Positions 1 to 62,050 of a stretch of 62,050 nt of DNA are shown piece after piece (position 1 is the first letter of the stretch; every line of letters begins with the position of its first letter). The stretch spans positions 1 through 62,050 of the forward strand of contig CADAZU010000013.1 in assembly GCA_902792535.1 (NCBI GenBank), read 5' to 3'. A model generated the notes under the pieces. The model did not search any database and had not been told where the DNA came from. It saw only the letters and a program-made list of their open reading frames with translations. Source of the stretch: an uncultured Bacteroidales bacterium. Lineage in GTDB: Bacteria; Bacteroidota; Bacteroidia; Bacteroidales; Paludibacteraceae. The translations under genes and the position numbers were made by a program.

Positions 1-681
1 GGCGTTCAGTCCGTAGTAGGCCACGCGATGGGATCGCAGGTGGGTTACATCGCCGATGGTATCTTCAAGAGCCAGGACGATATTGACAACCACGCTATTC
101 AGGAAGGCGCAGGTCTCGGTCGTATCCGTTACCGCGACCTTGACGGCGACGGTGTGATCACGGAGAAAGACCAGACATGGATCTATTCGCCGGTACCGGC
201 TATCTCCTTCGGCGCGAACTTCTATTTCGAATACAAAGGATTTGACCTCACCCTCTTCTTCCAAGGAGTAGGCGGCGTGCAAGTAATCACCAAGGATTAC
301 AAGGAGCAGACCGACCTCTGGGCAGGTATCAACGTACCTAATTTAAATAAAGGTACGCGCGTGCTGGACGCTTGGTCGCTCTCCAACCCCAACAGCGACA
401 TCCCCGCGCTCTCGACCAATAATAACAACAACGAGACCCGCGTCAGCACTTATTTCGTAGAGGACGGCTCGTTCCTCAAACTGCGCAATATCCAGTTGGG
501 TTACAACCTGCCTAAGAAAGCGTGCGACAAGATGTTGATGCAAAACTGGCGCTGGTTCGTTTCCGCACAGAATGTATTCACCATCCATTCGGCTAAGTTT
601 ACCGGTGTAGATCCCGAGAACCCCACCTTCGGATATCCTATCCCGCTGACCGTAACATTAGGAACGAAAGTAACATTCTAA
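1..681 (+). CDS. SusC-family TonB-dependent receptor, C-terminal fragment
   Basis: Outer-membrane TonB-dependent transporter of the SusC/RagA type, cut by the left edge; the frame is open from base 1. What remains is the last ~226 residues of the beta-barrel. Typical SusC end features are visible: a DLDGDGVIT segment, an SFGANFYFEYKGFDLTLFF strand pair, FLKLRNIQLGYNLP near the end, and a final strand ending in VTF with a terminal aromatic residue. SusD follows after 18 bp, as expected for a SusCD pair. The neighbouring GH32, permease and fructokinase genes suggest that it imports fructan oligosaccharides; the substrate is inferred. Confidence 0.93.
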   Translation, partial: GVQSVVGHAMGSQVGYIADGIFKSQDDIDNHAIQEGAGLGRIRYRDLDGDGVITEKDQTWIYSPVPAISFGANFYFEYKGFDLTLFFQGVGGVQVITKDYKEQTDLWAGINVPNLNKGTRVLDAWSLSNPNSDIPALSTNNNNNETRVSTYFVEDGSFLKLRNIQLGYNLPKKACDKMLMQNWRWFVSAQNVFTIHSAKFTGVDPENPTFGYPIPLTVTLGTKVTF

Positions 682-699
682 ATTGAAAGGGAAGAAATT

Positions 700-2421
700 A
701 TGAAAAATGTATTGAATAAGTTAGTACTTGGTACTTTGTTCCTTGGTACTTTGTTTTTCGCATCTTGCGATAATTTCCTTAACCAGGATGTGCCGCAAGG
801 TATATTGAGCGAGGATCAAGTGAACGACCCGCAGTATATTGATAATGTTGTGATTTCCGCCTATGCGGTGTTTATCTCCGCCGAGGATGTCAACTCCTCC
901 TTCAGTATGTGGAATTTCGATGTCCGTTCGGACGACGCTTATAAGGGCGGCAGTACCGAGAACGACGGCGATGTGTTCCATCAACTGGAAATCAGCCAAG
1001 GTATCATGACCACCAACTGGAATATCAACGATATGTGGGTGCGTCTGTACAACTGTCTGAGCCGTGTGAACGCAGCGATCGACGCGCTCAACGCCATGCC
1101 GGACACGTATGAACTCAAGGCGCAGCGTCTGGGCGAGATGAAGTTCCTGCGCGCTTACGGTCATTTCCTGTTGAAACGACTCTACAAGAACATTCCGTTC
1201 GTGGTAGATCCCAACATGAAGCAAGCGGACTACAACAATCTCAGCAACACCAAGTACACCAACGACGAGGGATGGCAACTCATCGCCGACGATCTGGAGT
1301 ACGCCTATTCGGTGCTGCCTCAAACCCAAGCCGACAAAGGTCGTCCGACCCAGGCTTCGGCTGCCGGTCTGCTCGCTAAGGTATATCTCTATAAGGCTTA
1401 TCGCCAGGACGACCCGAACACCCACGCTGTGACGGAGATCAACCAGGCGGATCTGGAGAAAGTGCTCACCTACACCGAGGAGAATATCTATACTTCTGCG
1501 GGTTACGGACTGGAGGACGATTTCCATAATAACTTCCGTCCCGAGCCGCAATACGAGAACGGCAAGGAGAGCCTCTGGGCAATGCAGTATTCGACCAACG
1601 ACGGTACCAACCTCGGTAACTGCAACTGGTCGTACGGTCTGATGGTTCCTTCCCGTATCGAGGGCGGTTGCGATTTCTACAAACCGAGCCAGAACCTCGT
1701 GAACGCCTTCCGTACGGACAACAACGGTCTGCCGTATATCGAGACCTTCAACCAGCAGGATTTCGATGCGAAGACCGAGACCGCAGACCCGCGTCTGTGG
1801 CTGACGGTAGGTATTCCGGAGTTCCCGTATGAGTTCAACCCGAACTATATGATGAAGCGCACCCAGAACTGGAGCCGCTCCAACGGACTATACGGCTACT
1901 ACGTGACGCTCAAACATAACGTAGATCCCGATGGCGGCTATCTGATCCGTTCCGCTCTGTGGTTCGGAAGCCCGATGAACCGCATCGTGGTTCGTTACGC
2001 CGATGTGCTCCTGATGCGCGCTGAGGCATTGGCTCAGCTGAACCGCCCCGATGAGGCGATCGCGCTCGTGAACCAACTCCGTAACCGCGCTGCGCGCAGC
2101 ACCGCTATGCTCGCCGGTTATGACACCAACTACGGCGCACGTATCTTCGTCAAACCGTACACCGACGCATCCAATGCGCTCGCAAAAGTCAAGATGGAGC
2201 GCCGTCTGGAGCTTGCAATGGAGTCCGAGCGGTTCTTCGACCTCGTGCGCTGGGGCGAAGCAGAGCAGGTGATCAACCGGTATTATCTCGAGGAGGCAAA
2301 CGACTGCCGTATTTATACTACGGCTAAGTTCACCGCCAACAAGAACGAGTATCTGCCGATCCCTCATGAGCAGGTAGCTGCGTCCAACGGACATTATAAA
2401 CAAAACATAGGAGGATGGTAA
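700..2421 (+). CDS. SusD/RagB family surface glycan-binding lipoprotein
   Basis: 573-residue outer-membrane lipoprotein that caps the SusC barrel and captures glycan. The signal peptide ends in a lipobox (FFASC, Cys about residue 23). A TPR-rich body contains RAYGHFLLKRLYKNIPFV, and the C-terminal region has VVRYADVLLMRAEALAQLN and LAMESERFFDLVRWGEAE, all hallmarks of the family. The length is normal. The hydrophobic core of the signal peptide (LGTLFLGTL) is encoded by a tandem CTTGGTACTTTGT tract shared with the signal peptide of the gene at 3840. Probably co-transcribed with SusC and the genes to about 5431. Confidence 0.96.
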   Translation: MKNVLNKLVLGTLFLGTLFFASCDNFLNQDVPQGILSEDQVNDPQYIDNVVISAYAVFISAEDVNSSFSMWNFDVRSDDAYKGGSTENDGDVFHQLEISQGIMTTNWNINDMWVRLYNCLSRVNAAIDALNAMPDTYELKAQRLGEMKFLRAYGHFLLKRLYKNIPFVVDPNMKQADYNNLSNTKYTNDEGWQLIADDLEYAYSVLPQTQADKGRPTQASAAGLLAKVYLYKAYRQDDPNTHAVTEINQADLEKVLTYTEENIYTSAGYGLEDDFHNNFRPEPQYENGKESLWAMQYSTNDGTNLGNCNWSYGLMVPSRIEGGCDFYKPSQNLVNAFRTDNNGLPYIETFNQQDFDAKTETADPRLWLTVGIPEFPYEFNPNYMMKRTQNWSRSNGLYGYYVTLKHNVDPDGGYLIRSALWFGSPMNRIVVRYADVLLMRAEALAQLNRPDEAIALVNQLRNRAARSTAMLAGYDTNYGARIFVKPYTDASNALAKVKMERRLELAMESERFFDLVRWGEAEQVINRYYLEEANDCRIYTTAKFTANKNEYLPIPHEQVAASNGHYKQNIGGW

Positions 2422-2423
2422 TT

Positions 2424-3833
2424 ATGAAAAACGAAGTTAATCGTGCCCTTGTGGCTAAGAAGACAATATATAAAATAGCAACCCTTTGTCTCATGCTGCT
2501 GGCTATGGTCGGTTGCAATAAATGGGATAACTCGTTTGCAGTCAACGGCGATTGCAAGATAGAGAGCCTGATGCTGGATACCTATACGGGTGTAGTGGAT
2601 CACGCTGCACGCACCGTAGTAGTAGGAGTGCCCGAGAACCATAATGACCAACTAATGACTATTACGCAGCTGGAGCTCTCCGCCGGAGCTACGGCGAACC
2701 ACAAAGTAGGCGATCAGGTCAATATGACCACCCCGATTGCAGTCCGCGTGGAGAACGGCAATGTGTTCCAGGACTACAAAGTGTCGGTCAAGCATGATGA
2801 GGCGCGCATCCTCTCTTTCGCGCTGAATGATACCTACGTAGGTATTATTGACCAAGTGGCGAAGACCATCAGCGTCTCTGTTCCGATCGGTACGGACATC
2901 AAGAACCTCGTTCCGACGGTTAAGACCACCGAGGGCGCTACCCTCACTCCGCGGAGTGGTGTACCGTGCGACTTTACCAACCCGGTTGAGTTCACCGTTA
3001 CCTATAACACCGCTTCGACGACCTATACTGTCACGGTGAAAGAGAAAGGCAACCCGGTAGTCCTCTACCTCGGTCTGGCAGAGACGGTAGCGCAACTCAA
3101 TCCTGAGGAGCAGGAGGCGGTTAACTGGATGCTGGCTAATGTGGAGAACTCCGACTATGCTTCGTTCACCGACTTGGCTGCCAACCGCGTGGTACTGACC
3201 GATTGCAAGGTGATCTGGTGGCATTTCCATGTGGACGGAGGTCTGGAGGGCAAAGAGCGTTTCGTTCAGGCTACTCCCGAAGTGATGGATCCGCTGGCGC
3301 TGGACAAACTGAAGTCGTACTACCAGGCAGGCGGTTCGTTCCTCCTCACCCGCTATGCCGTTAACCTGCCATTCTTCTTAGGCGAAGCAGAGTGCTTCCC
3401 GAATAACGCTTGGGGCGGCAAAGAGGCAGAAGCAGAGCGCGTAGGCAGTCCGTGGGAGTTCGCTATCACTGGACATACCGACCATGCCCTCTGGCAGAAT
3501 CTGACGATGAACCCCTCCGCGCTCGACCACGTCTATACCTGCGACGAGGGATACAAGATTACTAACTCGACCGCGCAATACCACATTGGTACTGACTGGG
3601 GCGGGTATGACGACCGCGAGGTATTCCACCAGAAGACCGGTGCGTACGACATCGCCGGAGGTAACGATGCTGTAGTGGCTTGGGAGTTCAAGCGCACAGC
3701 GGAACACGGAGCAATCGTCTGCATCGGCTCCGGATGCTACGACTGGTACACCATCTCTGATGAAGGAAAAGACTACTACCACCACAACGTGGAGAAGATT
3801 ACCGAAAATGCGTTTAACTATCTGAAACAATAA
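2424..3833 (+). CDS. DUF4960 surface lipoprotein, SusE-position glycan-binding protein
   Basis: Lipoprotein (AMVGC lipobox) of about 470 residues. Residues ~35-210 hold two similar beta-rich repeats, each ending in a YxVxV strand (YKVSVKHDE, YTVTVKEKG). From ~215 onward it matches the DUF4960 type found in Bacteroidetes fructan loci (VVLYLGLAETVAQLNPEEQ, IWWHFHVDGG). It probably binds levan or inulin at the cell surface, like the SusE-position protein of the Bacteroides thetaiotaomicron fructan locus; this is inferred from position. An in-frame ATG at 2415 overlaps the SusD stop, but the ATG at 2424 (MKNEV...) gives the better signal peptide. Confidence 0.85.
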   Translation: MKNEVNRALVAKKTIYKIATLCLMLLAMVGCNKWDNSFAVNGDCKIESLMLDTYTGVVDHAARTVVVGVPENHNDQLMTITQLELSAGATANHKVGDQVNMTTPIAVRVENGNVFQDYKVSVKHDEARILSFALNDTYVGIIDQVAKTISVSVPIGTDIKNLVPTVKTTEGATLTPRSGVPCDFTNPVEFTVTYNTASTTYTVTVKEKGNPVVLYLGLAETVAQLNPEEQEAVNWMLANVENSDYASFTDLAANRVVLTDCKVIWWHFHVDGGLEGKERFVQATPEVMDPLALDKLKSYYQAGGSFLLTRYAVNLPFFLGEAECFPNNAWGGKEAEAERVGSPWEFAITGHTDHALWQNLTMNPSALDHVYTCDEGYKITNSTAQYHIGTDWGGYDDREVFHQKTGAYDIAGGNDAVVAWEFKRTAEHGAIVCIGSGCYDWYTISDEGKDYYHHNVEKITENAFNYLKQ

Positions 3834-3839
3834 CGCCTT

Positions 3840-5431
3840 ATGAAAGCAATAAATAAAATAGCCTTTGTACTTGGTACTTTGTCTCTTGGTACCTTGTTTA
3901 CAGCCTGCCAGCAGAACATTCCGCAGGAGCAGAAGGACTGGGAGAACACAACCGCCTATTTCAATGCCTCGGATGAGACAGCGACGACGACGTATTACAA
4001 ACCTTCCGTCGGTTCGGTGGGAGACCCTCTGCCGTTCTACGACCCGGTGGCGAAGGACTATAAGATCCTCTATCTCCATAATTTCGAGCAAAACATGGAG
4101 CAGACTTTCCACCCGCTCTGGGGACTGCAGACCACGGATGCCGCAACCTATACCCAGATGGGCGAGGTGCTGCCGACCGGATTAGCAGGTGAACAGGACG
4201 CTGCGCTCGGTACGGGTTGCATCGTCTATGACGAGAGCGAGAAACTATATTATATCTATTACACCGGCGAGCGCTACAAACCCGCAGCCGATGAGGATAG
4301 ACAGGTCGTTATGCGCGCTACCAGCCCGGATTTCAAGACCTGGACCAAGGATCCGCTCTTCCGTCTCCGCGGCGCGGAATACGGCTATAGCTCCCTCAAT
4401 TTCCGCGACCCCTATATCTGGCGCATGGACGACGGTTGGCACATGATCGTGGCTACCAAACCGATGCCGGCAGGTGCACGTATAGAAGAGAAAGACGGCT
4501 GCTTCGCCGAGTTCACTTCGTCCGACCTCAAGACGTGGGAGCATAAAGGCAAGTTCTCCAAAATGATCTGGGATCGCTTCATGGAGTGCCCGAACGTGTT
4601 CCAAATGGGCGACTGGTGGTATCTCACCTATAGCGACATGGCTGCTTTCGAGCGCCGCGTACACTACCTCAAGGGACGCACGATTGACGAGCTCAAAGCG
4701 GCTACCAATCCTACTTGGCCCGACTCCAAAGAGGGTGCACTCGATTGCCGCGCTTTCTATGCCGGCAACACCGCTTCCGACGGTACCGACCGCTATATGT
4801 GGGGTTGGTGCCCCGAGCGCCGCGGAAAAGACAATACCGACATCTCCGCTGAAGCGGAACCCAAATGGGGTGGTACCCTCGTTGTGCATAAGTTGATGCA
4901 ACGTGAGGACGGAACGCTTTACCTCGGCGAAGTGCCTGCTATGCGCGAGAAATACAATGTCGCCAAGGAAGTGAAAGTGGTGAAGAAATGGGGCGAAGAG
5001 GAAGGAAATCTGACGATCGCAGACGGTGTCTATACGATGAAAGCATATAGCTCCGTTATGTTCAGCACCCTCGGTTACCACAACCACCTCTCCATGACCG
5101 TTACCACGGATGACAAAGCGGACCGTTTCGGTAGACCTACGAGAAATACTATTCCATCATGGTCTGCCCCGACGGAGACAAACACTACATCCGTTTCGAG
5201 GAAGAGCAGGGTGTATGGGAACTCAAAGGAGGCGGCAGTTATGCTTTTGCTACGCCGGCAGACAATACCTATAAGATTGATATCTATACCGATAACTCCG
5301 TGCTGGTAATGTATATCAACGATATAGTGGCTTATACCCAGCGTATCTACGGCATTCAGCGCAACTGCTGGTCTGTCAACTGCTACGAAGGAGGTATGAC
5401 GGTAAAAGACATCCAAATCAAACAATATTAA
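3840..5431 (+). pseudogene. GH32-like surface fructanase lipoprotein, frameshifted near 5133
   Basis: Lipoprotein (LFTAC lipobox) with a five-bladed propeller resembling GH32 (clan GH-J). Likely acid/base and substrate motifs are FRDPYIWRMDDGWH and MECPNVF. The nucleophile motif is divergent (SVGDPLPFYD instead of WMNDPNG). The first frame reads well to about residue 431 (DKADRFG), then turns into unrelated sequence that stops at 5309. The conserved-looking remainder (TYEKYYSIMVCPDGDKHYIRF to VKDIQIKQY) continues in the frame two bases on and ends at 5431. One missing base near 5131-5135 explains this. It may be a real lesion or a sequencing error. By position it would be the surface endo-levanase of the locus. 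Confidence 0.75.
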
Positions 5432-5440
5432 TTATTAACC

Positions 5441-5474
5441 GGATAAGGGGCAGGAATGTGCCTGCCCCTTGTCC
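5441..5474 (+). terminator. Strong hairpin after the frameshifted GH32-like gene
   Basis: A 14-bp stem (GGATAAGGGGCAGG pairing with CCTGCCCCTTGTCC, one G-U pair) with a 6-base loop, then TCTAAATTTTT. It lies between two same-strand genes, so it may terminate transcription or lower expression of the downstream gene. Confidence 0.7.
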
Positions 5475-5492
5475 TCTAAATTTTTAAAACTT

Positions 5493-6337
5493 ATGAAAAA
5501 AATTACTCTTTTGGCTGCGCTTTTCGCAGCAATGACCATCAATGCAACGGACCTCTGGACCGGGTCCAAACATGTATCATGGGGTGATGGCGGTATTCAG
5601 ATCCAGAAAGAAGCTTTTGCAGAAGCTCTGCCCGGTCAGAAGATCGTTGTTACCTACACCGGTGCTTCCGATGGCATTGAGTTCAAAGTGATGAATGCCT
5701 CTTTCGATCACCTTGCAGGTAGCCGTGAGGCAGCTTGGATCAATGGTGACGATGCTTTTGAGCAATTCTTGACTGTTGCAGCTGTGGATAGCCTGAAAGC
5801 ACACGGACTGGAGATCATTGGCGCAAACTTTACTTGCAACAAAGTAGAACTGCTCGATGGTAAAGCAGAACTCAAAGACGGCTTCACCGTTTGGACCGGT
5901 TACTCTACTGGAACGGCTATGCCGGTGTCGATTTCTCCAAAGCTACTGCTCTTCGTATCTATCATGAAGCAGGCCGCTCGGACTTTGTTATCAATGTAAT
6001 CCTCAATGCATGGCCGGATCAAGGTGGCGAGAATGTAGCCAACCATGAGGCTATGACAGCAGGTGAGGGCTACATGGAACTGCCTCTGACTGATGAGTTG
6101 CGTACCAAATTGGCTGAAGCTTCCAAGTGGATGGTTCAATTCAACAAAGAGACCGGCGCCCCCTTCAACGTAACCGACATCGTGCTCGTTGGCGATTTTG
6201 CAGAGGAAGAGCCGGGTGAAGGTCAGGCTATCGAGAACACTACTGTAAAGAGCAAAGCCGTCAAGACCATCGAGAACGGACAACTCATCATCCTCAAGAA
6301 CGGCGTTCGTTATAACGCTCTCGGCGCACAGCTCTAA
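5493..6337 (+). pseudogene. Secreted carbohydrate-binding-like protein with T9SS-like tail, frameshifted near 5906
   Basis: Signal peptide (MKKITLLAALFAAMTINA), then two similar beta-sandwich-like domains, the first from DLWTGSKHVSW to about KVELL and the second from YWNGYAGVDFSKA to DIVLVGDF. The first frame runs into unrelated sequence after WTGYS. The second domain continues in the frame two bases on, which fits one missing base around 5900-5910. The C-terminus (ENGQLIILKNGVRYNALGA) is nearly the same as that of the large secreted protein ending at 32256 and resembles the degenerate sorting tails of Bacteroidales exported proteins. Role: possibly a fructan lectin, inferred only from position. 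The upstream TTG at 5469 is a less likely start. Confidence 0.65.
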
Positions 6338-6380
6338 GATCTGAATGCGGACAGCTGAATGCTGCCGGTTCATCCAATCG

Positions 6381-6437
6381 TGTTGCAAAATATGTTATTT
6401 TTGTTGCAATGAAACAAATGTGGCATGTTTTGCAACA
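6381..6437. promoter_or_regulatory. Three TGTTGCAA boxes upstream of the exo-GH32 promoter (candidate operator)
   Basis: TGTTGCAA at 6381-6388 and 6402-6409 and its reverse complement TTGCAACA at 6430-6437. The first two are 21 bp apart (two helical turns). The outer pair forms a 9-bp inverted repeat (GTTGCAAAA/TTTTGCAAC). The last box lies just upstream of the -33 element. A regulator site is inferred. Confidence 0.45.
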
Positions 6438-6444
6438 TTATTAT

Positions 6445-6475
6445 TTGCGTATATGCGCGAAAATGTGTACCTTTG
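6445..6475 (+). promoter_or_regulatory. Bacteroidetes promoter for the exo-GH32/permease/fructokinase operon
   Basis: TTG at 6445-6447 and TACCTTTG at 6468-6475, with a 20-bp gap, 37 bp before the ATG at 6513. Confidence 0.8.
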
Positions 6476-6512
6476 CAGTCGCAATTGTAAAATATTGTAA
6501 AAAAATAATATC

Positions 6513-7958
6513 ATGAAAAAATCATTCTTTCCTATTGCCGCTATCTGCATAGCGATTTTGACGGGATGCGCCAAAGCTCCGGCTAACCATCCTACCGACG
6601 AACCCTTCCGTTCTGTGTACCATCATTCTCCGCTTGCGGGTTGGATGAACGACCCTAACGGTATGTACTATGACGCTCAGACGGGTCTCTGGCATCTCTA
6701 TTATCAGCATAACCCGTTCGGCACGACTTGGGGTCCTATGCATTGGGCTCATTCAACCAGCGCCGACCTCGTTCATTGGGAGCACCATCCGATCGCTATC
6801 GCGCCGGATTCGCTGGGAACGATCTTCTCCGGTTCGTGCGTGATAGACCGCAACAATACGGCTGGCTTTGGCGAGAATGCGCTCATCGCTATCTATACCC
6901 AGTCCGAGGTGTGCGGCCAGAACCAATCTATCTCATATAGCACAGACGGAGGGCAGACCTTCACCTCGTACGAGGGCAACCCCGTTCTGATGGGCGATAT
7001 AGCCGATTTTCGTGACCCCAAAGTGTTCTGGGACGAGATATCCAACCGCTGGATCATGTCGCTTGCCTGCCAGCAGGAGATCCGCTTTTACGGTTCGGCT
7101 AACCTCAAAGACTGGACTTTCCTCTCCCGTTTCGGCGAAGGCTACGGCTGCCACGACGGCGTATGGGAATGCCCCGACTTGATTAAGGTACAAGGGGACA
7201 ATATACAAGGTACAAAGGAAAGTAAGTGGGTTCTCCTCGTCAATATCAACCCGGGTGGACCGTTCGGCGGATCGGCTACCCAATATTTCGTAGGAGACTG
7301 GGACGGAAAGAAGTTTAATGAAGTACCAAGTAACCAAGTACCAAGTACCAAGTGGCTGGACTACGGTAAGGATCATTATGCTACGGTGACGTGGGCATAC
7401 GCGCCGGAGGACCGCATCGTGGCGATCGGATGGATGTCCAATTGGCAATACGCCAACCAGCTGCCGACCGTTGCTTTCCGTTCGCAGAACACCGTTGCCC
7501 GCGATCTGAGCCTTTATATTGACGACGAGGGAGAGTACCGCGTGGCAGTCAAACCGTCCCCCGAATCGCTTGCCATTCGCGGAGAGGAGATCAAACGTCC
7601 GTCTGACGCTTGTGTCATTGATCTGGAGCTGGACGGCTCACGCGACGCACTCATCACCCTCTCTAATGATAAAGGAGAGAAAGTGGTCATGACCCTCGAT
7701 GTGCACCGCCAGACTTTCTCCATGGACCGCACCGCGTCCGGCGACTGCTCTTTCTCTCATGATTTTGCAGCCAACACCACTACGCCGCTCTTCGTTAAAC
7801 GGGACGCTTACCATCTGATCCTCTTCATCGACCATTGCTCGATCGAGGCGTTCGACAGCGAAGGCGCATGGGCAATGACCAACCTCGTCTTCCCCTCCGT
7901 ACCCTACAACCATCTGGACGTACAGGGCGGCGAAGCGAAGATATTTAATGTTCGTTAA
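6513..7958 (+). CDS. GH32 exo-levanase/fructosidase lipoprotein
   Basis: Lipoprotein (ILTGC lipobox), 481 residues, hydrolysing beta-fructosyl links of levan, inulin or sucrose. The GH32 catalytic set is complete: WMNDPNG (nucleophile Asp, about residue 47), FSGS, FRDPKVFWD (transition-state stabiliser Asp) and ECPDL (acid/base Glu). A C-terminal beta-sandwich ends at SIEAFDSEGAWAMTNLVFP. Two low-complexity inserts, around residues 224-235 (VQGDNIQGTKE) and 269-280 (EVPSNQVPSTKW), are encoded by short tandem DNA tracts and probably form surface loops. First gene of an operon with a permease and a fructokinase. Confidence 0.95.
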   Translation: MKKSFFPIAAICIAILTGCAKAPANHPTDEPFRSVYHHSPLAGWMNDPNGMYYDAQTGLWHLYYQHNPFGTTWGPMHWAHSTSADLVHWEHHPIAIAPDSLGTIFSGSCVIDRNNTAGFGENALIAIYTQSEVCGQNQSISYSTDGGQTFTSYEGNPVLMGDIADFRDPKVFWDEISNRWIMSLACQQEIRFYGSANLKDWTFLSRFGEGYGCHDGVWECPDLIKVQGDNIQGTKESKWVLLVNINPGGPFGGSATQYFVGDWDGKKFNEVPSNQVPSTKWLDYGKDHYATVTWAYAPEDRIVAIGWMSNWQYANQLPTVAFRSQNTVARDLSLYIDDEGEYRVAVKPSPESLAIRGEEIKRPSDACVIDLELDGSRDALITLSNDKGEKVVMTLDVHRQTFSMDRTASGDCSFSHDFAANTTTPLFVKRDAYHLILFIDHCSIEAFDSEGAWAMTNLVFPSVPYNHLDVQGGEAKIFNVR

Positions 7959-7993
7959 GCTGTTAAATTGTTAAACCGTTAAATTGTTATAAT

Positions 7994-9154
7994 ATGTCAA
8001 ACACACCCAAAACTTCTAAATTTGCTCTGCTCTCCGTGATGCTATGCTTCTTCACGATGGGCTTTGTGGACCTCGTTGGAATTGCGTCCAACTATGTACA
8101 GCAGGATCTCGGTCTGACGCATGCGCAGGCGAACATTATGCCTTCGCTCGTCTTCTTCTGGTTCCTGATCTTCTCCGTGCCTACGGGCATGCTGATGAAC
8201 AAGATCGGACGGAAGAAAACGGTGCTTCTGTCTATTATTGTTACCGTTCTGTCGCTTCTCTTGCCGCTCTGCGGAGAGAGTTATGCGCTGATGCTATGCG
8301 CATTCTCGCTCCTCGGTATAGGCAATGCACTGATGCAGACTTCCCTTAACCCGCTGGTGTCCAATATCGTCACGGGCAACCTCTCTTCGACTCTGACCTT
8401 TGGTCAGTTCGTCAAGGCGATCGCTTCGTTCCTTGCGCCGTACATCGCAATGTGGGGTGCAACGGCAGCCATTCCGTCGATGGGCTTGGGATGGAAAGTG
8501 CTGTTCCCGATCTATGCCGTTATTGGTATCGTTGCCATCCTCGCGCTGGCGTTCACCTCGATCCATGAGGAGCCGGTGGCCAAAGGTTCGTCCTTTGCGG
8601 ACTGCTTCAAACTGCTGGGTAAGCCCTTTATCCTGCTTTGCTTCCTCGGTATTATGTGCCATGTGGGTATTGACGTCGGTACGAATACCACTGCGCCGAA
8701 GATTCTGATGGAGCGCCTGGGTATGGATCTGGCTGCCGCGGGATTTGCTACCTCGCTGTATTTCATCTTCCGTACGATCGGATGTCTCTCCGGTTCGGCG
8801 ATCCTGCGTCTCATCCCGGAGAAAGTGTTCTTTGCGATCTCCGTCTGCATGATCATTGCGGCTATGATCCTCTTGGCGGTCGGCGACGCGCAATGGGTGC
8901 TCTATACCGGTATTGCTTTGGTCGGATTTGGTAACAGTAATATTTTCTCGATCTGCTTTGCACAAGCCCTCAACTACGATCCGGACCACAAGAACGAGAT
9001 CTCCGGTCTTATGATCATGGGTCTGTTCGGCGGAACGATTTTCCCGCTCTGTATGGGCTTCGCTTCGGATCTTATGGGTTCGCTCGGTGCCGTCCTCGTT
9101 ATGGCGCTCGGTGCGGCATACCTGACGTTCTTTACCGTAAAAATCAAGAAGTAA
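7994..9154 (+). CDS. MFS sugar permease, FHS/FucP type (probable fructose importer)
   Basis: 386-residue inner-membrane transporter with about 12 hydrophobic segments, MNKIGRKKT in the loop between helices 2 and 3, and closest in character to fucose/glucose/galactose proton symporters of the FHS family. It sits between an exo-fructanase and a fructokinase, the order seen for the monosaccharide importer of Bacteroides fructan loci, so fructose is the likely substrate (inferred). Preceded by an 8-bp tandem GTTAAA tract (7957-7990). Confidence 0.9.
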   Translation: MSNTPKTSKFALLSVMLCFFTMGFVDLVGIASNYVQQDLGLTHAQANIMPSLVFFWFLIFSVPTGMLMNKIGRKKTVLLSIIVTVLSLLLPLCGESYALMLCAFSLLGIGNALMQTSLNPLVSNIVTGNLSSTLTFGQFVKAIASFLAPYIAMWGATAAIPSMGLGWKVLFPIYAVIGIVAILALAFTSIHEEPVAKGSSFADCFKLLGKPFILLCFLGIMCHVGIDVGTNTTAPKILMERLGMDLAAAGFATSLYFIFRTIGCLSGSAILRLIPEKVFFAISVCMIIAAMILLAVGDAQWVLYTGIALVGFGNSNIFSICFAQALNYDPDHKNEISGLMIMGLFGGTIFPLCMGFASDLMGSLGAVLVMALGAAYLTFFTVKIKK

Positions 9155-9200
9155 TATTCTTTATTCATTAATCATTATTCATTAATCATTATTCATTACT

Positions 9201-10103
9201 ATGAAATACGTTATAGGAATAGGAGAGGCGCTGTTTGACTGCCTCCCGGAAGGACGCAAACTCGGTGGCGCTCCTGCTAACTTTGCATACCATGTGTCGC
9301 AGTTCGGTCTCAACGGCTGCGCAATCTCAGCGATCGGAAACGACGAACTCGGAGACGAGATCGTTGAGAAATTCAATGCTGTTCATCTGAATAATATTCT
9401 GCCGCGGGTGGAGCAACCGACCGGAACGGTGAAGGTGACGCTGGACGAAAAGGGTGTGCCGCAATACGAGATCTGTCTCGGTGTGGCATGGGATAACATT
9501 CCTCTGACCGACGAAATGCTGGAGATCGCGCGCAATGCGCAAGCAGTCTGCTTCGGTTCGCTGGCACAGCGCTCGGAGACCTCGCGCAAGACTATTCACG
9601 CTTTCCTCGACGCAACGCCTGCGGACGCACTGCGTGTGTTCGATATCAACCTGCGTCAGTCGTGGTACACCGCCGAAGTGATTGCTGAATCGCTTTCTCG
9701 CGCCAATATATTGAAGATCAACGATGAGGAGCTGGATGTCGTAGCTACCATGCTGCTCGGTGAACCCTCTGTGCCCGGTCAACTCATCGCCGAGGATCCC
9801 GAGAAGGCACGCCGTATTTGCCGCGAACTGATCAGCCGGTACGACCTCGACATGTTGATCCTCACTTGTGGTGCGATCGGTTCGTACGTCTTCACCATGG
9901 AGGAAGAGAGTTATATTACTACTCCGAAAGTGAAAGTGGCGGACACCGTAGGAGCCGGAGACAGCTTCACCGCTACTTTCGTAGCGCAGCTTCTGCTGGG
10001 CAAACCGATCCCCGAGGCGCACCGGAAAGCCGTTGCCGTCTCCGCCTTCGTCTGCACCCAGATCGGCGCTATGCCTGTCCTCCCTGAGGAATTAAAAGTG
10101 TAA
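9201..10103 (+). CDS. PfkB-family fructokinase
   Basis: 300-residue cytoplasmic ribokinase-family sugar kinase. The N-terminal GIGEALFDCLPEGRKLGGAPANFAYH is typical of fructokinases; the catalytic DTVGAGDSFTA motif lies at about residue 250. It would phosphorylate fructose imported by the upstream permease. The spacer to the permease is a tandem tract of ATTCATTAATC words (9161-9198). The gene is followed by a strong terminator, closing the fructan locus. Confidence 0.94.
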   Translation: MKYVIGIGEALFDCLPEGRKLGGAPANFAYHVSQFGLNGCAISAIGNDELGDEIVEKFNAVHLNNILPRVEQPTGTVKVTLDEKGVPQYEICLGVAWDNIPLTDEMLEIARNAQAVCFGSLAQRSETSRKTIHAFLDATPADALRVFDINLRQSWYTAEVIAESLSRANILKINDEELDVVATMLLGEPSVPGQLIAEDPEKARRICRELISRYDLDMLILTCGAIGSYVFTMEEESYITTPKVKVADTVGAGDSFTATFVAQLLLGKPIPEAHRKAVAVSAFVCTQIGAMPVLPEELKV

Positions 10104-10152
10104 TAGCCTAAAGGCTGTTCAAAAGGTTTATAGCGGCAGAGCCGCACTACAC

Positions 10153-10184
10153 AAAAAATCGCCCGAAACGGCGATTTTTTTTGT
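10153..10184 (+). terminator. Rho-independent terminator of the fructan operon
   Basis: An 11-bp stem, AAAAAATCGCC / GGCGATTTTTT, with loop CGAAAC and a T run. Confidence 0.9.
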
Positions 10185-10211
10185 GTATGTCAGAAAAAAG
10201 CAGTACTTTTG
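10181..10211 (+). promoter_or_regulatory. Promoter of the UvrD/PcrA gene, only 9 bp before the ATG
   Basis: TTG 10181-10183, 20-bp gap, TACTTTTG 10204-10211, with the extended AAAAAAGCAG upstream of the TA. The ATG at 10221 follows so closely that the mRNA should be leaderless or nearly so. Confidence 0.75.
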
Positions 10212-10220
10212 TAGCCGCTT

Positions 10221-12476
10221 ATGGATTTTTTGGATCAATTAAATCCGTCTCAGCGTGAGGCGGTGACATATACCGAAGGCGCGTCGCTTATCGTAGCCGG
10301 AGCGGGTTCGGGCAAGACGCGGGTACTGACATACCGCATTGCGTACCTCTTGCAGCAGGGTGTTCCTGCGAGCCGTATTATGGCGTTGACGTTCACCAAC
10401 AAAGCGGCGCGAGAGATGAAGGAGAGGATCATGAAACTGGTCTCTGCCGGCGATGCGCGTTACCTGATGATGGGTACGTTCCACAGCGTGTGTACGCGCC
10501 TGCTACGCCCGCACGCAGAGGTATTAGGGTACACGCGTGATTTCACTATCTACGACACTGCCGACAGCAAATCGCTCATCAAAGCGATCTGCAAGGAACG
10601 CGGTCTGGACGAAAAGATATACAAACCCGGCGCGGTGCAGAGCCGCATCTCGATGGCGAAGAACAGCGGTATCTCGCCCCGCGAATACGGTTCGAACCAA
10701 CAGCTGCTGCGGGAGGACCGCGAGCAGAGGATGTATGAGTTCGCGATCGTCTATGAGCTCTACCAGGCGCGACTGATAGCTGCCAACGCCATGGATTTCG
10801 ACGACCTGCTGATCAATATGATCCGGCTGATGGACGCGAGCGAAGAGGTGTGCAGACGCTATCAGGAGCAGTTTAAATATATTCTGGTTGATGAGTACCA
10901 GGACACCAACTATATCCAGTTCCTGCTTGTGAAGAAACTGGCGGAGCCGCAGAATAACATCTGTGTCGTGGGCGACGATGCACAGAGTATCTATTCTTTC
11001 CGCGGTGCGGACATCCGTAATATCCTTAATTTTCAGCGGGTTTATCCCCAAGCGCGTTTATTCAAACTGGAGCGCAACTACCGCTCCACACAAACCATCG
11101 TCAATGCGGCTAACTCATTGATTCATAAGAATGCGCACCAGATCGAGAAGACCGTTTATTCAGAGAAAGAGACGGGTGAGCCGCTGAACCTGCAAGCCTA
11201 TATGGACGACCGCACGGAGGCTTTAGGTATCGCGACACGCATCCAGCGAATGCAGCACAAAGGGTATAACGCTTTCGCCGTTCTCTATCGTACCAACGCC
11301 CAAAGCCGCGTCATAGAAGGCGAATTGCGCAAACTCAATATCCCTTACCGCATCTACGGCGGCACTTCTTTCTACCAGCGCAAGGAGATCAAGGACGCCT
11401 TGGGTTATCTTCGTCTCTCGGTCAACAAACGGGACAACGAAGCGTTGCTGCGTATCGTGGGTTTTCCGGGCAGAGGAATCGGTGAGACCACGATGAAGAA
11501 AGTGTCTGCGAACGCGATCGAGCACCATAGGTGCTATCTGGATGTGATGCGTGAACCGGATGACACATGTCTGGACGTGAGTGCGGCTACCAAAAAGAGG
11601 CTGCAGGCGTTTGCGTTGATGATAGATCAGTTCAGCGACCAGAGCGAAGAGATGGATGCCTTCCGTTTTGCGGAGATGGTGCTGCGCACATCGGGTGTAA
11701 TGACCGCGCTGGCATTGGATCGCTCTACCGAAGGGATCGACCGCGCGCAGAACGTGCAGGAGTTGCTGAATGCCATTCATGAGTTTGTCGATCAGCGTCA
11801 GAACGAAGGGATCGACTATACGCCTATTACGGATTTCTTGAGCGAAGTGAGTCTGTTAACCGACCAAGATGAGAACATAGCCGACACGACGGAACGGGTG
11901 ACGCTAATGACCGTCCATGCGGCAAAAGGTCTGGAGTTTCCTGTGGTTTTCATTGCCGGAATGGAAGAGAACCTCTTTCCTTCGCAGTTTGCCGTCAAGC
12001 CCTCGGAGATCGAAGAAGAGCGGCGGCTGCTGTATGTGGCGATCACACGCGCTATGGAGCAGTGCTTCCTCTCCTATGCCCGCCAACGATTTAGAAACGG
12101 CTCGTTCACGTTCGCATCGCCAAGCAGGTTTTTGAACGATATAGAGAAAAAGTATTTCGAGGTAGAAACGAGTAGATCTAGTATAACTAGTAGATCTGGT
12201 ACAAATAGTCAATATAGTTTTTCTAGTCCAACTAGTTTAACTAGTTCTTCTAGTTTATTTAGTGCTCCGAGTACTCCGGTGTCGGGGGCTACGAGCGAGA
12301 TCGCTTCATCGGTATGGAAAGCCGGAGACCGCGTGGCGCACCGTGTGTTCGGCGAAGGAACGGTCGTGCGCGTCTATCGCGATGAGGTGACAGAAAACGA
12401 CAAAATCGAGATTAACTTCGACACCCAAGGAACGAAAACACTTCTGCTGACCCACGCCAAGTTAGAGCGGGCTTAA
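10221..12476 (+). CDS. pcrA: UvrD/PcrA-type SF1A DNA helicase
   Basis: 751-residue ATP-dependent 3'-5' helicase in repair and replication. Motifs in order: Q motif (LNPSQREAV), Walker A AGAGSGKT (~29-36), VDEYQDTN (motif II), GDDAQSIYSFRGA (III), ERNYRST (IV), VTLMTVHAAKGLEFPVVF (V) and EERRLLYVAITRA (VI). Residues ~650-686 are a Ser-x-x repeat linker encoded by a 9-bp AACTAGTnn-like tract (12172-12280). The last ~55 residues (GDRVAHRVFGEGTV) form the Tudor-like C-terminal domain of PcrA/UvrD. The start agrees with the conserved family N-terminus. The 3' end overlaps the convergent chromate transporter gene by 4 bp. Confidence 0.96.
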   Translation: MDFLDQLNPSQREAVTYTEGASLIVAGAGSGKTRVLTYRIAYLLQQGVPASRIMALTFTNKAAREMKERIMKLVSAGDARYLMMGTFHSVCTRLLRPHAEVLGYTRDFTIYDTADSKSLIKAICKERGLDEKIYKPGAVQSRISMAKNSGISPREYGSNQQLLREDREQRMYEFAIVYELYQARLIAANAMDFDDLLINMIRLMDASEEVCRRYQEQFKYILVDEYQDTNYIQFLLVKKLAEPQNNICVVGDDAQSIYSFRGADIRNILNFQRVYPQARLFKLERNYRSTQTIVNAANSLIHKNAHQIEKTVYSEKETGEPLNLQAYMDDRTEALGIATRIQRMQHKGYNAFAVLYRTNAQSRVIEGELRKLNIPYRIYGGTSFYQRKEIKDALGYLRLSVNKRDNEALLRIVGFPGRGIGETTMKKVSANAIEHHRCYLDVMREPDDTCLDVSAATKKRLQAFALMIDQFSDQSEEMDAFRFAEMVLRTSGVMTALALDRSTEGIDRAQNVQELLNAIHEFVDQRQNEGIDYTPITDFLSEVSLLTDQDENIADTTERVTLMTVHAAKGLEFPVVFIAGMEENLFPSQFAVKPSEIEEERRLLYVAITRAMEQCFLSYARQRFRNGSFTFASPSRFLNDIEKKYFEVETSRSSITSRSGTNSQYSFSSPTSLTSSSSLFSAPSTPVSGATSEIASSVWKAGDRVAHRVFGEGTVVRVYRDEVTENDKIEINFDTQGTKTLLLTHAKLERA

Positions 12477-13036
12477 CGGTAGATGAAATAGCCTGCTATG
12501 CCGGCGAGAACGATTAAAAGGATCGGGTGACTGAGTACAACGGTCACCTTGTTTTTATACCATTGTGGCAAAACGGTGAAGAAAGCGACGAGTGCGAAAA
12601 TGATCCACGAAACGGAGTCAATGAAATTGGTGGGTTTGATGAGCAACAATGCTGCAGACGCAATGAGTCCGAGGACTGTGAAACGCAACATTCGCAGCGT
12701 TTGGGTGAAATACGGGTTGTCGTGAAATTTCTTATTCAGCCAGAAATAGGCTTTGCATATTGACAGCATAATAATGAGACTCGGCAGAACGATTGCGGAG
12801 GTTGCAAGAACGCTGCCCCAGAATCCCGCAGTGGTATAACCCACATACGTGGCGCAGTTGATGCCGATCGGACCGGGTGTGACCTGACTCACTGCTACGA
12901 TGTCCACAAACTCCTGCTGGCTCATCCATCCGTAACGCTCTACCTCCATCTGGATGAGCGACAAGATCGCCAAGCCTCCTCCGAAACCGAAGAGACCAAT
13001 CTTGAAGAACGAGAGAAAGAGCTGGAGATAGATCAT
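12473..13036 (-). CDS. Chromate transporter, second half-size subunit
   Basis: 187-residue membrane protein with one chromate-transport (CHR) domain: LSFFKIGLFGFGGGLAILSLIQ at the N-terminus, then SQVTPGPIGINCATYVGY. Its start overlaps the stop of the upstream half by 4 bp. Paired short CHR proteins form the two halves that are fused in long ChrA. The physiological ion is uncertain. Confidence 0.88.
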   Translation of the reverse strand: MIYLQLFLSFFKIGLFGFGGGLAILSLIQMEVERYGWMSQQEFVDIVAVSQVTPGPIGINCATYVGYTTAGFWGSVLATSAIVLPSLIIMLSICKAYFWLNKKFHDNPYFTQTLRMLRFTVLGLIASAALLLIKPTNFIDSVSWIIFALVAFFTVLPQWYKNKVTVVLSHPILLIVLAGIAGYFIYR

Positions 13037-13572
13037 TTGCGCCTCCTTTCTGCTATATCAACCGCAACAAGCGTACAGAAGACGGTTGCGAGAATGACCC
13101 AGACGGGATTGACATGTCCCAGCCAGATGAGAAGGGCTGCGGCGACGGGTATAAGGGCGGTAAGCCAGCCAATCTTGGCTGCCTTTGCCATTTTGAAGAG
13201 CGGTGCGGCGATGAGGGCTACTACTGCAGGGCGGATTCCTTTGAAGGCCGCTTCTACCGCCGGCAGTTCTTTCCATTCCTGAAAGACCATTGCGATTGCA
13301 AGGATGATAAGGAATGAAGGGAGGACTGCTCCTAAAACAGCTCCGCATACCCCTTTCCATCCTCCGATACGCCATCCGATGAAGATAGCGGAGTTGACAG
13401 CAATCAGTCCCGGTGCGGCTTGCGCAAGCGCAATCATATTCAAAAACTCCTCTTCGTCAATCCATCCTTTGCGGTCCACTACCTCCCGCTGGATTAGCGG
13501 CAACATGGCATACCCTCCACCAAGGGTGAAGGTGCCAATTTTGAGGTATGTCCAAAAGAGTTGAAAAAACAA
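13033..13572 (-). CDS. Chromate transporter, first half-size subunit
   Basis: 179-residue CHR-domain membrane protein (YLKIGTFTLGGGYAMLPLIQ, AQAAPGLIAVNSAIFIGW). Same fold as the downstream subunit; the two overlap by 4 bp and are probably translationally coupled. It lies 20 bp after the uridine kinase stop on the same strand, so all three genes probably share the udk promoter. Confidence 0.88.
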   Translation of the reverse strand: MFFQLFWTYLKIGTFTLGGGYAMLPLIQREVVDRKGWIDEEEFLNMIALAQAAPGLIAVNSAIFIGWRIGGWKGVCGAVLGAVLPSFLIILAIAMVFQEWKELPAVEAAFKGIRPAVVALIAAPLFKMAKAAKIGWLTALIPVAAALLIWLGHVNPVWVILATVFCTLVAVDIAERRRK

Positions 13573-13592
13573 AATCTTAAAAATAGTAAACT

Positions 13593-14207
13593 TTATTTGT
13601 CCGCTAATTGCTGCTTGACGAACTTGGCAAGCATGTTGATAGCGGCGTTGTTGTGTCCGCCCTGCGGGACAATGACGTCAGCAAAGCGTTTGCACGGCTC
13701 GATGAACTGCTCGTGCATGGGTTTGAGAATCCTCTGGTAACGCTCAATGACTGCTTCCGCCGTCCGTCCGCGCTCCACCACATCGCGCTTCATTACACGG
13801 ATCAGGCGGTCGTCCGCATCAGCATCCACGAAGATCTTAAGATCCATCTGTTCGCGCATTTTGAACTCCCGTAGCGCCATAATACCCTCCACGATAATTA
13901 CCTCTTTGGGCTCGATATGGATGGTTTCCTTCTGGCGCGTACACGTGATATAGGAATAGATGGGTTGCTCGATGGGCTGCCCCTCCTTGAGCATCTTGAT
14001 ATGCTTGGCGAGCAAGGGCCAGTCGAATGCGTCGGGATGGTCGAAGTTTATATTCTGACGTTCCTCCACAGGTACATTGCTACTATCCTTATAGTAGGAG
14101 TCCTGGGGAATCACCACTACTTCGTTTTTCGGAAGACGCTCGATGAGCTTTTTGACTACCGTTGTTTTACCCGAGCCGGTACCGCCCGCAATGCCGATGA
14201 TAAACAT
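13593..14207 (-). CDS. udk: Uridine kinase
   Basis: 204-residue cytoplasmic kinase phosphorylating uridine or cytidine for pyrimidine salvage. Walker A GGTGSGKTT near the N-terminus, then VVIPQDSYYKD, INFDHPDAFDW and VEGIMAL. Length is normal. An upstream in-frame ATG exists at 14270, but the promoter -7 box at 14240-14247 lies inside that extension, so the MFIIGIAGG start at 14207 is chosen. Confidence 0.95.
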   Translation of the reverse strand: MFIIGIAGGTGSGKTTVVKKLIERLPKNEVVVIPQDSYYKDSSNVPVEERQNINFDHPDAFDWPLLAKHIKMLKEGQPIEQPIYSYITCTRQKETIHIEPKEVIIVEGIMALREFKMREQMDLKIFVDADADDRLIRVMKRDVVERGRTAEAVIERYQRILKPMHEQFIEPCKRFADVIVPQGGHNNAAINMLAKFVKQQLADK

Positions 14208-14239
14208 AATGCCGTTTACAATTTGTTCATTTCGGGGTG

Positions 14240-14270
14240 CAAAGGTACAACAAATATTGCATATATGCAA
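14240..14270 (-). promoter_or_regulatory. Promoter of udk
   Basis: On the minus strand TTG (14270-14268), 20-bp gap, TACCTTTG (14247-14240). It decides the udk start. Confidence 0.8.
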
Positions 14271-14307
14271 ATTTTTGGGGGTATAAATGTTTTTTTTCCC
14301 AAAAATC

Positions 14308-14338
14308 TTGCGTATTCGAAATATTTATAGTAAATTTG
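14308..14338 (+). promoter_or_regulatory. Promoter of the OmpA/TPR lipoprotein operon
   Basis: TTG 14308-14310, 20-bp gap, TAAATTTG 14331-14338. Divergent from the udk promoter. Confidence 0.75.
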
Positions 14339-14383
14339 CAGCGGATTTTGAAAATCAACATAAATTAACAAATTTATAAGCAT

Positions 14384-16069
14384 ATGAAAAAAGGTTTATT
14401 ACTTAGCCTCATTGCTGCTGCAGTAGTGTTGGCATCTTGCAACAAGACGTTGCCGAAACCCGATGAGATCACCGTTAACCCGAGTCCGCTGGAGAAAGTG
14501 GGAGGTAAGGTAAATGCAGACATCACCGGTACTTTCCCTGAGAAGAAATTCGCAAAGAAAGGTGTATTGAAAGTTACTCCGGTTCTGAAATTCGACGGCC
14601 AAGAGGTAGTCGGTGAGACCGTTACTTACGTTGGTGAGAAGGCGAAAGAGAACGGAAAGACCGTTAATTACCGCAACGGCGGAACGTACAAGCAGAGCTG
14701 CTCGTTCGACTATGTACCGGCAATGCGCAAATCGGAGCTGTATCTGCGCTTCGAGGCAAAGGTGGGAAAGAAAGAGATTGAGATTCCTGACCTGAAGATC
14801 GCCGACGGTGTGGTATCTACATCCGAGTTGGCAGAGGCAAAGGACAACAAGACCGCAAGTACTCCGGATAAGTTCCAACGCGTGATCCAGGAGTTGACCG
14901 AGGCTGATATCAAGTTCCTTATCCAGTCCGCAGAACTCCGTTCGGCAGAGACCAAGAGCGAGAGCGTGAAGAACCTCCAGGCAGCAATCAAGGACGCTAA
15001 AGAGGCAGAGCGCAAAGAGATCAGCAAGATCGAGGTAGCAGGTTATGCTTCTCCTGATGGCGCACAGACTCTGAACGAGAACCTGGCAAAGAACCGTCAG
15101 AAAGCAGCTGCAAACTTCCTGAAGAGAGACCTCAAGAAAAACAAAGTGAACACGGCTGTAGAGTCGAATATTACTGCTGAGGACTGGGAAGGCTTCCAGA
15201 AAGCAATGGAGAATAGCAACATGCAAGACAAGGACCTCGTTCTGCGCGTGCTGTCCATGTACAGCGATCCGGAGGAGCGCGAGGCACAGATCAAGAACCT
15301 GAGTTCCGTATATGGTACGATTGCAGAGGAGATCCTGCCGGCTCTCCGTCGCAGCCGTCTGATTTTGACGACCGACCTGATCGGTAAAAGCGATGACGAG
15401 ATCCGCGAGATCGCAAAGAAAGACGCTTCGCAGTTGAGCGTAGAGGAGTTGCTGTATGCAGCTACGCTGACCGACAACAAAGCAGAGAAACTGAGACTGT
15501 ACAAACAAGCAGCTGACCAATACAACGACTACCGCGCATGGAACAGCATGGGTCAGATATACTTCAACGACGGTGAGGTAGCAGAGGCTCGTCGCTGCTA
15601 TGCAAAGGCATTGGAGATCCAGCCGAATGATCCGGACGTGAACTATAACGCAGGTATCGCAGCTATGGCAGACGGCGATCTGGACAAAGCAGAGGCATAT
15701 CTGGGTAAGGCAGCCGGCACCAAGGCTAACCTGAGTGCAGCTATGGGTACCCTCTATACCCAGAAGGGTGATTACAACGCAGCCAAGAAAGCATACGGCG
15801 AGAACGCAACCAACAACGCTGCTGTTCAGCAGATCCTGAGCGAGGACTATGCAGGTGCTGCCAAGACTCTGGCTAACGTAAAAGAGCCGAACGCAACGAC
15901 CGCATATCTGAAGGCAGTTGTAGGCGCTCGTACGAACGACAAGGACGCTGTTTATACCAACCTGAAATCCGCTATCGCACAGGATGCGAAACTGAAAACC
16001 CGCGCAGCTCAGGATATCGAGTTCGCTAAGTTTGCAGAGGAAGCTGATTTCCAGGCAATCGTTAAATAA
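14384..16069 (+). CDS. OmpA-like and TPR lipoprotein
   Basis: 561-residue lipoprotein (VLASC lipobox). A beta-rich N-terminal region (~30-140) is followed by an OmpA/MotB-like peptidoglycan-binding domain (~195-330: IEVAGYASPDGAQTLNENLAKNR) and C-terminal TPR units (~385-540: AWNSMGQIYFNDGEVAEARR, NYNAGIAAMADGDLDKAEAY). It is probably a periplasmic cell-envelope scaffold anchored to the outer membrane; the precise role is not known to me. It overlaps the next start by one base, so it is in an operon with the small membrane protein and mutL. Codon use is strongly biased, suggesting high expression. Confidence 0.85.
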   Translation: MKKGLLLSLIAAAVVLASCNKTLPKPDEITVNPSPLEKVGGKVNADITGTFPEKKFAKKGVLKVTPVLKFDGQEVVGETVTYVGEKAKENGKTVNYRNGGTYKQSCSFDYVPAMRKSELYLRFEAKVGKKEIEIPDLKIADGVVSTSELAEAKDNKTASTPDKFQRVIQELTEADIKFLIQSAELRSAETKSESVKNLQAAIKDAKEAERKEISKIEVAGYASPDGAQTLNENLAKNRQKAAANFLKRDLKKNKVNTAVESNITAEDWEGFQKAMENSNMQDKDLVLRVLSMYSDPEEREAQIKNLSSVYGTIAEEILPALRRSRLILTTDLIGKSDDEIREIAKKDASQLSVEELLYAATLTDNKAEKLRLYKQAADQYNDYRAWNSMGQIYFNDGEVAEARRCYAKALEIQPNDPDVNYNAGIAAMADGDLDKAEAYLGKAAGTKANLSAAMGTLYTQKGDYNAAKKAYGENATNNAAVQQILSEDYAGAAKTLANVKEPNATTAYLKAVVGARTNDKDAVYTNLKSAIAQDAKLKTRAAQDIEFAKFAEEADFQAIVK

Positions 16070-16305
16070 TGTCGGTATTATTTCCGAAAACAAACAAACC
16101 CCGTGAGTGGGACTATCGCCCCATTTACTATGACAAGGACAAGGAGGCGCGCAAGGACAGAAGACTTGCGCGTCTTCATCACGGGGCATTCTGTGAGGAG
16201 CATGAGAAGAACATGACCGAACTGCGCAAGAAAAAGGAATCCAAACTGTTGTTCTGGCTGGTGCTGTTGGGTCTGCTCATCATCGGATTTTATGTGATTC
16301 TTTGA
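16069..16305 (+). CDS. Small single-pass membrane protein of unknown function
   Basis: 78 residues: a hydrophilic, charged N-terminus (PREWDYRPIYYDKDKEARK), then one C-terminal membrane helix (LLFWLVLLGLLIIGFYVIL), so probably tail-anchored. I associate similar small proteins with the region upstream of mutL in Bacteroidales, but know no function. Its ATG overlaps the upstream stop and it ends just before mutL. Confidence 0.8.
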   Translation: MSVLFPKTNKPREWDYRPIYYDKDKEARKDRRLARLHHGAFCEEHEKNMTELRKKKESKLLFWLVLLGLLIIGFYVIL

Positions 16306-16307
16306 TC

Positions 16308-18125
16308 ATGGATATCATTCATCTATTACCGGACAGCGTAGCGAACCAGATTGCGGCAGGGGAGGTGATCCAACGCCCTGCGTCGTGTCTGAAAGAGCTG
16401 GTGGAGAACAGCCTGGACGCGGGTGCGACCCGTATTCAGGTGATCGTTCGTGACGCCGGTCGCACGTTGCTGCAGGTGATAGACAATGGTATCGGCATGA
16501 GCGAGATGGACGCCCGTCTGGCGTTCGAGCGCCATGCGACGAGCAAGATACGCGAAGCGCAGGATCTGTTTTCGCTTCGCACGATGGGTTTCCGCGGTGA
16601 GGCGCTGGCGTCTATCTGCGCCGTGTCTCAAGTGGAAATGACCACCCGTCGCGCCGAAGACGAGACCGGAACGCTGATAGAGATACACGGCTCGGACGTG
16701 GTGCGTCAGGAAGTGTGCGCCTGCCCCGTGGGAACGAATATCAAGGTCTGCAACCTGTTCTTCAACGTGCCCGTGCGGCGTAAGTTCCTCAAGACCGACC
16801 AGACGGAGCTGCGAAACCTTCTGACGGAGTTCTACCATATCGTGCTGGTCTATCCCAAGGTGGCTTTCACCTTTGTGCATAACGACGAGATTCTGCTGGA
16901 ACTGCCTTCGGGAACGGAGAAACAGCGGATCGAGGCGGTGTTCGGCAACCCGAAACGCAATGTCTATACTTCGGCTTTTGTGGATGTCAGCACGGAGACG
17001 GAGATGGTTTCTATCCATGGCTTTGTGGTGAAGCCGGAGAGCGCAACGCGCAAGGCGGAGCAGTATTTCTTCGTCAACGGCAGGTATATGCGGCATCCGT
17101 ATTTTCTGAAAGCGGTACAGACAGCCTATTCGGGCATGCTGACGAGCGACTACCAGCCTTCTTTCTTCCTCTATTTTGAGATCGCGCCGGAGGCGATAGA
17201 TGTCAATATCCATCCGACCAAGACGGAGATCAAGTTTGCCGACGAGCAAGCGATCTTTCAGATCCTGATGGCATCTGTGCGGGAGGCATTGGGCAAGTTC
17301 ACCTTGGCTCCGCAGATTGATTTTGACACCAGCGGCAGCATTGATATACCTCAACCTCCGACGGGTGAGGTGGCTGCACCGCGAGTGACGGTCGATCCGA
17401 CGTATAACCCTTTCCATTCGCGGGGAACGATCTATCCGGACCGCGTTCCGCGTAACTGGGAGAGTCTCTACGAGGGACTTCCGGCTTCCCGCAATACCGG
17501 CATGCCGGAGTACCATGATCCCTCCATCTCTTTGGAGCCGGAGCTGCTTCGGGCGGAGGATGTGGAGAGTTGTCCGCTTTGGCAGTATGGCAATAAATAT
17601 ATCTTGCTGCCCGGGGCAAACGGTTTGGTGCTGGTGAACCAGCATCGTGCGCACGCCGCGATCCTGTACGCGCAGTATATGGAGCAGTTAACTCTCTCGC
17701 AGGGAGCAATGCAACAGTTGCTGTTTCCGGAGGTGCTGTCTCTGTCGCCGGATGACATGGTGTTGCTGACCCACATCATTCCGGACCTGCGGGCGATCGG
17801 TTTTGATCTGGAGCAACTGAGTCCGGATAGTTATTCGGTTCAGGGCGTACCTTCCCAACTGGTGAGCCAGTCTCCGCTTCCGGTCTTGCAGCATATCTTG
17901 CAGCAGGTGCGTGAACGAGGAGCGGACACGCAGCGCGAATGGCGCGAGCAGATCGCCCTGAGCTTGGCGGAACAGAGCGCAATCCCTTACGGCAAAGCAT
18001 TGACGGAGGAGGAGATGCGCGATATAGTGTCTAAACTGGTGCGTCTGCCCCAATACCGCCGCATGGCGGATGGCAAAACGATCGTATCGGTCATGACGGA
18101 CGATGAGATCAACAAACGATTTTAG
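16308..18125 (+). CDS. mutL: DNA mismatch repair protein MutL
   Basis: 605 residues. N-terminal GHKL ATPase: IAAGEVIQRPASCLKELVEN (motif I), DNGIGM (II), RTMGFRGEALASI (III). The C-terminal dimerisation domain is present. The endonuclease motif reads VNQHRAHAAILY, so the Asp of canonical DQHA(X2)E(X4)E is Asn and the Glu is Ala. The later zinc-site CPHGRP-type motif is absent (MADGK instead). Nicking activity is therefore doubtful. The ATG at 16308 is preferred over a TTG at 16302. Confidence 0.95.
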   Translation: MDIIHLLPDSVANQIAAGEVIQRPASCLKELVENSLDAGATRIQVIVRDAGRTLLQVIDNGIGMSEMDARLAFERHATSKIREAQDLFSLRTMGFRGEALASICAVSQVEMTTRRAEDETGTLIEIHGSDVVRQEVCACPVGTNIKVCNLFFNVPVRRKFLKTDQTELRNLLTEFYHIVLVYPKVAFTFVHNDEILLELPSGTEKQRIEAVFGNPKRNVYTSAFVDVSTETEMVSIHGFVVKPESATRKAEQYFFVNGRYMRHPYFLKAVQTAYSGMLTSDYQPSFFLYFEIAPEAIDVNIHPTKTEIKFADEQAIFQILMASVREALGKFTLAPQIDFDTSGSIDIPQPPTGEVAAPRVTVDPTYNPFHSRGTIYPDRVPRNWESLYEGLPASRNTGMPEYHDPSISLEPELLRAEDVESCPLWQYGNKYILLPGANGLVLVNQHRAHAAILYAQYMEQLTLSQGAMQQLLFPEVLSLSPDDMVLLTHIIPDLRAIGFDLEQLSPDSYSVQGVPSQLVSQSPLPVLQHILQQVRERGADTQREWREQIALSLAEQSAIPYGKALTEEEMRDIVSKLVRLPQYRRMADGKTIVSVMTDDEINKRF

Positions 18126-18128
18126 GAT

Positions 18129-18953
18129 ATGAAAAATATTCATTATATATTATTCCTTATTCTTTGCCTCACGGCGTGTACGCCGAAGGCGCATCTGACG
18201 ATCCTGCATACGAATGACACCCATTCGCAGGTAGAACCCAAAGACAATAACCAGGGGGGCTATGCCCGTCGTATGGGACTGATCCGGCAAGAGCGGGAGA
18301 AAGATCCGGACTTGCTGCTGGTTGACGCCGGTGATTTCAGCCAGGGCACTCCGTATTTCAATCTATACCGCGGTCGCGTAGAGATAGACGCGATGAACTA
18401 CATCGGCTATGACGCTGCAACCTTGGGAAATCATGAGTTTGACAATGGTCTGGATTCGCTCGCTATGGTGCTTCGCCAGGCGCAGTTCCCGATCGTGTGC
18501 GCCAATTATGATTTTACCGGCACGGCGGTGGAAGGGCTGGTGCAGCCTTTTACGATCGTGGAGAAAGGAAATGTCAAAGTGGGTATCTTCGGTCTGGGGT
18601 GCCAGCCGAAAGGAATCATTTCTGACCGGAATTTCCTGCCTGCCCGCTATCTGGAGCCGTATCCGGTAGCTCAGGCGATGGCGGACACTCTGCGTGCGCA
18701 GGGATGCGATGTCGTCGTATGTCTCAGCCATATGGGGACAATGGGCAAAGGGCAAGGCGATGTGTGCGACTCGGTTATGGTCACCCGCACGCGGGGAATA
18801 GATGTCGTGGTGGGCGGACATACCCATAAATTCTATGATCACCTTCGCGTAGCGAACTTGGACGGAGACAGCATTCCTCTATGCCAAATGGGCAAGTGCG
18901 GTGTCTATTTAGGTAAGATAGTGCTAGATTTAAGTGACAAAAAAGAAAAATAA
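18129..18953 (+). CDS. 5'-nucleotidase-type metallophosphatase domain lipoprotein
   Basis: 274-residue lipoprotein (CLTAC) carrying only the metal-binding half of a UshA-like 5'-nucleotidase: HTNDTHSQ, DAGDFSQGT, GNHEFDNG, SHMG and GGHTHK supply the two-metal ligands. The substrate-binding C-terminal domain is missing here, but a matching stand-alone domain is encoded at 34564-35307. Probably acts in the periplasm on nucleotides. Three bases after mutL, same operon. Confidence 0.9.
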   Translation: MKNIHYILFLILCLTACTPKAHLTILHTNDTHSQVEPKDNNQGGYARRMGLIRQEREKDPDLLLVDAGDFSQGTPYFNLYRGRVEIDAMNYIGYDAATLGNHEFDNGLDSLAMVLRQAQFPIVCANYDFTGTAVEGLVQPFTIVEKGNVKVGIFGLGCQPKGIISDRNFLPARYLEPYPVAQAMADTLRAQGCDVVVCLSHMGTMGKGQGDVCDSVMVTRTRGIDVVVGGHTHKFYDHLRVANLDGDSIPLCQMGKCGVYLGKIVLDLSDKKEK

Positions 18954-18964
18954 CGCAAAAAAAT

Positions 18965-18995
18965 TTGCACATATCAGAAAAAAGCAGTAATTTTG
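18965..18995 (+). promoter_or_regulatory. Promoter of acpP
   Basis: TTG 18965-18967, 20-bp gap, TAATTTTG 18988-18995 preceded by AAAAAAGCAG. The 5' leader is about 75 nt. Confidence 0.8.
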
Positions 18996-19074
18996 CGCCG
19001 ATTTTGCAAAATATGCAAAAATAAAAGTGTACGAAACTTAAGAAAAACATACATTAATTAAAAGAATTAGCATT

Positions 19075-19314
19075 ATGGCAGAAATTGAAGCAAAAGTAAA
19101 AGCAATCATTGCTGATAAACTTGGTGTAGAAGAGTCTCAGGTTACCAAAGAGGCTAATTTCCAAACCGATCTGGGTGCGGATTCCCTGGACACCGTAGAA
19201 ATGATCATGGAGTTCGAGAAAGAGTTCGGAATTGAGATCCCGGACGAGGATACCCAGAAGATCGGCACCGTAGGCGACGCAATCGCATATGTTGAGGGCA
19301 AATTAGCGAAGTAA
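19075..19314 (+). CDS. acpP: Acyl carrier protein
   Basis: 79-residue acidic protein with the phosphopantetheine attachment motif [10 protein letters not shown] (Ser about residue 39). Carries acyl chains for fatty-acid synthesis. Followed by fabF, the classical order, but with a hairpin between the two that would favour more ACP than FabF. Confidence 0.98.
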
Positions 19315-19335
19315 TTCTCTTTACACATTGGTCTG

Positions 19336-19372
19336 CGAGTTTACGGGAGTACTGTAAACTCGTATGCTTTTT
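19336..19372 (+). terminator. Hairpin attenuator between acpP and fabF
   Basis: A 9-bp stem CGAGTTTAC/GTAAACTCG with a 9-base loop, followed by a T-rich run (TATGCTTTTTATT). Likely partial terminator. Confidence 0.7.
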
Positions 19373-19392
19373 ATTAGCAGGTTTATATATTT

Positions 19393-20652
19393 ATGCAGTT
19401 GAGACGAGTCGTAGTGACGGGCCTTGGGGCGCTCACACCGGTGGGAAATTCGGCGCCGGAGACATGGGCGGCATTGATAAACGGGGTGAACGGAATAGCT
19501 CCGATCACTTCCTTTGACGCCACGAAGTTCAAAACCCATTTTGCCGGTGAGGTGAAGGGCTTTGATCCCTCTCCGTTGATGGACCGCAAGGAAGCCCGCA
19601 AGATGGATCGCTATTCCCAGTTCTCCGTCTGGGTGGCTAATGAAGCCCTCATCGACAGCGGTCTGGATCTGGAGAATGAGGACCGCAGCCGTGTCGGAGT
19701 GATCTGGGGCAGTGGAATGGGCGGTTTGCAATCTACCGAGGAAGAAATTATCGATTTTGCCAAGGGGGATGGCGTGCCGCGCTTCAATCCGTTCATGATC
19801 CCGAAGGCAATCCCGTCTATCGCAGCCGGCCAGATATCGATCCGTTTCGGTCTGGGCGGACCTTCCTTCTCGGTGTCCACCGCTTGTTCTTCTTCGTCCC
19901 ACGCAGTGGGTTCGGCTTTTGACCAGATCCGTCTGGGGCATGCCGATGTGCTGCTTTCCGGCGGAGCGGATGCGGATGTGACTTACACCGGCATCGGAGG
20001 ATTCAACTCGCTGCATGCGCTCTCGACGCGCAATGATTCGCCCGAGACAGCCAGCAGGCCTTTCTCCAAATCGCGCGACGGGTTCGTGCTGGGAGAAGGA
20101 GCGGCATGTCTGATCCTGGAGGACTACGAGCATGCCAAGGCGCGCGGGGCGAAGATCTACGCGGAGATCATTGGCGAAGGTATGACGTCCGATGCCTACC
20201 ACTTGACCGCGCCGGATCCCGAGGGAAAAGGAGCGGAACGGGTGATGAGGCTGGCTCTCAAGGATGCAGGCATCCAGCCGGAGCAGGTGGATTTCATCAA
20301 TACGCATGGCACTTCTACGCCGCTGGGAGACGTGGCGGAGATCCAGGCTATCCAGCGCGTCTTCGGCGAGCATGTCTATGAGATGAACCTCGACTCCACC
20401 AAGTCCATGACCGGACACCTGATCGGTGCGACGGGGGCTGTGGAGGCACTGGCATGTATCATGGCGCTCAAAGAAGGCATCATACCGCCGACCATCAACC
20501 ATGATCCGGAAGACGTAGATGAGAATATAGACTACCGCATCAATTTCACCTTCGGGAAAGCCCAGAAACGCAATATCCGCTATGCGCTGAGTAACACCTT
20601 CGGCTTCGGAGGACACAACGCATGTCTGGTATTCCGGAAATGGGATGAATAA
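19393..20652 (+). CDS. fabF: 3-oxoacyl-ACP synthase II
   Basis: 419-residue condensing enzyme. RRVVVTGLGALTPVGNS at the N-terminus, catalytic Cys in VSTACSSSSHAVGSA (about residue 165), catalytic His in NTHGTSTPLGD (about 305) and in KSMTGHLIGATGAVE (about 341), and the C-terminal NTFGFGGHNA. Elongates acyl-ACP with malonyl-ACP in the cytoplasm. Full length. Confidence 0.98.
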   Translation: MQLRRVVVTGLGALTPVGNSAPETWAALINGVNGIAPITSFDATKFKTHFAGEVKGFDPSPLMDRKEARKMDRYSQFSVWVANEALIDSGLDLENEDRSRVGVIWGSGMGGLQSTEEEIIDFAKGDGVPRFNPFMIPKAIPSIAAGQISIRFGLGGPSFSVSTACSSSSHAVGSAFDQIRLGHADVLLSGGADADVTYTGIGGFNSLHALSTRNDSPETASRPFSKSRDGFVLGEGAACLILEDYEHAKARGAKIYAEIIGEGMTSDAYHLTAPDPEGKGAERVMRLALKDAGIQPEQVDFINTHGTSTPLGDVAEIQAIQRVFGEHVYEMNLDSTKSMTGHLIGATGAVEALACIMALKEGIIPPTINHDPEDVDENIDYRINFTFGKAQKRNIRYALSNTFGFGGHNACLVFRKWDE

Positions 20653-20706
20653 TAGGGAAGGATGCCCCTTTAAGCATCGATTAGTCTAATTTAAATTTAA
20701 GGTATT

Positions 20707-20901
20707 ATGATTACTAAAATTGGAGAAAATGCAGGTCTGATTTGGAATGCATTGCAGAATGGTGCACAAGGTCTGAAAGCGCTTAAAAAAGCTACCAAGC
20801 TGAAGAACGAGGAGCTCTATCTGGCACTGGGCTGGCTTGCTCGTGAGGGTAAAATCTCCTTCACCGAGGCTGAGGCAGACACGATCATTGCATTGGCATA
20901 A
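20707..20901 (+). CDS. Small winged-helix DNA-binding-like protein (DUF2582 type)
   Basis: 64 residues: [45 protein letters not shown], then a short beta wing. This matches the small winged helix-turn-helix family common in Bacteroidetes. Target unknown. The stop is 2 bp before the asd start, so they are likely co-transcribed. Confidence 0.85.
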
Positions 20902-20903
20902 GT

Positions 20904-21905
20904 ATGGTAATTGCAATCGTAGGCGCTTCGGGCGCTGTCGGGCAGGAATTGCTGGCTGTGCTCGCACAGCGGCAATTCCCTATCTCCGAACTCCGTTTAT
21001 TCGGGTCCGAGAGGAGTGCCGGTAAAAAGTATGAATTTTGCGGCAAGGAGTACGAGGTACAACTGCTGCAACATGGCGACGCCTTCAGGGGCGTCGATAT
21101 TGCGTTTACCTCCGCGGGCGCGAGCGTGTCACGTATGTACGCGGAGGATATCACCCGTTACGGCGCGGTGATGATTGATAATTCTTCCGCTTTCCGTATG
21201 GACGAAGATGTGCCTCTGGTGGTGCCGGAGGTCAATGCAGCTGACGCGCTGGTTCGCCCGCGGAATATTATCGCTAATCCGAATTGTACAACGATCCAGA
21301 TGGTTGTGGCTCTGCAGGCTATCGAGCGGCTGAGCCATATCCGCCGTGTGCATGTATCTACTTATCAGGCGGCTTCGGGCGCAGGGGCACAAGCGATGAA
21401 GGAGCTGGAAACCCAATACCGCCAGGTGCTCGCCGGAGAAGAACCCACCGTGGAGAAATTTGCCTACCAGCTGGCGTTTAACGTCATTCCGCATATTGAC
21501 CTCTTCACGGAAAACGGCTATACCAAGGAGGAGATGAAGATGTACAACGAGACGCGCAAGATCATGCATTCGGATGTCAAAGTCAGTGCGACTTGTGTGC
21601 GTGTGCCTTCGCTGCGTGCGCATAGCGAGAGCGTCTGGATCGAGACCGAGCGTCCGGTCTCCGTAGCCGAAGCGCGCGAAGCCTTTGCGCAAGCGCCCGG
21701 ATGTGTGCTCATGGACGAGCCGGAGCAGAAGAAATACCCGATGCCCCTTTTCCTGAGCGGAAAAGACGAAGTCTTCATCGGACGTATCCGCAAGGATCTG
21801 ACGGACGAGAACGGACTCAGCTTCTGGTGCGTGAGTGACCAGATTCGCAAGGGCGCAGCCCTCAATGCCGTCCAGATCGCTGAATATATCATCAATCACA
21901 AATGA
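20904..21905 (+). CDS. asd: Aspartate-semialdehyde dehydrogenase
   Basis: 333 residues; NADPH-dependent reduction of aspartyl phosphate on the way to Lys, Met, Thr and diaminopimelate. [11 protein letters not shown] nucleotide-binding loop, catalytic Cys in NPNCTTIQM (about residue 131), [10 protein letters not shown], and active-site His in [10 protein letters not shown]. The stop overlaps the next start by 4 bp within a repeat tract of ATCACAAATGACC words. Confidence 0.97.
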
Positions 21906-23170
21906 CCAATCACCAATCACAAATAGAGATCATGGCTCCCGTGGGCTGCTGGGAGAGTCTGGCTGCGGCGATACAGGCCGGAGCTACCTCGGTCTATTTC
22001 GGCATCGAGCACCTCAACATGCGTGCCCGCAGCTCGGTCAATTTCACGACGGATGACATGGCGAAGATCGTCTCTGTCTGCCGCGAAGCGGGCGTGAAGA
22101 CCTACCTGACGGTCAACACCGTCATGTATCCCGAGGATCTGCCTCTGATGCGTGAGATCGTTTCAAAAGCCCATGCCGTGGGTGTGGATGCGATCATTGC
22201 GTCTGACATCGCGGTGATGCAGTACGCCAACTCAATTGGTCAGGAGGTGCATCTCTCTACCCAGCTCAACATAGCGAACACCGAGGCGCTGCGCTTCTAT
22301 GCGCAGTTTGCAGACGTCGTGGTGCTGGCGCGGGAACTGAATATGGATCAGGTGGCGTCTATCTATCGCGACATCGAGGAGCAGCATATATGCGGCAGAA
22401 GCGGTCAACCCATCCGCATTGAGATGTTCTGCCACGGTGCGCTCTGCATGGCGGTGAGCGGTAAGTGTTACCTCTCGCTCAATAACTACGGGCTCTCGGC
22501 GAACCGCGGTGCCTGCGTGCAGGTATGCCGCCGCGGCTATACGGTCAAGGACAAGTCCTCCGACCTCGAACTGGACATCGACAACCAGTATATCATGTCG
22601 CCCAAGGATCTCAAGACCATCCATTTCCTCAATAAGATGCTGGACGCAGGAGTCCGGGTGCTGAAGATCGAAGGACGTGCCCGCGGAGCGGAGTATGTCG
22701 CTACGGTCGTCGCTTGCTACCGCGAAGCGGTCGAGGCTTGGCAGCGAGGCGAGTATGCCGACGACGCCGTCATCGAACCCAAGATTGCGGACTGGAACGA
22801 ACGGCTCAGCCGCGTCTTCAACCGCGGGTTCTGGGATGGCTATTATCTGGGGCAACGGCTGGGCGAATGGACCCATTCGTATGGCAATAAAGCGACGCGG
22901 AAGAAAGTCTATGCCGCTAAATGTACCAATTTCTTCAAAAACCTGAGTGTGGCGGAGTTTGTGGTAGAAGCGGTAGAGGCGATCGAGGAAGGCTCGGACC
23001 TGCTCATCACCGGTGAGACCACCGGTGTCTATGAGTGCAAGGCAGAGGGAATGCGCGATGCGGACGGAAACCCCACCGCTCGCGTGGAGAAAGGTGCTTT
23101 CTTCTCCCTCAAGACCGACCGACTCCTCCGCCGCGGCGACAAACTCTTCCTCTGGACTCCTGAATGCTGA
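21902..23170 (+). CDS. Peptidase U32 family protein (probable RNA hydroxylation factor)
   Basis: 422 residues. [25 protein letters not shown] opens the TIM-barrel, with the family signature [13 protein letters not shown] and a Cys cluster ([23 protein letters not shown]) that in relatives such as TrhP and RlhA binds an iron-sulfur cluster for tRNA or rRNA hydroxylation. The protease activity historically assigned is doubtful. The first ten residues ([10 protein letters not shown]) are encoded by a degenerate tandem tract, which provides the start codon; the internal ATG at 21932 is the alternative start. Confidence 0.88.
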
Positions 23171-23178
23171 AATACTGA

Positions 23179-23835
23179 ATGCTGACGGCTTATGACCATA
23201 TTATCTCTCCTCTGACAGCCCCTTGGTGCGGCTGGACGATGTTGGTACTGCTGATCATGGCGGTGCTGAGCGAGTGGCTGCAACCGGGTGTCATCACCCA
23301 GGCAACGACCTCTCTTCTCTTCCATCCCGAGCGGGCATACAAAGATGCGCCGACCCGGACGGTAGCGCAACTGTTCGTCACAATCTTCCGCCTCGGCACG
23401 CTGGCGATGGCGCTCTGTCTCTGTTTCCCTCCGGAGTCCGGCTTCTCTTTTGTCGCCTATATGGCGGTCGCAGGAGTCATCTTCGGTGTGGCGCTGGTGA
23501 AGATGGCATGTGACCTGCTGGTGGACTACACTTTCCGCATTACCAAGACGTACGGCGAGGTATATGAGCACTATTCCAATCTCATGACCTTGCTGACCGT
23601 GGTGGTCTATGGGCTGTTACTGGTCTTTTTGCAGATTGACTCGCTGGTGGCTACGCGATGGATGATGATTGCCGTAGCGGGCATCTTTTTCTTGTTTTGG
23701 TTCTATCGCAGTGCGCGCCAGTTTGTGCGTACACCGGTAGCTGTAGTATATTTACTCCTATATATGACGACGATGGAATTGCTGCCGATGGCAGGAATAG
23801 CCGTCTTATCCGCTAAAATGATATCTCTCTTATGA
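23179..23835 (+). CDS. DUF4271 integral membrane protein
   Basis: 218 residues with about six hydrophobic helices and a conserved-looking core (VKMACDLLVDYTFRITKTYGEVYEHYSN). Matches the Bacteroidetes DUF4271 family, usually just before the uroporphyrinogen-III synthase gene as here. Function unknown. Overlaps the next start by 4 bp. Confidence 0.82.
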   Translation: MLTAYDHIISPLTAPWCGWTMLVLLIMAVLSEWLQPGVITQATTSLLFHPERAYKDAPTRTVAQLFVTIFRLGTLAMALCLCFPPESGFSFVAYMAVAGVIFGVALVKMACDLLVDYTFRITKTYGEVYEHYSNLMTLLTVVVYGLLLVFLQIDSLVATRWMMIAVAGIFFLFWFYRSARQFVRTPVAVVYLLLYMTTMELLPMAGIAVLSAKMISLL

Positions 23836-24578
23836 TAAAGAAAATCCTTTTTTCGCAACCCCGCCCTTCTACGGAGCATAATCCCTATACCCGTTTGGAG
23901 GCTCAGTTTGGAGTAGAATGTGATTTCTACCAGTTCATCCATGTCGAGGGCTTGTCCGCCAGCGAGTTCCGCAAACAGCGTATCAACCCGTTGGATTTCT
24001 CGGCGGTCATCTTGAATTCCAAACTGGGGGCAGAGCACTATTTCCGTCTCTGCGAAGAGATGCGACTCTCTGTGCCCGACACCATGCATTATTACTGCAA
24101 CTCGGAGCAAGTGGGCTTGTATCTGCAAAAGTTTATCAATTATCGCAAGCGCAAGGTCTTCTTCCCGGAGACGGGGAATAAGTTTGAGGACCTCTTGCCC
24201 GCGATGCACCGGCGTCCGAATGAGAAATATCTGATGGTGCTGTCGGATATCCATAATGACGACCAGATCAATATGTTTGCCGTGAATGGGATAGAGGTCA
24301 CTCCGGCGATCATGTACCGCACCGTGACGACTCCTTGGCCCGAAGGCAAACCCTTTGATTATGACTTGATCGGTCTCTTTACGCCCGCGGGTGTCACTTC
24401 GCTCTGCGAGAACTTCCCCACTTGGAAACAAGGGAAGACCCTGATTGCGGCTTTCGGAGAAGGAACAATCCGCGCATTGGACGATGCCGGTTTCCGTGTG
24501 GACATAGAGGCGGGACCCGGTAAAACTTTTGCCTCGCTCCCGATGGCAATCGCCGACTATTTGGAGAAAAATGACTAA
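23832..24578 (+). CDS. hemD: Uroporphyrinogen-III synthase-like protein
   Basis: 248 residues with the weakly conserved two-lobed HemD pattern: ILFSQPRP at the start, FSAVILNSKLGAEHYF ending lobe A, DLIGLFTPAGVTSLCENF in lobe B, and LIAAFGEGTIRALDDAGFRVDI near the end. Would cyclise hydroxymethylbilane in tetrapyrrole synthesis. Bacteroidetes members are divergent and some lack the rest of the pathway, so the biochemical role is less certain than the fold. Confidence 0.8.
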   Translation: MIKKILFSQPRPSTEHNPYTRLEAQFGVECDFYQFIHVEGLSASEFRKQRINPLDFSAVILNSKLGAEHYFRLCEEMRLSVPDTMHYYCNSEQVGLYLQKFINYRKRKVFFPETGNKFEDLLPAMHRRPNEKYLMVLSDIHNDDQINMFAVNGIEVTPAIMYRTVTTPWPEGKPFDYDLIGLFTPAGVTSLCENFPTWKQGKTLIAAFGEGTIRALDDAGFRVDIEAGPGKTFASLPMAIADYLEKND

Positions 24579-25020
24579 CTCTTTTCCAAAACATAGTAAA
24601 CTATGCGGCAAGGAACGGATAGCTGCTCTCTATCGGAGCGGCAACCGTTTCACGTCCTGGCCCCTGCGCGTCACATGGCAGAAGATCCCTGATCTCTCCC
24701 CCTCTACGGGGGAGCCGGAGGGGGCTTCCCAAATCCTCATCTGGGCACCCAAATCGCTTTTCAAACATGCCGTGGACAGAAACCGTCTCCGCCGTCTCAT
24801 GCGCGAAGCCTACCGCCTCAACCAAGGTATCCTCACTTCCTCCTCCCTTGAGCGGGTGAAGAGCTCTGCTCGATCGGACTGCCGGTGGCCGTCCGTAGAA
24901 CTCGCGGGTGGGGTTTCTTACCTCATCGCCTTCAACTATATCGACAAAGAGGTAAGATCCTATGCGGTCATAGAGAAAGCCGTCATCAAAGCCCTAAAAA
25001 GAATCGCCAATGCCCAGTGA
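24571..25020 (+). CDS. rnpA: Ribonuclease P protein component, with two in-frame repeat insertions
   Basis: 149 residues; the protein subunit of RNase P that helps mature tRNA 5' ends. The core is intact: [23 protein letters not shown] and the RNR signature [20 protein letters not shown]. Two GC-rich palindromic repeats lie in frame: 24695-24730 (adds [12 protein letters not shown], ~41-53) and 24842-24916 (adds [20 protein letters not shown], ~90-115). Both replace variable loops. The second is almost identical to a sequence inside the esterase gene at 40911-40987. The ATG at 24571 overlaps hemD by 8 bp. Confidence 0.9.
24695..24730 (+). repeat. REP-like palindrome inside rnpA
   Basis: CTCCCCCTCTACGGGGGAG followed by CCGGAGGGGGCTTCCC; same design as 25038-25072, 42868-42904 and 59789-59826. 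Reading frame kept. Confidence 0.75.
24842..24916 (+). repeat. Long in-frame palindromic element inside rnpA
   Basis: Bases 24842-24901 match 40911-40970 at 59 of 60 positions; similarity continues, with a small gap, to 24916/40987 (TGGGGTTT). It starts with CCTCCCTTGAG like the shorter palindromes and carries an internal hairpin (GGAC-T-GCC-GGT-GGC-C-GTCC). Confidence 0.85.
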
Positions 25021-25291
25021 ACACTCTGAAAATAATCTTCCCCCCTCCACGGGGGGATCGAGGGGGGCTTGGAGGATTTTCCTCCGCAAAGTCTTCCTCC
25101 TCCCTGTCTATTTCTACCGGGTGTTCATCTCGCCTTTGACGCCCCCGTCCTGCCGTTATACGCCGACGTGCAGCCAATACATGGTGGAGGCGGTGCTCAA
25201 ATACGGTATTTTCAAAGGTACTTGGCTCGGCATCAAACGCATCCTCCGCTGCCATCCATGGGGTGGCTCCGGCTACGACCCCGTCCCATAA
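25010..25291 (+). CDS. yidD: Membrane protein insertion efficiency factor YidD
   Basis: 93 residues; conserved core [28 protein letters not shown], then [18 protein letters not shown]. Assists YidC-dependent membrane insertion. The N-terminus has an unusual ~20-residue extension ([14 protein letters not shown]) encoded by a palindromic repeat at 25038-25072. Overlaps the rnpA stop by 11 bp; the rnpA-yidD pairing is normal. Confidence 0.95.
25038..25072 (+). repeat. REP-like palindrome at the 5' end of yidD
   Basis: CTTCCCCCCTCCACGGGGGG, then ATCGAGGGGGGCTTGG. In frame within the YidD N-terminal extension. Confidence 0.75.
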
Positions 25292-25319
25292 TATAATTTT
25301 TAAATTTTCAAATTCCCTT

Positions 25320-25997
25320 ATGAGGATTGATATTATTACAGCTTGCCCCGAACTCTTGGAGTCGCCCTTGAACCACTCCATCATCGCCCGCGCAAAGTCC
25401 AAAGGGCTTTGTGAGATCTATGTCCATAACCTCCGCGACTGGACGCTGGACAAACACCGCAAGGTGGACGACTATGCCTTCGGCTTCAGCGCCGGAATGG
25501 TCCTCCAGATCGAACCCATCGACCGTTGTATCTCTGCCCTCACCGCCGAGCGCCACTACGACGAGATCATCTTCACCGCTCCCGATGGCGAACGCTTTGA
25601 CCAGAAAGCCGCCAACAGCCTCTCCCTCAAGGAAAATATTATCATCCTCTGCGGGCATTATAAGGGAGTGGACCAGCGCGTGCGCGATCATCTGATCACG
25701 CGCGAGTACTCCATCGGCGATTTCGTCCTCACCGGCGGCGAGATGCCGGCGGCGATGATGACGGACGCTATCGTGCGACTCCTCCCGGGAGCACTCGGAG
25801 ACGTCGAGTCCGCACTCAACGACTCGTTCCAGGACGGACTGCTCGAAGCCGGCGTCTATACCCGCCCGGCGGAATACAAAGGATGGAAAGTGCCGGACAT
25901 CCTTCTCTCCGGCAACCAGGCGAAGATCGAGGAATGGCAATACGAGCAATCCCTCGAACATACCAAGTCCCGCCGCCCCGACCTACTCGATGAATAA
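25320..25997 (+). CDS. trmD: tRNA (guanine-N1)-methyltransferase
   Basis: 225 residues; SAM-dependent m1G37 methylation of t[34 protein letters not shown], and the knot segment [29 protein letters not shown] are diagnostic. The C-terminal helix ([16 protein letters not shown]) is complete. The ATG at 25320 follows an AT-rich spacer and begins [11 protein letters not shown], matching the family start. Confidence 0.97.
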
Positions 25998-26112
25998 GAT
26001 CCAATTCTCCCGAATTTTTACTGATCACAATTAATTTTAGTCTTCAAATTCTTAATATTTGCCAACTTAACTTTGCAATTTTATGTTTTATAACATTTTT
26101 TTTGCAAAATAT

Positions 26113-26143
26113 TTGGTCAGTTCGCCAAAAAGCAGTACTTTTG
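26113..26143 (+). promoter_or_regulatory. Promoter of a short candidate transcript
   Basis: TTG 26113-26115, 20-bp gap, TACTTTTG 26136-26143, with AAAAAGCAG before the TA. The next annotated gene starts 245 bp later and has its own promoter. Confidence 0.7.
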
Positions 26144-26148
26144 CACCG

Positions 26149-26222
26149 TGTTTTTCATGGTATTAGATTTAAGGTTAAGTAAAAAGATTGGGATGTCGGG
26201 AGACATCCTTCTTTGTTTTTAT
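26149..26222 (+). ncRNA. Candidate small RNA (about 75 nt) with terminator
   Basis: A strong promoter is followed by about 40 nt of AT-rich sequence and then a terminator-like hairpin (GGATGTC-GGGA-GACATCC) with TTCTTTGTTTTT. No conserved ORF is evident; a 27-codon frame from 26158 spans the hairpin but resembles nothing. The 5' end is estimated from the promoter. Confidence 0.45.
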
Positions 26223-26320
26223 ATCCTTCCCCCTCTTTAGAAAATGTTTTTTATGTTTATGTCCTTTGCTGGCTTTTTGTTAAATTTTTAGCGGTTTTGC
26301 ATAATTTTTAATTTTTAATT

Positions 26321-26350
26321 TTGCATTTTGAATTTTTTGTTGTACCTTTG
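26321..26350 (+). promoter_or_regulatory. Promoter of the TPR-AraC regulator gene
   Basis: TTG 26321-26323, 19-bp gap, TACCTTTG 26343-26350, followed by a tandem CGTAAAT tract up to the start codon. Confidence 0.75.
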
Positions 26351-26388
26351 CACTCGTAAATCGTAAATCGCAAATCGTAAATGATATC

Positions 26389-28122
26389 ATGATCACGAAT
26401 CATCCCGTTCATAGAATGCTTGCTTTCCTCGCGCTGACCTTCTGCGCGCTCTCTGTCATGGCATCTGTGCAGCAACCGATGGCGGAGCCTATCGACACGC
26501 TCTTGCTGCGTTTTGACCAAAAGCCCGGACTGAAGACCGCGAGGGATTTCTTCGCTTATATGGACCAAGAGCAGTTCACGGACGAACCCGTGGTTTTCAC
26601 TTCTTCTACGCCCCTCGACACCATGAAAGCGCTTGTCTGGTATTGGGCGGGCGAATGGTATTATGCCGAGCAGGACTACGTACGGGCGGAGAAGAACCTC
26701 CTCCGCGCGCTCGAACTGATGGAGTATGCGGATGAGAAATCGATCTCGGATAACTTGGCGATGCTGGGATTGGCGTATATGCGACAGTCCAAGTACGACG
26801 AAGCGCTCCATTATATGCGCCGTTGCTACCAGCTCGACAGCAAGAGCGGCGACCCCGACCGCATCTCCTCCTCCCTCAATACGATCGCCGGAACGCTTCT
26901 CGCAGCCGGAAACCCCGAGGAAGCAGAGGGCTATATCCTCAAAGCGATCACGTATGCCAAGCAGGCGGACAACCCTTCCCGTATGGCGGTCATCTACGGC
27001 ATGGCGAGCGAGATAGAGAACCGGCTCGAACATTCCGAAAAAGCCCTCCTCTATGCCGACAGCGCCTGTTTGGTCGAAGCAACCACCGGCAACCGATACA
27101 AGATGGCGGTCCGGCAGACCCAGAAAGCGTCTATCCTCGTCGGCATGGCGCGCTATGCCGAAGCCGAACGTATCTTGGCGGACGTCGTGCCTTTCTTCCG
27201 AGAGACCGGAGACCAGCTCTCGCTCGCGATCGCCCTCAATAAAAGCGGCATGGTCGCAAACGGTCTGGGACGGACTGAAGAGGCGGTGAACTATTTCAGC
27301 GAAGCTATCGACATATGCGTGCGCATAGGCAATCCTTATAATGAGGCGTACGCGCAACGCGCGATATACGAGATACTCTATAAGTCCAACCCCGATGCCG
27401 CGAAAGTCCACTTGGAGCGATACCATCTGCTCAAGGACTCGCTCTATTCGCACGCTACGGCGGAGCAGCTCGCGCGTTTCAACGCCGAGTTCGGACGCGA
27501 CGAACTGGAGAAAGAGAAAGAGTGGCTCACCCGCCGCAACCATCGTTTGGTGGCGATCGGAGCCGCTGCCGGTATAGTAGTCCTCATCGGTATTCTCATC
27601 TCGCTTATATGGTTCCGGAGACGCCAGACCAAGATCAACGAACAACTCACCTCTATGATGGCGGAGCTGAACGAGGCGCGCCTTTCTGCGGAGCAGAAAT
27701 CCGAAACGCCTGAGAATCCCGCTGAACAGACATCCGAAACTCCCGAGACACCCGAAGAGCCGGAAGAACCTGTGGAGTACCTGACCCAGGAGGACAAACA
27801 GTTCCTCCGCAAACTCATCCTCGCCGTCACCCAAATGATGAACCACCGGACGGTCACCGTCACCCAGGTCGCAGACAAGATGTGCATGTCGCCCAAGACG
27901 CTTAATCGCCGACTCCAATACCTCACCGGCGAAGGAGCCAAGCGATATATTATGCGAATCCAATTGGAGCAGGCGAAGAGCATGCTTCTCCGCAACCTCG
28001 ATATCCCGATCGTCGAGATCGGCAACCGCTGTGGCTTTGAGGACCACAGTTCCTTCACCCGCACCTTCACCCAGAACGTCGGCATCTCCCCCTCCGACTA
28101 CCGTTCCTCCCGCGGCCAATAG
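26389..28122 (+). CDS. TPR-containing membrane-anchored AraC-family regulator
   Basis: 577 residues: N-terminal signal/anchor, TPR repeats (~75-345) with YAEQDYVRAEKNLLRALELM and GLAYMRQSKYDEALHYM, one membrane helix (~385-407, LVAIGAAAGIVVLIGILISLIWF), an acidic Pro/Glu/Thr linker (ETPENPAEQTSETPETPEEP) and a C-terminal AraC helix-turn-helix domain (~475-577, MCMSPKTLNRRLQYLTGEG, IVEIGNRCGFEDHSSFTRTF). A periplasmic sensor coupled to cytoplasmic DNA binding, as in hybrid one-component regulators of Bacteroidetes. It may control the downstream secreted-protein locus (inferred). Confidence 0.88.
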   Translation: MITNHPVHRMLAFLALTFCALSVMASVQQPMAEPIDTLLLRFDQKPGLKTARDFFAYMDQEQFTDEPVVFTSSTPLDTMKALVWYWAGEWYYAEQDYVRAEKNLLRALELMEYADEKSISDNLAMLGLAYMRQSKYDEALHYMRRCYQLDSKSGDPDRISSSLNTIAGTLLAAGNPEEAEGYILKAITYAKQADNPSRMAVIYGMASEIENRLEHSEKALLYADSACLVEATTGNRYKMAVRQTQKASILVGMARYAEAERILADVVPFFRETGDQLSLAIALNKSGMVANGLGRTEEAVNYFSEAIDICVRIGNPYNEAYAQRAIYEILYKSNPDAAKVHLERYHLLKDSLYSHATAEQLARFNAEFGRDELEKEKEWLTRRNHRLVAIGAAAGIVVLIGILISLIWFRRRQTKINEQLTSMMAELNEARLSAEQKSETPENPAEQTSETPETPEEPEEPVEYLTQEDKQFLRKLILAVTQMMNHRTVTVTQVADKMCMSPKTLNRRLQYLTGEGAKRYIMRIQLEQAKSMLLRNLDIPIVEIGNRCGFEDHSSFTRTFTQNVGISPSDYRSSRGQ

Positions 28123-28146
28123 CTTTTTTATGTTTATGTCCGAAGA

Positions 28147-28200
28147 CGTTTGTAACTCCGCAAGGCTTACAAACGGATGAGGGGTTTTTAATGTTTTTTT
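28147..28200 (+). terminator. Terminator-like hairpin after the regulator gene
   Basis: CGTTTGTAA / TTACAAACG (9 bp) with an 11-base loop, then GATGAGGGGTTTTTAATG and a T run before 28200. Confidence 0.6.
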
Positions 28201-28275
28201 CTTTTAAAACAGCATTTTGTCCGATTTTGTAAAATTTCTGTCCGCTTTTGCAAAAGCAGTTTCAGAAATTTCCAC

Positions 28276-28310
28276 TACCTTTGCACCCGAAATCAATCGG
28301 GTGCTTTTAG
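28276..28310 (+). promoter_or_regulatory. -7 box overlapped by a hairpin, upstream of a small ORF
   Basis: TACCTTTG at 28276-28283, without a well-placed -33 element. Immediately overlapping it, GCACCCGA/TCGGGTGC (28283-28304) forms an 8-bp hairpin followed by TTTT. Confidence 0.4.
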
Positions 28311-28372
28311 TATATGCTCTGCCAGTACTTTTTTTCACCCGCAGTTGACGGATTTTATCCCACGCACAGGGT

Positions 28373-28510
28373 ATGGAAAACAACGAAAACAACAATCACT
28401 CCGAACAGGAATCATCCTCTCATTCGCAACACCGTCATGAAGCGGCGAAAGATTATACGAAGGAGTTGATTGAAGAGATACTATCTTCCAATTCCAAAGA
28501 TAATAACTAA
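28373..28510 (+). CDS. Small hydrophilic protein of 45 residues (hypothetical)
   Basis: ATG at 28373; composition rich in Asn, Glu, Ser and His (MENNENNNHSEQESSSHSQH...), with a short amphipathic C-terminal helix (AAKDYTKELIEEILSS). No signal peptide. It stands alone between the regulator and the large secreted protein, downstream of a -7 box. I do not recognise it; the regular helix and clean start make it plausible but not certain. Confidence 0.45.
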   Translation: MENNENNNHSEQESSSHSQHRHEAAKDYTKELIEEILSSNSKDNN

Positions 28511-28716
28511 TGAAACGCGCGCGCGCATATTCCAACACAGCATTAACGCAGGATTAACGGCACGAAAACGGGACAAAAACGGAAACCTCGAACTTGGATT
28601 ATCCTGAATTTCAGGAATAGCGAAGCGGTCCGGAACAACTGAAAAACTGAACACTGAAAACTTTGTAATTAACCGAGGGGCAACCCTCACAATATTAACA
28701 AAAATCTCTAAACATT

Positions 28717-31700
28717 ATGAGAAAAACATTTACTTTATTGTTTGCCCTTCTGGCGCTAACCGTCAGCACGTGGGCAACGCAAATCACGTGGAATCAGGCC
28801 GACGTACAAAGTATCGGTATTTCCCAGTATCATGGAAATGGCGAGCCAATGTCCATTACAATTAATGGCATTACAGCCACAGCCACCGCTCCCGGAAGTG
28901 AGGATTATAGTGGTTTCTATTATAGCACTTATGATAATGATGACCATTATTCCTATATCTCTCTTGAAAAAAGCGGTACGATTACTTTTGCTACTTCTTT
29001 GGGAGTGCTGTCGAGTATTGTAATCCACTTGGATGAAGAAAATGGATCTGCATATGGATTTGGTGAAGGTTGGAGTGAAAATACTACATCGCATACTTTA
29101 TCATGGACAGGTAATGCCGCTTCTGTGGTTTTAGGTAACGACGGAGGACAATATGGAGCCTCTATTCACCACATTACTTCTATCGACTTTACCGTTGTTT
29201 CTGTGCCTGCTTCTACTTCTTGGAATCTGTCAGACCTTGCAAGTATCAGTATCTCCCAGTATCATGGACAAGGCGAGCCAATGTCCCAGACGATTAATGG
29301 CATTACAGCCACAGCTACCGCTCTCGGAAGTGATGATAATAGCGGTTTCTATTATGATAGCGATGCCAATAATGGCAATATCTATCTTGAAGTTGACGGA
29401 ACGTTCACATTCTCCTCTCCTTTTGGCAACTTGGCAAGCATTATCATTCACACCACTAATGAATATGGTATATATACAAGTGGCTGGTCTTGGAATGGAG
29501 AGCAACATACATTGTCATGGACAGGTGATGCCGCTTCTGTAGTTTTGGCTGATGCTTATGTAAGCAATATAACATCCATTGACTTTGCTTTTGTAACAGA
29601 AGAGCCGGATCCTGATGTACCGACTCACTTGGTTTCTACGGTTATATGGGAGACGGCTGACCTCGCAACGGTCAATGTCCCTACGAACGAATTTCGAACG
29701 ATTAAAACAATCAGAGTAACGAATAGTTGCCCGGATCCGTACAACGATTATTGTTATTTCTTATATCAAGATGATCCCTACAACTATTGTGGCTTCTCCA
29801 TGTATAATGGCGGGTCGCTCATTTTTACTCCTGAATCAGGTAGATTAACGAGCATTGTCATTAACTGGAATTATGAAGGTCCCGATCCGGATCTTGTGCC
29901 GGGATCCGGATGGAGCTTTACGAATAGCCAACTCACATGGACAAGTGATGATGAAGATGGTGCAGAGTCCGTAGTGTTGAAGTCGAATAGTTCTAAGAAT
30001 CTCACTTCCGGACCGATTTATTCTATCGTGTTTACTCTTGCGGCAGATCCGGATGCTCAAGGGGATGTTAAGTGGGATAAATCAGAACTTGAAGATATAT
30101 CTCTGTTAGCGTATCCCGGAACCGGTTCAACAAATCAGACGATTGATGGTATTGTAGCCACCGCAACAGCTTCGGAAAACGGTGATTATTGTCATTTCCT
30201 CTATGATAGTCAAAATGACAAAGTTACTATGACCGTCAGCGGAAATGGAATACTTACCTTTGCTCCCGAAACGGGTAGATTGACGCGTATTGTTATAGCC
30301 GGTATAGTTGACTCAGACGATACGAATCTACCGGCTGAGTCCGGTTGGACATCTACTGCCACCAAACTTATTTGGTCAGGTGACGCTTCTTTCTCTGTTG
30401 ATTTGGCGAATGCATCTATTGATCACATCAATTACGTTGCATTTACAATAGATGATTCCGATCCAAACGACACAAGAGAGGTTCCTGAACTGAAATTCTT
30501 AAATGGAGGCGATGAACTGACAGAGGCAACCATCGTAAAAGATATCTACGGATGGACATTTGAACCCGGAACGTATTATAATCCAAGTACCGAATATTTT
30601 CTCTATGTGAATAATGGGGTCATGTATTACCAAGATCAACCTTTTATAGCTTGGGCTACTCCAACTGAAAAAGGTCTTACGATGACGTACTCCGTATCTA
30701 ATAATGACGTTATTACCCTTACCAAAACTACAGGTAATAGTTTCGAATTTACTGTGAATGGTTTTGGAAATGCAGTCGTTACAGCTTCTACCGAAGGCAA
30801 TGAGACATACAAACCCGCAAGTATAACGTTTACCATCCATGTTGTTTCCGGTAAAGCCGCAACTAAAGAATGTGTACTGGCATTCGTAGGTGGTCCTAAC
30901 GATGGTCAAATAGTACCGGAAGACTATAAATTTGAACTGGAAACAGGTCAAGAGATGCCATGGATGCAATTACGTGAGAAGAGCGACCCGACGATTGCCT
31001 ATGCTCCGTCGTTCTCCATCTGGGGTTCGCGTAAACATTATGTAGCCAGCATCCAGGCGGAGACGAAACTTCGTGCACTGACCGCAGGTGATGATGTATT
31101 TAGAGTGCGTTATGCACGCTATGAAGATGGAGACATGAATGGAGAATACAAAGAAATCGAGATTCCTGTTCACATCAAGCCGACTGAAATAGCTTTGACT
31201 ACTTCTGTGGACTTTACTTCTGACCCGTCGTCAAATAGCGCGATAGCTAACAATGCAACGTATGATCCGAATACTCAACAAGTACAGATAGGAGAAGTAA
31301 TATCCGATGAAGTGGTGCAAGCAGCTTTGACTTGCTACGCTTTCGGCCATCCGGGATGGGATGAAAACCTTCAGAACACCATTAGTTTCGAACTTCCGCA
31401 AGGTAATGGTAGTCTCACAGTTAACGGTACTGTACAAGAGGGCTGCGTACTCAAAGTGAAGATCAGAGGCGAAGATGGAGTTCACAGTTTCACTCCGGCT
31501 CAGGTAGCTGCCGGTCAGGCGATTGTTAACTATAATGTTCCCAATCAGACAGCTGTAGTTATCTACATAAGTACTAATGGAAGTTCTCCTGCTCCTAAAC
31601 GTGCCCCTGCGGCCAAGAAGGACGCACCGCTGGCTGCTCTGACTGCTCTTAGCCTAGCTCCGACGTATCCTATTACTGCTAATGTGGATCCGGATAACGC

Positions 31701-32256
31701 AGGTGTTTATTATAGCACGCACTATAACGAGATGCAGAAATACCAACTCCCTGCAGGCACGGAAGCATATGTAGCAACCGTCAGCGGCGAAGACTTGAAC
31801 TTGACAAAAGTAGTGAACGCTGGCGAAGTACTGCCTGCTAACACTGCTGTGATCCTCAAATCGACCTCTGCATCGGTAGTCCTCACCCCGACAGACGCAG
31901 AGCCTGTTACAATTAGCGCTTCCAATGATCTGATCGGAACGGATTCAGAAAAGGCAGCTCCGGAGAACTGCTACGTGCTCTCCGGCAAATCAGCAGACGA
32001 GACCGTAACAGGTGTAGGATTCTATAAGTTCACAGGTACGCTCGCAGCACACAAAGCTTACGCTATCTATAGTGGAGGAGCTTCCCTAGCTCCGGCACAT
32101 CGTATGCGCTTCATCTTCAACGGTGAGAACGCCGCTACAGGCATAGAAAATACATCCGCAAGCTTTGGCGGATCTGAGAAACGCCTCGAAAACGGTCAAC
32201 TCATCATTATTAAGAACGGTGTGCGTTACAATGCACAAGGTCAGATTGTAAAATAA
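28717..32256 (+). CDS. Large secreted repeat protein with T9SS-like C-terminal tail
   Basis: 1179 residues. Signal peptide (LLFALLALTVSTWA), then four related ~140-residue beta-rich repeats starting near residues 23, 166, 308 and 450 (TWNQADVQSIGISQYHG, SWNLSDLASISISQYHG, IWETADLATV, KWDKSELEDISLL). Repeats 1 and 2 are still close at DNA level. A middle Ig-like region (~590-990) and a final domain (~1020-1150) follow. The tail (LENGQLIIIKNGVRYNAQGQ) matches that of the gene ending at 6337. Probably exported to or beyond the outer membrane. Function unknown; adhesin-like by architecture. Confidence 0.85.
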   Translation: MRKTFTLLFALLALTVSTWATQITWNQADVQSIGISQYHGNGEPMSITINGITATATAPGSEDYSGFYYSTYDNDDHYSYISLEKSGTITFATSLGVLSSIVIHLDEENGSAYGFGEGWSENTTSHTLSWTGNAASVVLGNDGGQYGASIHHITSIDFTVVSVPASTSWNLSDLASISISQYHGQGEPMSQTINGITATATALGSDDNSGFYYDSDANNGNIYLEVDGTFTFSSPFGNLASIIIHTTNEYGIYTSGWSWNGEQHTLSWTGDAASVVLADAYVSNITSIDFAFVTEEPDPDVPTHLVSTVIWETADLATVNVPTNEFRTIKTIRVTNSCPDPYNDYCYFLYQDDPYNYCGFSMYNGGSLIFTPESGRLTSIVINWNYEGPDPDLVPGSGWSFTNSQLTWTSDDEDGAESVVLKSNSSKNLTSGPIYSIVFTLAADPDAQGDVKWDKSELEDISLLAYPGTGSTNQTIDGIVATATASENGDYCHFLYDSQNDKVTMTVSGNGILTFAPETGRLTRIVIAGIVDSDDTNLPAESGWTSTATKLIWSGDASFSVDLANASIDHINYVAFTIDDSDPNDTREVPELKFLNGGDELTEATIVKDIYGWTFEPGTYYNPSTEYFLYVNNGVMYYQDQPFIAWATPTEKGLTMTYSVSNNDVITLTKTTGNSFEFTVNGFGNAVVTASTEGNETYKPASITFTIHVVSGKAATKECVLAFVGGPNDGQIVPEDYKFELETGQEMPWMQLREKSDPTIAYAPSFSIWGSRKHYVASIQAETKLRALTAGDDVFRVRYARYEDGDMNGEYKEIEIPVHIKPTEIALTTSVDFTSDPSSNSAIANNATYDPNTQQVQIGEVISDEVVQAALTCYAFGHPGWDENLQNTISFELPQGNGSLTVNGTVQEGCVLKVKIRGEDGVHSFTPAQVAAGQAIVNYNVPNQTAVVIYISTNGSSPAPKRAPAAKKDAPLAALTALSLAPTYPITANVDPDNAGVYYSTHYNEMQKYQLPAGTEAYVATVSGEDLNLTKVVNAGEVLPANTAVILKSTSASVVLTPTDAEPVTISASNDLIGTDSEKAAPENCYVLSGKSADETVTGVGFYKFTGTLAAHKAYAIYSGGASLAPAHRMRFIFNGENAATGIENTSASFGGSEKRLENGQLIIIKNGVRYNAQGQIVK

Positions 32257-32293
32257 CTTGTTTTTTAGGTTTTTTTCTTAAAATTGTAACATT

Positions 32294-32413
32294 ATGAAAA
32301 AGCTTTATAATCAACCCGAAGTCAATGTAGCGCAAATCAATACAATGTCTATGATCTGCGTAAGTGATACCGTTCTGGAAATGAATAACATACCCACTAA
32401 TGAGCAGTGGTGA
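32294..32413 (+). CDS. Very small ORF (39 residues) of the MKKxYxxPE type
   Basis: ATG at 32294, 37 bp after the large secreted protein, same strand. Sequence begins MKKLYNQPEVNVAQINTMSM and ends NNIPTNEQW. It resembles short peptides with an MKK-x-Y-x-x-PE start that I associate with Bacteroidales exported-protein loci, often not annotated. No signal peptide is visible. Function unknown; possibly a signalling or modified-peptide precursor (speculative). Confidence 0.55.
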   Translation: MKKLYNQPEVNVAQINTMSMICVSDTVLEMNNIPTNEQW

Positions 32414-32623
32414 GAAACCGCCAAACCACAGGAAAAGTACTCACTTTTAACCGGTGGTAATATATCCAACCAACGTTTTTTTCGGAAGCCGTCTCGCGTG
32501 AGCGAGGCGGTTTCTTTTTGCCTTCCGCCTTCCCCAAAATACCCCTCCCGCCTCCCATTTCCTCCCTTTGCGCCCCAAAATCCCCCAAATCACTCCCACG
32601 GACGATTTTTTCTTGCCTCCCTC

Positions 32624-32654
32624 TTGCATATTTGCCAAAAAAGCAGTACCTTTG
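32624..32654 (+). promoter_or_regulatory. Promoter of the psuK-psuG operon
   Basis: TTG 32624-32626, 20-bp gap, TACCTTTG 32647-32654 with AAAAAAGCAG before the TA. A CGTAAAT tandem word fills the short leader. Confidence 0.8.
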
Positions 32655-32678
32655 CACTCGTAAATCGTAAATGGCTTT

Positions 32679-33575
32679 ATGGAGACACTCATTTCTGTAA
32701 TAGGCGGCGCGAATATGGATATGTCGGCAACGCTGGCGGAGGCATTCATTGCTTCGGACTCGAATCCCGGACACATAGAGGTCGGCTACGGCGGCGTGGC
32801 GCGGAACATAGCGCATAACCTCGCGCTGCTGGGCGCACGCACCCAGTTGCTGACGATCTTCGGCGGAGACCTCTTCGGCGGCTTGCTGCATGATTACTGC
32901 AAGCAGCAGGGGATTGATGTGCATCTCTCGGAGCGAGTGAAAGACTTGCGGTCGGGCATTTACCTCTGTCTCAACAACCACGGCGGCGAGATGATTGCGG
33001 CGGTGGCGGACACGGAGGCTATCAAACTGATCACGCCCGAGTGGCTTGCCAAACGCAACGGAGAGATCAATATGTCTGATTTTATCGTTGCAGACACCAA
33101 CATTGGCGAGGACGCAATCCGGTGGCTGATGGAGAACGTTACTGCGCCGCTCTTCATCGACGGCGTGAGTACGACCAAGGCGCACCGCGTGGTGAACGCC
33201 CTGCGCAATGCCAAACTGCCGTACCTCCACACCCTCAAACTGAACCTCAAAGAGGCGCTGGCGGTGACCGAGGCTGCTACGTACGCCGAGGCGGCGCAGA
33301 AACTGTTGGACTTGGGCGTCGCACATGTCTATATCACCCTCTCCGGCGACGGTGTCTATTGCCGCACGGCGGCGGAGGAATGGCTCTTTCCGGCTCTGCC
33401 GGGGGAGATCGTGAACACGACGGGTGCCGGAGACGCCTTCCTCGCCGGAGTCGTCTATGCCCATGCCAAAGGGATCGACTTCCCCCAGACTGCCCAGTAC
33501 GGTCTGATGGCTGCGCGTGCCACCATCATGAGCCCCAAAGCCGTCAACCCCGACATCGCTAATATATTATTATAA
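32679..33575 (+). CDS. psuK: Pseudouridine kinase (PfkB family)
   Basis: 298 residues of the ribokinase superfamily. N-terminal ISVIGGANMDMSA and VGYGGVARNIAHNLALLG; C-terminal NTTGAGDAFLAGVVYAHA with the catalytic Asp. Phosphorylates pseudouridine to its 5'-phosphate, the substrate of the glycosidase encoded directly downstream. The specificity rests on that neighbour and on family resemblance. Confidence 0.92.
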   Translation: METLISVIGGANMDMSATLAEAFIASDSNPGHIEVGYGGVARNIAHNLALLGARTQLLTIFGGDLFGGLLHDYCKQQGIDVHLSERVKDLRSGIYLCLNNHGGEMIAAVADTEAIKLITPEWLAKRNGEINMSDFIVADTNIGEDAIRWLMENVTAPLFIDGVSTTKAHRVVNALRNAKLPYLHTLKLNLKEALAVTEAATYAEAAQKLLDLGVAHVYITLSGDGVYCRTAAEEWLFPALPGEIVNTTGAGDAFLAGVVYAHAKGIDFPQTAQYGLMAARATIMSPKAVNPDIANILL

Positions 33576-33637
33576 TCACAAATGTCAAATGTCAAATTTC
33601 AAATCTCAAATCTCAAATCTCAAATTTCAAATTTCAA

Positions 33638-34549
33638 ATGACCAATAAGTATCTTTCTATATCGCCGGAGGTGCAGGACGCACTTGCAACCGGCAAGCCG
33701 GTAGTGGCATTGGAGTCCACCATCATCAGTCACGGTATGCCTTATCCGCAGAACGTAGAGACGGCGCTGCGGGTGGAGCAGACGATCCGGGAGAACGGAG
33801 CCGTGCCTGCTACCATCGCCATCATCGGCGGCAGACTGAAAGCCGGCTGCACGCCGGAGGAGATCGAGTACCTCGGTAAGAAAGGGCAGGCGGTGATCAA
33901 GGCTTCGCGCCGCGACCTGCCGGTGCTCATCGCGCGCAAGGAAGACGGTGCAACGACCGTCACAACGACCATGATCATTGCGGCTATGGCTGGAATCAAA
34001 GTCTTCGCTACCGGCGGTATCGGAGGCGTACACCGCGGTGCGCAGCAGACCTTTGACATCTCGGCAGACCTCGAAGAGCTGGCGCAGACGCCCGTTATGG
34101 TCATTTGTGCGGGAGCCAAGTCGATCCTCGACCTCGGGCTGACGCTCGAATACCTGGAGACCAAGGGTGTGCCCGTGATCGGTTTCGGCACCGACGAGCT
34201 GCCTGCTTTCTACACCCGTCACAGCGGTTTCGGAGTGGACTACCGCATTGACACACCCGAGGAGTTGGCTGCGGCTTTCAAGGCGAAGCTGGAGTGCGGA
34301 CTCAAAGGCGGTATGCTGGTGACCAACCCCATTCCGGAGGAGTACTCGATGCCCAAAGAGGTCATAGACCAAGCGATCGACCAAGCCCTTCGCGAGATGG
34401 ATGCCGCCGGAATCCATGGCAAACAATGCACGCCGTTCCTGCTGGCGAAGGTGAAAGACCTCACCGGCGGCGACAGCTTGGCAGCGAATATCCAGTTGGT
34501 ACTCAATAACGCCCGTCTTGCTGCACGCACCGCGAAAGCAATGGGTTGA
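33638..34549 (+). CDS. psuG: Pseudouridine-5'-phosphate glycosidase
   Basis: 303 residues. ALESTIISHGMPYPQN, GGIGGVHRGAQQTFDISADL, VICAGAKSILDLGLTLEYLET and VTNPIPEEY are diagnostic. Splits pseudouridine 5'-phosphate into uracil and ribose 5-phosphate. The 62-bp gap from psuK is a tract of about nine TCAAAT-type words. Confidence 0.96.
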   Translation: MTNKYLSISPEVQDALATGKPVVALESTIISHGMPYPQNVETALRVEQTIRENGAVPATIAIIGGRLKAGCTPEEIEYLGKKGQAVIKASRRDLPVLIARKEDGATTVTTTMIIAAMAGIKVFATGGIGGVHRGAQQTFDISADLEELAQTPVMVICAGAKSILDLGLTLEYLETKGVPVIGFGTDELPAFYTRHSGFGVDYRIDTPEELAAAFKAKLECGLKGGMLVTNPIPEEYSMPKEVIDQAIDQALREMDAAGIHGKQCTPFLLAKVKDLTGGDSLAANIQLVLNNARLAARTAKAMG

Positions 34550-34563
34550 AAAATCTATAAGTT

Positions 34564-35307
34564 ATGAAAAAAATATTGTTATTTGTAGTAGGCAGCTTGT
34601 TCCTTTTTTCGGCATGCACGAAGCCGGAGGGAGCGAAGCAGGTGACAGGAGTGAAGACCGAAGCAATCAAAGTGGATGCTTCTTGTGACGCGATCCAAGA
34701 CTCGGCGTACTTGGAGCGTCTGGCGCCGTACAAAGAGGTGGTGGATCGCGAGATGGGTGTCAAGGTGGGTTATGTGCCGGACACCTTCTGGGTCGGTGCA
34801 CCGGAGTGCCCGCTGCTGAACTGGCTGACGGACGCGCTCTGGGAGTCCGCTAAAAAAGTGTACCCGGGTAAGGTGGATGTAGCCTTTGTTAACATGGGCA
34901 GCGTCCGCGGTGAGTGGCTGCCGGGCGAACTGACGTACGGCCAGATCTATTCGATTATGCCGTTTGAGAACACGCTGGTCGTGATCACCCTCACGGGCGA
35001 AAACCTGATCGAACTATGCGACTCGATCGTTTCGTACGGTGCGCAGGGGTTGGCAGGAATGCGGATGACGGCGGTCGATGGGCAGTTGGCAGACGTGACG
35101 GTGGGCGGCAAGCCGATTGTGCCGAACAAGAAATATACTGTCGCCACCAGCAATTATATGACCGGAGGAGCCGATCACATGACTGCGCTGACGAGGTATT
35201 CGAAGTATTGGGACAGCAATCTGTTGATCCGCGACCTGTATATAGAGGCGGCGCAGGAGCAAGACACGCTCCGCGCAGTAGTGGACGGAAGGGTACAACT
35301 ATTATGA
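34564..35307 (+). CDS. 5'-nucleotidase C-terminal domain lipoprotein
   Basis: 247-residue lipoprotein (LFSAC) consisting only of the substrate-binding domain of UshA-type 5'-nucleotidases: CPLLNWLTDALWESAK, VAFVNMGSVRGEWLPGELTY, GQIYSIMPFENTLVVITLTG and VATSNYMTGGADHM. The complementary metallophosphatase half is at 18129-18953, over 15 kb away. Placement next to psuKG suggests nucleotide dephosphorylation feeding nucleoside catabolism (inferred). Confidence 0.9.
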   Translation: MKKILLFVVGSLFLFSACTKPEGAKQVTGVKTEAIKVDASCDAIQDSAYLERLAPYKEVVDREMGVKVGYVPDTFWVGAPECPLLNWLTDALWESAKKVYPGKVDVAFVNMGSVRGEWLPGELTYGQIYSIMPFENTLVVITLTGENLIELCDSIVSYGAQGLAGMRMTAVDGQLADVTVGGKPIVPNKKYTVATSNYMTGGADHMTALTRYSKYWDSNLLIRDLYIEAAQEQDTLRAVVDGRVQLL

Positions 35308-35549
35308 AAAAGGAAGTTTTATTGCGCGTCAATGCGCTGTTGGGTGCATTGAGTGTGGCGCTGGCGGGATGCCATGTGCAGAAAAAAACGGCAGAGTCCC
35401 AGCCGCAAGAAGAAGAGGAGAAGACACCTGTGATAGAGGTCAAAGAGCCGGAGGTGCTGTACGGTGCACCTGTGGATTTCTATCCGAAGGAGGAACCCGA
35501 CACCACGATCATTCGTGTCAAATACGGAGTACCGAACCCTCGGCGGTGA
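35304..35549 (+). CDS. Small lipoprotein with two YGxP motifs
   Basis: 81 residues. LLRVNALLGALSVALAGC is a lipoprotein signal. An acidic stretch (QPQEEEEKTPVIEVKEPE) is followed by LYGAPVDFYP and KYGVPNPRR. Short Bacteroidetes lipoproteins with this signal sequence and a YGVP motif exist; their role is unknown to me. Overlaps the upstream stop by 4 bp, and its 3' end overlaps the convergent LD-carboxypeptidase gene by 32 bp. Confidence 0.7.
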   Translation: MKKEVLLRVNALLGALSVALAGCHVQKKTAESQPQEEEEKTPVIEVKEPEVLYGAPVDFYPKEEPDTTIIRVKYGVPNPRR

Positions 35550-36384
35550 CGGAGAACTGCGCCTCTTTACCGAACCAAATCGGCAGGTTGTGCTCCACGT
35601 GTCCGAAAGGAGCATTGAATAGAACGGGGTAGTCGTATTCAGCGACTGCCTCTTTTATTGTTTCATAGACCGTGCAATTCATCGCCGGATCGTCCTCGCA
35701 GTCGGAGAATTGCCCAACGATCAGACCGCCGATCTGCGCCAGCACACCGGACATCTTCAGATTCCGCATCATCCGGTCTATGTGGTAGTGCCGCTCGGCG
35801 ATGTCCTCAATCAAAAAAATAGGAGCCTGACTGCTGATAGCTGACTGCTGAAGGCTATACGGTGTGCCTTGTAGTCCGTAGAGGACGGAGAGGTTGCCGC
35901 CGAAGACGGGTGCTTTGGCTGAACCGTCTCGGTTCAGGGGGTGCGGGGCGACGGAGTAGGAGAGCGGCTCGCCGTTCAGCGCGCGGCGCAATGCCACGAG
36001 CGGTTCGCTGTCTTCCGGCAAAGTCGCTATATGCTTGCACATGATGGCGTGTACTGACTGCTGACTGCTGATAGCTGACAGCTGGTGCAACGCGGTAATG
36101 TCGCTGAAGCCGATGACGGGCTTGGTTATATTCGGCACCCGGTCAATGATCCGTTGCAAGCCATAGCCGCCTCGGGAACAGAGGATCGCGTCCACGGAGG
36201 GATCTGCGAGGGCTGCTACTAAGTCCGATAGCCGCTCTTGGTCTGTGCCGGCAAAGCGTCCCCACGCGCCGCGTGCGTGCGCGCCTTCGCTCACTTCGTG
36301 TCCCCAACTGCGCAGCCGTGCTGCGGCTTGGTCAATATAAAGCGGGTCTATCGCCCCCGATGGCGAAATAATTCGGATATGCAT
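35518..36384 (-). CDS. LD-carboxypeptidase (S66 family)
   Basis: 288 residues; cleaves the terminal D-Ala from murein tetrapeptides, or a related amide. ILCSRGGYGLQRII and VIGFSDITALH (nucleophile Ser), FLIEDIAE (Glu) and FGHVEHNLPI (His) give the S66 triad. Two inserted segments, around residues 101-110 (QLSAISSQQS) and 176-186 (LQQSAISSQA), are encoded by CTGACTGCTGATAG-type tandem tracts and have no counterpart in the family core. Confidence 0.92.
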   Translation of the reverse strand: MHIRIISPSGAIDPLYIDQAAARLRSWGHEVSEGAHARGAWGRFAGTDQERLSDLVAALADPSVDAILCSRGGYGLQRIIDRVPNITKPVIGFSDITALHQLSAISSQQSVHAIMCKHIATLPEDSEPLVALRRALNGEPLSYSVAPHPLNRDGSAKAPVFGGNLSVLYGLQGTPYSLQQSAISSQAPIFLIEDIAERHYHIDRMMRNLKMSGVLAQIGGLIVGQFSDCEDDPAMNCTVYETIKEAVAEYDYPVLFNAPFGHVEHNLPIWFGKEAQFSVTAEGSVLRI

Positions 36385-36390
36385 AATTCT

Positions 36391-36448
36391 CCAATCTCAA
36401 ATGTCAAATGCCAAATCTCAAATCTCAAATCTCAAATCTCAAATCTCA
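36391..36448. repeat. Tandem TCTCAAA tract between the SDR and LD-carboxypeptidase genes
   Basis: About eight 7-bp copies of TCTCAAA with slight variants. The same word family occurs at 33581-33637 and 54420-54460. Confidence 0.85.
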
Positions 36449-36449
36449 A

Positions 36450-37211
36450 TTACCCATACATCCTTCCTTCGATCCAGTTGACGAAACGGGTAGGGAGGAT
36501 GCGGTTGAGGAAACAGAAGGTTCTGTAGAGCGCCCCTCCGACGTATTGCGGACGGGGGCTGCGGCAGGTAGCGATATGGTAGAAAAGCTCTGCCATTTTG
36601 CGCGGCTCCATGCCGCTGCGCTCATCTTTCTCCATGGCGGTGATGGCTTGCTCGGCATGGCGGTATATGTCCGCTCCGGCGGTGGACTTGCGTCTGGCGT
36701 CGGTGAAGCCGGTGGAGACGTCGCCCGGCATAAGGACGGAGACGGAGATGCCGAATTCCCGCACTTCGTTCGCCAGCGCCAAAGCCATCGCATTGATTGC
36801 AGCCTTGGAGGCGGAGTAAAACGCCTGGTACGGCACAGCCAGCACACCGGCTACCGAAGAGGTGTAGATGATGCGTCCGTAGCGCTGCGCGCGGAGTTGC
36901 GGCAGAACGGCTTGGGTAAACCGCACCGCGCCCATGAAATTGACATCCATCTGGTGCTCCGCGTCAGCTATCTCGGTGAACTCGACGGGTCCGGAGATGC
37001 CGTAGCCGGCATTGGAGATGACGACGTCTATATGGTCGGTCTGCGTCATTACTTCCGCGATCGCCTTGCGGCAGCTCTCTTCGGAGCACACGTCGCAGTA
37101 GATCGCTCCGTGTCTGCTAAGTTCAAAAACACGCCAGCCCCGCTCTGCAAAGAGCGAGGCTGTTGCTTTTCCTATGCCGGAACTACCGCCGGTGATGACT
37201 AATGTTTGCAT
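36450..37211 (-). CDS. Short-chain dehydrogenase/reductase
   Basis: 253 residues. VITGGSSGIGKATA (NAD(P) binding), VISNAGYG, catalytic Ser in IIYTSSVAGV, and YQAFYSASKAAINAM (Tyr and Lys). A C-terminal hydrophobic stretch suggests membrane association. The substrate cannot be told from sequence. It lies 10 bp after the HigA antitoxin gene, so may be read from the higBA promoter. Confidence 0.93.
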   Translation of the reverse strand: MQTLVITGGSSGIGKATASLFAERGWRVFELSRHGAIYCDVCSEESCRKAIAEVMTQTDHIDVVISNAGYGISGPVEFTEIADAEHQMDVNFMGAVRFTQAVLPQLRAQRYGRIIYTSSVAGVLAVPYQAFYSASKAAINAMALALANEVREFGISVSVLMPGDVSTGFTDARRKSTAGADIYRHAEQAITAMEKDERSGMEPRKMAELFYHIATCRSPRPQYVGGALYRTFCFLNRILPTRFVNWIEGRMYG

Positions 37212-37220
37212 AGCTTTGTA

Positions 37221-37589
37221 TTATAATCCCAGCGCCATTTCGGGCGTTATATTCATTTTGATACACATGGTTCGCGCGAGCGACAAAGACGGCTCCACCT
37301 TGCCATGCATGATTTCGCTCATGCGCGGCGAGCTGATCCCTAATAATTCAGCTGCACTCTTTTGCGTCAGTCCCATTTCATACATGCGCAGTTTGAGTAT
37401 TTCGGCTAACGAAGGCGCAGCTATAGGATAGTGGATCTCTTCGTACTCAGCTACCAAGTCGGAGAGGAGAGACAACTCGATATTCTCCGGTGAGTCTTCC
37501 GGAATGCCCTCCCCCCATGTAAGTGGGAGCAGCTGGTCTATACGCGCCATAGCTGCTTCGTACTCTTTCTCTGTTTTGATCTGTGCCAT
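37221..37589 (-). CDS. higA: HigA-type antitoxin with HTH domain
   Basis: 122 residues. N-terminal helices (KTEKEYEAAMARIDQLLP) are followed by an XRE-type helix-turn-helix (LTQKSAAELLGISSPRMSEIMHG). Neutralises the toxin encoded 3 bp upstream and should autorepress the operon. The toxin-first order is the HigBA hallmark. Confidence 0.9.
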   Translation of the reverse strand: MAQIKTEKEYEAAMARIDQLLPLTWGEGIPEDSPENIELSLLSDLVAEYEEIHYPIAAPSLAEILKLRMYEMGLTQKSAAELLGISSPRMSEIMHGKVEPSLSLARTMCIKMNITPEMALGL

Positions 37590-37592
37590 AGT

Positions 37593-37889
37593 CTAAAGGT
37601 TTTGAATATCTGTTATTTTGTCATACTCGGCATGTGTTCCCACGAATCGGATAAACACATTCTGTGGAGTGAACTTGATTACAACAACTAATCGGAAATC
37701 ATTTCCTTTGATATTAAATACGTAATGTTGGTTTCCGACATAGTCCACGGAATGAAACGTCTGCTTGATATCCGCCAAACTATGCCATTCAGCCTCTTCT
37801 GTTTTCTTATACCATTCATTCAGTGCCGTCTTTGCCTGTGTGTGGATGGTATAATAGTCCACAATTTTCTTTCGTGCTATTATTCGCAT
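37593..37889 (-). CDS. higB: HigB-type mRNA interferase toxin
   Basis: 98 residues of the RelE/HigB fold: HSLADIKQTFHSVDYVGNQHYVFNIKGNDFRLVV and FVGTHAEYDKI. Predicted ribosome-dependent mRNA endonuclease. The in-frame ATG at 37925 lies at or upstream of the -7 box (37915-37922), so the start at 37889 (MRIIARKK) is used. Confidence 0.9.
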   Translation of the reverse strand: MRIIARKKIVDYYTIHTQAKTALNEWYKKTEEAEWHSLADIKQTFHSVDYVGNQHYVFNIKGNDFRLVVVIKFTPQNVFIRFVGTHAEYDKITDIQNL

Positions 37890-37914
37890 TACCGTTCCGA
37901 TGTTAAATCTGCTG

Positions 37915-37944
37915 CAAAGGTACAATAATTATTCCAAATATCAA
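37915..37944 (-). promoter_or_regulatory. Promoter of higBA
   Basis: Minus strand TTG (37944-37942), 19-bp gap, TACCTTTG (37922-37915). Confidence 0.7.
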
Positions 37945-37987
37945 AATATTTTTACGTTTTTTGTAATTTTTAATGCTTTTCAGGCAG

Positions 37988-38024
37988 AAAAAACAAGCAT
38001 CGTCTCTCTGGCGATGCTTGTTTT
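37988..38024 (-). terminator. Terminator of the mdh-spt operon
   Basis: AACAAGCATCG / CGATGCTTGTT stem with A/T-rich ends; on the minus strand it ends in TTGTTTTTTC. It lies 15 bp past the spt stop. Confidence 0.9.
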
Positions 38025-38038
38025 CAAATCCTAAATTT

Positions 38039-39244
38039 TTAGTATGCGAGTCCTTCGGGTGCACCCTCTTTGAGGACGCGGGCGATGATTTCGGTAGCTT
38101 CGTCAATGACGGGCTCGGTATGGGTCGCCATCAGGGTGGTGCGGAGCAGGCACTCGCCTTCGACGCACGCGGGCGCGATCACCGGGTTGACATAGACGCC
38201 TTCCTCAAACATCTTCTTGCCGAAATAGAGGGTATCGAGTGTCTTGTAAGTGAAGATCGGCACGATGGGTGTCGGTGCTTCGATGATCTTGATACCGGCA
38301 GCGAGCAGGCTCTTTTGGAAGTATTTGGCGATGTTCATCAGTCGTGTCGGACGCTCGGGATCGAGGATGAGCTGGTGCAGCGCTTCCAATGCCGTTGCGG
38401 TCGAGCAAGGCGTTATAGCCGCGGAGAAGATGAACGGACGGCTCACATGGCGCAGCCAGTCGGCTACGCGGTGGCTCGTCAGCATACATCCGCCGATGGA
38501 AGCGAGGGACTTGGAGAAGGTGAGCATGGTGATGTCCACCTTGTCGGTCAGTCCGAAATGCGCCGCTGTACCGCGACCGCCGGGACCGAGTACACCGAAG
38601 CCGTGTGCGTCATCAACCATTACGCGGGCATGGTATTTCTCCGCCAGCGCACAGATCTCCGGCAGTTTGCAGATGTCTCCGCGCATGGAGAAGACGCCGT
38701 CGGTCACAATCAGCTTGCCTGCGTTCTCGGGGATGGACTGGAGCTGGCGCTCCAGATCCTGCATGTCCGAGTGGCGGTAGCGGAGCACCTTGGCGAAAGA
38801 CAAGCGGCAGGCGTCGTAGATAGAGGCGTGGTTCTCGCGGTCATTGAGGATATAGTCGTCCTTTCCGCAGATAGCGGATATGATAGCGAGGTTGGTCTGG
38901 AAACCCGTCGAGACGGTCATGCACTCCTCGTATCCGGTGAACTCCGCGAGCTCGCGCTCCAGCTGCAAGTGGAGGTCGAGCGTGCCGTTCAGGAATCGGC
39001 TGCCGCTGACGCCTGTACCGTATTTGTCGAGCGCGTCGTGTCCGGCTTTGATGACTGCCTCGTTCTCGGTGAAGCCGAGGTAGTTATTGGAGCCGAGCAT
39101 GATCACGCGGTGGTTCTCCATCTGTACGACGGGAGCCTGACGGCTTTCCAGCTCGTGGAAATACGGATATATTTGTAGTTCTCGCGCCAGTTTGAGGGTC
39201 TCAAAATGGTCGCATTTATCGAATAGATCCATATTAGAGGACAT
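38039..39244 (-). CDS. spt: Serine palmitoyltransferase
   Basis: 401-residue PLP enzyme of the alpha-oxoamine synthase family, condensing serine with an acyl-CoA in the first step of sphingolipid synthesis. NNYLGF, YGTGVSGSRFLNGT, DDAHGFGVLGPGGRGT, PLP Lys in TFSKSLASIGG, and FIFSAAITP. The sequence favours bacterial SPT over glycine C-acetyltransferase (KBL), although the two are close. The 5' end overlaps the mdh stop by 11 bp; an alternative ATG is at 39232. Confidence 0.88.
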   Translation of the reverse strand: MSSNMDLFDKCDHFETLKLARELQIYPYFHELESRQAPVVQMENHRVIMLGSNNYLGFTENEAVIKAGHDALDKYGTGVSGSRFLNGTLDLHLQLERELAEFTGYEECMTVSTGFQTNLAIISAICGKDDYILNDRENHASIYDACRLSFAKVLRYRHSDMQDLERQLQSIPENAGKLIVTDGVFSMRGDICKLPEICALAEKYHARVMVDDAHGFGVLGPGGRGTAAHFGLTDKVDITMLTFSKSLASIGGCMLTSHRVADWLRHVSRPFIFSAAITPCSTATALEALHQLILDPERPTRLMNIAKYFQKSLLAAGIKIIEAPTPIVPIFTYKTLDTLYFGKKMFEEGVYVNPVIAPACVEGECLLRTTLMATHTEPVIDEATEIIARVLKEGAPEGLAY

Positions 39245-40175
39245 TCAGATCTTTGAGGATTGCGGTTGTCTTGCGAACGGCAGCTTCGGACTCGTGCAGT
39301 TTGGCGCGCTCTTCGTCGGAGATATTCAGTTCGAGGATCTTCTCGATACCGTTTTTACCGATGATACAGGGCACACCGATGGTGATATCTTTCATGCCGT
39401 ATTCGCCTTCGAGAGCAGCGGAGCAGGGGATCATTTTCTTCTGGTCCTTGATGATAGCCTCTGCTACGGAAGCAGCAGCTGCACCCGGAGCCATCCAAGC
39501 GGAAGTACCGAGCAGACCGGTCAGGGTTGCGCCGCCGACCATCGTGCTCTTAACGACATTCTCCAGCTCCTCAGGGCTGAGGAACTCCGATACGTTGATA
39601 CCTTTGTAAGTGGTGTAGCTGGTCAGAGGAATCATGGTGGTGTCTCCGTGACCGCCGATCACGAAACCGTCCACGTCGTTGGCGTTGCATTTGAGTGCCT
39701 GGCTGAGGAAGTATTTGAGACGTGCGCTATCGAGTGCGCCACCCATACCGATCACGCGGTTGCGCGGCAGACCCAGTGCGTGCAGCGTCAGATAAGCCAT
39801 CGTGTCCATCGGGTTGGAAACAACAACGAGGATAGCGTTGGGGCTATAGGTGAGCACCTGTTGAGCCACGCTCTTGACGATGCCGGCGTTGACGCCGATA
39901 AGCTCCTCGCGGGTCATACCCGGTTTGCGGGGGAGACCGGAAGTGATGATGACTACGTCCGAACCGGCAGTCTTGGAATAGTCGTTGGTGACACCTTCAA
40001 CGACGGTGTCGAAGCCCATGAGCTGGGCTGTTTGCATGATATCCATAGCTTTGCCCTCGGCGAAGCCCTCTTTGATATCGATGAGACATACTTGGTTGGC
40101 TACTTCATTCACAGCCAACACGTTTGCGCAGGTAGCACCTACGTTTCCTGCGCCTACAACTGTAACTTTACTCAT
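39234..40175 (-). CDS. mdh: Malate dehydrogenase
   Basis: 313 residues, LDH-like MDH. NAD loop VVGAGNVGATCANVLA, substrate Arg loop GLPRKPGMTREEL, VVSNPMDTMAY and catalytic His in IGGHGDTTMIPL. Converts malate and oxaloacetate. Cotranscribed with spt. Confidence 0.97.
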   Translation of the reverse strand: MSKVTVVGAGNVGATCANVLAVNEVANQVCLIDIKEGFAEGKAMDIMQTAQLMGFDTVVEGVTNDYSKTAGSDVVIITSGLPRKPGMTREELIGVNAGIVKSVAQQVLTYSPNAILVVVSNPMDTMAYLTLHALGLPRNRVIGMGGALDSARLKYFLSQALKCNANDVDGFVIGGHGDTTMIPLTSYTTYKGINVSEFLSPEELENVVKSTMVGGATLTGLLGTSAWMAPGAAAASVAEAIIKDQKKMIPCSAALEGEYGMKDITIGVPCIIGKNGIEKILELNISDEERAKLHESEAAVRKTTAILKDLNVL

Positions 40176-40218
40176 AATTCGTATATATTTTTATATATTG
40201 TGTTCCAAAAAGCGGGCA

Positions 40219-40249
40219 CAAAGTTACGGAAAATTTTGTATATATACAA
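40219..40249 (-). promoter_or_regulatory. Promoter of mdh-spt
   Basis: Minus strand TTG (40249-40247), 20-bp gap, TAACTTTG (40226-40219). Confidence 0.8.
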
Positions 40250-40296
40250 ATTTTAGAGAGTAAAAGTGCGAAATTTATGAATTTTGCAAAGAATAT

Positions 40297-41496
40297 TTAT
40301 AATTTCTTTAAGAAATCCACCAGATAACTCCGCCAATTTCGCCAGGTGTGCCCTCCGATGGACTCGCTGTAAGAATGAGGCTTCTGTGCCTTCTCCATCC
40401 GGCGGTTGAAACGCTTGGCGTTGGGGTGAAACATATCTTTTTTGCCGGTGTAGATATAGACCGTTGTGCTGTCCTTCGGCAGCTGGCTTTTGTGAACCAC
40501 GGGCGAAAACATACCGATCGCCTCGAAATAACCCGGCATCAGATTAGCGGTGTTGGCAGCGATGCGTGCGCCGTCCGAGAGACCTGCAATGTAATGTTTG
40601 TCCGAAATAGGGTACGTCGAATCGACCATCTGAACCAGCTCCACCAGACTGCGCTCGATGTCGTGGTCGTGGCATAGCCGCGGATAATTGAAGATATTGT
40701 TCCAAAGGGTGTGATGGCTCGGTTTGTCTTCATGCACACCGAAATTGACGTCCGGCATCACCAAAATCATCGGTTCGCACAGACCCTCCGCCACCAGATT
40801 CTCCAATATGTTGATCGCTCGTCCCCGTTCGCTCCAACTGCCCTCGTAGCCGTTGATTCCGTGAATCAAATATAGCACCGGAAATTTCCTTTCTCCCACG
40901 GTCTTCTCTCCCTCCCTTGAGAGGGTGAAGAGCTCTGCTCGATCGGACTGCCGGTGGCCGTCCGTAGAACAACTCGGGGTGGGGTTTGGCACATACACAT
41001 TCACCCTTCGGCGCAGTTTCTCATTGCTGCTGTACCAACTTGTGCGGATCAACTCTCCCTGCCTCTCGGGCGTCCGATACAGTTCCGCGCGCTCCGAACC
41101 ACCCACATTCACCACATTCCATTTGTGCATCTTCTGCCAAGCCGTGTCGCTGTTCAGCGGATCAGGTTTGCGCTTGCCGTTCACCCGGAAACAATAGGTG
41201 TACATCTCCGGACTCACAGCCCGCGTCGTGGCGTGAAAACAGCCGTCGCTGCCCAGCCGCATCTTGATCCGCCGCGTCCGGTCGGTATAGCGCGCCGTGT
41301 CCTCGTCCGCGTACTGCAGATCGCTCTGCACACTTACCCGACGACCCGGTCCGCAGTAGCAGAAACTGACCGTGCTGTCCTCGTTCACCGTCACCGATTC
41401 GTACTCGCTTGAGATAGCAATACTACGACGTTTGCGCGCCTCCGACGGAAGCACGCAAAGCAGAAACACTATGAGCCAGATGAACTTATTTCGCAT
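40297..41496 (-). CDS. Secreted esterase of the feruloyl/enterochelin-esterase type, with an in-frame repeat
   Basis: 399 residues. Signal peptide, an N-terminal Ig/CBM48-like domain (~30-125), then an alpha/beta hydrolase domain: FPVLYLIHGINGYEGSW, nucleophile elbow AGLSDGARIA, and C-terminal GGHTWRNW with the catalytic His. Similar enzymes deacylate plant polysaccharides. Residues ~170-196 ([20 protein letters not shown]) are encoded by the 79-bp palindromic element shared with rnpA, read here from the other strand. Overlaps the PCMD gene by 11 bp. Confidence 0.85.
   Translation of the reverse strand: MRNKFIWLIVFLLCVLPSEARKRRSIAISSEYESVTVNEDSTVSFCYCGPGRRVSVQSDLQYADEDTARYTDRTRRIKMRLGSDGCFHATTRAVSPEMYTYCFRVNGKRKPDPLNSDTAWQKMHKWNVVNVGGSERAELYRTPERQGELIRTSWYSSNEKLRRRVNVYVPNPTPSCSTDGHRQSDRAELFTLSREGEKTVGERKFPVLYLIHGINGYEGSWSERGRAINILENLVAEGLCEPMILVMPDVNFGVHEDKPSHHTLWNNIFNYPRLCHDHDIERSLVELVQMVDSTYPISDKHYIAGLSDGARIAANTANLMPGYFEAIGMFSPVVHKSQLPKDSTTVYIYTGKKDMFHPNAKRFNRRMEKAQKPHSYSESIGGHTWRNWRSYLVDFLKKL
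40909..40987 (-). repeat. Long palindromic element inside the esterase gene
   Basis: 40911-40970 matches 24842-24901 in rnpA at 59 of 60 positions, with similarity to 40987. Coding strand and frame differ between the two hosts, yet both reading frames stay open. Confidence 0.85.
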
Positions 41497-42397
41497 GGGC
41501 TAAAGCGGATTGATCCCCGGTATAGGCAAGCCGGATGTTGTCACACCAAACTACATTGCCTGGGCAGCCTGTGAAGGGCGGCATGCTCCCTGCCGAAATC
41601 TGTACAATCAGATGCGTCGGCTCTAAGTCCCCGCGGAACCCCACTTCCTCGATACACACCATCTCGCCGCGGCTGTTATGCGTCTTGTGGCGGTTGCTCG
41701 ATAACTGGTGTAACGCCTCGCCCTCTTTGCCATAGACGACCGGAACACGGAAATCGTTCTGCCATTCGGTCGTCTGCGCGATCGTCTGTTCGGCGGTTCC
41801 TACGCGGTAGGCATACACATGCCCGTTCTCTTCCCATCGGTGTTGCAAAATCAGAGTAATATGTCCTTTGTCGTGTCCCTCCACGGGTTTCACTTTCGTC
41901 TTCGCAGGTGCATAAACGGCGGTCTTGTCCTGAATAAGCGCTTTGTAATCAAGGATCAGCGCACTCGGTCTGCCCGTAAAAGGCACACCCATGTCGATCG
42001 CCGAATTAGGATCGCTGCTTTGTTTCAGACCTACCACCTCCAGCAGCTTACCGGTGTAAATACTTCCGGTGGCGAGTGCCTTGAAATCAATCCCGATTGC
42101 CTTCACGCTCTCCAAAGTACTCTCCATCCGGCAGCAGAATCCGTCGCCCCGTCTCTCCGGCGTCACGCTCACCGACACCTTGTCCACGCCCAGCGCACGG
42201 GCATGAGCGTTGCTGCTGCTCCACGGACCGCTGATCTTGTACAGCGTCTTCGTCTGACCGCCGATCAGCGCGGATTCCTTGATCTGTTTCTCCGTCCACG
42301 TCTCAAAATCTCCACCCGGCAGCACCTCTATCCGCTCCTGCGCCTGTGTCACCAACGCCACCAACAAAAATAGTATTAAAAATCTATTCGTCCTCAT
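41486..42397 (-). CDS. PCMD-domain secreted protein
   Basis: 303 residues with signal peptide (ILFLLVALVTQA). The C-terminal two thirds match the putative carbohydrate metabolism domain of Bacteroidetes (SILDYKA-like segment ALILDYKAL, LILQHRWEENG, IVQISAGSMPPFTGCPGNVVWCDNIRL). Probably a surface glycan-binding protein; co-transcribed with the esterase. Confidence 0.8.
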   Translation of the reverse strand: MRTNRFLILFLLVALVTQAQERIEVLPGGDFETWTEKQIKESALIGGQTKTLYKISGPWSSSNAHARALGVDKVSVSVTPERRGDGFCCRMESTLESVKAIGIDFKALATGSIYTGKLLEVVGLKQSSDPNSAIDMGVPFTGRPSALILDYKALIQDKTAVYAPAKTKVKPVEGHDKGHITLILQHRWEENGHVYAYRVGTAEQTIAQTTEWQNDFRVPVVYGKEGEALHQLSSNRHKTHNSRGEMVCIEEVGFRGDLEPTHLIVQISAGSMPPFTGCPGNVVWCDNIRLAYTGDQSALAHAK

Positions 42398-42451
42398 ATA
42401 TATATATTCTCACTATAATATCTATCTAAATAATATCTATCTAATTTTAAT

Positions 42452-42632
42452 ATTTTTCTTATTTTCTTATATTTTTGTAAGCAGCCATCGACGCCTACAG
42501 GCGTTCGATTGAGTCCGAGTGCATGAATGACGGCAGGAAGCGTGCTTACTGTCCGGCATACATGTGCTTGGGCTCTAGAGCCATTAGGCTCGTAGGCTGC
42601 GCATTTTCGATTTCTTTAAAATCTTTCAAAAG
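42452..42632 (+). ncRNA. Structured RNA element, copy A (candidate new small RNA family)
   Basis: Shares an about 181-bp block with 45872-46055. Upstream TTATATTTTTG is a -7-like box. Possible fold of the + strand: P1 GCAGCC (42481) with GGCTGC (ends 42600); P2 ATCGACGCCT/AGGCGTTCGAT; P3 CCGAGTGCATG/CATGTGCTTGG with G-U pairs; P4 CGGCAG/CTG-T-CCG capped by AAG/CTT; P5 GAGCC-ATTA-GGCTC. GTAAGCA can also pair with TGCTTAC. The G-U pairs favour the + strand. No ORF. Confidence 0.7.
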
Positions 42633-42988
42633 TACACCCGATAAGTAATCATAATAGCCGAATTACCCTTCGGCGCGGTGTACAGCTCGCCGAACGGACA
42701 CGCCGTCGGGCTGAACATCGCAAACCATCGTGGTGCCATACCGATCACGCCATCCACCTGCGCCATACTCATGCCCACGTCGATCAGCAGGTTGGGGGTG
42801 ATGGCTGGCAACACGATGTCGAAATACATCCGCCCTTTGCCCACCGGACCGCCGAAAAGCCCTTTGTCTCCTCCCCTCCACGGGGAGGTCGGGAGGGGCT
42901 TTTTACCAAAGTGCGGCAACGCGACGCGGTCTGTGGCTGAAAGACTCAGACTCCCGAGTAGCAGCACGATTACCCAAAGCCTCTTCAT
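42626..42988 (-). CDS. Small secreted protein of unknown function
   Basis: 120 residues: signal peptide (RLWVIVLLLGSLSLSA), then a Pro/Gly segment encoded by a palindromic repeat (42868-42904), then a beta-rich end (MYFDIVLPAITPNLLIDVGM, SAIMITYRVYF). The terminal aromatic strand might suggest an outer-membrane remnant. I do not recognise it. The start lies inside the 3' end of the glycosyltransferase gene (86-bp overlap), and the last codons are shared with the border of RNA element copy A. Confidence 0.5.
   Translation of the reverse strand: MKRLWVIVLLLGSLSLSATDRVALPHFGKKPLPTSPWRGGDKGLFGGPVGKGRMYFDIVLPAITPNLLIDVGMSMAQVDGVIGMAPRWFAMFSPTACPFGELYTAPKGNSAIMITYRVYF
42868..42904 (-). repeat. REP-like palindrome in the small secreted protein gene
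   Basis: CTCCTCCCCTCCACGGGGAG followed by GTCGGGAGGGGCTTTT. In frame. Confidence 0.75.
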
Positions 42989-44189
42989 TATCTTGAATCT
43001 CTTCGTTCAACATCTCTTCGAAAGCCGTCACGGAAGCCGCCAGACTATACCGCCGACCCGCCTGACGATACCGCTCTTCCATCTCCAGACGCTCCTCCGG
43101 ATGATCCAGCCAGTAATCGATCGCACGTGCCAGATCCTTCGGATTGCCGGGCATAAACAGACTCCGGCCGTCCAGCGCAAACTGCGGAGTGGCACTCGCC
43201 TCGCTGTTCGCAATCACAGGCACTAATCCCGTCGCAAAAGCCTCAATACAACTGATCGCCTCGCTCTCCATGTCGCTTGCGTGAACATACAGATCGGTCG
43301 TCAGCAACTCCTCGATCAACTCGTCCCGGCCCACGTAAATGAATTTCGGCGGATATTTCAGATCTTTACCCAACTCCACATACTTGTCGTACTCCGGTCC
43401 GCGACCCGCAAAAACCAACTGAATCCGGTCTCCGTACTTGCTGTATTTCAATGCGTTGATGATCACGTCCTGCCGTTTCTCCTGACTCAACCGACCGATC
43501 ATCATAATCTTGAAGACCTGCTTTTGACTTTCGACTTTTGACTTTCGACTTTCAGCTTTCTTCTCCCCCGCTTCCATGAACGCGTCCTGAATCCCGTTGC
43601 TGATCACATGGATCTTCGCCGTGTAACCGCGCGCAGCAATCATGTCGCCCATAAATTTAGAAGGAACGTGCACGTGACGCACGCGATTATAGATATTCCG
43701 GCGGAACGATTTGTAAAACAACTCGTTGAACCATTCCACTTTGCCCATGCTGACCGACGAAGTCATGTTCTCCGGCTGGATATGGAAAGCAGCCGTCACA
43801 GGCTTGCCGATTCGGCGGCAGTAACGGATCGCCTCCATCTCAATCCCGAACGGCACGAAAATATGTACTATATCCGCCCAGTCGCACGCGCTATGCACGA
43901 TCTCCTTATTATTATATGCGAAACTGAAATCGTGTTTGTCGCACAGCGGCTGGAATACCGGAATATTGAACTTTTTTGTGGTAAAATCCCCATCCGTCAA
44001 ATTGTTCTCCTTCGTACACTCTCCTTCCTTGGTCACTTGGTCCTTAGTCCCTTGGTCACTTGGAGTGTCCCAGCAAAGCACCCGTACTTCGTGCCCCCGT
44101 TTACGCAATTCCCCTGCAAAACGCTGTGCGGAAATACTGGTACCGTTGTTCGTCGTGTAGAAACTGTCAATTACAAATAAAATCTTCAT
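42903..44189 (-). CDS. Family 4 glycosyltransferase
   Basis: 428 residues, GT-B fold: N-terminal FVIDSFYTTNNGTSISAQRFAGELRKRGHEV, C-terminal KIMMIGRLSQEKRQDVII, and the nucleotide-sugar motif HASDMESEAISCIEAFATGLVPV. Probably transfers a sugar to a lipid or envelope acceptor. Two charged inserts (~40-56 and ~210-223: GTKDQVTKEGECTKE, KKAESRKSKVESQKQ) come from short tandem tracts. The last ~30 residues overlap the next gene and look non-native, so the true end may be earlier if a frameshift exists near 42990. Confidence 0.88.
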   Translation of the reverse strand: MKILFVIDSFYTTNNGTSISAQRFAGELRKRGHEVRVLCWDTPSDQGTKDQVTKEGECTKENNLTDGDFTTKKFNIPVFQPLCDKHDFSFAYNNKEIVHSACDWADIVHIFVPFGIEMEAIRYCRRIGKPVTAAFHIQPENMTSSVSMGKVEWFNELFYKSFRRNIYNRVRHVHVPSKFMGDMIAARGYTAKIHVISNGIQDAFMEAGEKKAESRKSKVESQKQVFKIMMIGRLSQEKRQDVIINALKYSKYGDRIQLVFAGRGPEYDKYVELGKDLKYPPKFIYVGRDELIEELLTTDLYVHASDMESEAISCIEAFATGLVPVIANSEASATPQFALDGRSLFMPGNPKDLARAIDYWLDHPEERLEMEERYRQAGRRYSLAASVTAFEEMLNEEIQDNEEALGNRAATRESESFSHRPRRVAALW

Positions 44190-44229
44190 TTTTTGTTCTT
44201 TTTTTGTGAGTATTTTTCAAAAGCGGCTG

Positions 44230-44246
44230 CAAAAGTACTGCTTTAT
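44230..44246 (-). promoter_or_regulatory. Probable promoter of the glycosyltransferase gene
   Basis: Minus strand AAAGCAG then TACTTTTG (44237-44230), the extended form seen at other promoters; no TTG at the usual distance. Confidence 0.5.
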
Positions 44247-44302
44247 AACGAATTAACGTTTTTCTTATTCATGCAAAAATTGTTCTTTTTTTAAGATTTT
44301 TC

Positions 44303-44333
44303 TTGCACATGTCAAAATTTTGTTGTACCTTTG
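44303..44333 (+). promoter_or_regulatory. Promoter of the AraC regulator gene
   Basis: TTG 44303-44305, 20-bp gap, TACCTTTG 44326-44333. A tandem AACCCGAAACCCGC tract fills the leader and the ATG is at 44397; the in-frame start at 44331 overlaps the -7 box and is rejected. Confidence 0.8.
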
Positions 44334-44396
44334 CACCCGAATTGTTCTAATTCATCACCCGCAACCCGAAACCCGCAACCAGAAACCCCTAATATT

Positions 44397-45290
44397 ATGA
44401 AGGAAAAACAGAACATTAACGACCAGATCATTACCGATTTCTCCGGCTTCAAACGGATGAATTTTATACCCGGTGAGAATGCCGTGGAAGACCTCGGCGT
44501 AATGGAAATTAACACGACGCAAGGACGTTTCTCGCAGTATATTATTCCCGAGCAGTACTCCGCTCCTACCTATTGCATGCAATTTGTTTTAAAAGGTGAA
44601 TTGAGGGTCATTGTGAATAATCAGCCATATACTATCAAAGCGAATGAGGGGTTTCTCCTTACGCCCGATTTCTTGGTGAAAAAGCCCGATAATATGGAGA
44701 ATCATGTCGAAATGCGGGTCTTGGTGCTTTCACGTAGATTTCTGGAGGAAGTCAATCCCCAATTTCCGCTTACGCTCATCTCCCATGTCTATGTCAGTCC
44801 GCATTGGCAAATGAGCGCGCAGAAACTCCAACGAACGATGCACTATCTCGATCTGCTTCAGGAGTTGATTGAGGATAAGGATCGCACGGCGGCGGTCCAT
44901 TTGGTGCGGTCGCTCTTCCATTACCTCGCGGGGGAAAATCTTGCGATGTGGAATGACAAACCGATGTCCCGCAACGAAGAAATCACAGGACGATTCATGC
45001 ACTTGCTTGATCTCTATTGCGATAAGCACCACAATCTCGACTGGTACGCAGAACAACTCTGCCTTTCCACTCGTTATGTCGCCAATACGGTCAAGGAAAC
45101 GCTTGGCATGACTGCCAGCGCCTGCATCGAGCATGCCCTCACCCGGCGTGCCAAAACGCTCCTTTGTACCACAACCCTCTCCATCCAGGAAATAGCCGAC
45201 CAGCTCGGCTTCCAGAACCAGTCTCATTTCGGTACTTTCTTCAAGCGCCACACTGACCTCTCCCCCGCCGCCTTCCGCAAAAAACTCTGA
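44397..45290 (+). CDS. AraC-family transcriptional regulator
   Basis: 297 residues: N-terminal cupin-like ligand domain (~20-130, MQFVLKGELRVIVNNQPYTI) and C-terminal AraC DNA-binding domain (~195-297, YAEQLCLSTRYVANTVKETLGMTASACIE, IQEIADQLGFQNQSHFGTFFKRHTDLSPAAFR). Resembles one-component regulators of the Prevotella/Bacteroides group. Target unknown; it is divergent from the glycosyltransferase operon and may control it. Confidence 0.93.
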   Translation: MKEKQNINDQIITDFSGFKRMNFIPGENAVEDLGVMEINTTQGRFSQYIIPEQYSAPTYCMQFVLKGELRVIVNNQPYTIKANEGFLLTPDFLVKKPDNMENHVEMRVLVLSRRFLEEVNPQFPLTLISHVYVSPHWQMSAQKLQRTMHYLDLLQELIEDKDRTAAVHLVRSLFHYLAGENLAMWNDKPMSRNEEITGRFMHLLDLYCDKHHNLDWYAEQLCLSTRYVANTVKETLGMTASACIEHALTRRAKTLLCTTTLSIQEIADQLGFQNQSHFGTFFKRHTDLSPAAFRKKL

Positions 45291-45871
45291 TATTACTCCC
45301 TCTGATATATACTTCTTTTGTCCTGTTTTTATTCTTCCATTGTGCCGACTGCCAGTCGGCGTCCTTTCGTTGTTCCCTTCGTTGTTCCTTTCGTTGTTCC
45401 CTTCGTTGTTCCCTTCGTTGTTCCCTTCGTTGTTCCCTTCGTTGTTCCTTTCGCTGGCATTTTTGCCGCCGTCTTTTTCTATGTCTATTGTGCCGCCTCC
45501 TCTCCGTTTTTTCTTTCTTGGTAGTTTCAGGGCAATTTAATTGCCCGCCTTTTTCGTCCATTAGCCCGGCATTTTATGCCGGTTGTTCCCTTTGGTGGCA
45601 TTTTTGCCGCCGGATTCCTCTTTGTCCTTTGTTCCGATATTTTAAGTTCTGTATGGCGTAAATTCGTTTAATTCGCGTAATTCGCCGTTTAAAAATTTTC
45701 TTCTGTTAAATCTGTGTAATCTGTGGACCTAAAAATTCGTTTAATTCGCGTAATTCGCCGTTTAATAAATTGTTGGTAATTGTGGATAATTGTTGACCAA
45801 TAAAAAATTTTTTTTATGTGCCCACTTGGCGGTCTTTTGAAGGCTTTTCCCCCGACCTACGCGCTGCATAG
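45291..45871. other. Non-coding low-complexity stretch
   Basis: No credible gene. It holds a TTCGTTGTTCCC tandem tract (45359-45455), scattered CCGCC-TTTTT segments, and a 32-bp perfect direct repeat (45661-45692 = 45734-45765, AATTCGTTTAATTCGCGTAA...). A long open frame across the first tract is only repeat translation. Confidence 0.7.
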
Positions 45872-46055
45872 ATTTTTCTTATTTTCTTATATTTTTGTAA
45901 GCAGCCCATCGGTGCCTATTTAGGCAATCGATGGAGACCAAGGTCATGAATGACGGCAGGAAGCTTGCTTACTGACCGGCATACAGGGACTTGGGCGCAA
46001 GAGCCATTAGGCTCGGGGGCTGCGCATTTTCGATTTCCTAAAGAGCCTTCAAAAG
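45872..46055 (+). ncRNA. Structured RNA element, copy B
   Basis: Aligned to copy A from the TTTTTCTTATTTTCTTATA leader to the terminal TTCAAAAG. The helices are kept although bases differ: P2 is CATCG-GTGCCTA/TAGGCAAT-CGATG, P3 CCAAG-GTC/GAC-TTGG, P4 CGGCAG/CTG-A-CCG with loop CTTG, P5 unchanged. P1 GCAGCC/GGCTGC is unchanged. It lies upstream of the orphan gene at 46270. Confidence 0.7.
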
Positions 46056-46115
46056 GGTTTATCTTTGTTTTTGTTCTTAAAATTATCGCAACACTACTTT
46101 TTCTCCCTCCAAAAT

Positions 46116-46146
46116 TTGCATATTCCAAATATTTTTTGTACCTTTG
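46116..46146 (+). promoter_or_regulatory. Promoter of the orphan gene at 46270
   Basis: TTG 46116-46118, 20-bp gap, TACCTTTG 46139-46146. Leader of about 115 nt. Confidence 0.75.
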
Positions 46147-46269
46147 CACCCGAAATGAAGTCCGAATCGACCCTAAATAAGGCCTGCATAAGGGTACCTT
46201 CGTGGGCGTCCTAGACTTTGTTAATTTATACTACGACACAAAAGACTGAAACACAGCACATTACGCTCC

Positions 46270-47040
46270 ATGGCAATGCACTTGAAAACAAAGGTAATTA
46301 GCTGCTTGAAATGGGATGGATTCGATTTTGTCTCACTTCCGCGGTCAGCCACGCCTCATAAACGGGGTGTGTACTATTTCCATGCCTGCGTGGGAGTGAA
46401 AGCCCTGTGGGGAGCCATGGACACACGAAAAGAAGGTCAGCACTACAAAAAGCGCATCGTCGTCCGCCCTTCGCGCTTCCGTGACGGACTCTTCGAACTC
46501 TACACGTACCATTTCCCGACCCACTGGTCCGCCGCCTGTGTCGCCAACCGCGAGTTGATCAAAGAAGCCCAACGTCTGGCGCATGCCATCGAGCATGACC
46601 ATTCCTTGGAAGCTCTCACTTGGCGCGTGCGGTTCTTCAACCATTATTTTACGGTCGTCAAAGGTGGCGCGAAGCCCGAAGAAGGCATGAAGCGCTATGC
46701 CCGTTTCTACCAATATACCTACGTCTCCATCTACCGCCAACTCCAAGCGGAACGTAAGAAAGCCGCCGAACCCGAACCTATTGTTTTTGAACCGGTTATA
46801 ACAAGTCATGAAAATGAAAGTATTACTAATTATATTAGGTGCCGTTTTGGGCATCGGAGTACTTACTCTTACCGTGCTGGCACATCCGGCATTTGGCACT
46901 TTCCGTCCTGTCTCCCAAGAGCGGATTCAGGCTTCGCCGAACTACCGAAATGGTCAGTTCCGAAATCAGGAGCCGACACCGCAATTCACAGGAAAGGAGA
47001 AAGGCTCCTTCGGGGCTATATGGCGCTTCTTGACGGCTAA
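46270..47040 (+). CDS. Unrecognised basic protein; 3' end overlaps the MBL gene
   Basis: Open for 256 codons, but only about the first 180 residues look like a folded protein (GVYYFHACVGVKALWGAMDT, YKKRIVVRPSRFRDGLFELYTYHF, MKRYARFYQYTYVSIYRQLQAERKK). The remainder overlaps the signal peptide region of the next gene by 233 bp and is probably out-of-frame readthrough; a stop exists in both other frames close to 46800. No signal peptide or known domain that I can name. The long leader and an RNA element upstream are unusual. Confidence 0.6.
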   Translation: MAMHLKTKVISCLKWDGFDFVSLPRSATPHKRGVYYFHACVGVKALWGAMDTRKEGQHYKKRIVVRPSRFRDGLFELYTYHFPTHWSAACVANRELIKEAQRLAHAIEHDHSLEALTWRVRFFNHYFTVVKGGAKPEEGMKRYARFYQYTYVSIYRQLQAERKKAAEPEPIVFEPVITSHENESITNYIRCRFGHRSTYSYRAGTSGIWHFPSCLPRADSGFAELPKWSVPKSGADTAIHRKGERLLRGYMALLDG

Positions 47041-47887
47041 AGACACGGTTCGTGTTCCGAAGGAGGCGATAGCGGCGTATAAGACCGACCTCAAAAACCT
47101 GCCGCCGGACAGGGATTGGCTGGTGTGGTTCGGACATTCGTCGTACTTGTTTAGTTTAGGTGGTAAGCGGATTTTGGTAGATCCGTTGTTGCAGCCGGAG
47201 TTTCCTGCTTCGGTCATGCTGCGACCTTTCGCGGGAACGGACATCTACCGTCCGGAGGACTTGCCGCCGATCGACATTCTCATTATTACGCACGAGCATT
47301 GGGATCACATGGACTATGCGACGCTCCGCGACCTCCGCACACGTGTTAAAAAGGTTGTTTGTCCGCTGGGCATAGGGGATTATTTGCGGTATTGGCACTA
47401 CTCCGATGACCAAATCGTCGAGATGGATTGGTATGACAAATCTCAATTATCAATTATCAATTCTCAATTATCCATCACTTGTTTGCCGACGCGGCATTTC
47501 AGCAACCGGTTGTTGGGACGAGCGAACCAGACGCTGTGGGCTTCGTTCATGATCGAGTACGCGGGCAGGAAAGTGTATATCGGCGGCGACGGCGGTTACG
47601 ACAAGCGGTTCAAGGCGATCCGTGAGCAGTTCGGGGCGGTGGATCTGGCGTTTCTGGAAAACGGTCAGTATAACGAACGCTGGCGGTATATCCACACGAT
47701 GCCGGAGGGCTTGGAGCAGGCGATCCGCGACTTGGAACCGAAACAGGTGTTTACCGTTCACCACGACAAATATGCGTTAGCTATGCACCCGTGGAACGAG
47801 CCGGACAGCGTGGCGAAAGCTATCAGCGGGCGGAATTCAGCTTTCAGACTGCTGGATGCGGCGATTGGGAAAGTCGTATTCTTTTAA
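46808..47887 (+). CDS. MBL-fold metal-dependent hydrolase
   Basis: 359 residues. N-terminal hydrophobic anchor (VLLIILGAVLGIGVLTLTVLA), then WFGHSSYLFSLGGKRILVDPL, the metal motif THEHWDHMD, GGDGGYDKRF and VHHDKYALAMHPW. Closest in style to UlaG/NAPE-PLD-like hydrolases; substrate unknown. Residues ~211-222 (SQLSIINSQLSI) are encoded by a tandem tract and interrupt the core between two strands. Confidence 0.88.
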   Translation: MKMKVLLIILGAVLGIGVLTLTVLAHPAFGTFRPVSQERIQASPNYRNGQFRNQEPTPQFTGKEKGSFGAIWRFLTAKDTVRVPKEAIAAYKTDLKNLPPDRDWLVWFGHSSYLFSLGGKRILVDPLLQPEFPASVMLRPFAGTDIYRPEDLPPIDILIITHEHWDHMDYATLRDLRTRVKKVVCPLGIGDYLRYWHYSDDQIVEMDWYDKSQLSIINSQLSITCLPTRHFSNRLLGRANQTLWASFMIEYAGRKVYIGGDGGYDKRFKAIREQFGAVDLAFLENGQYNERWRYIHTMPEGLEQAIRDLEPKQVFTVHHDKYALAMHPWNEPDSVAKAISGRNSAFRLLDAAIGKVVFF

Positions 47888-50007
<2,120 letters not shown>

Positions 50008-50008
<1 letters not shown>

Positions 50009-50550
50009 TGAGAGTAGCTGTTTATTGTTCGGCAAAAGATAGCATCCCGGAGGAGTATCTGGTCCTGGGAGATGCGTTAGGAACGTGGCTGGCGGAGCAG
50101 GGACACACGCTGGTCTATGGCGGTGCTACGGGCGGACTGATGTCGCGCACGAGCAACGCGGCGAAAGCGGCAGGAGGGTACGTTATAGGCGTTATTCCTC
50201 CGCGGATCAAAGCGTCCGGTCGCAAAGCGGACAACTGCGACGAGTTATACCTGGTGCAGAACATGAGCGAGCGCAAGCAGATCATGCGCGATCTGTCGGA
50301 TGCGATCGTCTGTCTGCCCGGCAGTTACGGAACGCTGGACGAGATGATGGATGCCACTTCGTCGGCGATCGTCGGCGAACACCGCAAACCGACTTTTGTA
50401 CTGAACTACAAAGGCTTCTACGAGCCGCTTAGACAGCAGATAGCGCTCATGCGTGAGTTGCGTTTCATTCCCGAGCAAGAGAGTTACCAACCCGTCTTTG
50501 TGGACACGCTGGAGGAACTCTATGAGCTTGTTAAACCGTTAAATCGTTAA
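50008..50550 (+). CDS. LOG-family nucleotide 5'-monophosphate phosphoribohydrolase
   Basis: 180 residues, Rossmann-like. VYGGATGGLMSRTSNAA, MSERKQIM and LPGSYGTLDEMMD correspond to the LOG family motifs (usual PGGxGTxxE, here PGSYGTLDE). Would hydrolyse AMP or a cytokinin-type nucleotide to base and ribose phosphate; the physiological substrate in Bacteroidales is unclear. Confidence 0.92.
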
Positions 50551-50577
50551 ATTGTTTAATCGTTAAATAGTAAATTT

Positions 50578-51891
50578 ATGAACCTGTTTACTGCCAGATT
50601 AACCGGCAAAATGCTCTCGACCGAAACGTTCGAGAAAACCATCTACGAGATGCAAGCGCGCGTCAAACGCTGGCGCGAGATTGAGAAATCGCCTGAGTTG
50701 GCTGAGTATCTGGAGTTAAAGAAGATCGTGGAGAGCGCGGCTTTCCAGGAGCGCAAGAACGAGCTGGTGAACCGCAAGTACAAAGATACGGATGAGGGTA
50801 AGAAAATGCTCGCTTATGAGCACCTGTCCGGTTTGCTGAGTATGAAGGGCTACAAATACGCGCTGGAGAACGAGACGTTCCAGGCCTTTTTGCTCTTCCG
50901 CGAGACGGAGGAGTTCCAGAAGATCAAGAGTCTGAAGGAGCGCCTGAAATCGAGCGAGTTGCGGATGTACAATATGATATACCGTTCGGCATTCTACAAG
51001 AACTACTTGAAGGTGCTTAACTCGCCGGAGTTGCGTCAGTTGACGGAACTGGAGAAGGAGATCAACACGCCGGAGTTCCAGACTCGTCACGCGCTGTGGG
51101 CGGACGCCAAACGCTGGCAGCACTCGGAGGAGTACAAGACCGAGCAGCGGTATCTGGAGTTGGCGAACTCGGAGGATATTAAGTTCTACTACGCGCAGCG
51201 TGAGGAGAAGATCAACTGGGCGGAGCTCTTCCGTCCGTCCTTCGACGACGATATGTCTTCGTCCAAGAACTGGCAAGCCGGTTTCGGTTATGCCAATCCG
51301 GCGATGCGGGACGGACATTCCCGCACCTCGGAGCTGCAGGCTTATAACGGCGGCAAGAACACCTTCTTTGTCGAAGGACGTATGGATCTGGAGACCCGCG
51401 AGGAGAGCAAGAAAGCCGTGGCTTGGGACGAGAAGAAGGGCTTCATCGAGCATGTTTTTAACTACACTTCGGATGTGATGAACACCAAGGCGGCGTTTGC
51501 GCAAGAGTCCGGTATGTTTATGGCGAAAGTGCGCTGTCAGGGTGCAGGACACCATTTCTTCGGTCTGACGACGGGCAAGCAGAACAGCCCGATGGTAGCG
51601 CTGTACCACTACAACGGCAAGGTGCACCAGATGGGTCTGGTGAACGGAGATAAGACCCAGATGGTGGATCTGACGGGTATGCTGCGCTCGATGTACTACG
51701 TCTATACGTTCCGCTGGACCAAGAACGAGCTGATCTGGTACGTCAATAATATGGAGTTGCTGCGCCTGCCGAACCGCCTGCCGAAAGAGGCGATGTTCTT
51801 CCTTGCGCAGAGCTGGCTGCCCGGAAACGAGAAAGGCGGAGAAGGCAAGCTGAAGATCCAGTGGGCTCGCGTATATAAATCCGTAGAATAA
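50578..51891 (+). CDS. Helical-repeat protein with C-terminal concanavalin-like domain
   Basis: 437 residues without signal peptide. Residues ~15-200 are charged helices repeating an S-P/E-E-L/F-x-x-Y/L pattern about every 25-35 residues ([53 protein letters not shown]). Residues ~215-437 resemble a GH16/LamG jelly roll ([61 protein letters not shown]). A cytosolic lectin-like protein is odd. Function unknown. Confidence 0.75.
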
Positions 51892-51892
51892 G

Positions 51893-52678
51893 ATGTTTCT
51901 GATCGCAGGGCCGTGCGCCATCGAAAATAGGGATGTAGTCATGCAGACGGCAGAGACGCTGCGGCGGCTCTGTTATGAGTTGGGTGTGACGCTCTATTTC
52001 AAGTCTTCGTTCGACAAGGCGAACCGCACCTCGGCTTCGCCTCGCGGAGTGGGAATGGAGGAAGGGCTGCGGATCCTGCAGGAGGTGAAGGAGCAGTTCG
52101 GTCTGCCGATCCTGACGGACGTGCACGAGAGCGGTCAATGTGCCGCGGTGGCGGAAGTAGCGGATGTGCTGCAGATTCCGGCGTTCCTGAGCCGCCAGAC
52201 CGACTTGCTGCAAGCCGCCGCTGAGACCGGACGGATCGTGAATGTGAAGAAAGGTCAGTTCATGGCTCCGTGGGACATGGGAGGTGCGATCGGTAAGATC
52301 GAGCAGGTCTCGCCCGGAGCGGCGAAAGAAGGGCGCGTATGGCTGACCGAACGCGGCTCGTCGTTCGGATACGGACGGCTCGTGGTGGATATGACCTCGC
52401 TCGTGGAGATGCGGCGGTTCGGCTGTCCCGTTATTTTCGATGCCACCCATTCGGTGCAGCAACCTTCTTCGCAAGCCGGAGTCACCGGAGGCAACCGGGA
52501 GATGGTGCCATACCTTATGCGCGCTGCGCTGGCGGTGGGCGTGGACGGACTGTTCATAGAGACCCACCCGGAGCCCGAAAAAGCGATCTCGGACGCCGCG
52601 AACCAAGTGCGGCTGGCAGACATGCGAGCCCTCCTCGAGCAGGCGCTCAGAATAGACGAACTAGTCAAACTAGAATAA
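51893..52678 (+). CDS. kdsA: 3-deoxy-8-phosphooctulonate synthase
   Basis: 261 residues; condenses PEP with arabinose 5-phosphate to make KDO 8-phosphate for [69 protein letters not shown] and [12 protein letters not shown]. Full length; starts 1 bp after the previous stop. Confidence 0.97.
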
Positions 52679-52704
52679 CTAGGTAAACTAGATTAACTAG
52701 AAAA
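52664..52704. repeat. Tandem AACTAGnnn tract between kdsA and the nucleoside kinase
   Basis: Five 9-bp units (AACTAGTCA AACTAGAAT and so on) covering the last kdsA codons and the spacer. The same unit builds the Ser-x-x linker of the helicase gene at 12172-12280. Confidence 0.85.
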
Positions 52705-52714
52705 AACGATATAT

Positions 52715-54406
52715 ATGGAAGAAACAATTACTATTTACTGCAAAAACACCCATTCTTATCACAAGATCCCGCGTGGCATATCGCTCATCGAGCTGAAGGA
52801 CCGGATCGGTATTCAGTTGCAATACCCGATCATTGCGGCGCATGTGAACTACAAGGTGGAGAACCTGGATTTTCTGCTCTATAAACCCAAAGACGTAGAG
52901 TTTCTGGATGCCAGTTCGCCCTCGGGAATGCGTGCTTATGTGCGGACGCTGAACATGGTGTTTGCCTGCGCAGTAAATGAGTTGTTTCCGGAGATGGACC
53001 TGCGTGTGGAGCACCCGATCAGCAAGGGTTATTACTGCACGCTGCAGTGGCACCAGAGCAAGGGATCGCTGCTGGAGGAGAAAGAGCCGCCGGTGGTGAC
53101 GCCCGAGATGGTGCAGGCGATCAAAGAGCGGATGCAACTGATCATCCGTGAAAACAGGCCGATCAAAGAGGAGGAGAAACAGACCAAAGAAGTGATGAAT
53201 ATGTTTGCCGAACGGTACAAGAACGAATCGTCCATCTTTGAGACCCTCGGCAATCCGTACTGCCGCTATTTCAGCATGGGGGATTATATCGACTATTATA
53301 CGAACGTGCTGCTGCCTTCTTCCGGGTACATCAATGTGTTTGACCTCGAGCCTTTCAAGGACGGGCTGCTGCTTCGCATCCCCAACCGCTCCAACCCGAC
53401 GATCCTCGAAGAGTCCGTGGCGCAGGAGAAAATGTTCTCGATCTTTCAAGAGTACAACCGATGGAATAAGTTGCTGCGAATCAATAATGTAAGCGATTTC
53501 AACGTGGCTTGCAAGCAGAATAAATCCTTCGGTCTGATCAAACTCGCCGAGGCGCTGCACGAGAAGAAGATCGCCCAGATAGCGGACGCGATTGCGGCGA
53601 AACGCCCCAAAGTGGTGTTTATCTCCGGTGCTTCGTCTTCCGGTAAGACTACCTTCTCCAAACGTCTGCAGATCCAGTTGCTGGTGGACGGAATCCGCCC
53701 GGAAGTGCTCTCCATGGACGACTATTTTGTCAACCGTGTGGACACGCCGAAAGATGAGAACGGAGAACTCGATTTCGAGAATGTGAATGCAGTGGATCTG
53801 CCGTTCTTCCGTGAGCAGATACACGACTTGCTGGACGGCAAAGAGGTGAATCTGCCGACGTATGATTTTACGATCGGTGAACGCGTCTTTCGAGGTAAGA
53901 AACTGAAACTGCAGAAGGACTCGGTGCTGGTGATCGAGGGACTCCATGCCCTCAACCCGTGCATCCTGCCGGATGTGGATCGCGACCTGACGTATAAGAT
54001 CTATGTCTCCACGCTGACGACCATCAATATCGATAACCATAACTGGATCCCGACGACCGACATCCGTCTGCTTCGCCGCGTGGTGCGCGACTATAAGTAC
54101 CGCGGTTTCTCCGCCAAAGAGACGATCGCGCGTTGCCCGTCTGTGATCCGGGGCGAGATGAAGTGGGTTTATCCGTACCAGGAGGAGGCGGATGTGATGT
54201 TCAACTCCGCGCTGATCTTCGAGTTCGCCGTGCTCAAACGCCATGCCGAACCGATCCTGTCGGAGGTGCCGAAGTTCTGCGAAGAATATAGCGAGGCGCA
54301 CCGGCTGCTGAAGTTCCTCCAGTATTTCGTGCCGATCCCCGAGAAAGAGATCCCGCCAACATCCTTCCTCCGCGAGTTCGTCGGCGGCTCGTCTTTCCGC
54401 TATTAA
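52715..54406 (+). CDS. Nucleoside kinase with TGS and uridine-kinase domains
   Basis: 563 residues: N-terminal TGS-like domain (~1-70), a threonyl-tRNA synthetase-like second domain (~80-230), and a C-terminal uridine kinase/phosphoribulokinase domain with Walker A GASSSGKTTFS (~308-318), LSMDDYFVNRVDTP and VIEGLHALNPCILPD. Matches the Bacteroidetes/Firmicutes fusion annotated as nucleoside kinase. The TGS part suggests nucleotide or RNA sensing. Confidence 0.92.
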   Translation: MEETITIYCKNTHSYHKIPRGISLIELKDRIGIQLQYPIIAAHVNYKVENLDFLLYKPKDVEFLDASSPSGMRAYVRTLNMVFACAVNELFPEMDLRVEHPISKGYYCTLQWHQSKGSLLEEKEPPVVTPEMVQAIKERMQLIIRENRPIKEEEKQTKEVMNMFAERYKNESSIFETLGNPYCRYFSMGDYIDYYTNVLLPSSGYINVFDLEPFKDGLLLRIPNRSNPTILEESVAQEKMFSIFQEYNRWNKLLRINNVSDFNVACKQNKSFGLIKLAEALHEKKIAQIADAIAAKRPKVVFISGASSSGKTTFSKRLQIQLLVDGIRPEVLSMDDYFVNRVDTPKDENGELDFENVNAVDLPFFREQIHDLLDGKEVNLPTYDFTIGERVFRGKKLKLQKDSVLVIEGLHALNPCILPDVDRDLTYKIYVSTLTTINIDNHNWIPTTDIRLLRRVVRDYKYRGFSAKETIARCPSVIRGEMKWVYPYQEEADVMFNSALIFEFAVLKRHAEPILSEVPKFCEEYSEAHRLLKFLQYFVPIPEKEIPPTSFLREFVGGSSFRY

Positions 54407-54419
54407 TGGCACGAAAATT

Positions 54420-54462
54420 GCAATACAAATATCAAATATCAAATTTCAAATCTCAAATAGAT
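54420..54462. repeat. Tandem TATCAAA/TCTCAAA tract before the SPOR gene
   Basis: Five to six 7-bp words (AAATATC AAATATC AAATTTC AAATCTC), the same family as 33581-33637 and 36391-36448. Confidence 0.8.
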
Positions 54463-54464
54463 TA

Positions 54465-54854
54465 ATGAAATTAATCTTAGTTATATTATTATCGATTTTG
54501 GACACCATGCCGGGTGTGCAGATCGTGCAGGACAGCGCAATGAACGTGCTGCTGGACGAGGCTGTGAACGGCAAAAGAGAGTTGGTCGAGATAGACGGCT
54601 ACCGCGTGCAGGTCTATTCTTCGAACCGCCAGCAGACCGCCAAAAGTGAGGCGCTGGAGCTGGAGGCGAAGCTGAAAGACAAGGTCAGCCAGACGATTTA
54701 TGTCCAGTACCTCACGCCGTTCTGGAAAGTCCGTTTGGGCGATTTCCGTAATTACGAAGAGGCAAAAGAGTATAAGAGACTGATCGTGCAGCAGTACCCC
54801 GAACTGATGGGAGATACCTATATTGTGCGCGATAAAATACAAGTGTTACAGTGA
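54465..54854 (+). CDS. SPOR-domain protein
   Basis: 129 residues. N-terminal signal ([15 protein letters not shown]), then a C-terminal SPOR domain ([47 protein letters not shown]), which binds denuded glycan strands of peptidoglycan. Periplasmic; possibly division-related. The stop overlaps the folE start. Confidence 0.9.
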
Positions 54855-55435
54855 TGGATTTGCAGGCATTTCATGAGAGAGAAGAAGCTACAGCGGCGAT
54901 CGCTGAGGCGGTGAAGACGACCTTGGAGCAGATAGGAGAGGATCCTGCCCGCGAAGGGCTGGTGAAGACGCCGCAACGTGTGGGAAAAGCGCTGCAGTTC
55001 CTTTGCAAAGGCTATAACGAAGACCCGGAGGCGATCCTCCGTGCCGCACTCTTTGAAGAGGACTACCGCCAGATGGTGGTGGTCAAAGATATTGATTTCT
55101 ATTCGCTCTGCGAGCACCATATGCTGCCTTTCTTCGGCAAGGTGCACGTGGCGTACATCCCGAACGGACGTATCACCGGACTCAGTAAGATAGCCCGTGT
55201 CGTCGATGTCTATGCGCGGCGGCTGCAGGTGCAGGAACGGCTCACGACCCAGATCAAGGATTGCATCCAGAACACCCTCAATCCGCTCGGAGTGATGGTG
55301 GTCATTGAGGCGGAGCACCTCTGTATGCAGATGCGCGGCGTCCAGAAACAGCACGCGATGACCGTTACCTCCGACTTCACCGGCGCGTTCAACCGCCAGG
55401 AGACGAGAGACGAGTTCCTCAAACTAATACACTAA
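54854..55435 (+). CDS. folE: GTP cyclohydrolase I
   Basis: 193 residues; makes dihydroneopterin triphosphate for folate. [15 protein letters not shown], zinc ligands in [42 protein letters not shown], and the third zinc Cys in [12 protein letters not shown]. The ATG at 54854 is used; a GTG lies 3 bp earlier. The 3' end overlaps the convergent PorZ gene by 12 bp. Confidence 0.97.
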
Positions 55436-58400
55436 AATCTTCACTACGGCATGCCCGCCTGCGGCGTTGCATAGCGCGGTATAGACACCCGGAGTGGCTC
55501 TGCGCCCGTCCGGCAGTTTGCCGTCCCATACAGCAGTACCGCCGTGGCTCTTGGTCTTGCAGACTAAGTTACCGCCCGCGTCCACGATATTGACCGTCGT
55601 GTTCTCCATCAGCCCGGTAATACTGATCATTCCGCCGTAGTTGGGACGCACGGGGTTCGGGTACGCATACGCATCGCTCATGTTTTCTTTCGCTTCGCTC
55701 GCGTCGCTGCGGTACGATGCGATACCTCTGTCCGTTCCGACAAATACTTCGCCCGTCTTCGGCATAATGGCGATGGATTGCACGCTGTTGGCAGGTAGAA
55801 GCGAATTATTCTCCGTGAAATGCGCCACGGTGATCGTGTCGTCCTCTATCAGGTACAGACCCGAGTTGGCTGTGCCGATCCACATCCGGTTACCGCCGTC
55901 CACAGCGAGGCAGTTGATCTGCTCGTCGCCCAAGAGGTAGTCGCCTAATCCGGTGCCGTCGTTGCGCGGAATAATGATCCGCCGGCAGGCATTGGAACTA
56001 AAAAAATCCACCTCTTTCGGAATAATAATGATGCCTTTGTCTGTACCAACCCAGATGCGGTTGTTCTGGTCTTGCGCGAAGCATCGGAAATTAGCCGGCG
56101 TGAGGACATTGCCGTTTTGGTCTATAAACGAGCTGCGCGCTGTGCTGCGGTCGTCTCCGCTCATAGCCGGTGTGCCGCCGTCGTCCAGCAGGATCAGACT
56201 GGGAGTCCCGCGTTGGCTTATCATCCATTTCCATTGTGCTTTGCGCCGATCCATCCATATGCCGGCAGGGGTCTCTATCTGGAGGCTGTTCCGCAGGTTC
56301 AGACCGATCCATTGACCTTGCGGCGTGCGCACATGCACCGGCTTGCCTTCTTCGGTGGCATTCATCACCCATAAATACCCCTGCTCATCCATCATCGCGC
56401 CGTCCGTGCGGGTATAGTAATAGTCGTCTCCGCCGGCTTCTGCGGCGCGCAGCGTACTATTCGCGCGGTCGTAATGAGCTGTTGCTTTATAGTTCTTGAA
56501 TTCAAACACACCCGTCCCGTAAGTCGCTACATAGAAATGCCCCGGATCATTATTGTCCACCGCGTACTGCACCGCGTCGCGGATGTCGTGCCCCGTGTAG
56601 TACCATGTGTCCTGCCATGGGATCCCTCGCCATTGCGTACCATCGTAGATACTCAGGCTGCTCTGCCGTCCGAACTGCTCCGACCAGCGGCCGCCGGGAG
56701 CTACATACAGTTGATCATGCGCGATGTCCAGATGGTAACCGAAATTGCTCATCGGACCCTCCGGTTGGAACCGGTCATCCCCTGCGTTCCCCAGCCGGAC
56801 AAGTCCTTTGCTCTCTTCCGCTAACCAATATTCACCATCGGCATAAACAGCGTCTGTGGCTGCATAGCGGTCGGTCAGACCGACTAAACTATCATCGTCT
56901 TGAAGCCTGAATAAGCCCTTATTTTGTTGATAGACAAGCATTTGTCCTCCGCTGGCGTGCATCCATGCAACGGGTTCATTCGCAATCTGTTTCCATGTCT
57001 CTCCCTCGCGGCGGTAGAGCGAGTCGTGCGCCAGAACATAGATATGATCCCGATAAACAGCCGCTTCTTGTACTTGCTCAAACGGGATTGCTTCGGTCTG
57101 CCAGTAATTGTAATCCACCAAGTTGTCTCTCGTCGAAGCTTTGTAAATCCGGTCGTACGAGAAGGCATAGAGCGTGTCGCCCATCTCCACCAGCTGCTCC
57201 ACCTCTACGTTCGCCGCCTGCGAACCGATATAATAGGTGTCGCTCACTTCGCCTCTGCGCGGCTGGATAGCGATGATGCCGAATGGCATAGCCAAATAAC
57301 TGTATCTCGCTCCGACGCATATGTCGTTGATTGTCACATCGATAGAACCGGCTTTCATGGATATGTCCGCCATCTGAGTCACATCTCCTCCGTCGCTCAG
57401 CAGGTCGATCTGACCATTCTCATAAGCGATGATCAACTGCCTTGCAGCGGCATCGTAGGCGATATGTACCACGCCTGTACCATTCAGCCCCGTTGCTTTG
57501 TTCCAATAGACGATCTGGTCGTCTGCTTTGTCCACGCTGAAGAGCGAACCGTTCGCTACGGCAAAGATACCTTGACCGGTAGCGGCTATCTCTGTCGGGT
57601 TGGAGTAGGACAGATGCAGTCTCCATCGCTGCATACTGCCTTCCTCCATTTCCTTCGTCCCTTCACCTTCCGCCTTCAACCTTTCATCTTCCCCCTCCGG
57701 GTTATATTCCACTAATCCTTCCGCCGTACCGATCCATACATGCCCCTCCTGATCTGCCGCCAGCGACAAAATGCCATTGGCGCTCATCGCCGAGTTATCC
57801 GTGGTATAGTGCCCCAAGATCTCTGTCGCCTCTTCGTTCAGCTCATATACACCCAGCGTCTCCGAACCGATCCATATATGCCCGTCCGGCGTCTGCGCCA
57901 GCGCTTTCATCCGCAGCGTCGTAATGGGGTTCTCGCCGTTATGGTCCATTATGTCCGGCTGAATGATTGCGTCGGAGGTAAAGAAATCCGTCTCCGCGTC
58001 GATATATGCGGCGCCTTGCTCCGTCGCCATCCACAGACGACCCATCCTGTCTTGCATGATTGCAAATAGATCCACCGGCGCGAAATTCTGCCCGTGCTGG
58101 TTAGTCCATTCGCGGCGTAGATAAGCGCGGTCGTCCGTCGCCTCCGTCGGTGTTCCGCCGTCGTCCAATAGCATCATGCCGGAAGGTTTGTAGGCGGAAG
58201 TCACCCATTTCAGATGTTCGTTGCGGCGGTCTATGACCAGATCGCCGGGGATAGAGATTTTGATGGACTGGTTGTCTGCAACGATCGGCAGACTATAGAA
58301 CCTCTCGCCCTCTTTGATAATAACGGGAGAGGAGTTGTCGGCGTTTAAGAACCACAGTCTGCCTGCGCTGTCATATGCACCGCCGATGAGGCGGGTGTAC

Positions 58401-59470
58401 ATCTGGGGGTTATTGGCTACCGCCGATGTGATCACGTCGTTTGCACTCGTATGCCCGATACACCGTTCACCTTGAAACTCATACAGGCCTGTGCCGTAAC
58501 TGGTTATGAAATAATGGTTTATGTCGCTCAGGTCAACGGCTGTATGCATGAAATCGCGCACGATATTTACCCCTGTCTGCGCTGCAATCGAGTCGCGTTT
58601 GATATTGCGCCATGTGCCTTCTTTATATCGCATCACATGCCCCGGAGTGCCGTCCTGTTGGGTCCATCTGCCGCCGGCTAATACCGTGACTACCCCTCCG
58701 TCCGTGGAGAGATAATAAGGTTTATTGATGATCGGTCCGTTCGGCTTGTAGGTCAGCCTTCCGTTGCCGGTAAACCGGACGATACCTTCTCCATGACCGG
58801 CGTACCAGTGGTTCGTCGCGTCTTGGTAGTGCGTACCTTTCTCGCTGTCCGGCTCTATGCGCGTGCTGCGAACCTCGCGTCTCCAAACCCTGTAATCCAC
58901 GATGTTATCGCGCTTGGCTGCGCTAAACAGACTGTCGTCGGTGAACGCATAGATACTGTCGCCCGCCAGCCGTACATCTTTTACGTCCGTCTCTTCGCCA
59001 CCCGGTCGCAACCAATAACTATCCACCAGCCTATTCTCCCTTAGATCCATCGTCTGGATACCAAAAGCGGTCGATAAATAAGCCGTTCTGCCTGAGATGG
59101 TGATATTGTTGATGGTCTTGCGCTGAGTCATATCTTTGGTGTATAACTCGCTGATATACTGCGTGCTATTCCTCTTTAAGATATCTATCTTTCCTGTCCC
59201 GTAACCGATCAGCAGCTGTTTGCCAACCTCGTCGTAATAGATACACGTGATACCTGTGCCGTGCAGGCCCGATTGGTTGTTATACACCTTGAGCACCTCG
59301 CTTTGTTTCTCCACGCTGTATAGACTACCGTCCGAGATGGCATACACGCGATCCTCCGCCATCGCGATCTGCGTCACGTTGTTATAGGCAAAATGTGTCG
59401 TCCATTTGCCCGCATGAAGCGGAAGAATCGACAACAAACACCCTGCGGCTATGAGTTTGAGAACTTTCAT
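55424..59470 (-). CDS. porZ: PorZ-like type IX secretion protein, tandem double-length form
   Basis: 1348 residues with signal peptide. Begins [33 protein letters not shown], matching the start of PorZ, the surface component of T9SS. Two beta-propeller regions and a C-terminal sorting-type domain make up ordinary PorZ (about 780 residues). Here the propeller region occurs twice: ~20-588 and ~615-1270 ([32 protein letters not shown]). They are joined by a charged linker ([20 protein letters not shown]) from a tandem DNA tract. One C-terminal domain (~1280-1348, [20 protein letters not shown]) ends the protein. Confidence 0.85.
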
Positions 59471-59599
59471 CCTAAATCTTAATAATAGTATATTTTTATA
59501 CCCTGAAAATAAGGGGTCTTTTTTTCGGGGTTGTTCCGTGGTTGTTTCGTGGTCAATACCTAAGCATTGCCTATGTGAAAAATCTTAAAAATAGTACAT

Positions 59600-60241
59600 T
59601 TATAGTACCTTCACTAATTCTTCGATAGCGCGTGCGCGGTGGCTGATTTGGTTCTTCACCTCTGCCGGCAACTCTCCGAAAGTCTTGTCGTAACCCTCAG
59701 GAATGAAAATCGGGTCGTAACCGAATCCGCCTTCGCCGTATTCCGACTCTGCTATACGACCACGCACAATTCCGGCAACTTGAATTAACTCCTTCCCTTC
59801 AGGGAGGGACGGGGTAGGCTTCCGGATTAAACTGATCACGGTCCGGAACTGACATCCTCTGTCCGCTCTCCCCTTCAACTCACGCAATGCCTTTGCCCGG
59901 TTTGCCTTAAAGATCATCATCTCATCGTTCAGCACCGCGCCCGCATCATCCTCTCTATACCACCTCGCGGTATATACCCCCGGACGACCCTCCAATGCGT
60001 CGATCTCTAGACCGGTATCGTCTGCAAAAACACCATCAATACCCAATCTGCCATTCACCAATAACCATTCATAAACGGCTTTAGCCTTTATCGCGCTGTT
60101 CTCTTCCAGGGTCAAGCCGGTCTCGTCGATCTCTTGTTCGAATCCGATCTCTTTGAGACTCAGCACTTCTACTCCGGCAGGCATCATCGCCCGCACTTCC
60201 GCTAACTTATGCGCGTTGTTTGATGCAAATACTAATCTCAT
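59600..60241 (-). CDS. rdgB: XTP/dITP diphosphatase
   Basis: 213 residues; hydrolyses non-canonical purine triphosphates. FASNNAHKLAEVRAMM, ETGLTLEENSAIKAKAVYEW, FADDTGLEIDALEGRPGVYTARW and GEGGFGYDPIFIPEG. Residues ~138-150 (PTPSLPEGKEL) are an extra loop encoded by the palindromic repeat at 59789-59826. The ATG at 60241 overlaps the upstream stop as ATGA; the ATG at 60250 is less likely. Confidence 0.95.
   Translation of the reverse strand: MRLVFASNNAHKLAEVRAMMPAGVEVLSLKEIGFEQEIDETGLTLEENSAIKAKAVYEWLLVNGRLGIDGVFADDTGLEIDALEGRPGVYTARWYREDDAGAVLNDEMMIFKANRAKALRELKGRADRGCQFRTVISLIRKPTPSLPEGKELIQVAGIVRGRIAESEYGEGGFGYDPIFIPEGYDKTFGELPAEVKNQISHRARAIEELVKVL
59789..59826 (-). repeat. REP-like palindrome inside rdgB
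   Basis: CTCCTTCCCTTCAGGGAGGG followed by ACGGGGTAGGCTTCCGG. In frame, in a predicted beta-hairpin loop. Confidence 0.7.
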
Positions 60242-60669
60242 TTTACCCATGTTTGGTTTCGTCCCAAGAATCCGCGTTTGTCTAAACTGCCGCGCAGCAC
60301 TAACTTCCCGTCCTTCATGTAAATCTTGCCGTAGTAAAACTTACCGCTCTCCGGATCCAGCACTTTGCCGCCTACCAACTGACCGTCCTCTGCCTTCATT
60401 CCGCGAATGATCACCAGACCTTCTATCGGCGCATTGTGATCCTCGTCTTTGCAGGCTTCGCATTTCAGCTCCAACTCCTGATACATCAGCATCTTACTGA
60501 TCTTGCCGTAGTATAAACCGTCGCTCCCTTTGTATATCGTTACGACGGAGCGACGCTCACCGGTCTTGTCATCCACGGTCTTCCAATCGCCTAAGATCGC
60601 ACTCACTTGCGCATTCATGTTGGTAATAGACAATAGTACTAACAGAGCTAATAGAATTCGATTCCTCAT
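60238..60669 (-). CDS. DUF2147 secreted protein
   Basis: 143 residues; signal peptide (ILLALLVLLSITNMNAQ), then the DUF2147 pattern: ILGDWKTVDDKTGERRSVVTIYKGSDGLYYGKI, GLVIIRGMKAEDGQLVGGKVLDPESGKFYYGKI and GFLGRNQTWVK. Secreted or periplasmic; role unknown. Operon with rdgB. Confidence 0.93.
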   Translation of the reverse strand: MRNRILLALLVLLSITNMNAQVSAILGDWKTVDDKTGERRSVVTIYKGSDGLYYGKISKMLMYQELELKCEACKDEDHNAPIEGLVIIRGMKAEDGQLVGGKVLDPESGKFYYGKIYMKDGKLVLRGSLDKRGFLGRNQTWVK

Positions 60670-60690
60670 ATTTTAACTATTTTGGGCTGC

Positions 60691-60721
60691 AAAGTTACTA
60701 TAAAAAATCCGAATACGCAAA
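60691..60721 (-). promoter_or_regulatory. Promoter of the DUF2147-rdgB operon
   Basis: Minus strand TTG (60721-60719), 20-bp gap, TAACTTTG (60698-60691). Confidence 0.8.
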
Positions 60722-60875
60722 TAAAACTTGTTTTAATTTCGTATTTGCAGGATTTTGCAGACGTAATTTCGGGGGAAAACGTAGTTGGCGGAGTCCGAAG
60801 TTACGCAAAAAATCCCATATATTCAAGCAAAAACGCAAGAAAATGCATTTTTTTTGCATTTTTTTGCCAAAAAAT

Positions 60876-60906
60876 TTGGTCATGTCAGAAAAAAGCAGTA
60901 CTTTTG
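60876..60906 (+). promoter_or_regulatory. Promoter of the tRNA cluster
   Basis: TTTGG (TTG 60876-60878), 20-bp gap, TACTTTTG 60899-60906 with AAAAAAGCAG before the TA. Confidence 0.85.
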
Positions 60907-60959
60907 CACCCGCTTTCGGTTAAGAGGGCGTTTGATCTTACTTTTATAGATTAAAAGTT

Positions 60960-61032
<73 letters not shown>

Positions 61033-61057
61033 CTTTTTTTTTGCCGTTAGGCAAAAG

Positions 61058-61107
61058 GGGGTCCCCGCAAATTTTAATTTGTGGGGAGAGCGGAGGCATA
61101 AGTTGCC
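61058..61107 (+). repeat. Spacer direct repeat with hairpin, copy 1
   Basis: 50 bp matching 61269-61318 at 48 positions. It contains CCCCGCAAATT / AATTTGTGGGG, an 11-bp stem in RNA with one G-U pair. Confidence 0.85.
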
Positions 61108-61160
61108 CGTTTATTTAGCGGAGCGGTATAAACCTTTGCAACCTTATTGCCGAACGCGAT

Positions 61161-61242
61161 GCCCAGATGGCGGAATTGGTAGACGCGTGCGTTTCAGGTG
61201 CGCATGCCGCGAGGTGTGCAGGTTCGAGTCCTGTTCTGGGCA
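61161..61242 (+). tRNA. tRNA-Leu (CAG)
   Basis: Acceptor GCCCAGA/TTCTGGGC, D-loop AATTGGTAGAC, anticodon loop TTCAGGT, long variable arm (TGCCGCGAGGTGTG), T-loop TTCGAGT. Confidence 0.95.
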
Positions 61243-61268
61243 CAACAAATCTCCCGAAGGGATCCAAT

Positions 61269-61318
61269 GGGGTCCCCGCAAATTTTAATTTGTGGGGAGA
61301 GCGGAGGCGCAAGTTGCC
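61269..61318 (+). repeat. Spacer direct repeat with hairpin, copy 2
   Basis: See 61058-61107; differs at two bases (GGCGCAAG versus GGCATAAG). Confidence 0.85.
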
Positions 61319-61326
61319 GAACGCGA

Positions 61327-61410
61327 GCGCAGGTGGTGAAATTGGTATACACGCTACTTTGAGGGGGTAGTGGTCGCAAGATCGTGTGAGTTCGAGTCTC
61401 ATCCTGCGCA
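61327..61410 (+). tRNA. tRNA-Leu (GAG)
   Basis: Acceptor GCGCAGG/CCTGCGC, anticodon stem CTACT/GGTAG with loop TTGAGGG, variable arm TGGTCGCAAGATCG, T-loop TTCGAGT. Confidence 0.95.
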
Positions 61411-61416
61411 CTATAT

Positions 61417-61450
61417 GGAGTATCTTCTTTTGGAGATACTCCTTTTTTTT
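61417..61450 (+). terminator. Terminator of the tRNA cluster
   Basis: GGAGTATCT / AGATACTCC stem (9 bp), then eight T. Confidence 0.95.
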
Positions 61451-61712
61451 GTCTATTCATATTCTTTGTATCTATCCATATATCTTTTGTGTCTGCCTAT
61501 TTCTCTCTCTTATACACGCACGCGTGTACGCGCACACACCCGTTCCTTATATATATTATATACGCATGCATGGAAGAGCCGATAGGGACCTTTTCTCGCT
61601 TTTTGCACGTAATGCCCCAAAATACCCTCATTTTTGCTAAAAAATACGGTTATTGATTTTCAATGAGTTACGAAGAAAGTGCATTTTTTAGTGCATTTTT
61701 TTGCAAAAATAT

Positions 61713-61743
61713 TTGGTCAATTCAAAAAAAAGCTGTACCTTTG
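61713..61743 (+). promoter_or_regulatory. Promoter of the rRNA operon
   Basis: TTTGGTCAA (TTG 61713-61715), 20-bp gap, TACCTTTG 61736-61743. Confidence 0.85.
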
Positions 61744-61749
61744 CACTCG

Positions 61750-62007
61750 CTTTTGAGAAACAAGTGTGTTTCGATTTTCTACCGGAGCCCGGACATTAAA
61801 ATTCAGATTCTCGAGTGAGAACCTAATTTTTTTGCGCCAAACCGAAGGAAAACATCTTTGAAAGATTGATACAATTAGTGTAGTACAAGAACTGATCGGT
61901 CGCAAGACCGAAACAATAAATCCGCCAAGTTTGGCGGATCAAGGTTCCCGAAAAAATTCTACACTTGATAAATTCGATTATTCTGAGCTATCTTATAAAT
62001 TTCTTTT
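61750..62007 (+). other. rRNA operon leader
   Basis: About 260 bp between promoter and 16S, with hairpins CGGTC-GCAA-GACCG (61897-61910) and ATCCGCCAA-GT-TTGGCGGAT (61920-61939). Likely antitermination and RNase III processing region; no gene. Confidence 0.6.
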
Positions 62008-62050
62008 ACAACGAAGAGTTTGATCCTGGCTCAGGATGAACGCTAGCGAC
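62008..62050 (+). rRNA. rrs: 16S ribosomal RNA, 5' end (partial)
   Basis: AGAGTTTGATCCTGGCTCAG begins at 62015, then GATGAACGCTAGC, the universal 16S start. The mature 5' end is estimated seven bases upstream. The gene runs off the right edge. Confidence 0.97.

Follow-up and report, generated by a model that had tools for sequence, protein, structure and literature searches.

Among the closest described systems to the sequences reported here are bacterial MITE and stem-loop repeat families, of which ERIC is an example; REP/BIME repeats, which are intergenic, folded, present in many copies and arranged in inverted pairs; and TnpB/IscB elements, in which a small nuclease gene is found with folded element ends and an omega RNA. 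One account (PMC2267715) gives 92 bacterial stem-loop repeat families. The window analysed here (the whole 62,050-nucleotide stretch of DNA) carries two members of a large family of folded repeats, which we call arms, from one genus of rumen-type Paludibacteraceae. Like MITEs and stem-loop repeats, arms are short, multi-copy, intergenic and folded, with inverted ends and with gene-less copies occurring beside gene-bearing ones; unlike them, they form four-way junctions of ~140 nt whose pairing is preserved by covariation, and the gene in the long form codes for a GxxExxY nuclease and no known transposase. They resemble REP/BIME repeats with RAYT (Y1) in being folded and often paired inverted, but are far larger, and the source genome (82.65% complete) has no Y1 transposase above cut-off. 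The enclosed gene is a member of the GxxExxY family (TIGR04256, PF13366), here in a mobile-looking context with structured ends. A small nuclease gene together with folded element ends also recalls TnpB/IscB elements, although the nuclease is of another family and there are two inverted arms.

A sequence-only reading of the window had described a two-copy structured RNA element at 42452-42632 and 45872-46055 (Table 1). The two copies are real and ~85% identical to each other, sharing ATTTTTCTTATTTTCTTATATTTTTGTAAGCAG, CATGAATGACGGCAGGAAGC (among the long invariant blocks) and GGCTGCGCATTTTCGATTTC, and both end in TTCAAAAG. Each folds with better energy than all 200 of its dinucleotide shuffles. 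Four helical parts, a closing stem and three helical arms, were found where five helices had been proposed, although the conserved structure itself stands. Rfam searches of the whole window at gathering score returned FopS and three tRNAs, all elsewhere than the copies; at a relaxed threshold, 42300-46200 gave two matches, both outside the copies and below gathering score, and four arm-bearing loci (L187, L267, L189 and L287) gave one tRNA and two sub-threshold matches, all outside the arms. The copies thus have no Rfam match at either threshold, in agreement with the earlier remark that they resemble none of tmRNA, SRP RNA, RNase P, 6S or hammerhead motifs. A promoter-like box shared by the two copies had also been pointed out, and TATTTTTG is indeed present in both, but no more than 38 of the 117 family members scored contain TANNTTTG (one of the 118 matches was dropped, its flank being too short). 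With so low a count, an independent RNA gene behind a conserved promoter is not supported; members are mostly arms of inverted pairs.

Table 1. Coordinates of the two copies and of the surrounding repeat in the window.
Feature	Position	Strand	Remarks
Copy 1, solo T1 arm	42470..42613	+	R1 161.5 bits, R2 126.8 bits, fold z -7.5
Copy 1, boundary phrase TATTTTTG	42470-42477	+	other boundary phrase GCATTTTCG
Copy 1, closing stem	42481-42486/42595-42600	+	
Copy 1, arm P2	42487-42509	+	
Copy 1, long arm P3	42511-42575	+	
Copy 1, arm P4	42578-42591	+	
Outer (type B) repeat, left end CTTTTGAAGGCTTTT	45834..45848	+	read from sequence
Copy 2, T1 arm	45890..46036	+	R1 177 bits, R2 144.8 bits, fold z -4.0
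Copy 2, closing stem	45901-45906/46018-46023	+	
Outer (type B) repeat, right end AAAGAGCCTTCAAAAG	46040..46055	+	

The description as two-copy holds within the window but not genome-wide. There are 10 strong DNA matches to the copies in the source genome, both window copies counted, and model R1, built from 15 sequences of the window type (T1), matches 31 of 300 Paludibacteraceae genomes sampled, with up to 10 candidates scored in each, which makes the copy numbers per genome minimum values; all 31 are from the source genome's own genus, one of 33 genera. The reading as a two-copy RNA gene therefore fails. Variants in the source genome keep the boundary phrases TTTTTGTAAG and GCATTTTCG and differ in stem sequence, with closing stems GCAGCC/GGCTGC in T1, GGCGG/CCGCC in T2, GCAG[CT]CAT/ATG[AG]CTGC in T4, and GGCAG/CTGCC and others in further types. 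The boundary phrases picked out 79 distinct stretches, and a closing-stem filter retained 56 of them; the majority of the 56 fold into a closing stem and three helical arms, a long one between two short ones, although a few minimum-energy folds differ. An exact core 20-mer was found in 16 GTDB stretches, of which 12 belong to MAGs of Paludibacteraceae or Bacteroidales and four to Lolliginicoccus or Corynebacterium, and it had no match in the viral contigs searched.

There is little doubt that the fold, a four-way junction of ~140 nt with a closing stem and three helical arms (the middle one long, the outer two short), is conserved, given the covariation score and stems whose sequence changes completely between types. 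The 118 matches were aligned to model R2 (built from 70 R1 matches, mainly non-T1 types); because this alignment is fitted to the model, its structure statistics lean toward the model. Standard pairs make up 89.7% of paired cells (55.4% when shuffled, 31.5-43.6% when slid), cells with two-sided change number 1382 (437 shuffled), and the covariation score is 0.774 as against 0.197 shuffled and 0.064-0.140 slid, bearing out the compensatory changes that had been noted between the window copies. All 36 pairs have two-sided change, a count that alone proves nothing, since shuffles average 34.2 and 37 of 500 shuffles also reach 36.

The folded molecule is likely one strand, as RNA or as single-stranded DNA. 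The strand starting with TTTTTGTAAG folds better than its complement in 117 of 117 matches (one incomplete match of the 118 was dropped), with RNA and DNA parameters alike, and G-U cells exceed A-C cells by 201 to 58; that strand is favoured by the alignment, which was itself fitted to the model and took its structure from the same strand. When pair sets were defined from the opposite strand, the G-U excess was still present for T1 (45 to 14) and T4 (10 to 2) but failed for T2 (7 vs 9).

Arms are usually arranged in inverted pairs. Of 47 neighbouring match pairs (<1.2 kb apart), 35 are head-to-head, and 70 of the 118 matches belong to such a pair; the 3′ sides face outward, and the flank adjoins the arm ends. 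The gap between paired arms is 54-255 bp in 27 cases, too small to hold the nuclease gene, 506-719 bp in seven, and 422 bp in one (L268). All seven long gaps (L187, L189, L193, L200, L216, L267 and L270; five fetched via the RNA search and two via the protein search) contain a GxxExxY PD-(D/E)XK gene, and the 422-bp gap does not. Inverted ends, as in MITEs and insertion elements, are thus common to gene-bearing and gene-less copies. The long pairs lie at different sites, including panD/tgt (L187, L200), the space separating ruvB from an ABC transporter gene (L189), and that separating the genes gap and rnhA (L267), the neighbouring genes being named here and below from reading of their translations. 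The source genome has an arm and an open nuclease frame (178 aa) between what look like mlaE and mlaF; G308 likewise has an arm and nuclease gene there, and G075 and G121 have the arm alone. In a rough look with a simple ORF caller, an opposite-strand gene lay beyond the 3′ side of the arm in 26 of 46 instances, in 20 of them within 47 nt.

The product of the enclosed gene is a predicted GxxExxY PD-(D/E)XK nuclease. The protein from the source genome scores 106.6 bits against TIGR04256 (cut-off 35) and 102.1 bits against PF13366 (cut-off 22), and the D...ExK residues D84, E97 and K99 (first-row numbering) are invariant in nine aligned proteins. Such an enzyme beside a four-way junction is reminiscent of Holliday-junction resolvases. 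Arms accompany close relatives of this protein: an arm at R1 E<1e-4 is present at seven of nine near loci (nuclease ≥50% identical to the source protein) and at none of 11 distant ones (Fisher p 5e-4), in a set of 20 protein-fetched loci that leaves out several nuclease loci already found via the RNA search. With R2, two of the same 11 distant loci (L254 and L255) have an arm at E<1e-4. Taking 26 near-class loci, one per place and sorted by hand with R1 and R2 matches, outward arms lie on both sides of the gene in seven and on one side in nine; in eight (L188, L194, L203, L207, L208, L220, L221 and L268) the arms point toward the gene or form pairs next to it, and two (L271 and L269) have no arms or weak ones. 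Because arrangements vary in this way, arms are not always the ends of a gene-containing unit.

Filled and empty sites, as known from MITEs and insertion elements, were found between panD and tgt and at both window copies. Among the loci of the 30 best panD matches (89 of the 101 genomes searched had one; gaps read from DNA), 25 have a panD-tgt gap of -2 to 70 nt, and in one more (L297) tgt is directly next, as read by eye. Four have inserts of 427-853 bp, all with GxxExxY sequence: arms and gene in L275, at the same site as in L200; an arm and a decayed gene in L279; a distant GxxExxY gene between arms of another kind in L287; and a near GxxExxY gene with no recognisable arms in L291. A further panD-tgt insert, of 969 bp, was found via the RNA search (L187). 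Copy 1 is present in G059 and G018 and absent from G064, G063, G075 and G150, and copy 2 is present in G059 (contig C35 there being equated with L075 from matching coordinates) and absent from G064. Several copies end TAAATCG...CGATTTA, with flanks too diverged or A/T-rich for a target-duplication call, and exact junctions are not fixed because the intergenic DNA is too diverged. Of the earlier suggestion of a mobile or duplicated RNA gene, the mobile or duplicated nature is thus supported by the panD-tgt sites and the variable presence of the window copies, but not the stand-alone RNA gene.

Copy 2 lies between the two ends of an outer repeat, which we call type B (Table 1). The conserved flank up to TTCAAAAG, also pointed out before, is present, but around copy 2 it is one end of this different repeat (CTTTTGAAGGCTTT...), of which other genomes also hold coreless copies; the segment 46038-46090 has coreless occurrences in many genomes of the genus. 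In L287, both arms flanking the distant GxxExxY gene are bounded by a closing stem of the type B kind, and each folds into that stem plus three helical arms (z -4.9 and -7.0). A second arm family of the same architecture is the probable nature of type B, and copy 2 is probably a nested or hybrid copy.

We lean, with modest confidence, toward reading the window copies as solitary, gene-less arms that belong to a family of small insertion elements of this genus linked to GxxExxY genes. The leaning builds on the fold, the pairing, the enclosure of the gene in long pairs, and the filled and empty sites, all read from the DNA itself. The basic unit is the ~140-nt four-way junction bounded by TTTTTGTAAG and GCATTTTCG; two such units usually pair inverted, each with its 3′ side outward, and long pairs hold the GxxExxY gene at different loci. 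The nuclease would recognise the folded arm on the outward-reading strand, as extruded DNA or as transcript, and may drive copying of the element into short intergenic gaps; gene-less pairs and solo arms would then be copied in trans by the nuclease, and copy 2 would be an arm nested with the type B repeat. Against an insertion element stand the eight of 26 nuclease loci whose arms point toward the gene or pair up next to it, and the source genome itself, where most window-type copies have no neighbouring nuclease gene.

The arms could also be multiplied structured RNAs serving the host, as small RNAs or 5′ leaders, with the nuclease gene as one neighbour among others. Several T2 arms lie ~20-60 nt upstream of co-directional start codons (of genes whose translations look like tgt, ruvB and a sugar kinase), arms in L188, L194 and L207 lie directly upstream of the nuclease gene, the mlaE-side arm is kept in the source genome, G308, G075 and G121, and one strand is favoured for folding. 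Yet arm copy number and sites vary between species, inverted pairs predominate, the promoter is not conserved, and a GxxExxY gene sits inside seven of seven pairs with gaps >500 bp; we regard this explanation as unlikely. A favoured strand also enters a third proposal, in which an arm would be transcribed outward as a scaffold with the following flank as guide, in the manner of an omega RNA: both paired arms fold best on the outward strand and end beside the flank, and in the long form the nuclease gene lies between them. We know of no RNA-guided nuclease of the small PD-(D/E)XK kind, which, with the lack of a conserved promoter, makes such guidance very improbable.

Being intergenic, folded, inverted in pairs and present in many copies, arms might instead be REP/BIME-like repeats spread by another enzyme, such as a Y1 transposase, with the GxxExxY genes as passengers. 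This we consider quite improbable: the single Y1_Tnp match in the incomplete source genome scores 20.2 bits, below the cut-off of 23, and the ~140-nt four-way junctions contrast with REPs of 20-40 bp, as given in the available text of PMC3733652.

Returning to the GxxExxY-linked insertion element, a link between this nuclease family and elements with strongly covarying, defined ends would provide an orphan family with a function open to experiment, and would account for a large set of folded intergenic repeats in this genus. The few papers found give no role for GxxExxY genes in their available text (PMC8934634 among them), and the accessible portions of the literature searched did not describe these genes as mobile or as lying in a mobile context with structured ends. 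More tentatively, there may be a new class of mobile element, in which a stand-alone GxxExxY nuclease and outward four-way-junction arms, as RNA or as extruded single-stranded DNA, would recognise and refill empty sites; Bacteroidota GxxExxY genes, some of them flanked by other inverted repeats, would then form a phylum-wide set with clade-specific ends. Of the 118 Bacteroidota genomes sampled, 59 carry GxxExxY genes, often in several copies, as do 41 of 67 genera. R2 had no match at E≤0.1 in 30 Bacteroidota GxxExxY loci; an inverted repeat across the gene was found at z >4 (20 shuffles per locus) in 12 of the 30, several of them of the CACAGAG type.

Downstream of copy 2, one of the ~140-nt folded repeats termed arms, lies an open reading frame for which searches of Pfam and PADLOC returned no match. 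The region around its start has multiple matching sites per genome in many of the 16 relatives compared, which makes it a separate multi-copy family, either of a gene or of a leader. A tandem array sits just upstream of copy 2, and the phased repeats near this copy also occur adjoining arms at other sites in its own genome; they resemble the CACAGAG-type repeats that adjoin genes of the GxxExxY nuclease family in other genera.

Many arms have in common a small hairpin just upstream, as at loci L187, L046, and L047; by a simple fold test it was found in 41 of the 117 arms. The stem sequence varies, and the flanking phrases (TTTTTGTRAG and GYATTTTTG) are the same.

In three genomes, GxxExxY matches fall within an open frame of 883 aa, possibly reflecting an in-frame insertion or a fusion.

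Coordinates of features in the window and in other genomes (genome:contig:position)
Feature	Position	Details
Region around ORF start	46099-46802	ORF 46270-47040; multi-copy sequence matches
Phased repeats	45660-45770	AATTCGTTTAATTCGCGTAATTCGCC + ATCTGTGTAATCTGTGG
Tandem array	45362-45453	12-bp unit TCCCTTCGTTGT, 7.7 copies
FopS family small RNA	26148-26221	RF04319; 73.3 bits
GxxExxY match in 883-aa frame	G373:C9:91047; G401:C1:72351; G385:C22:338274
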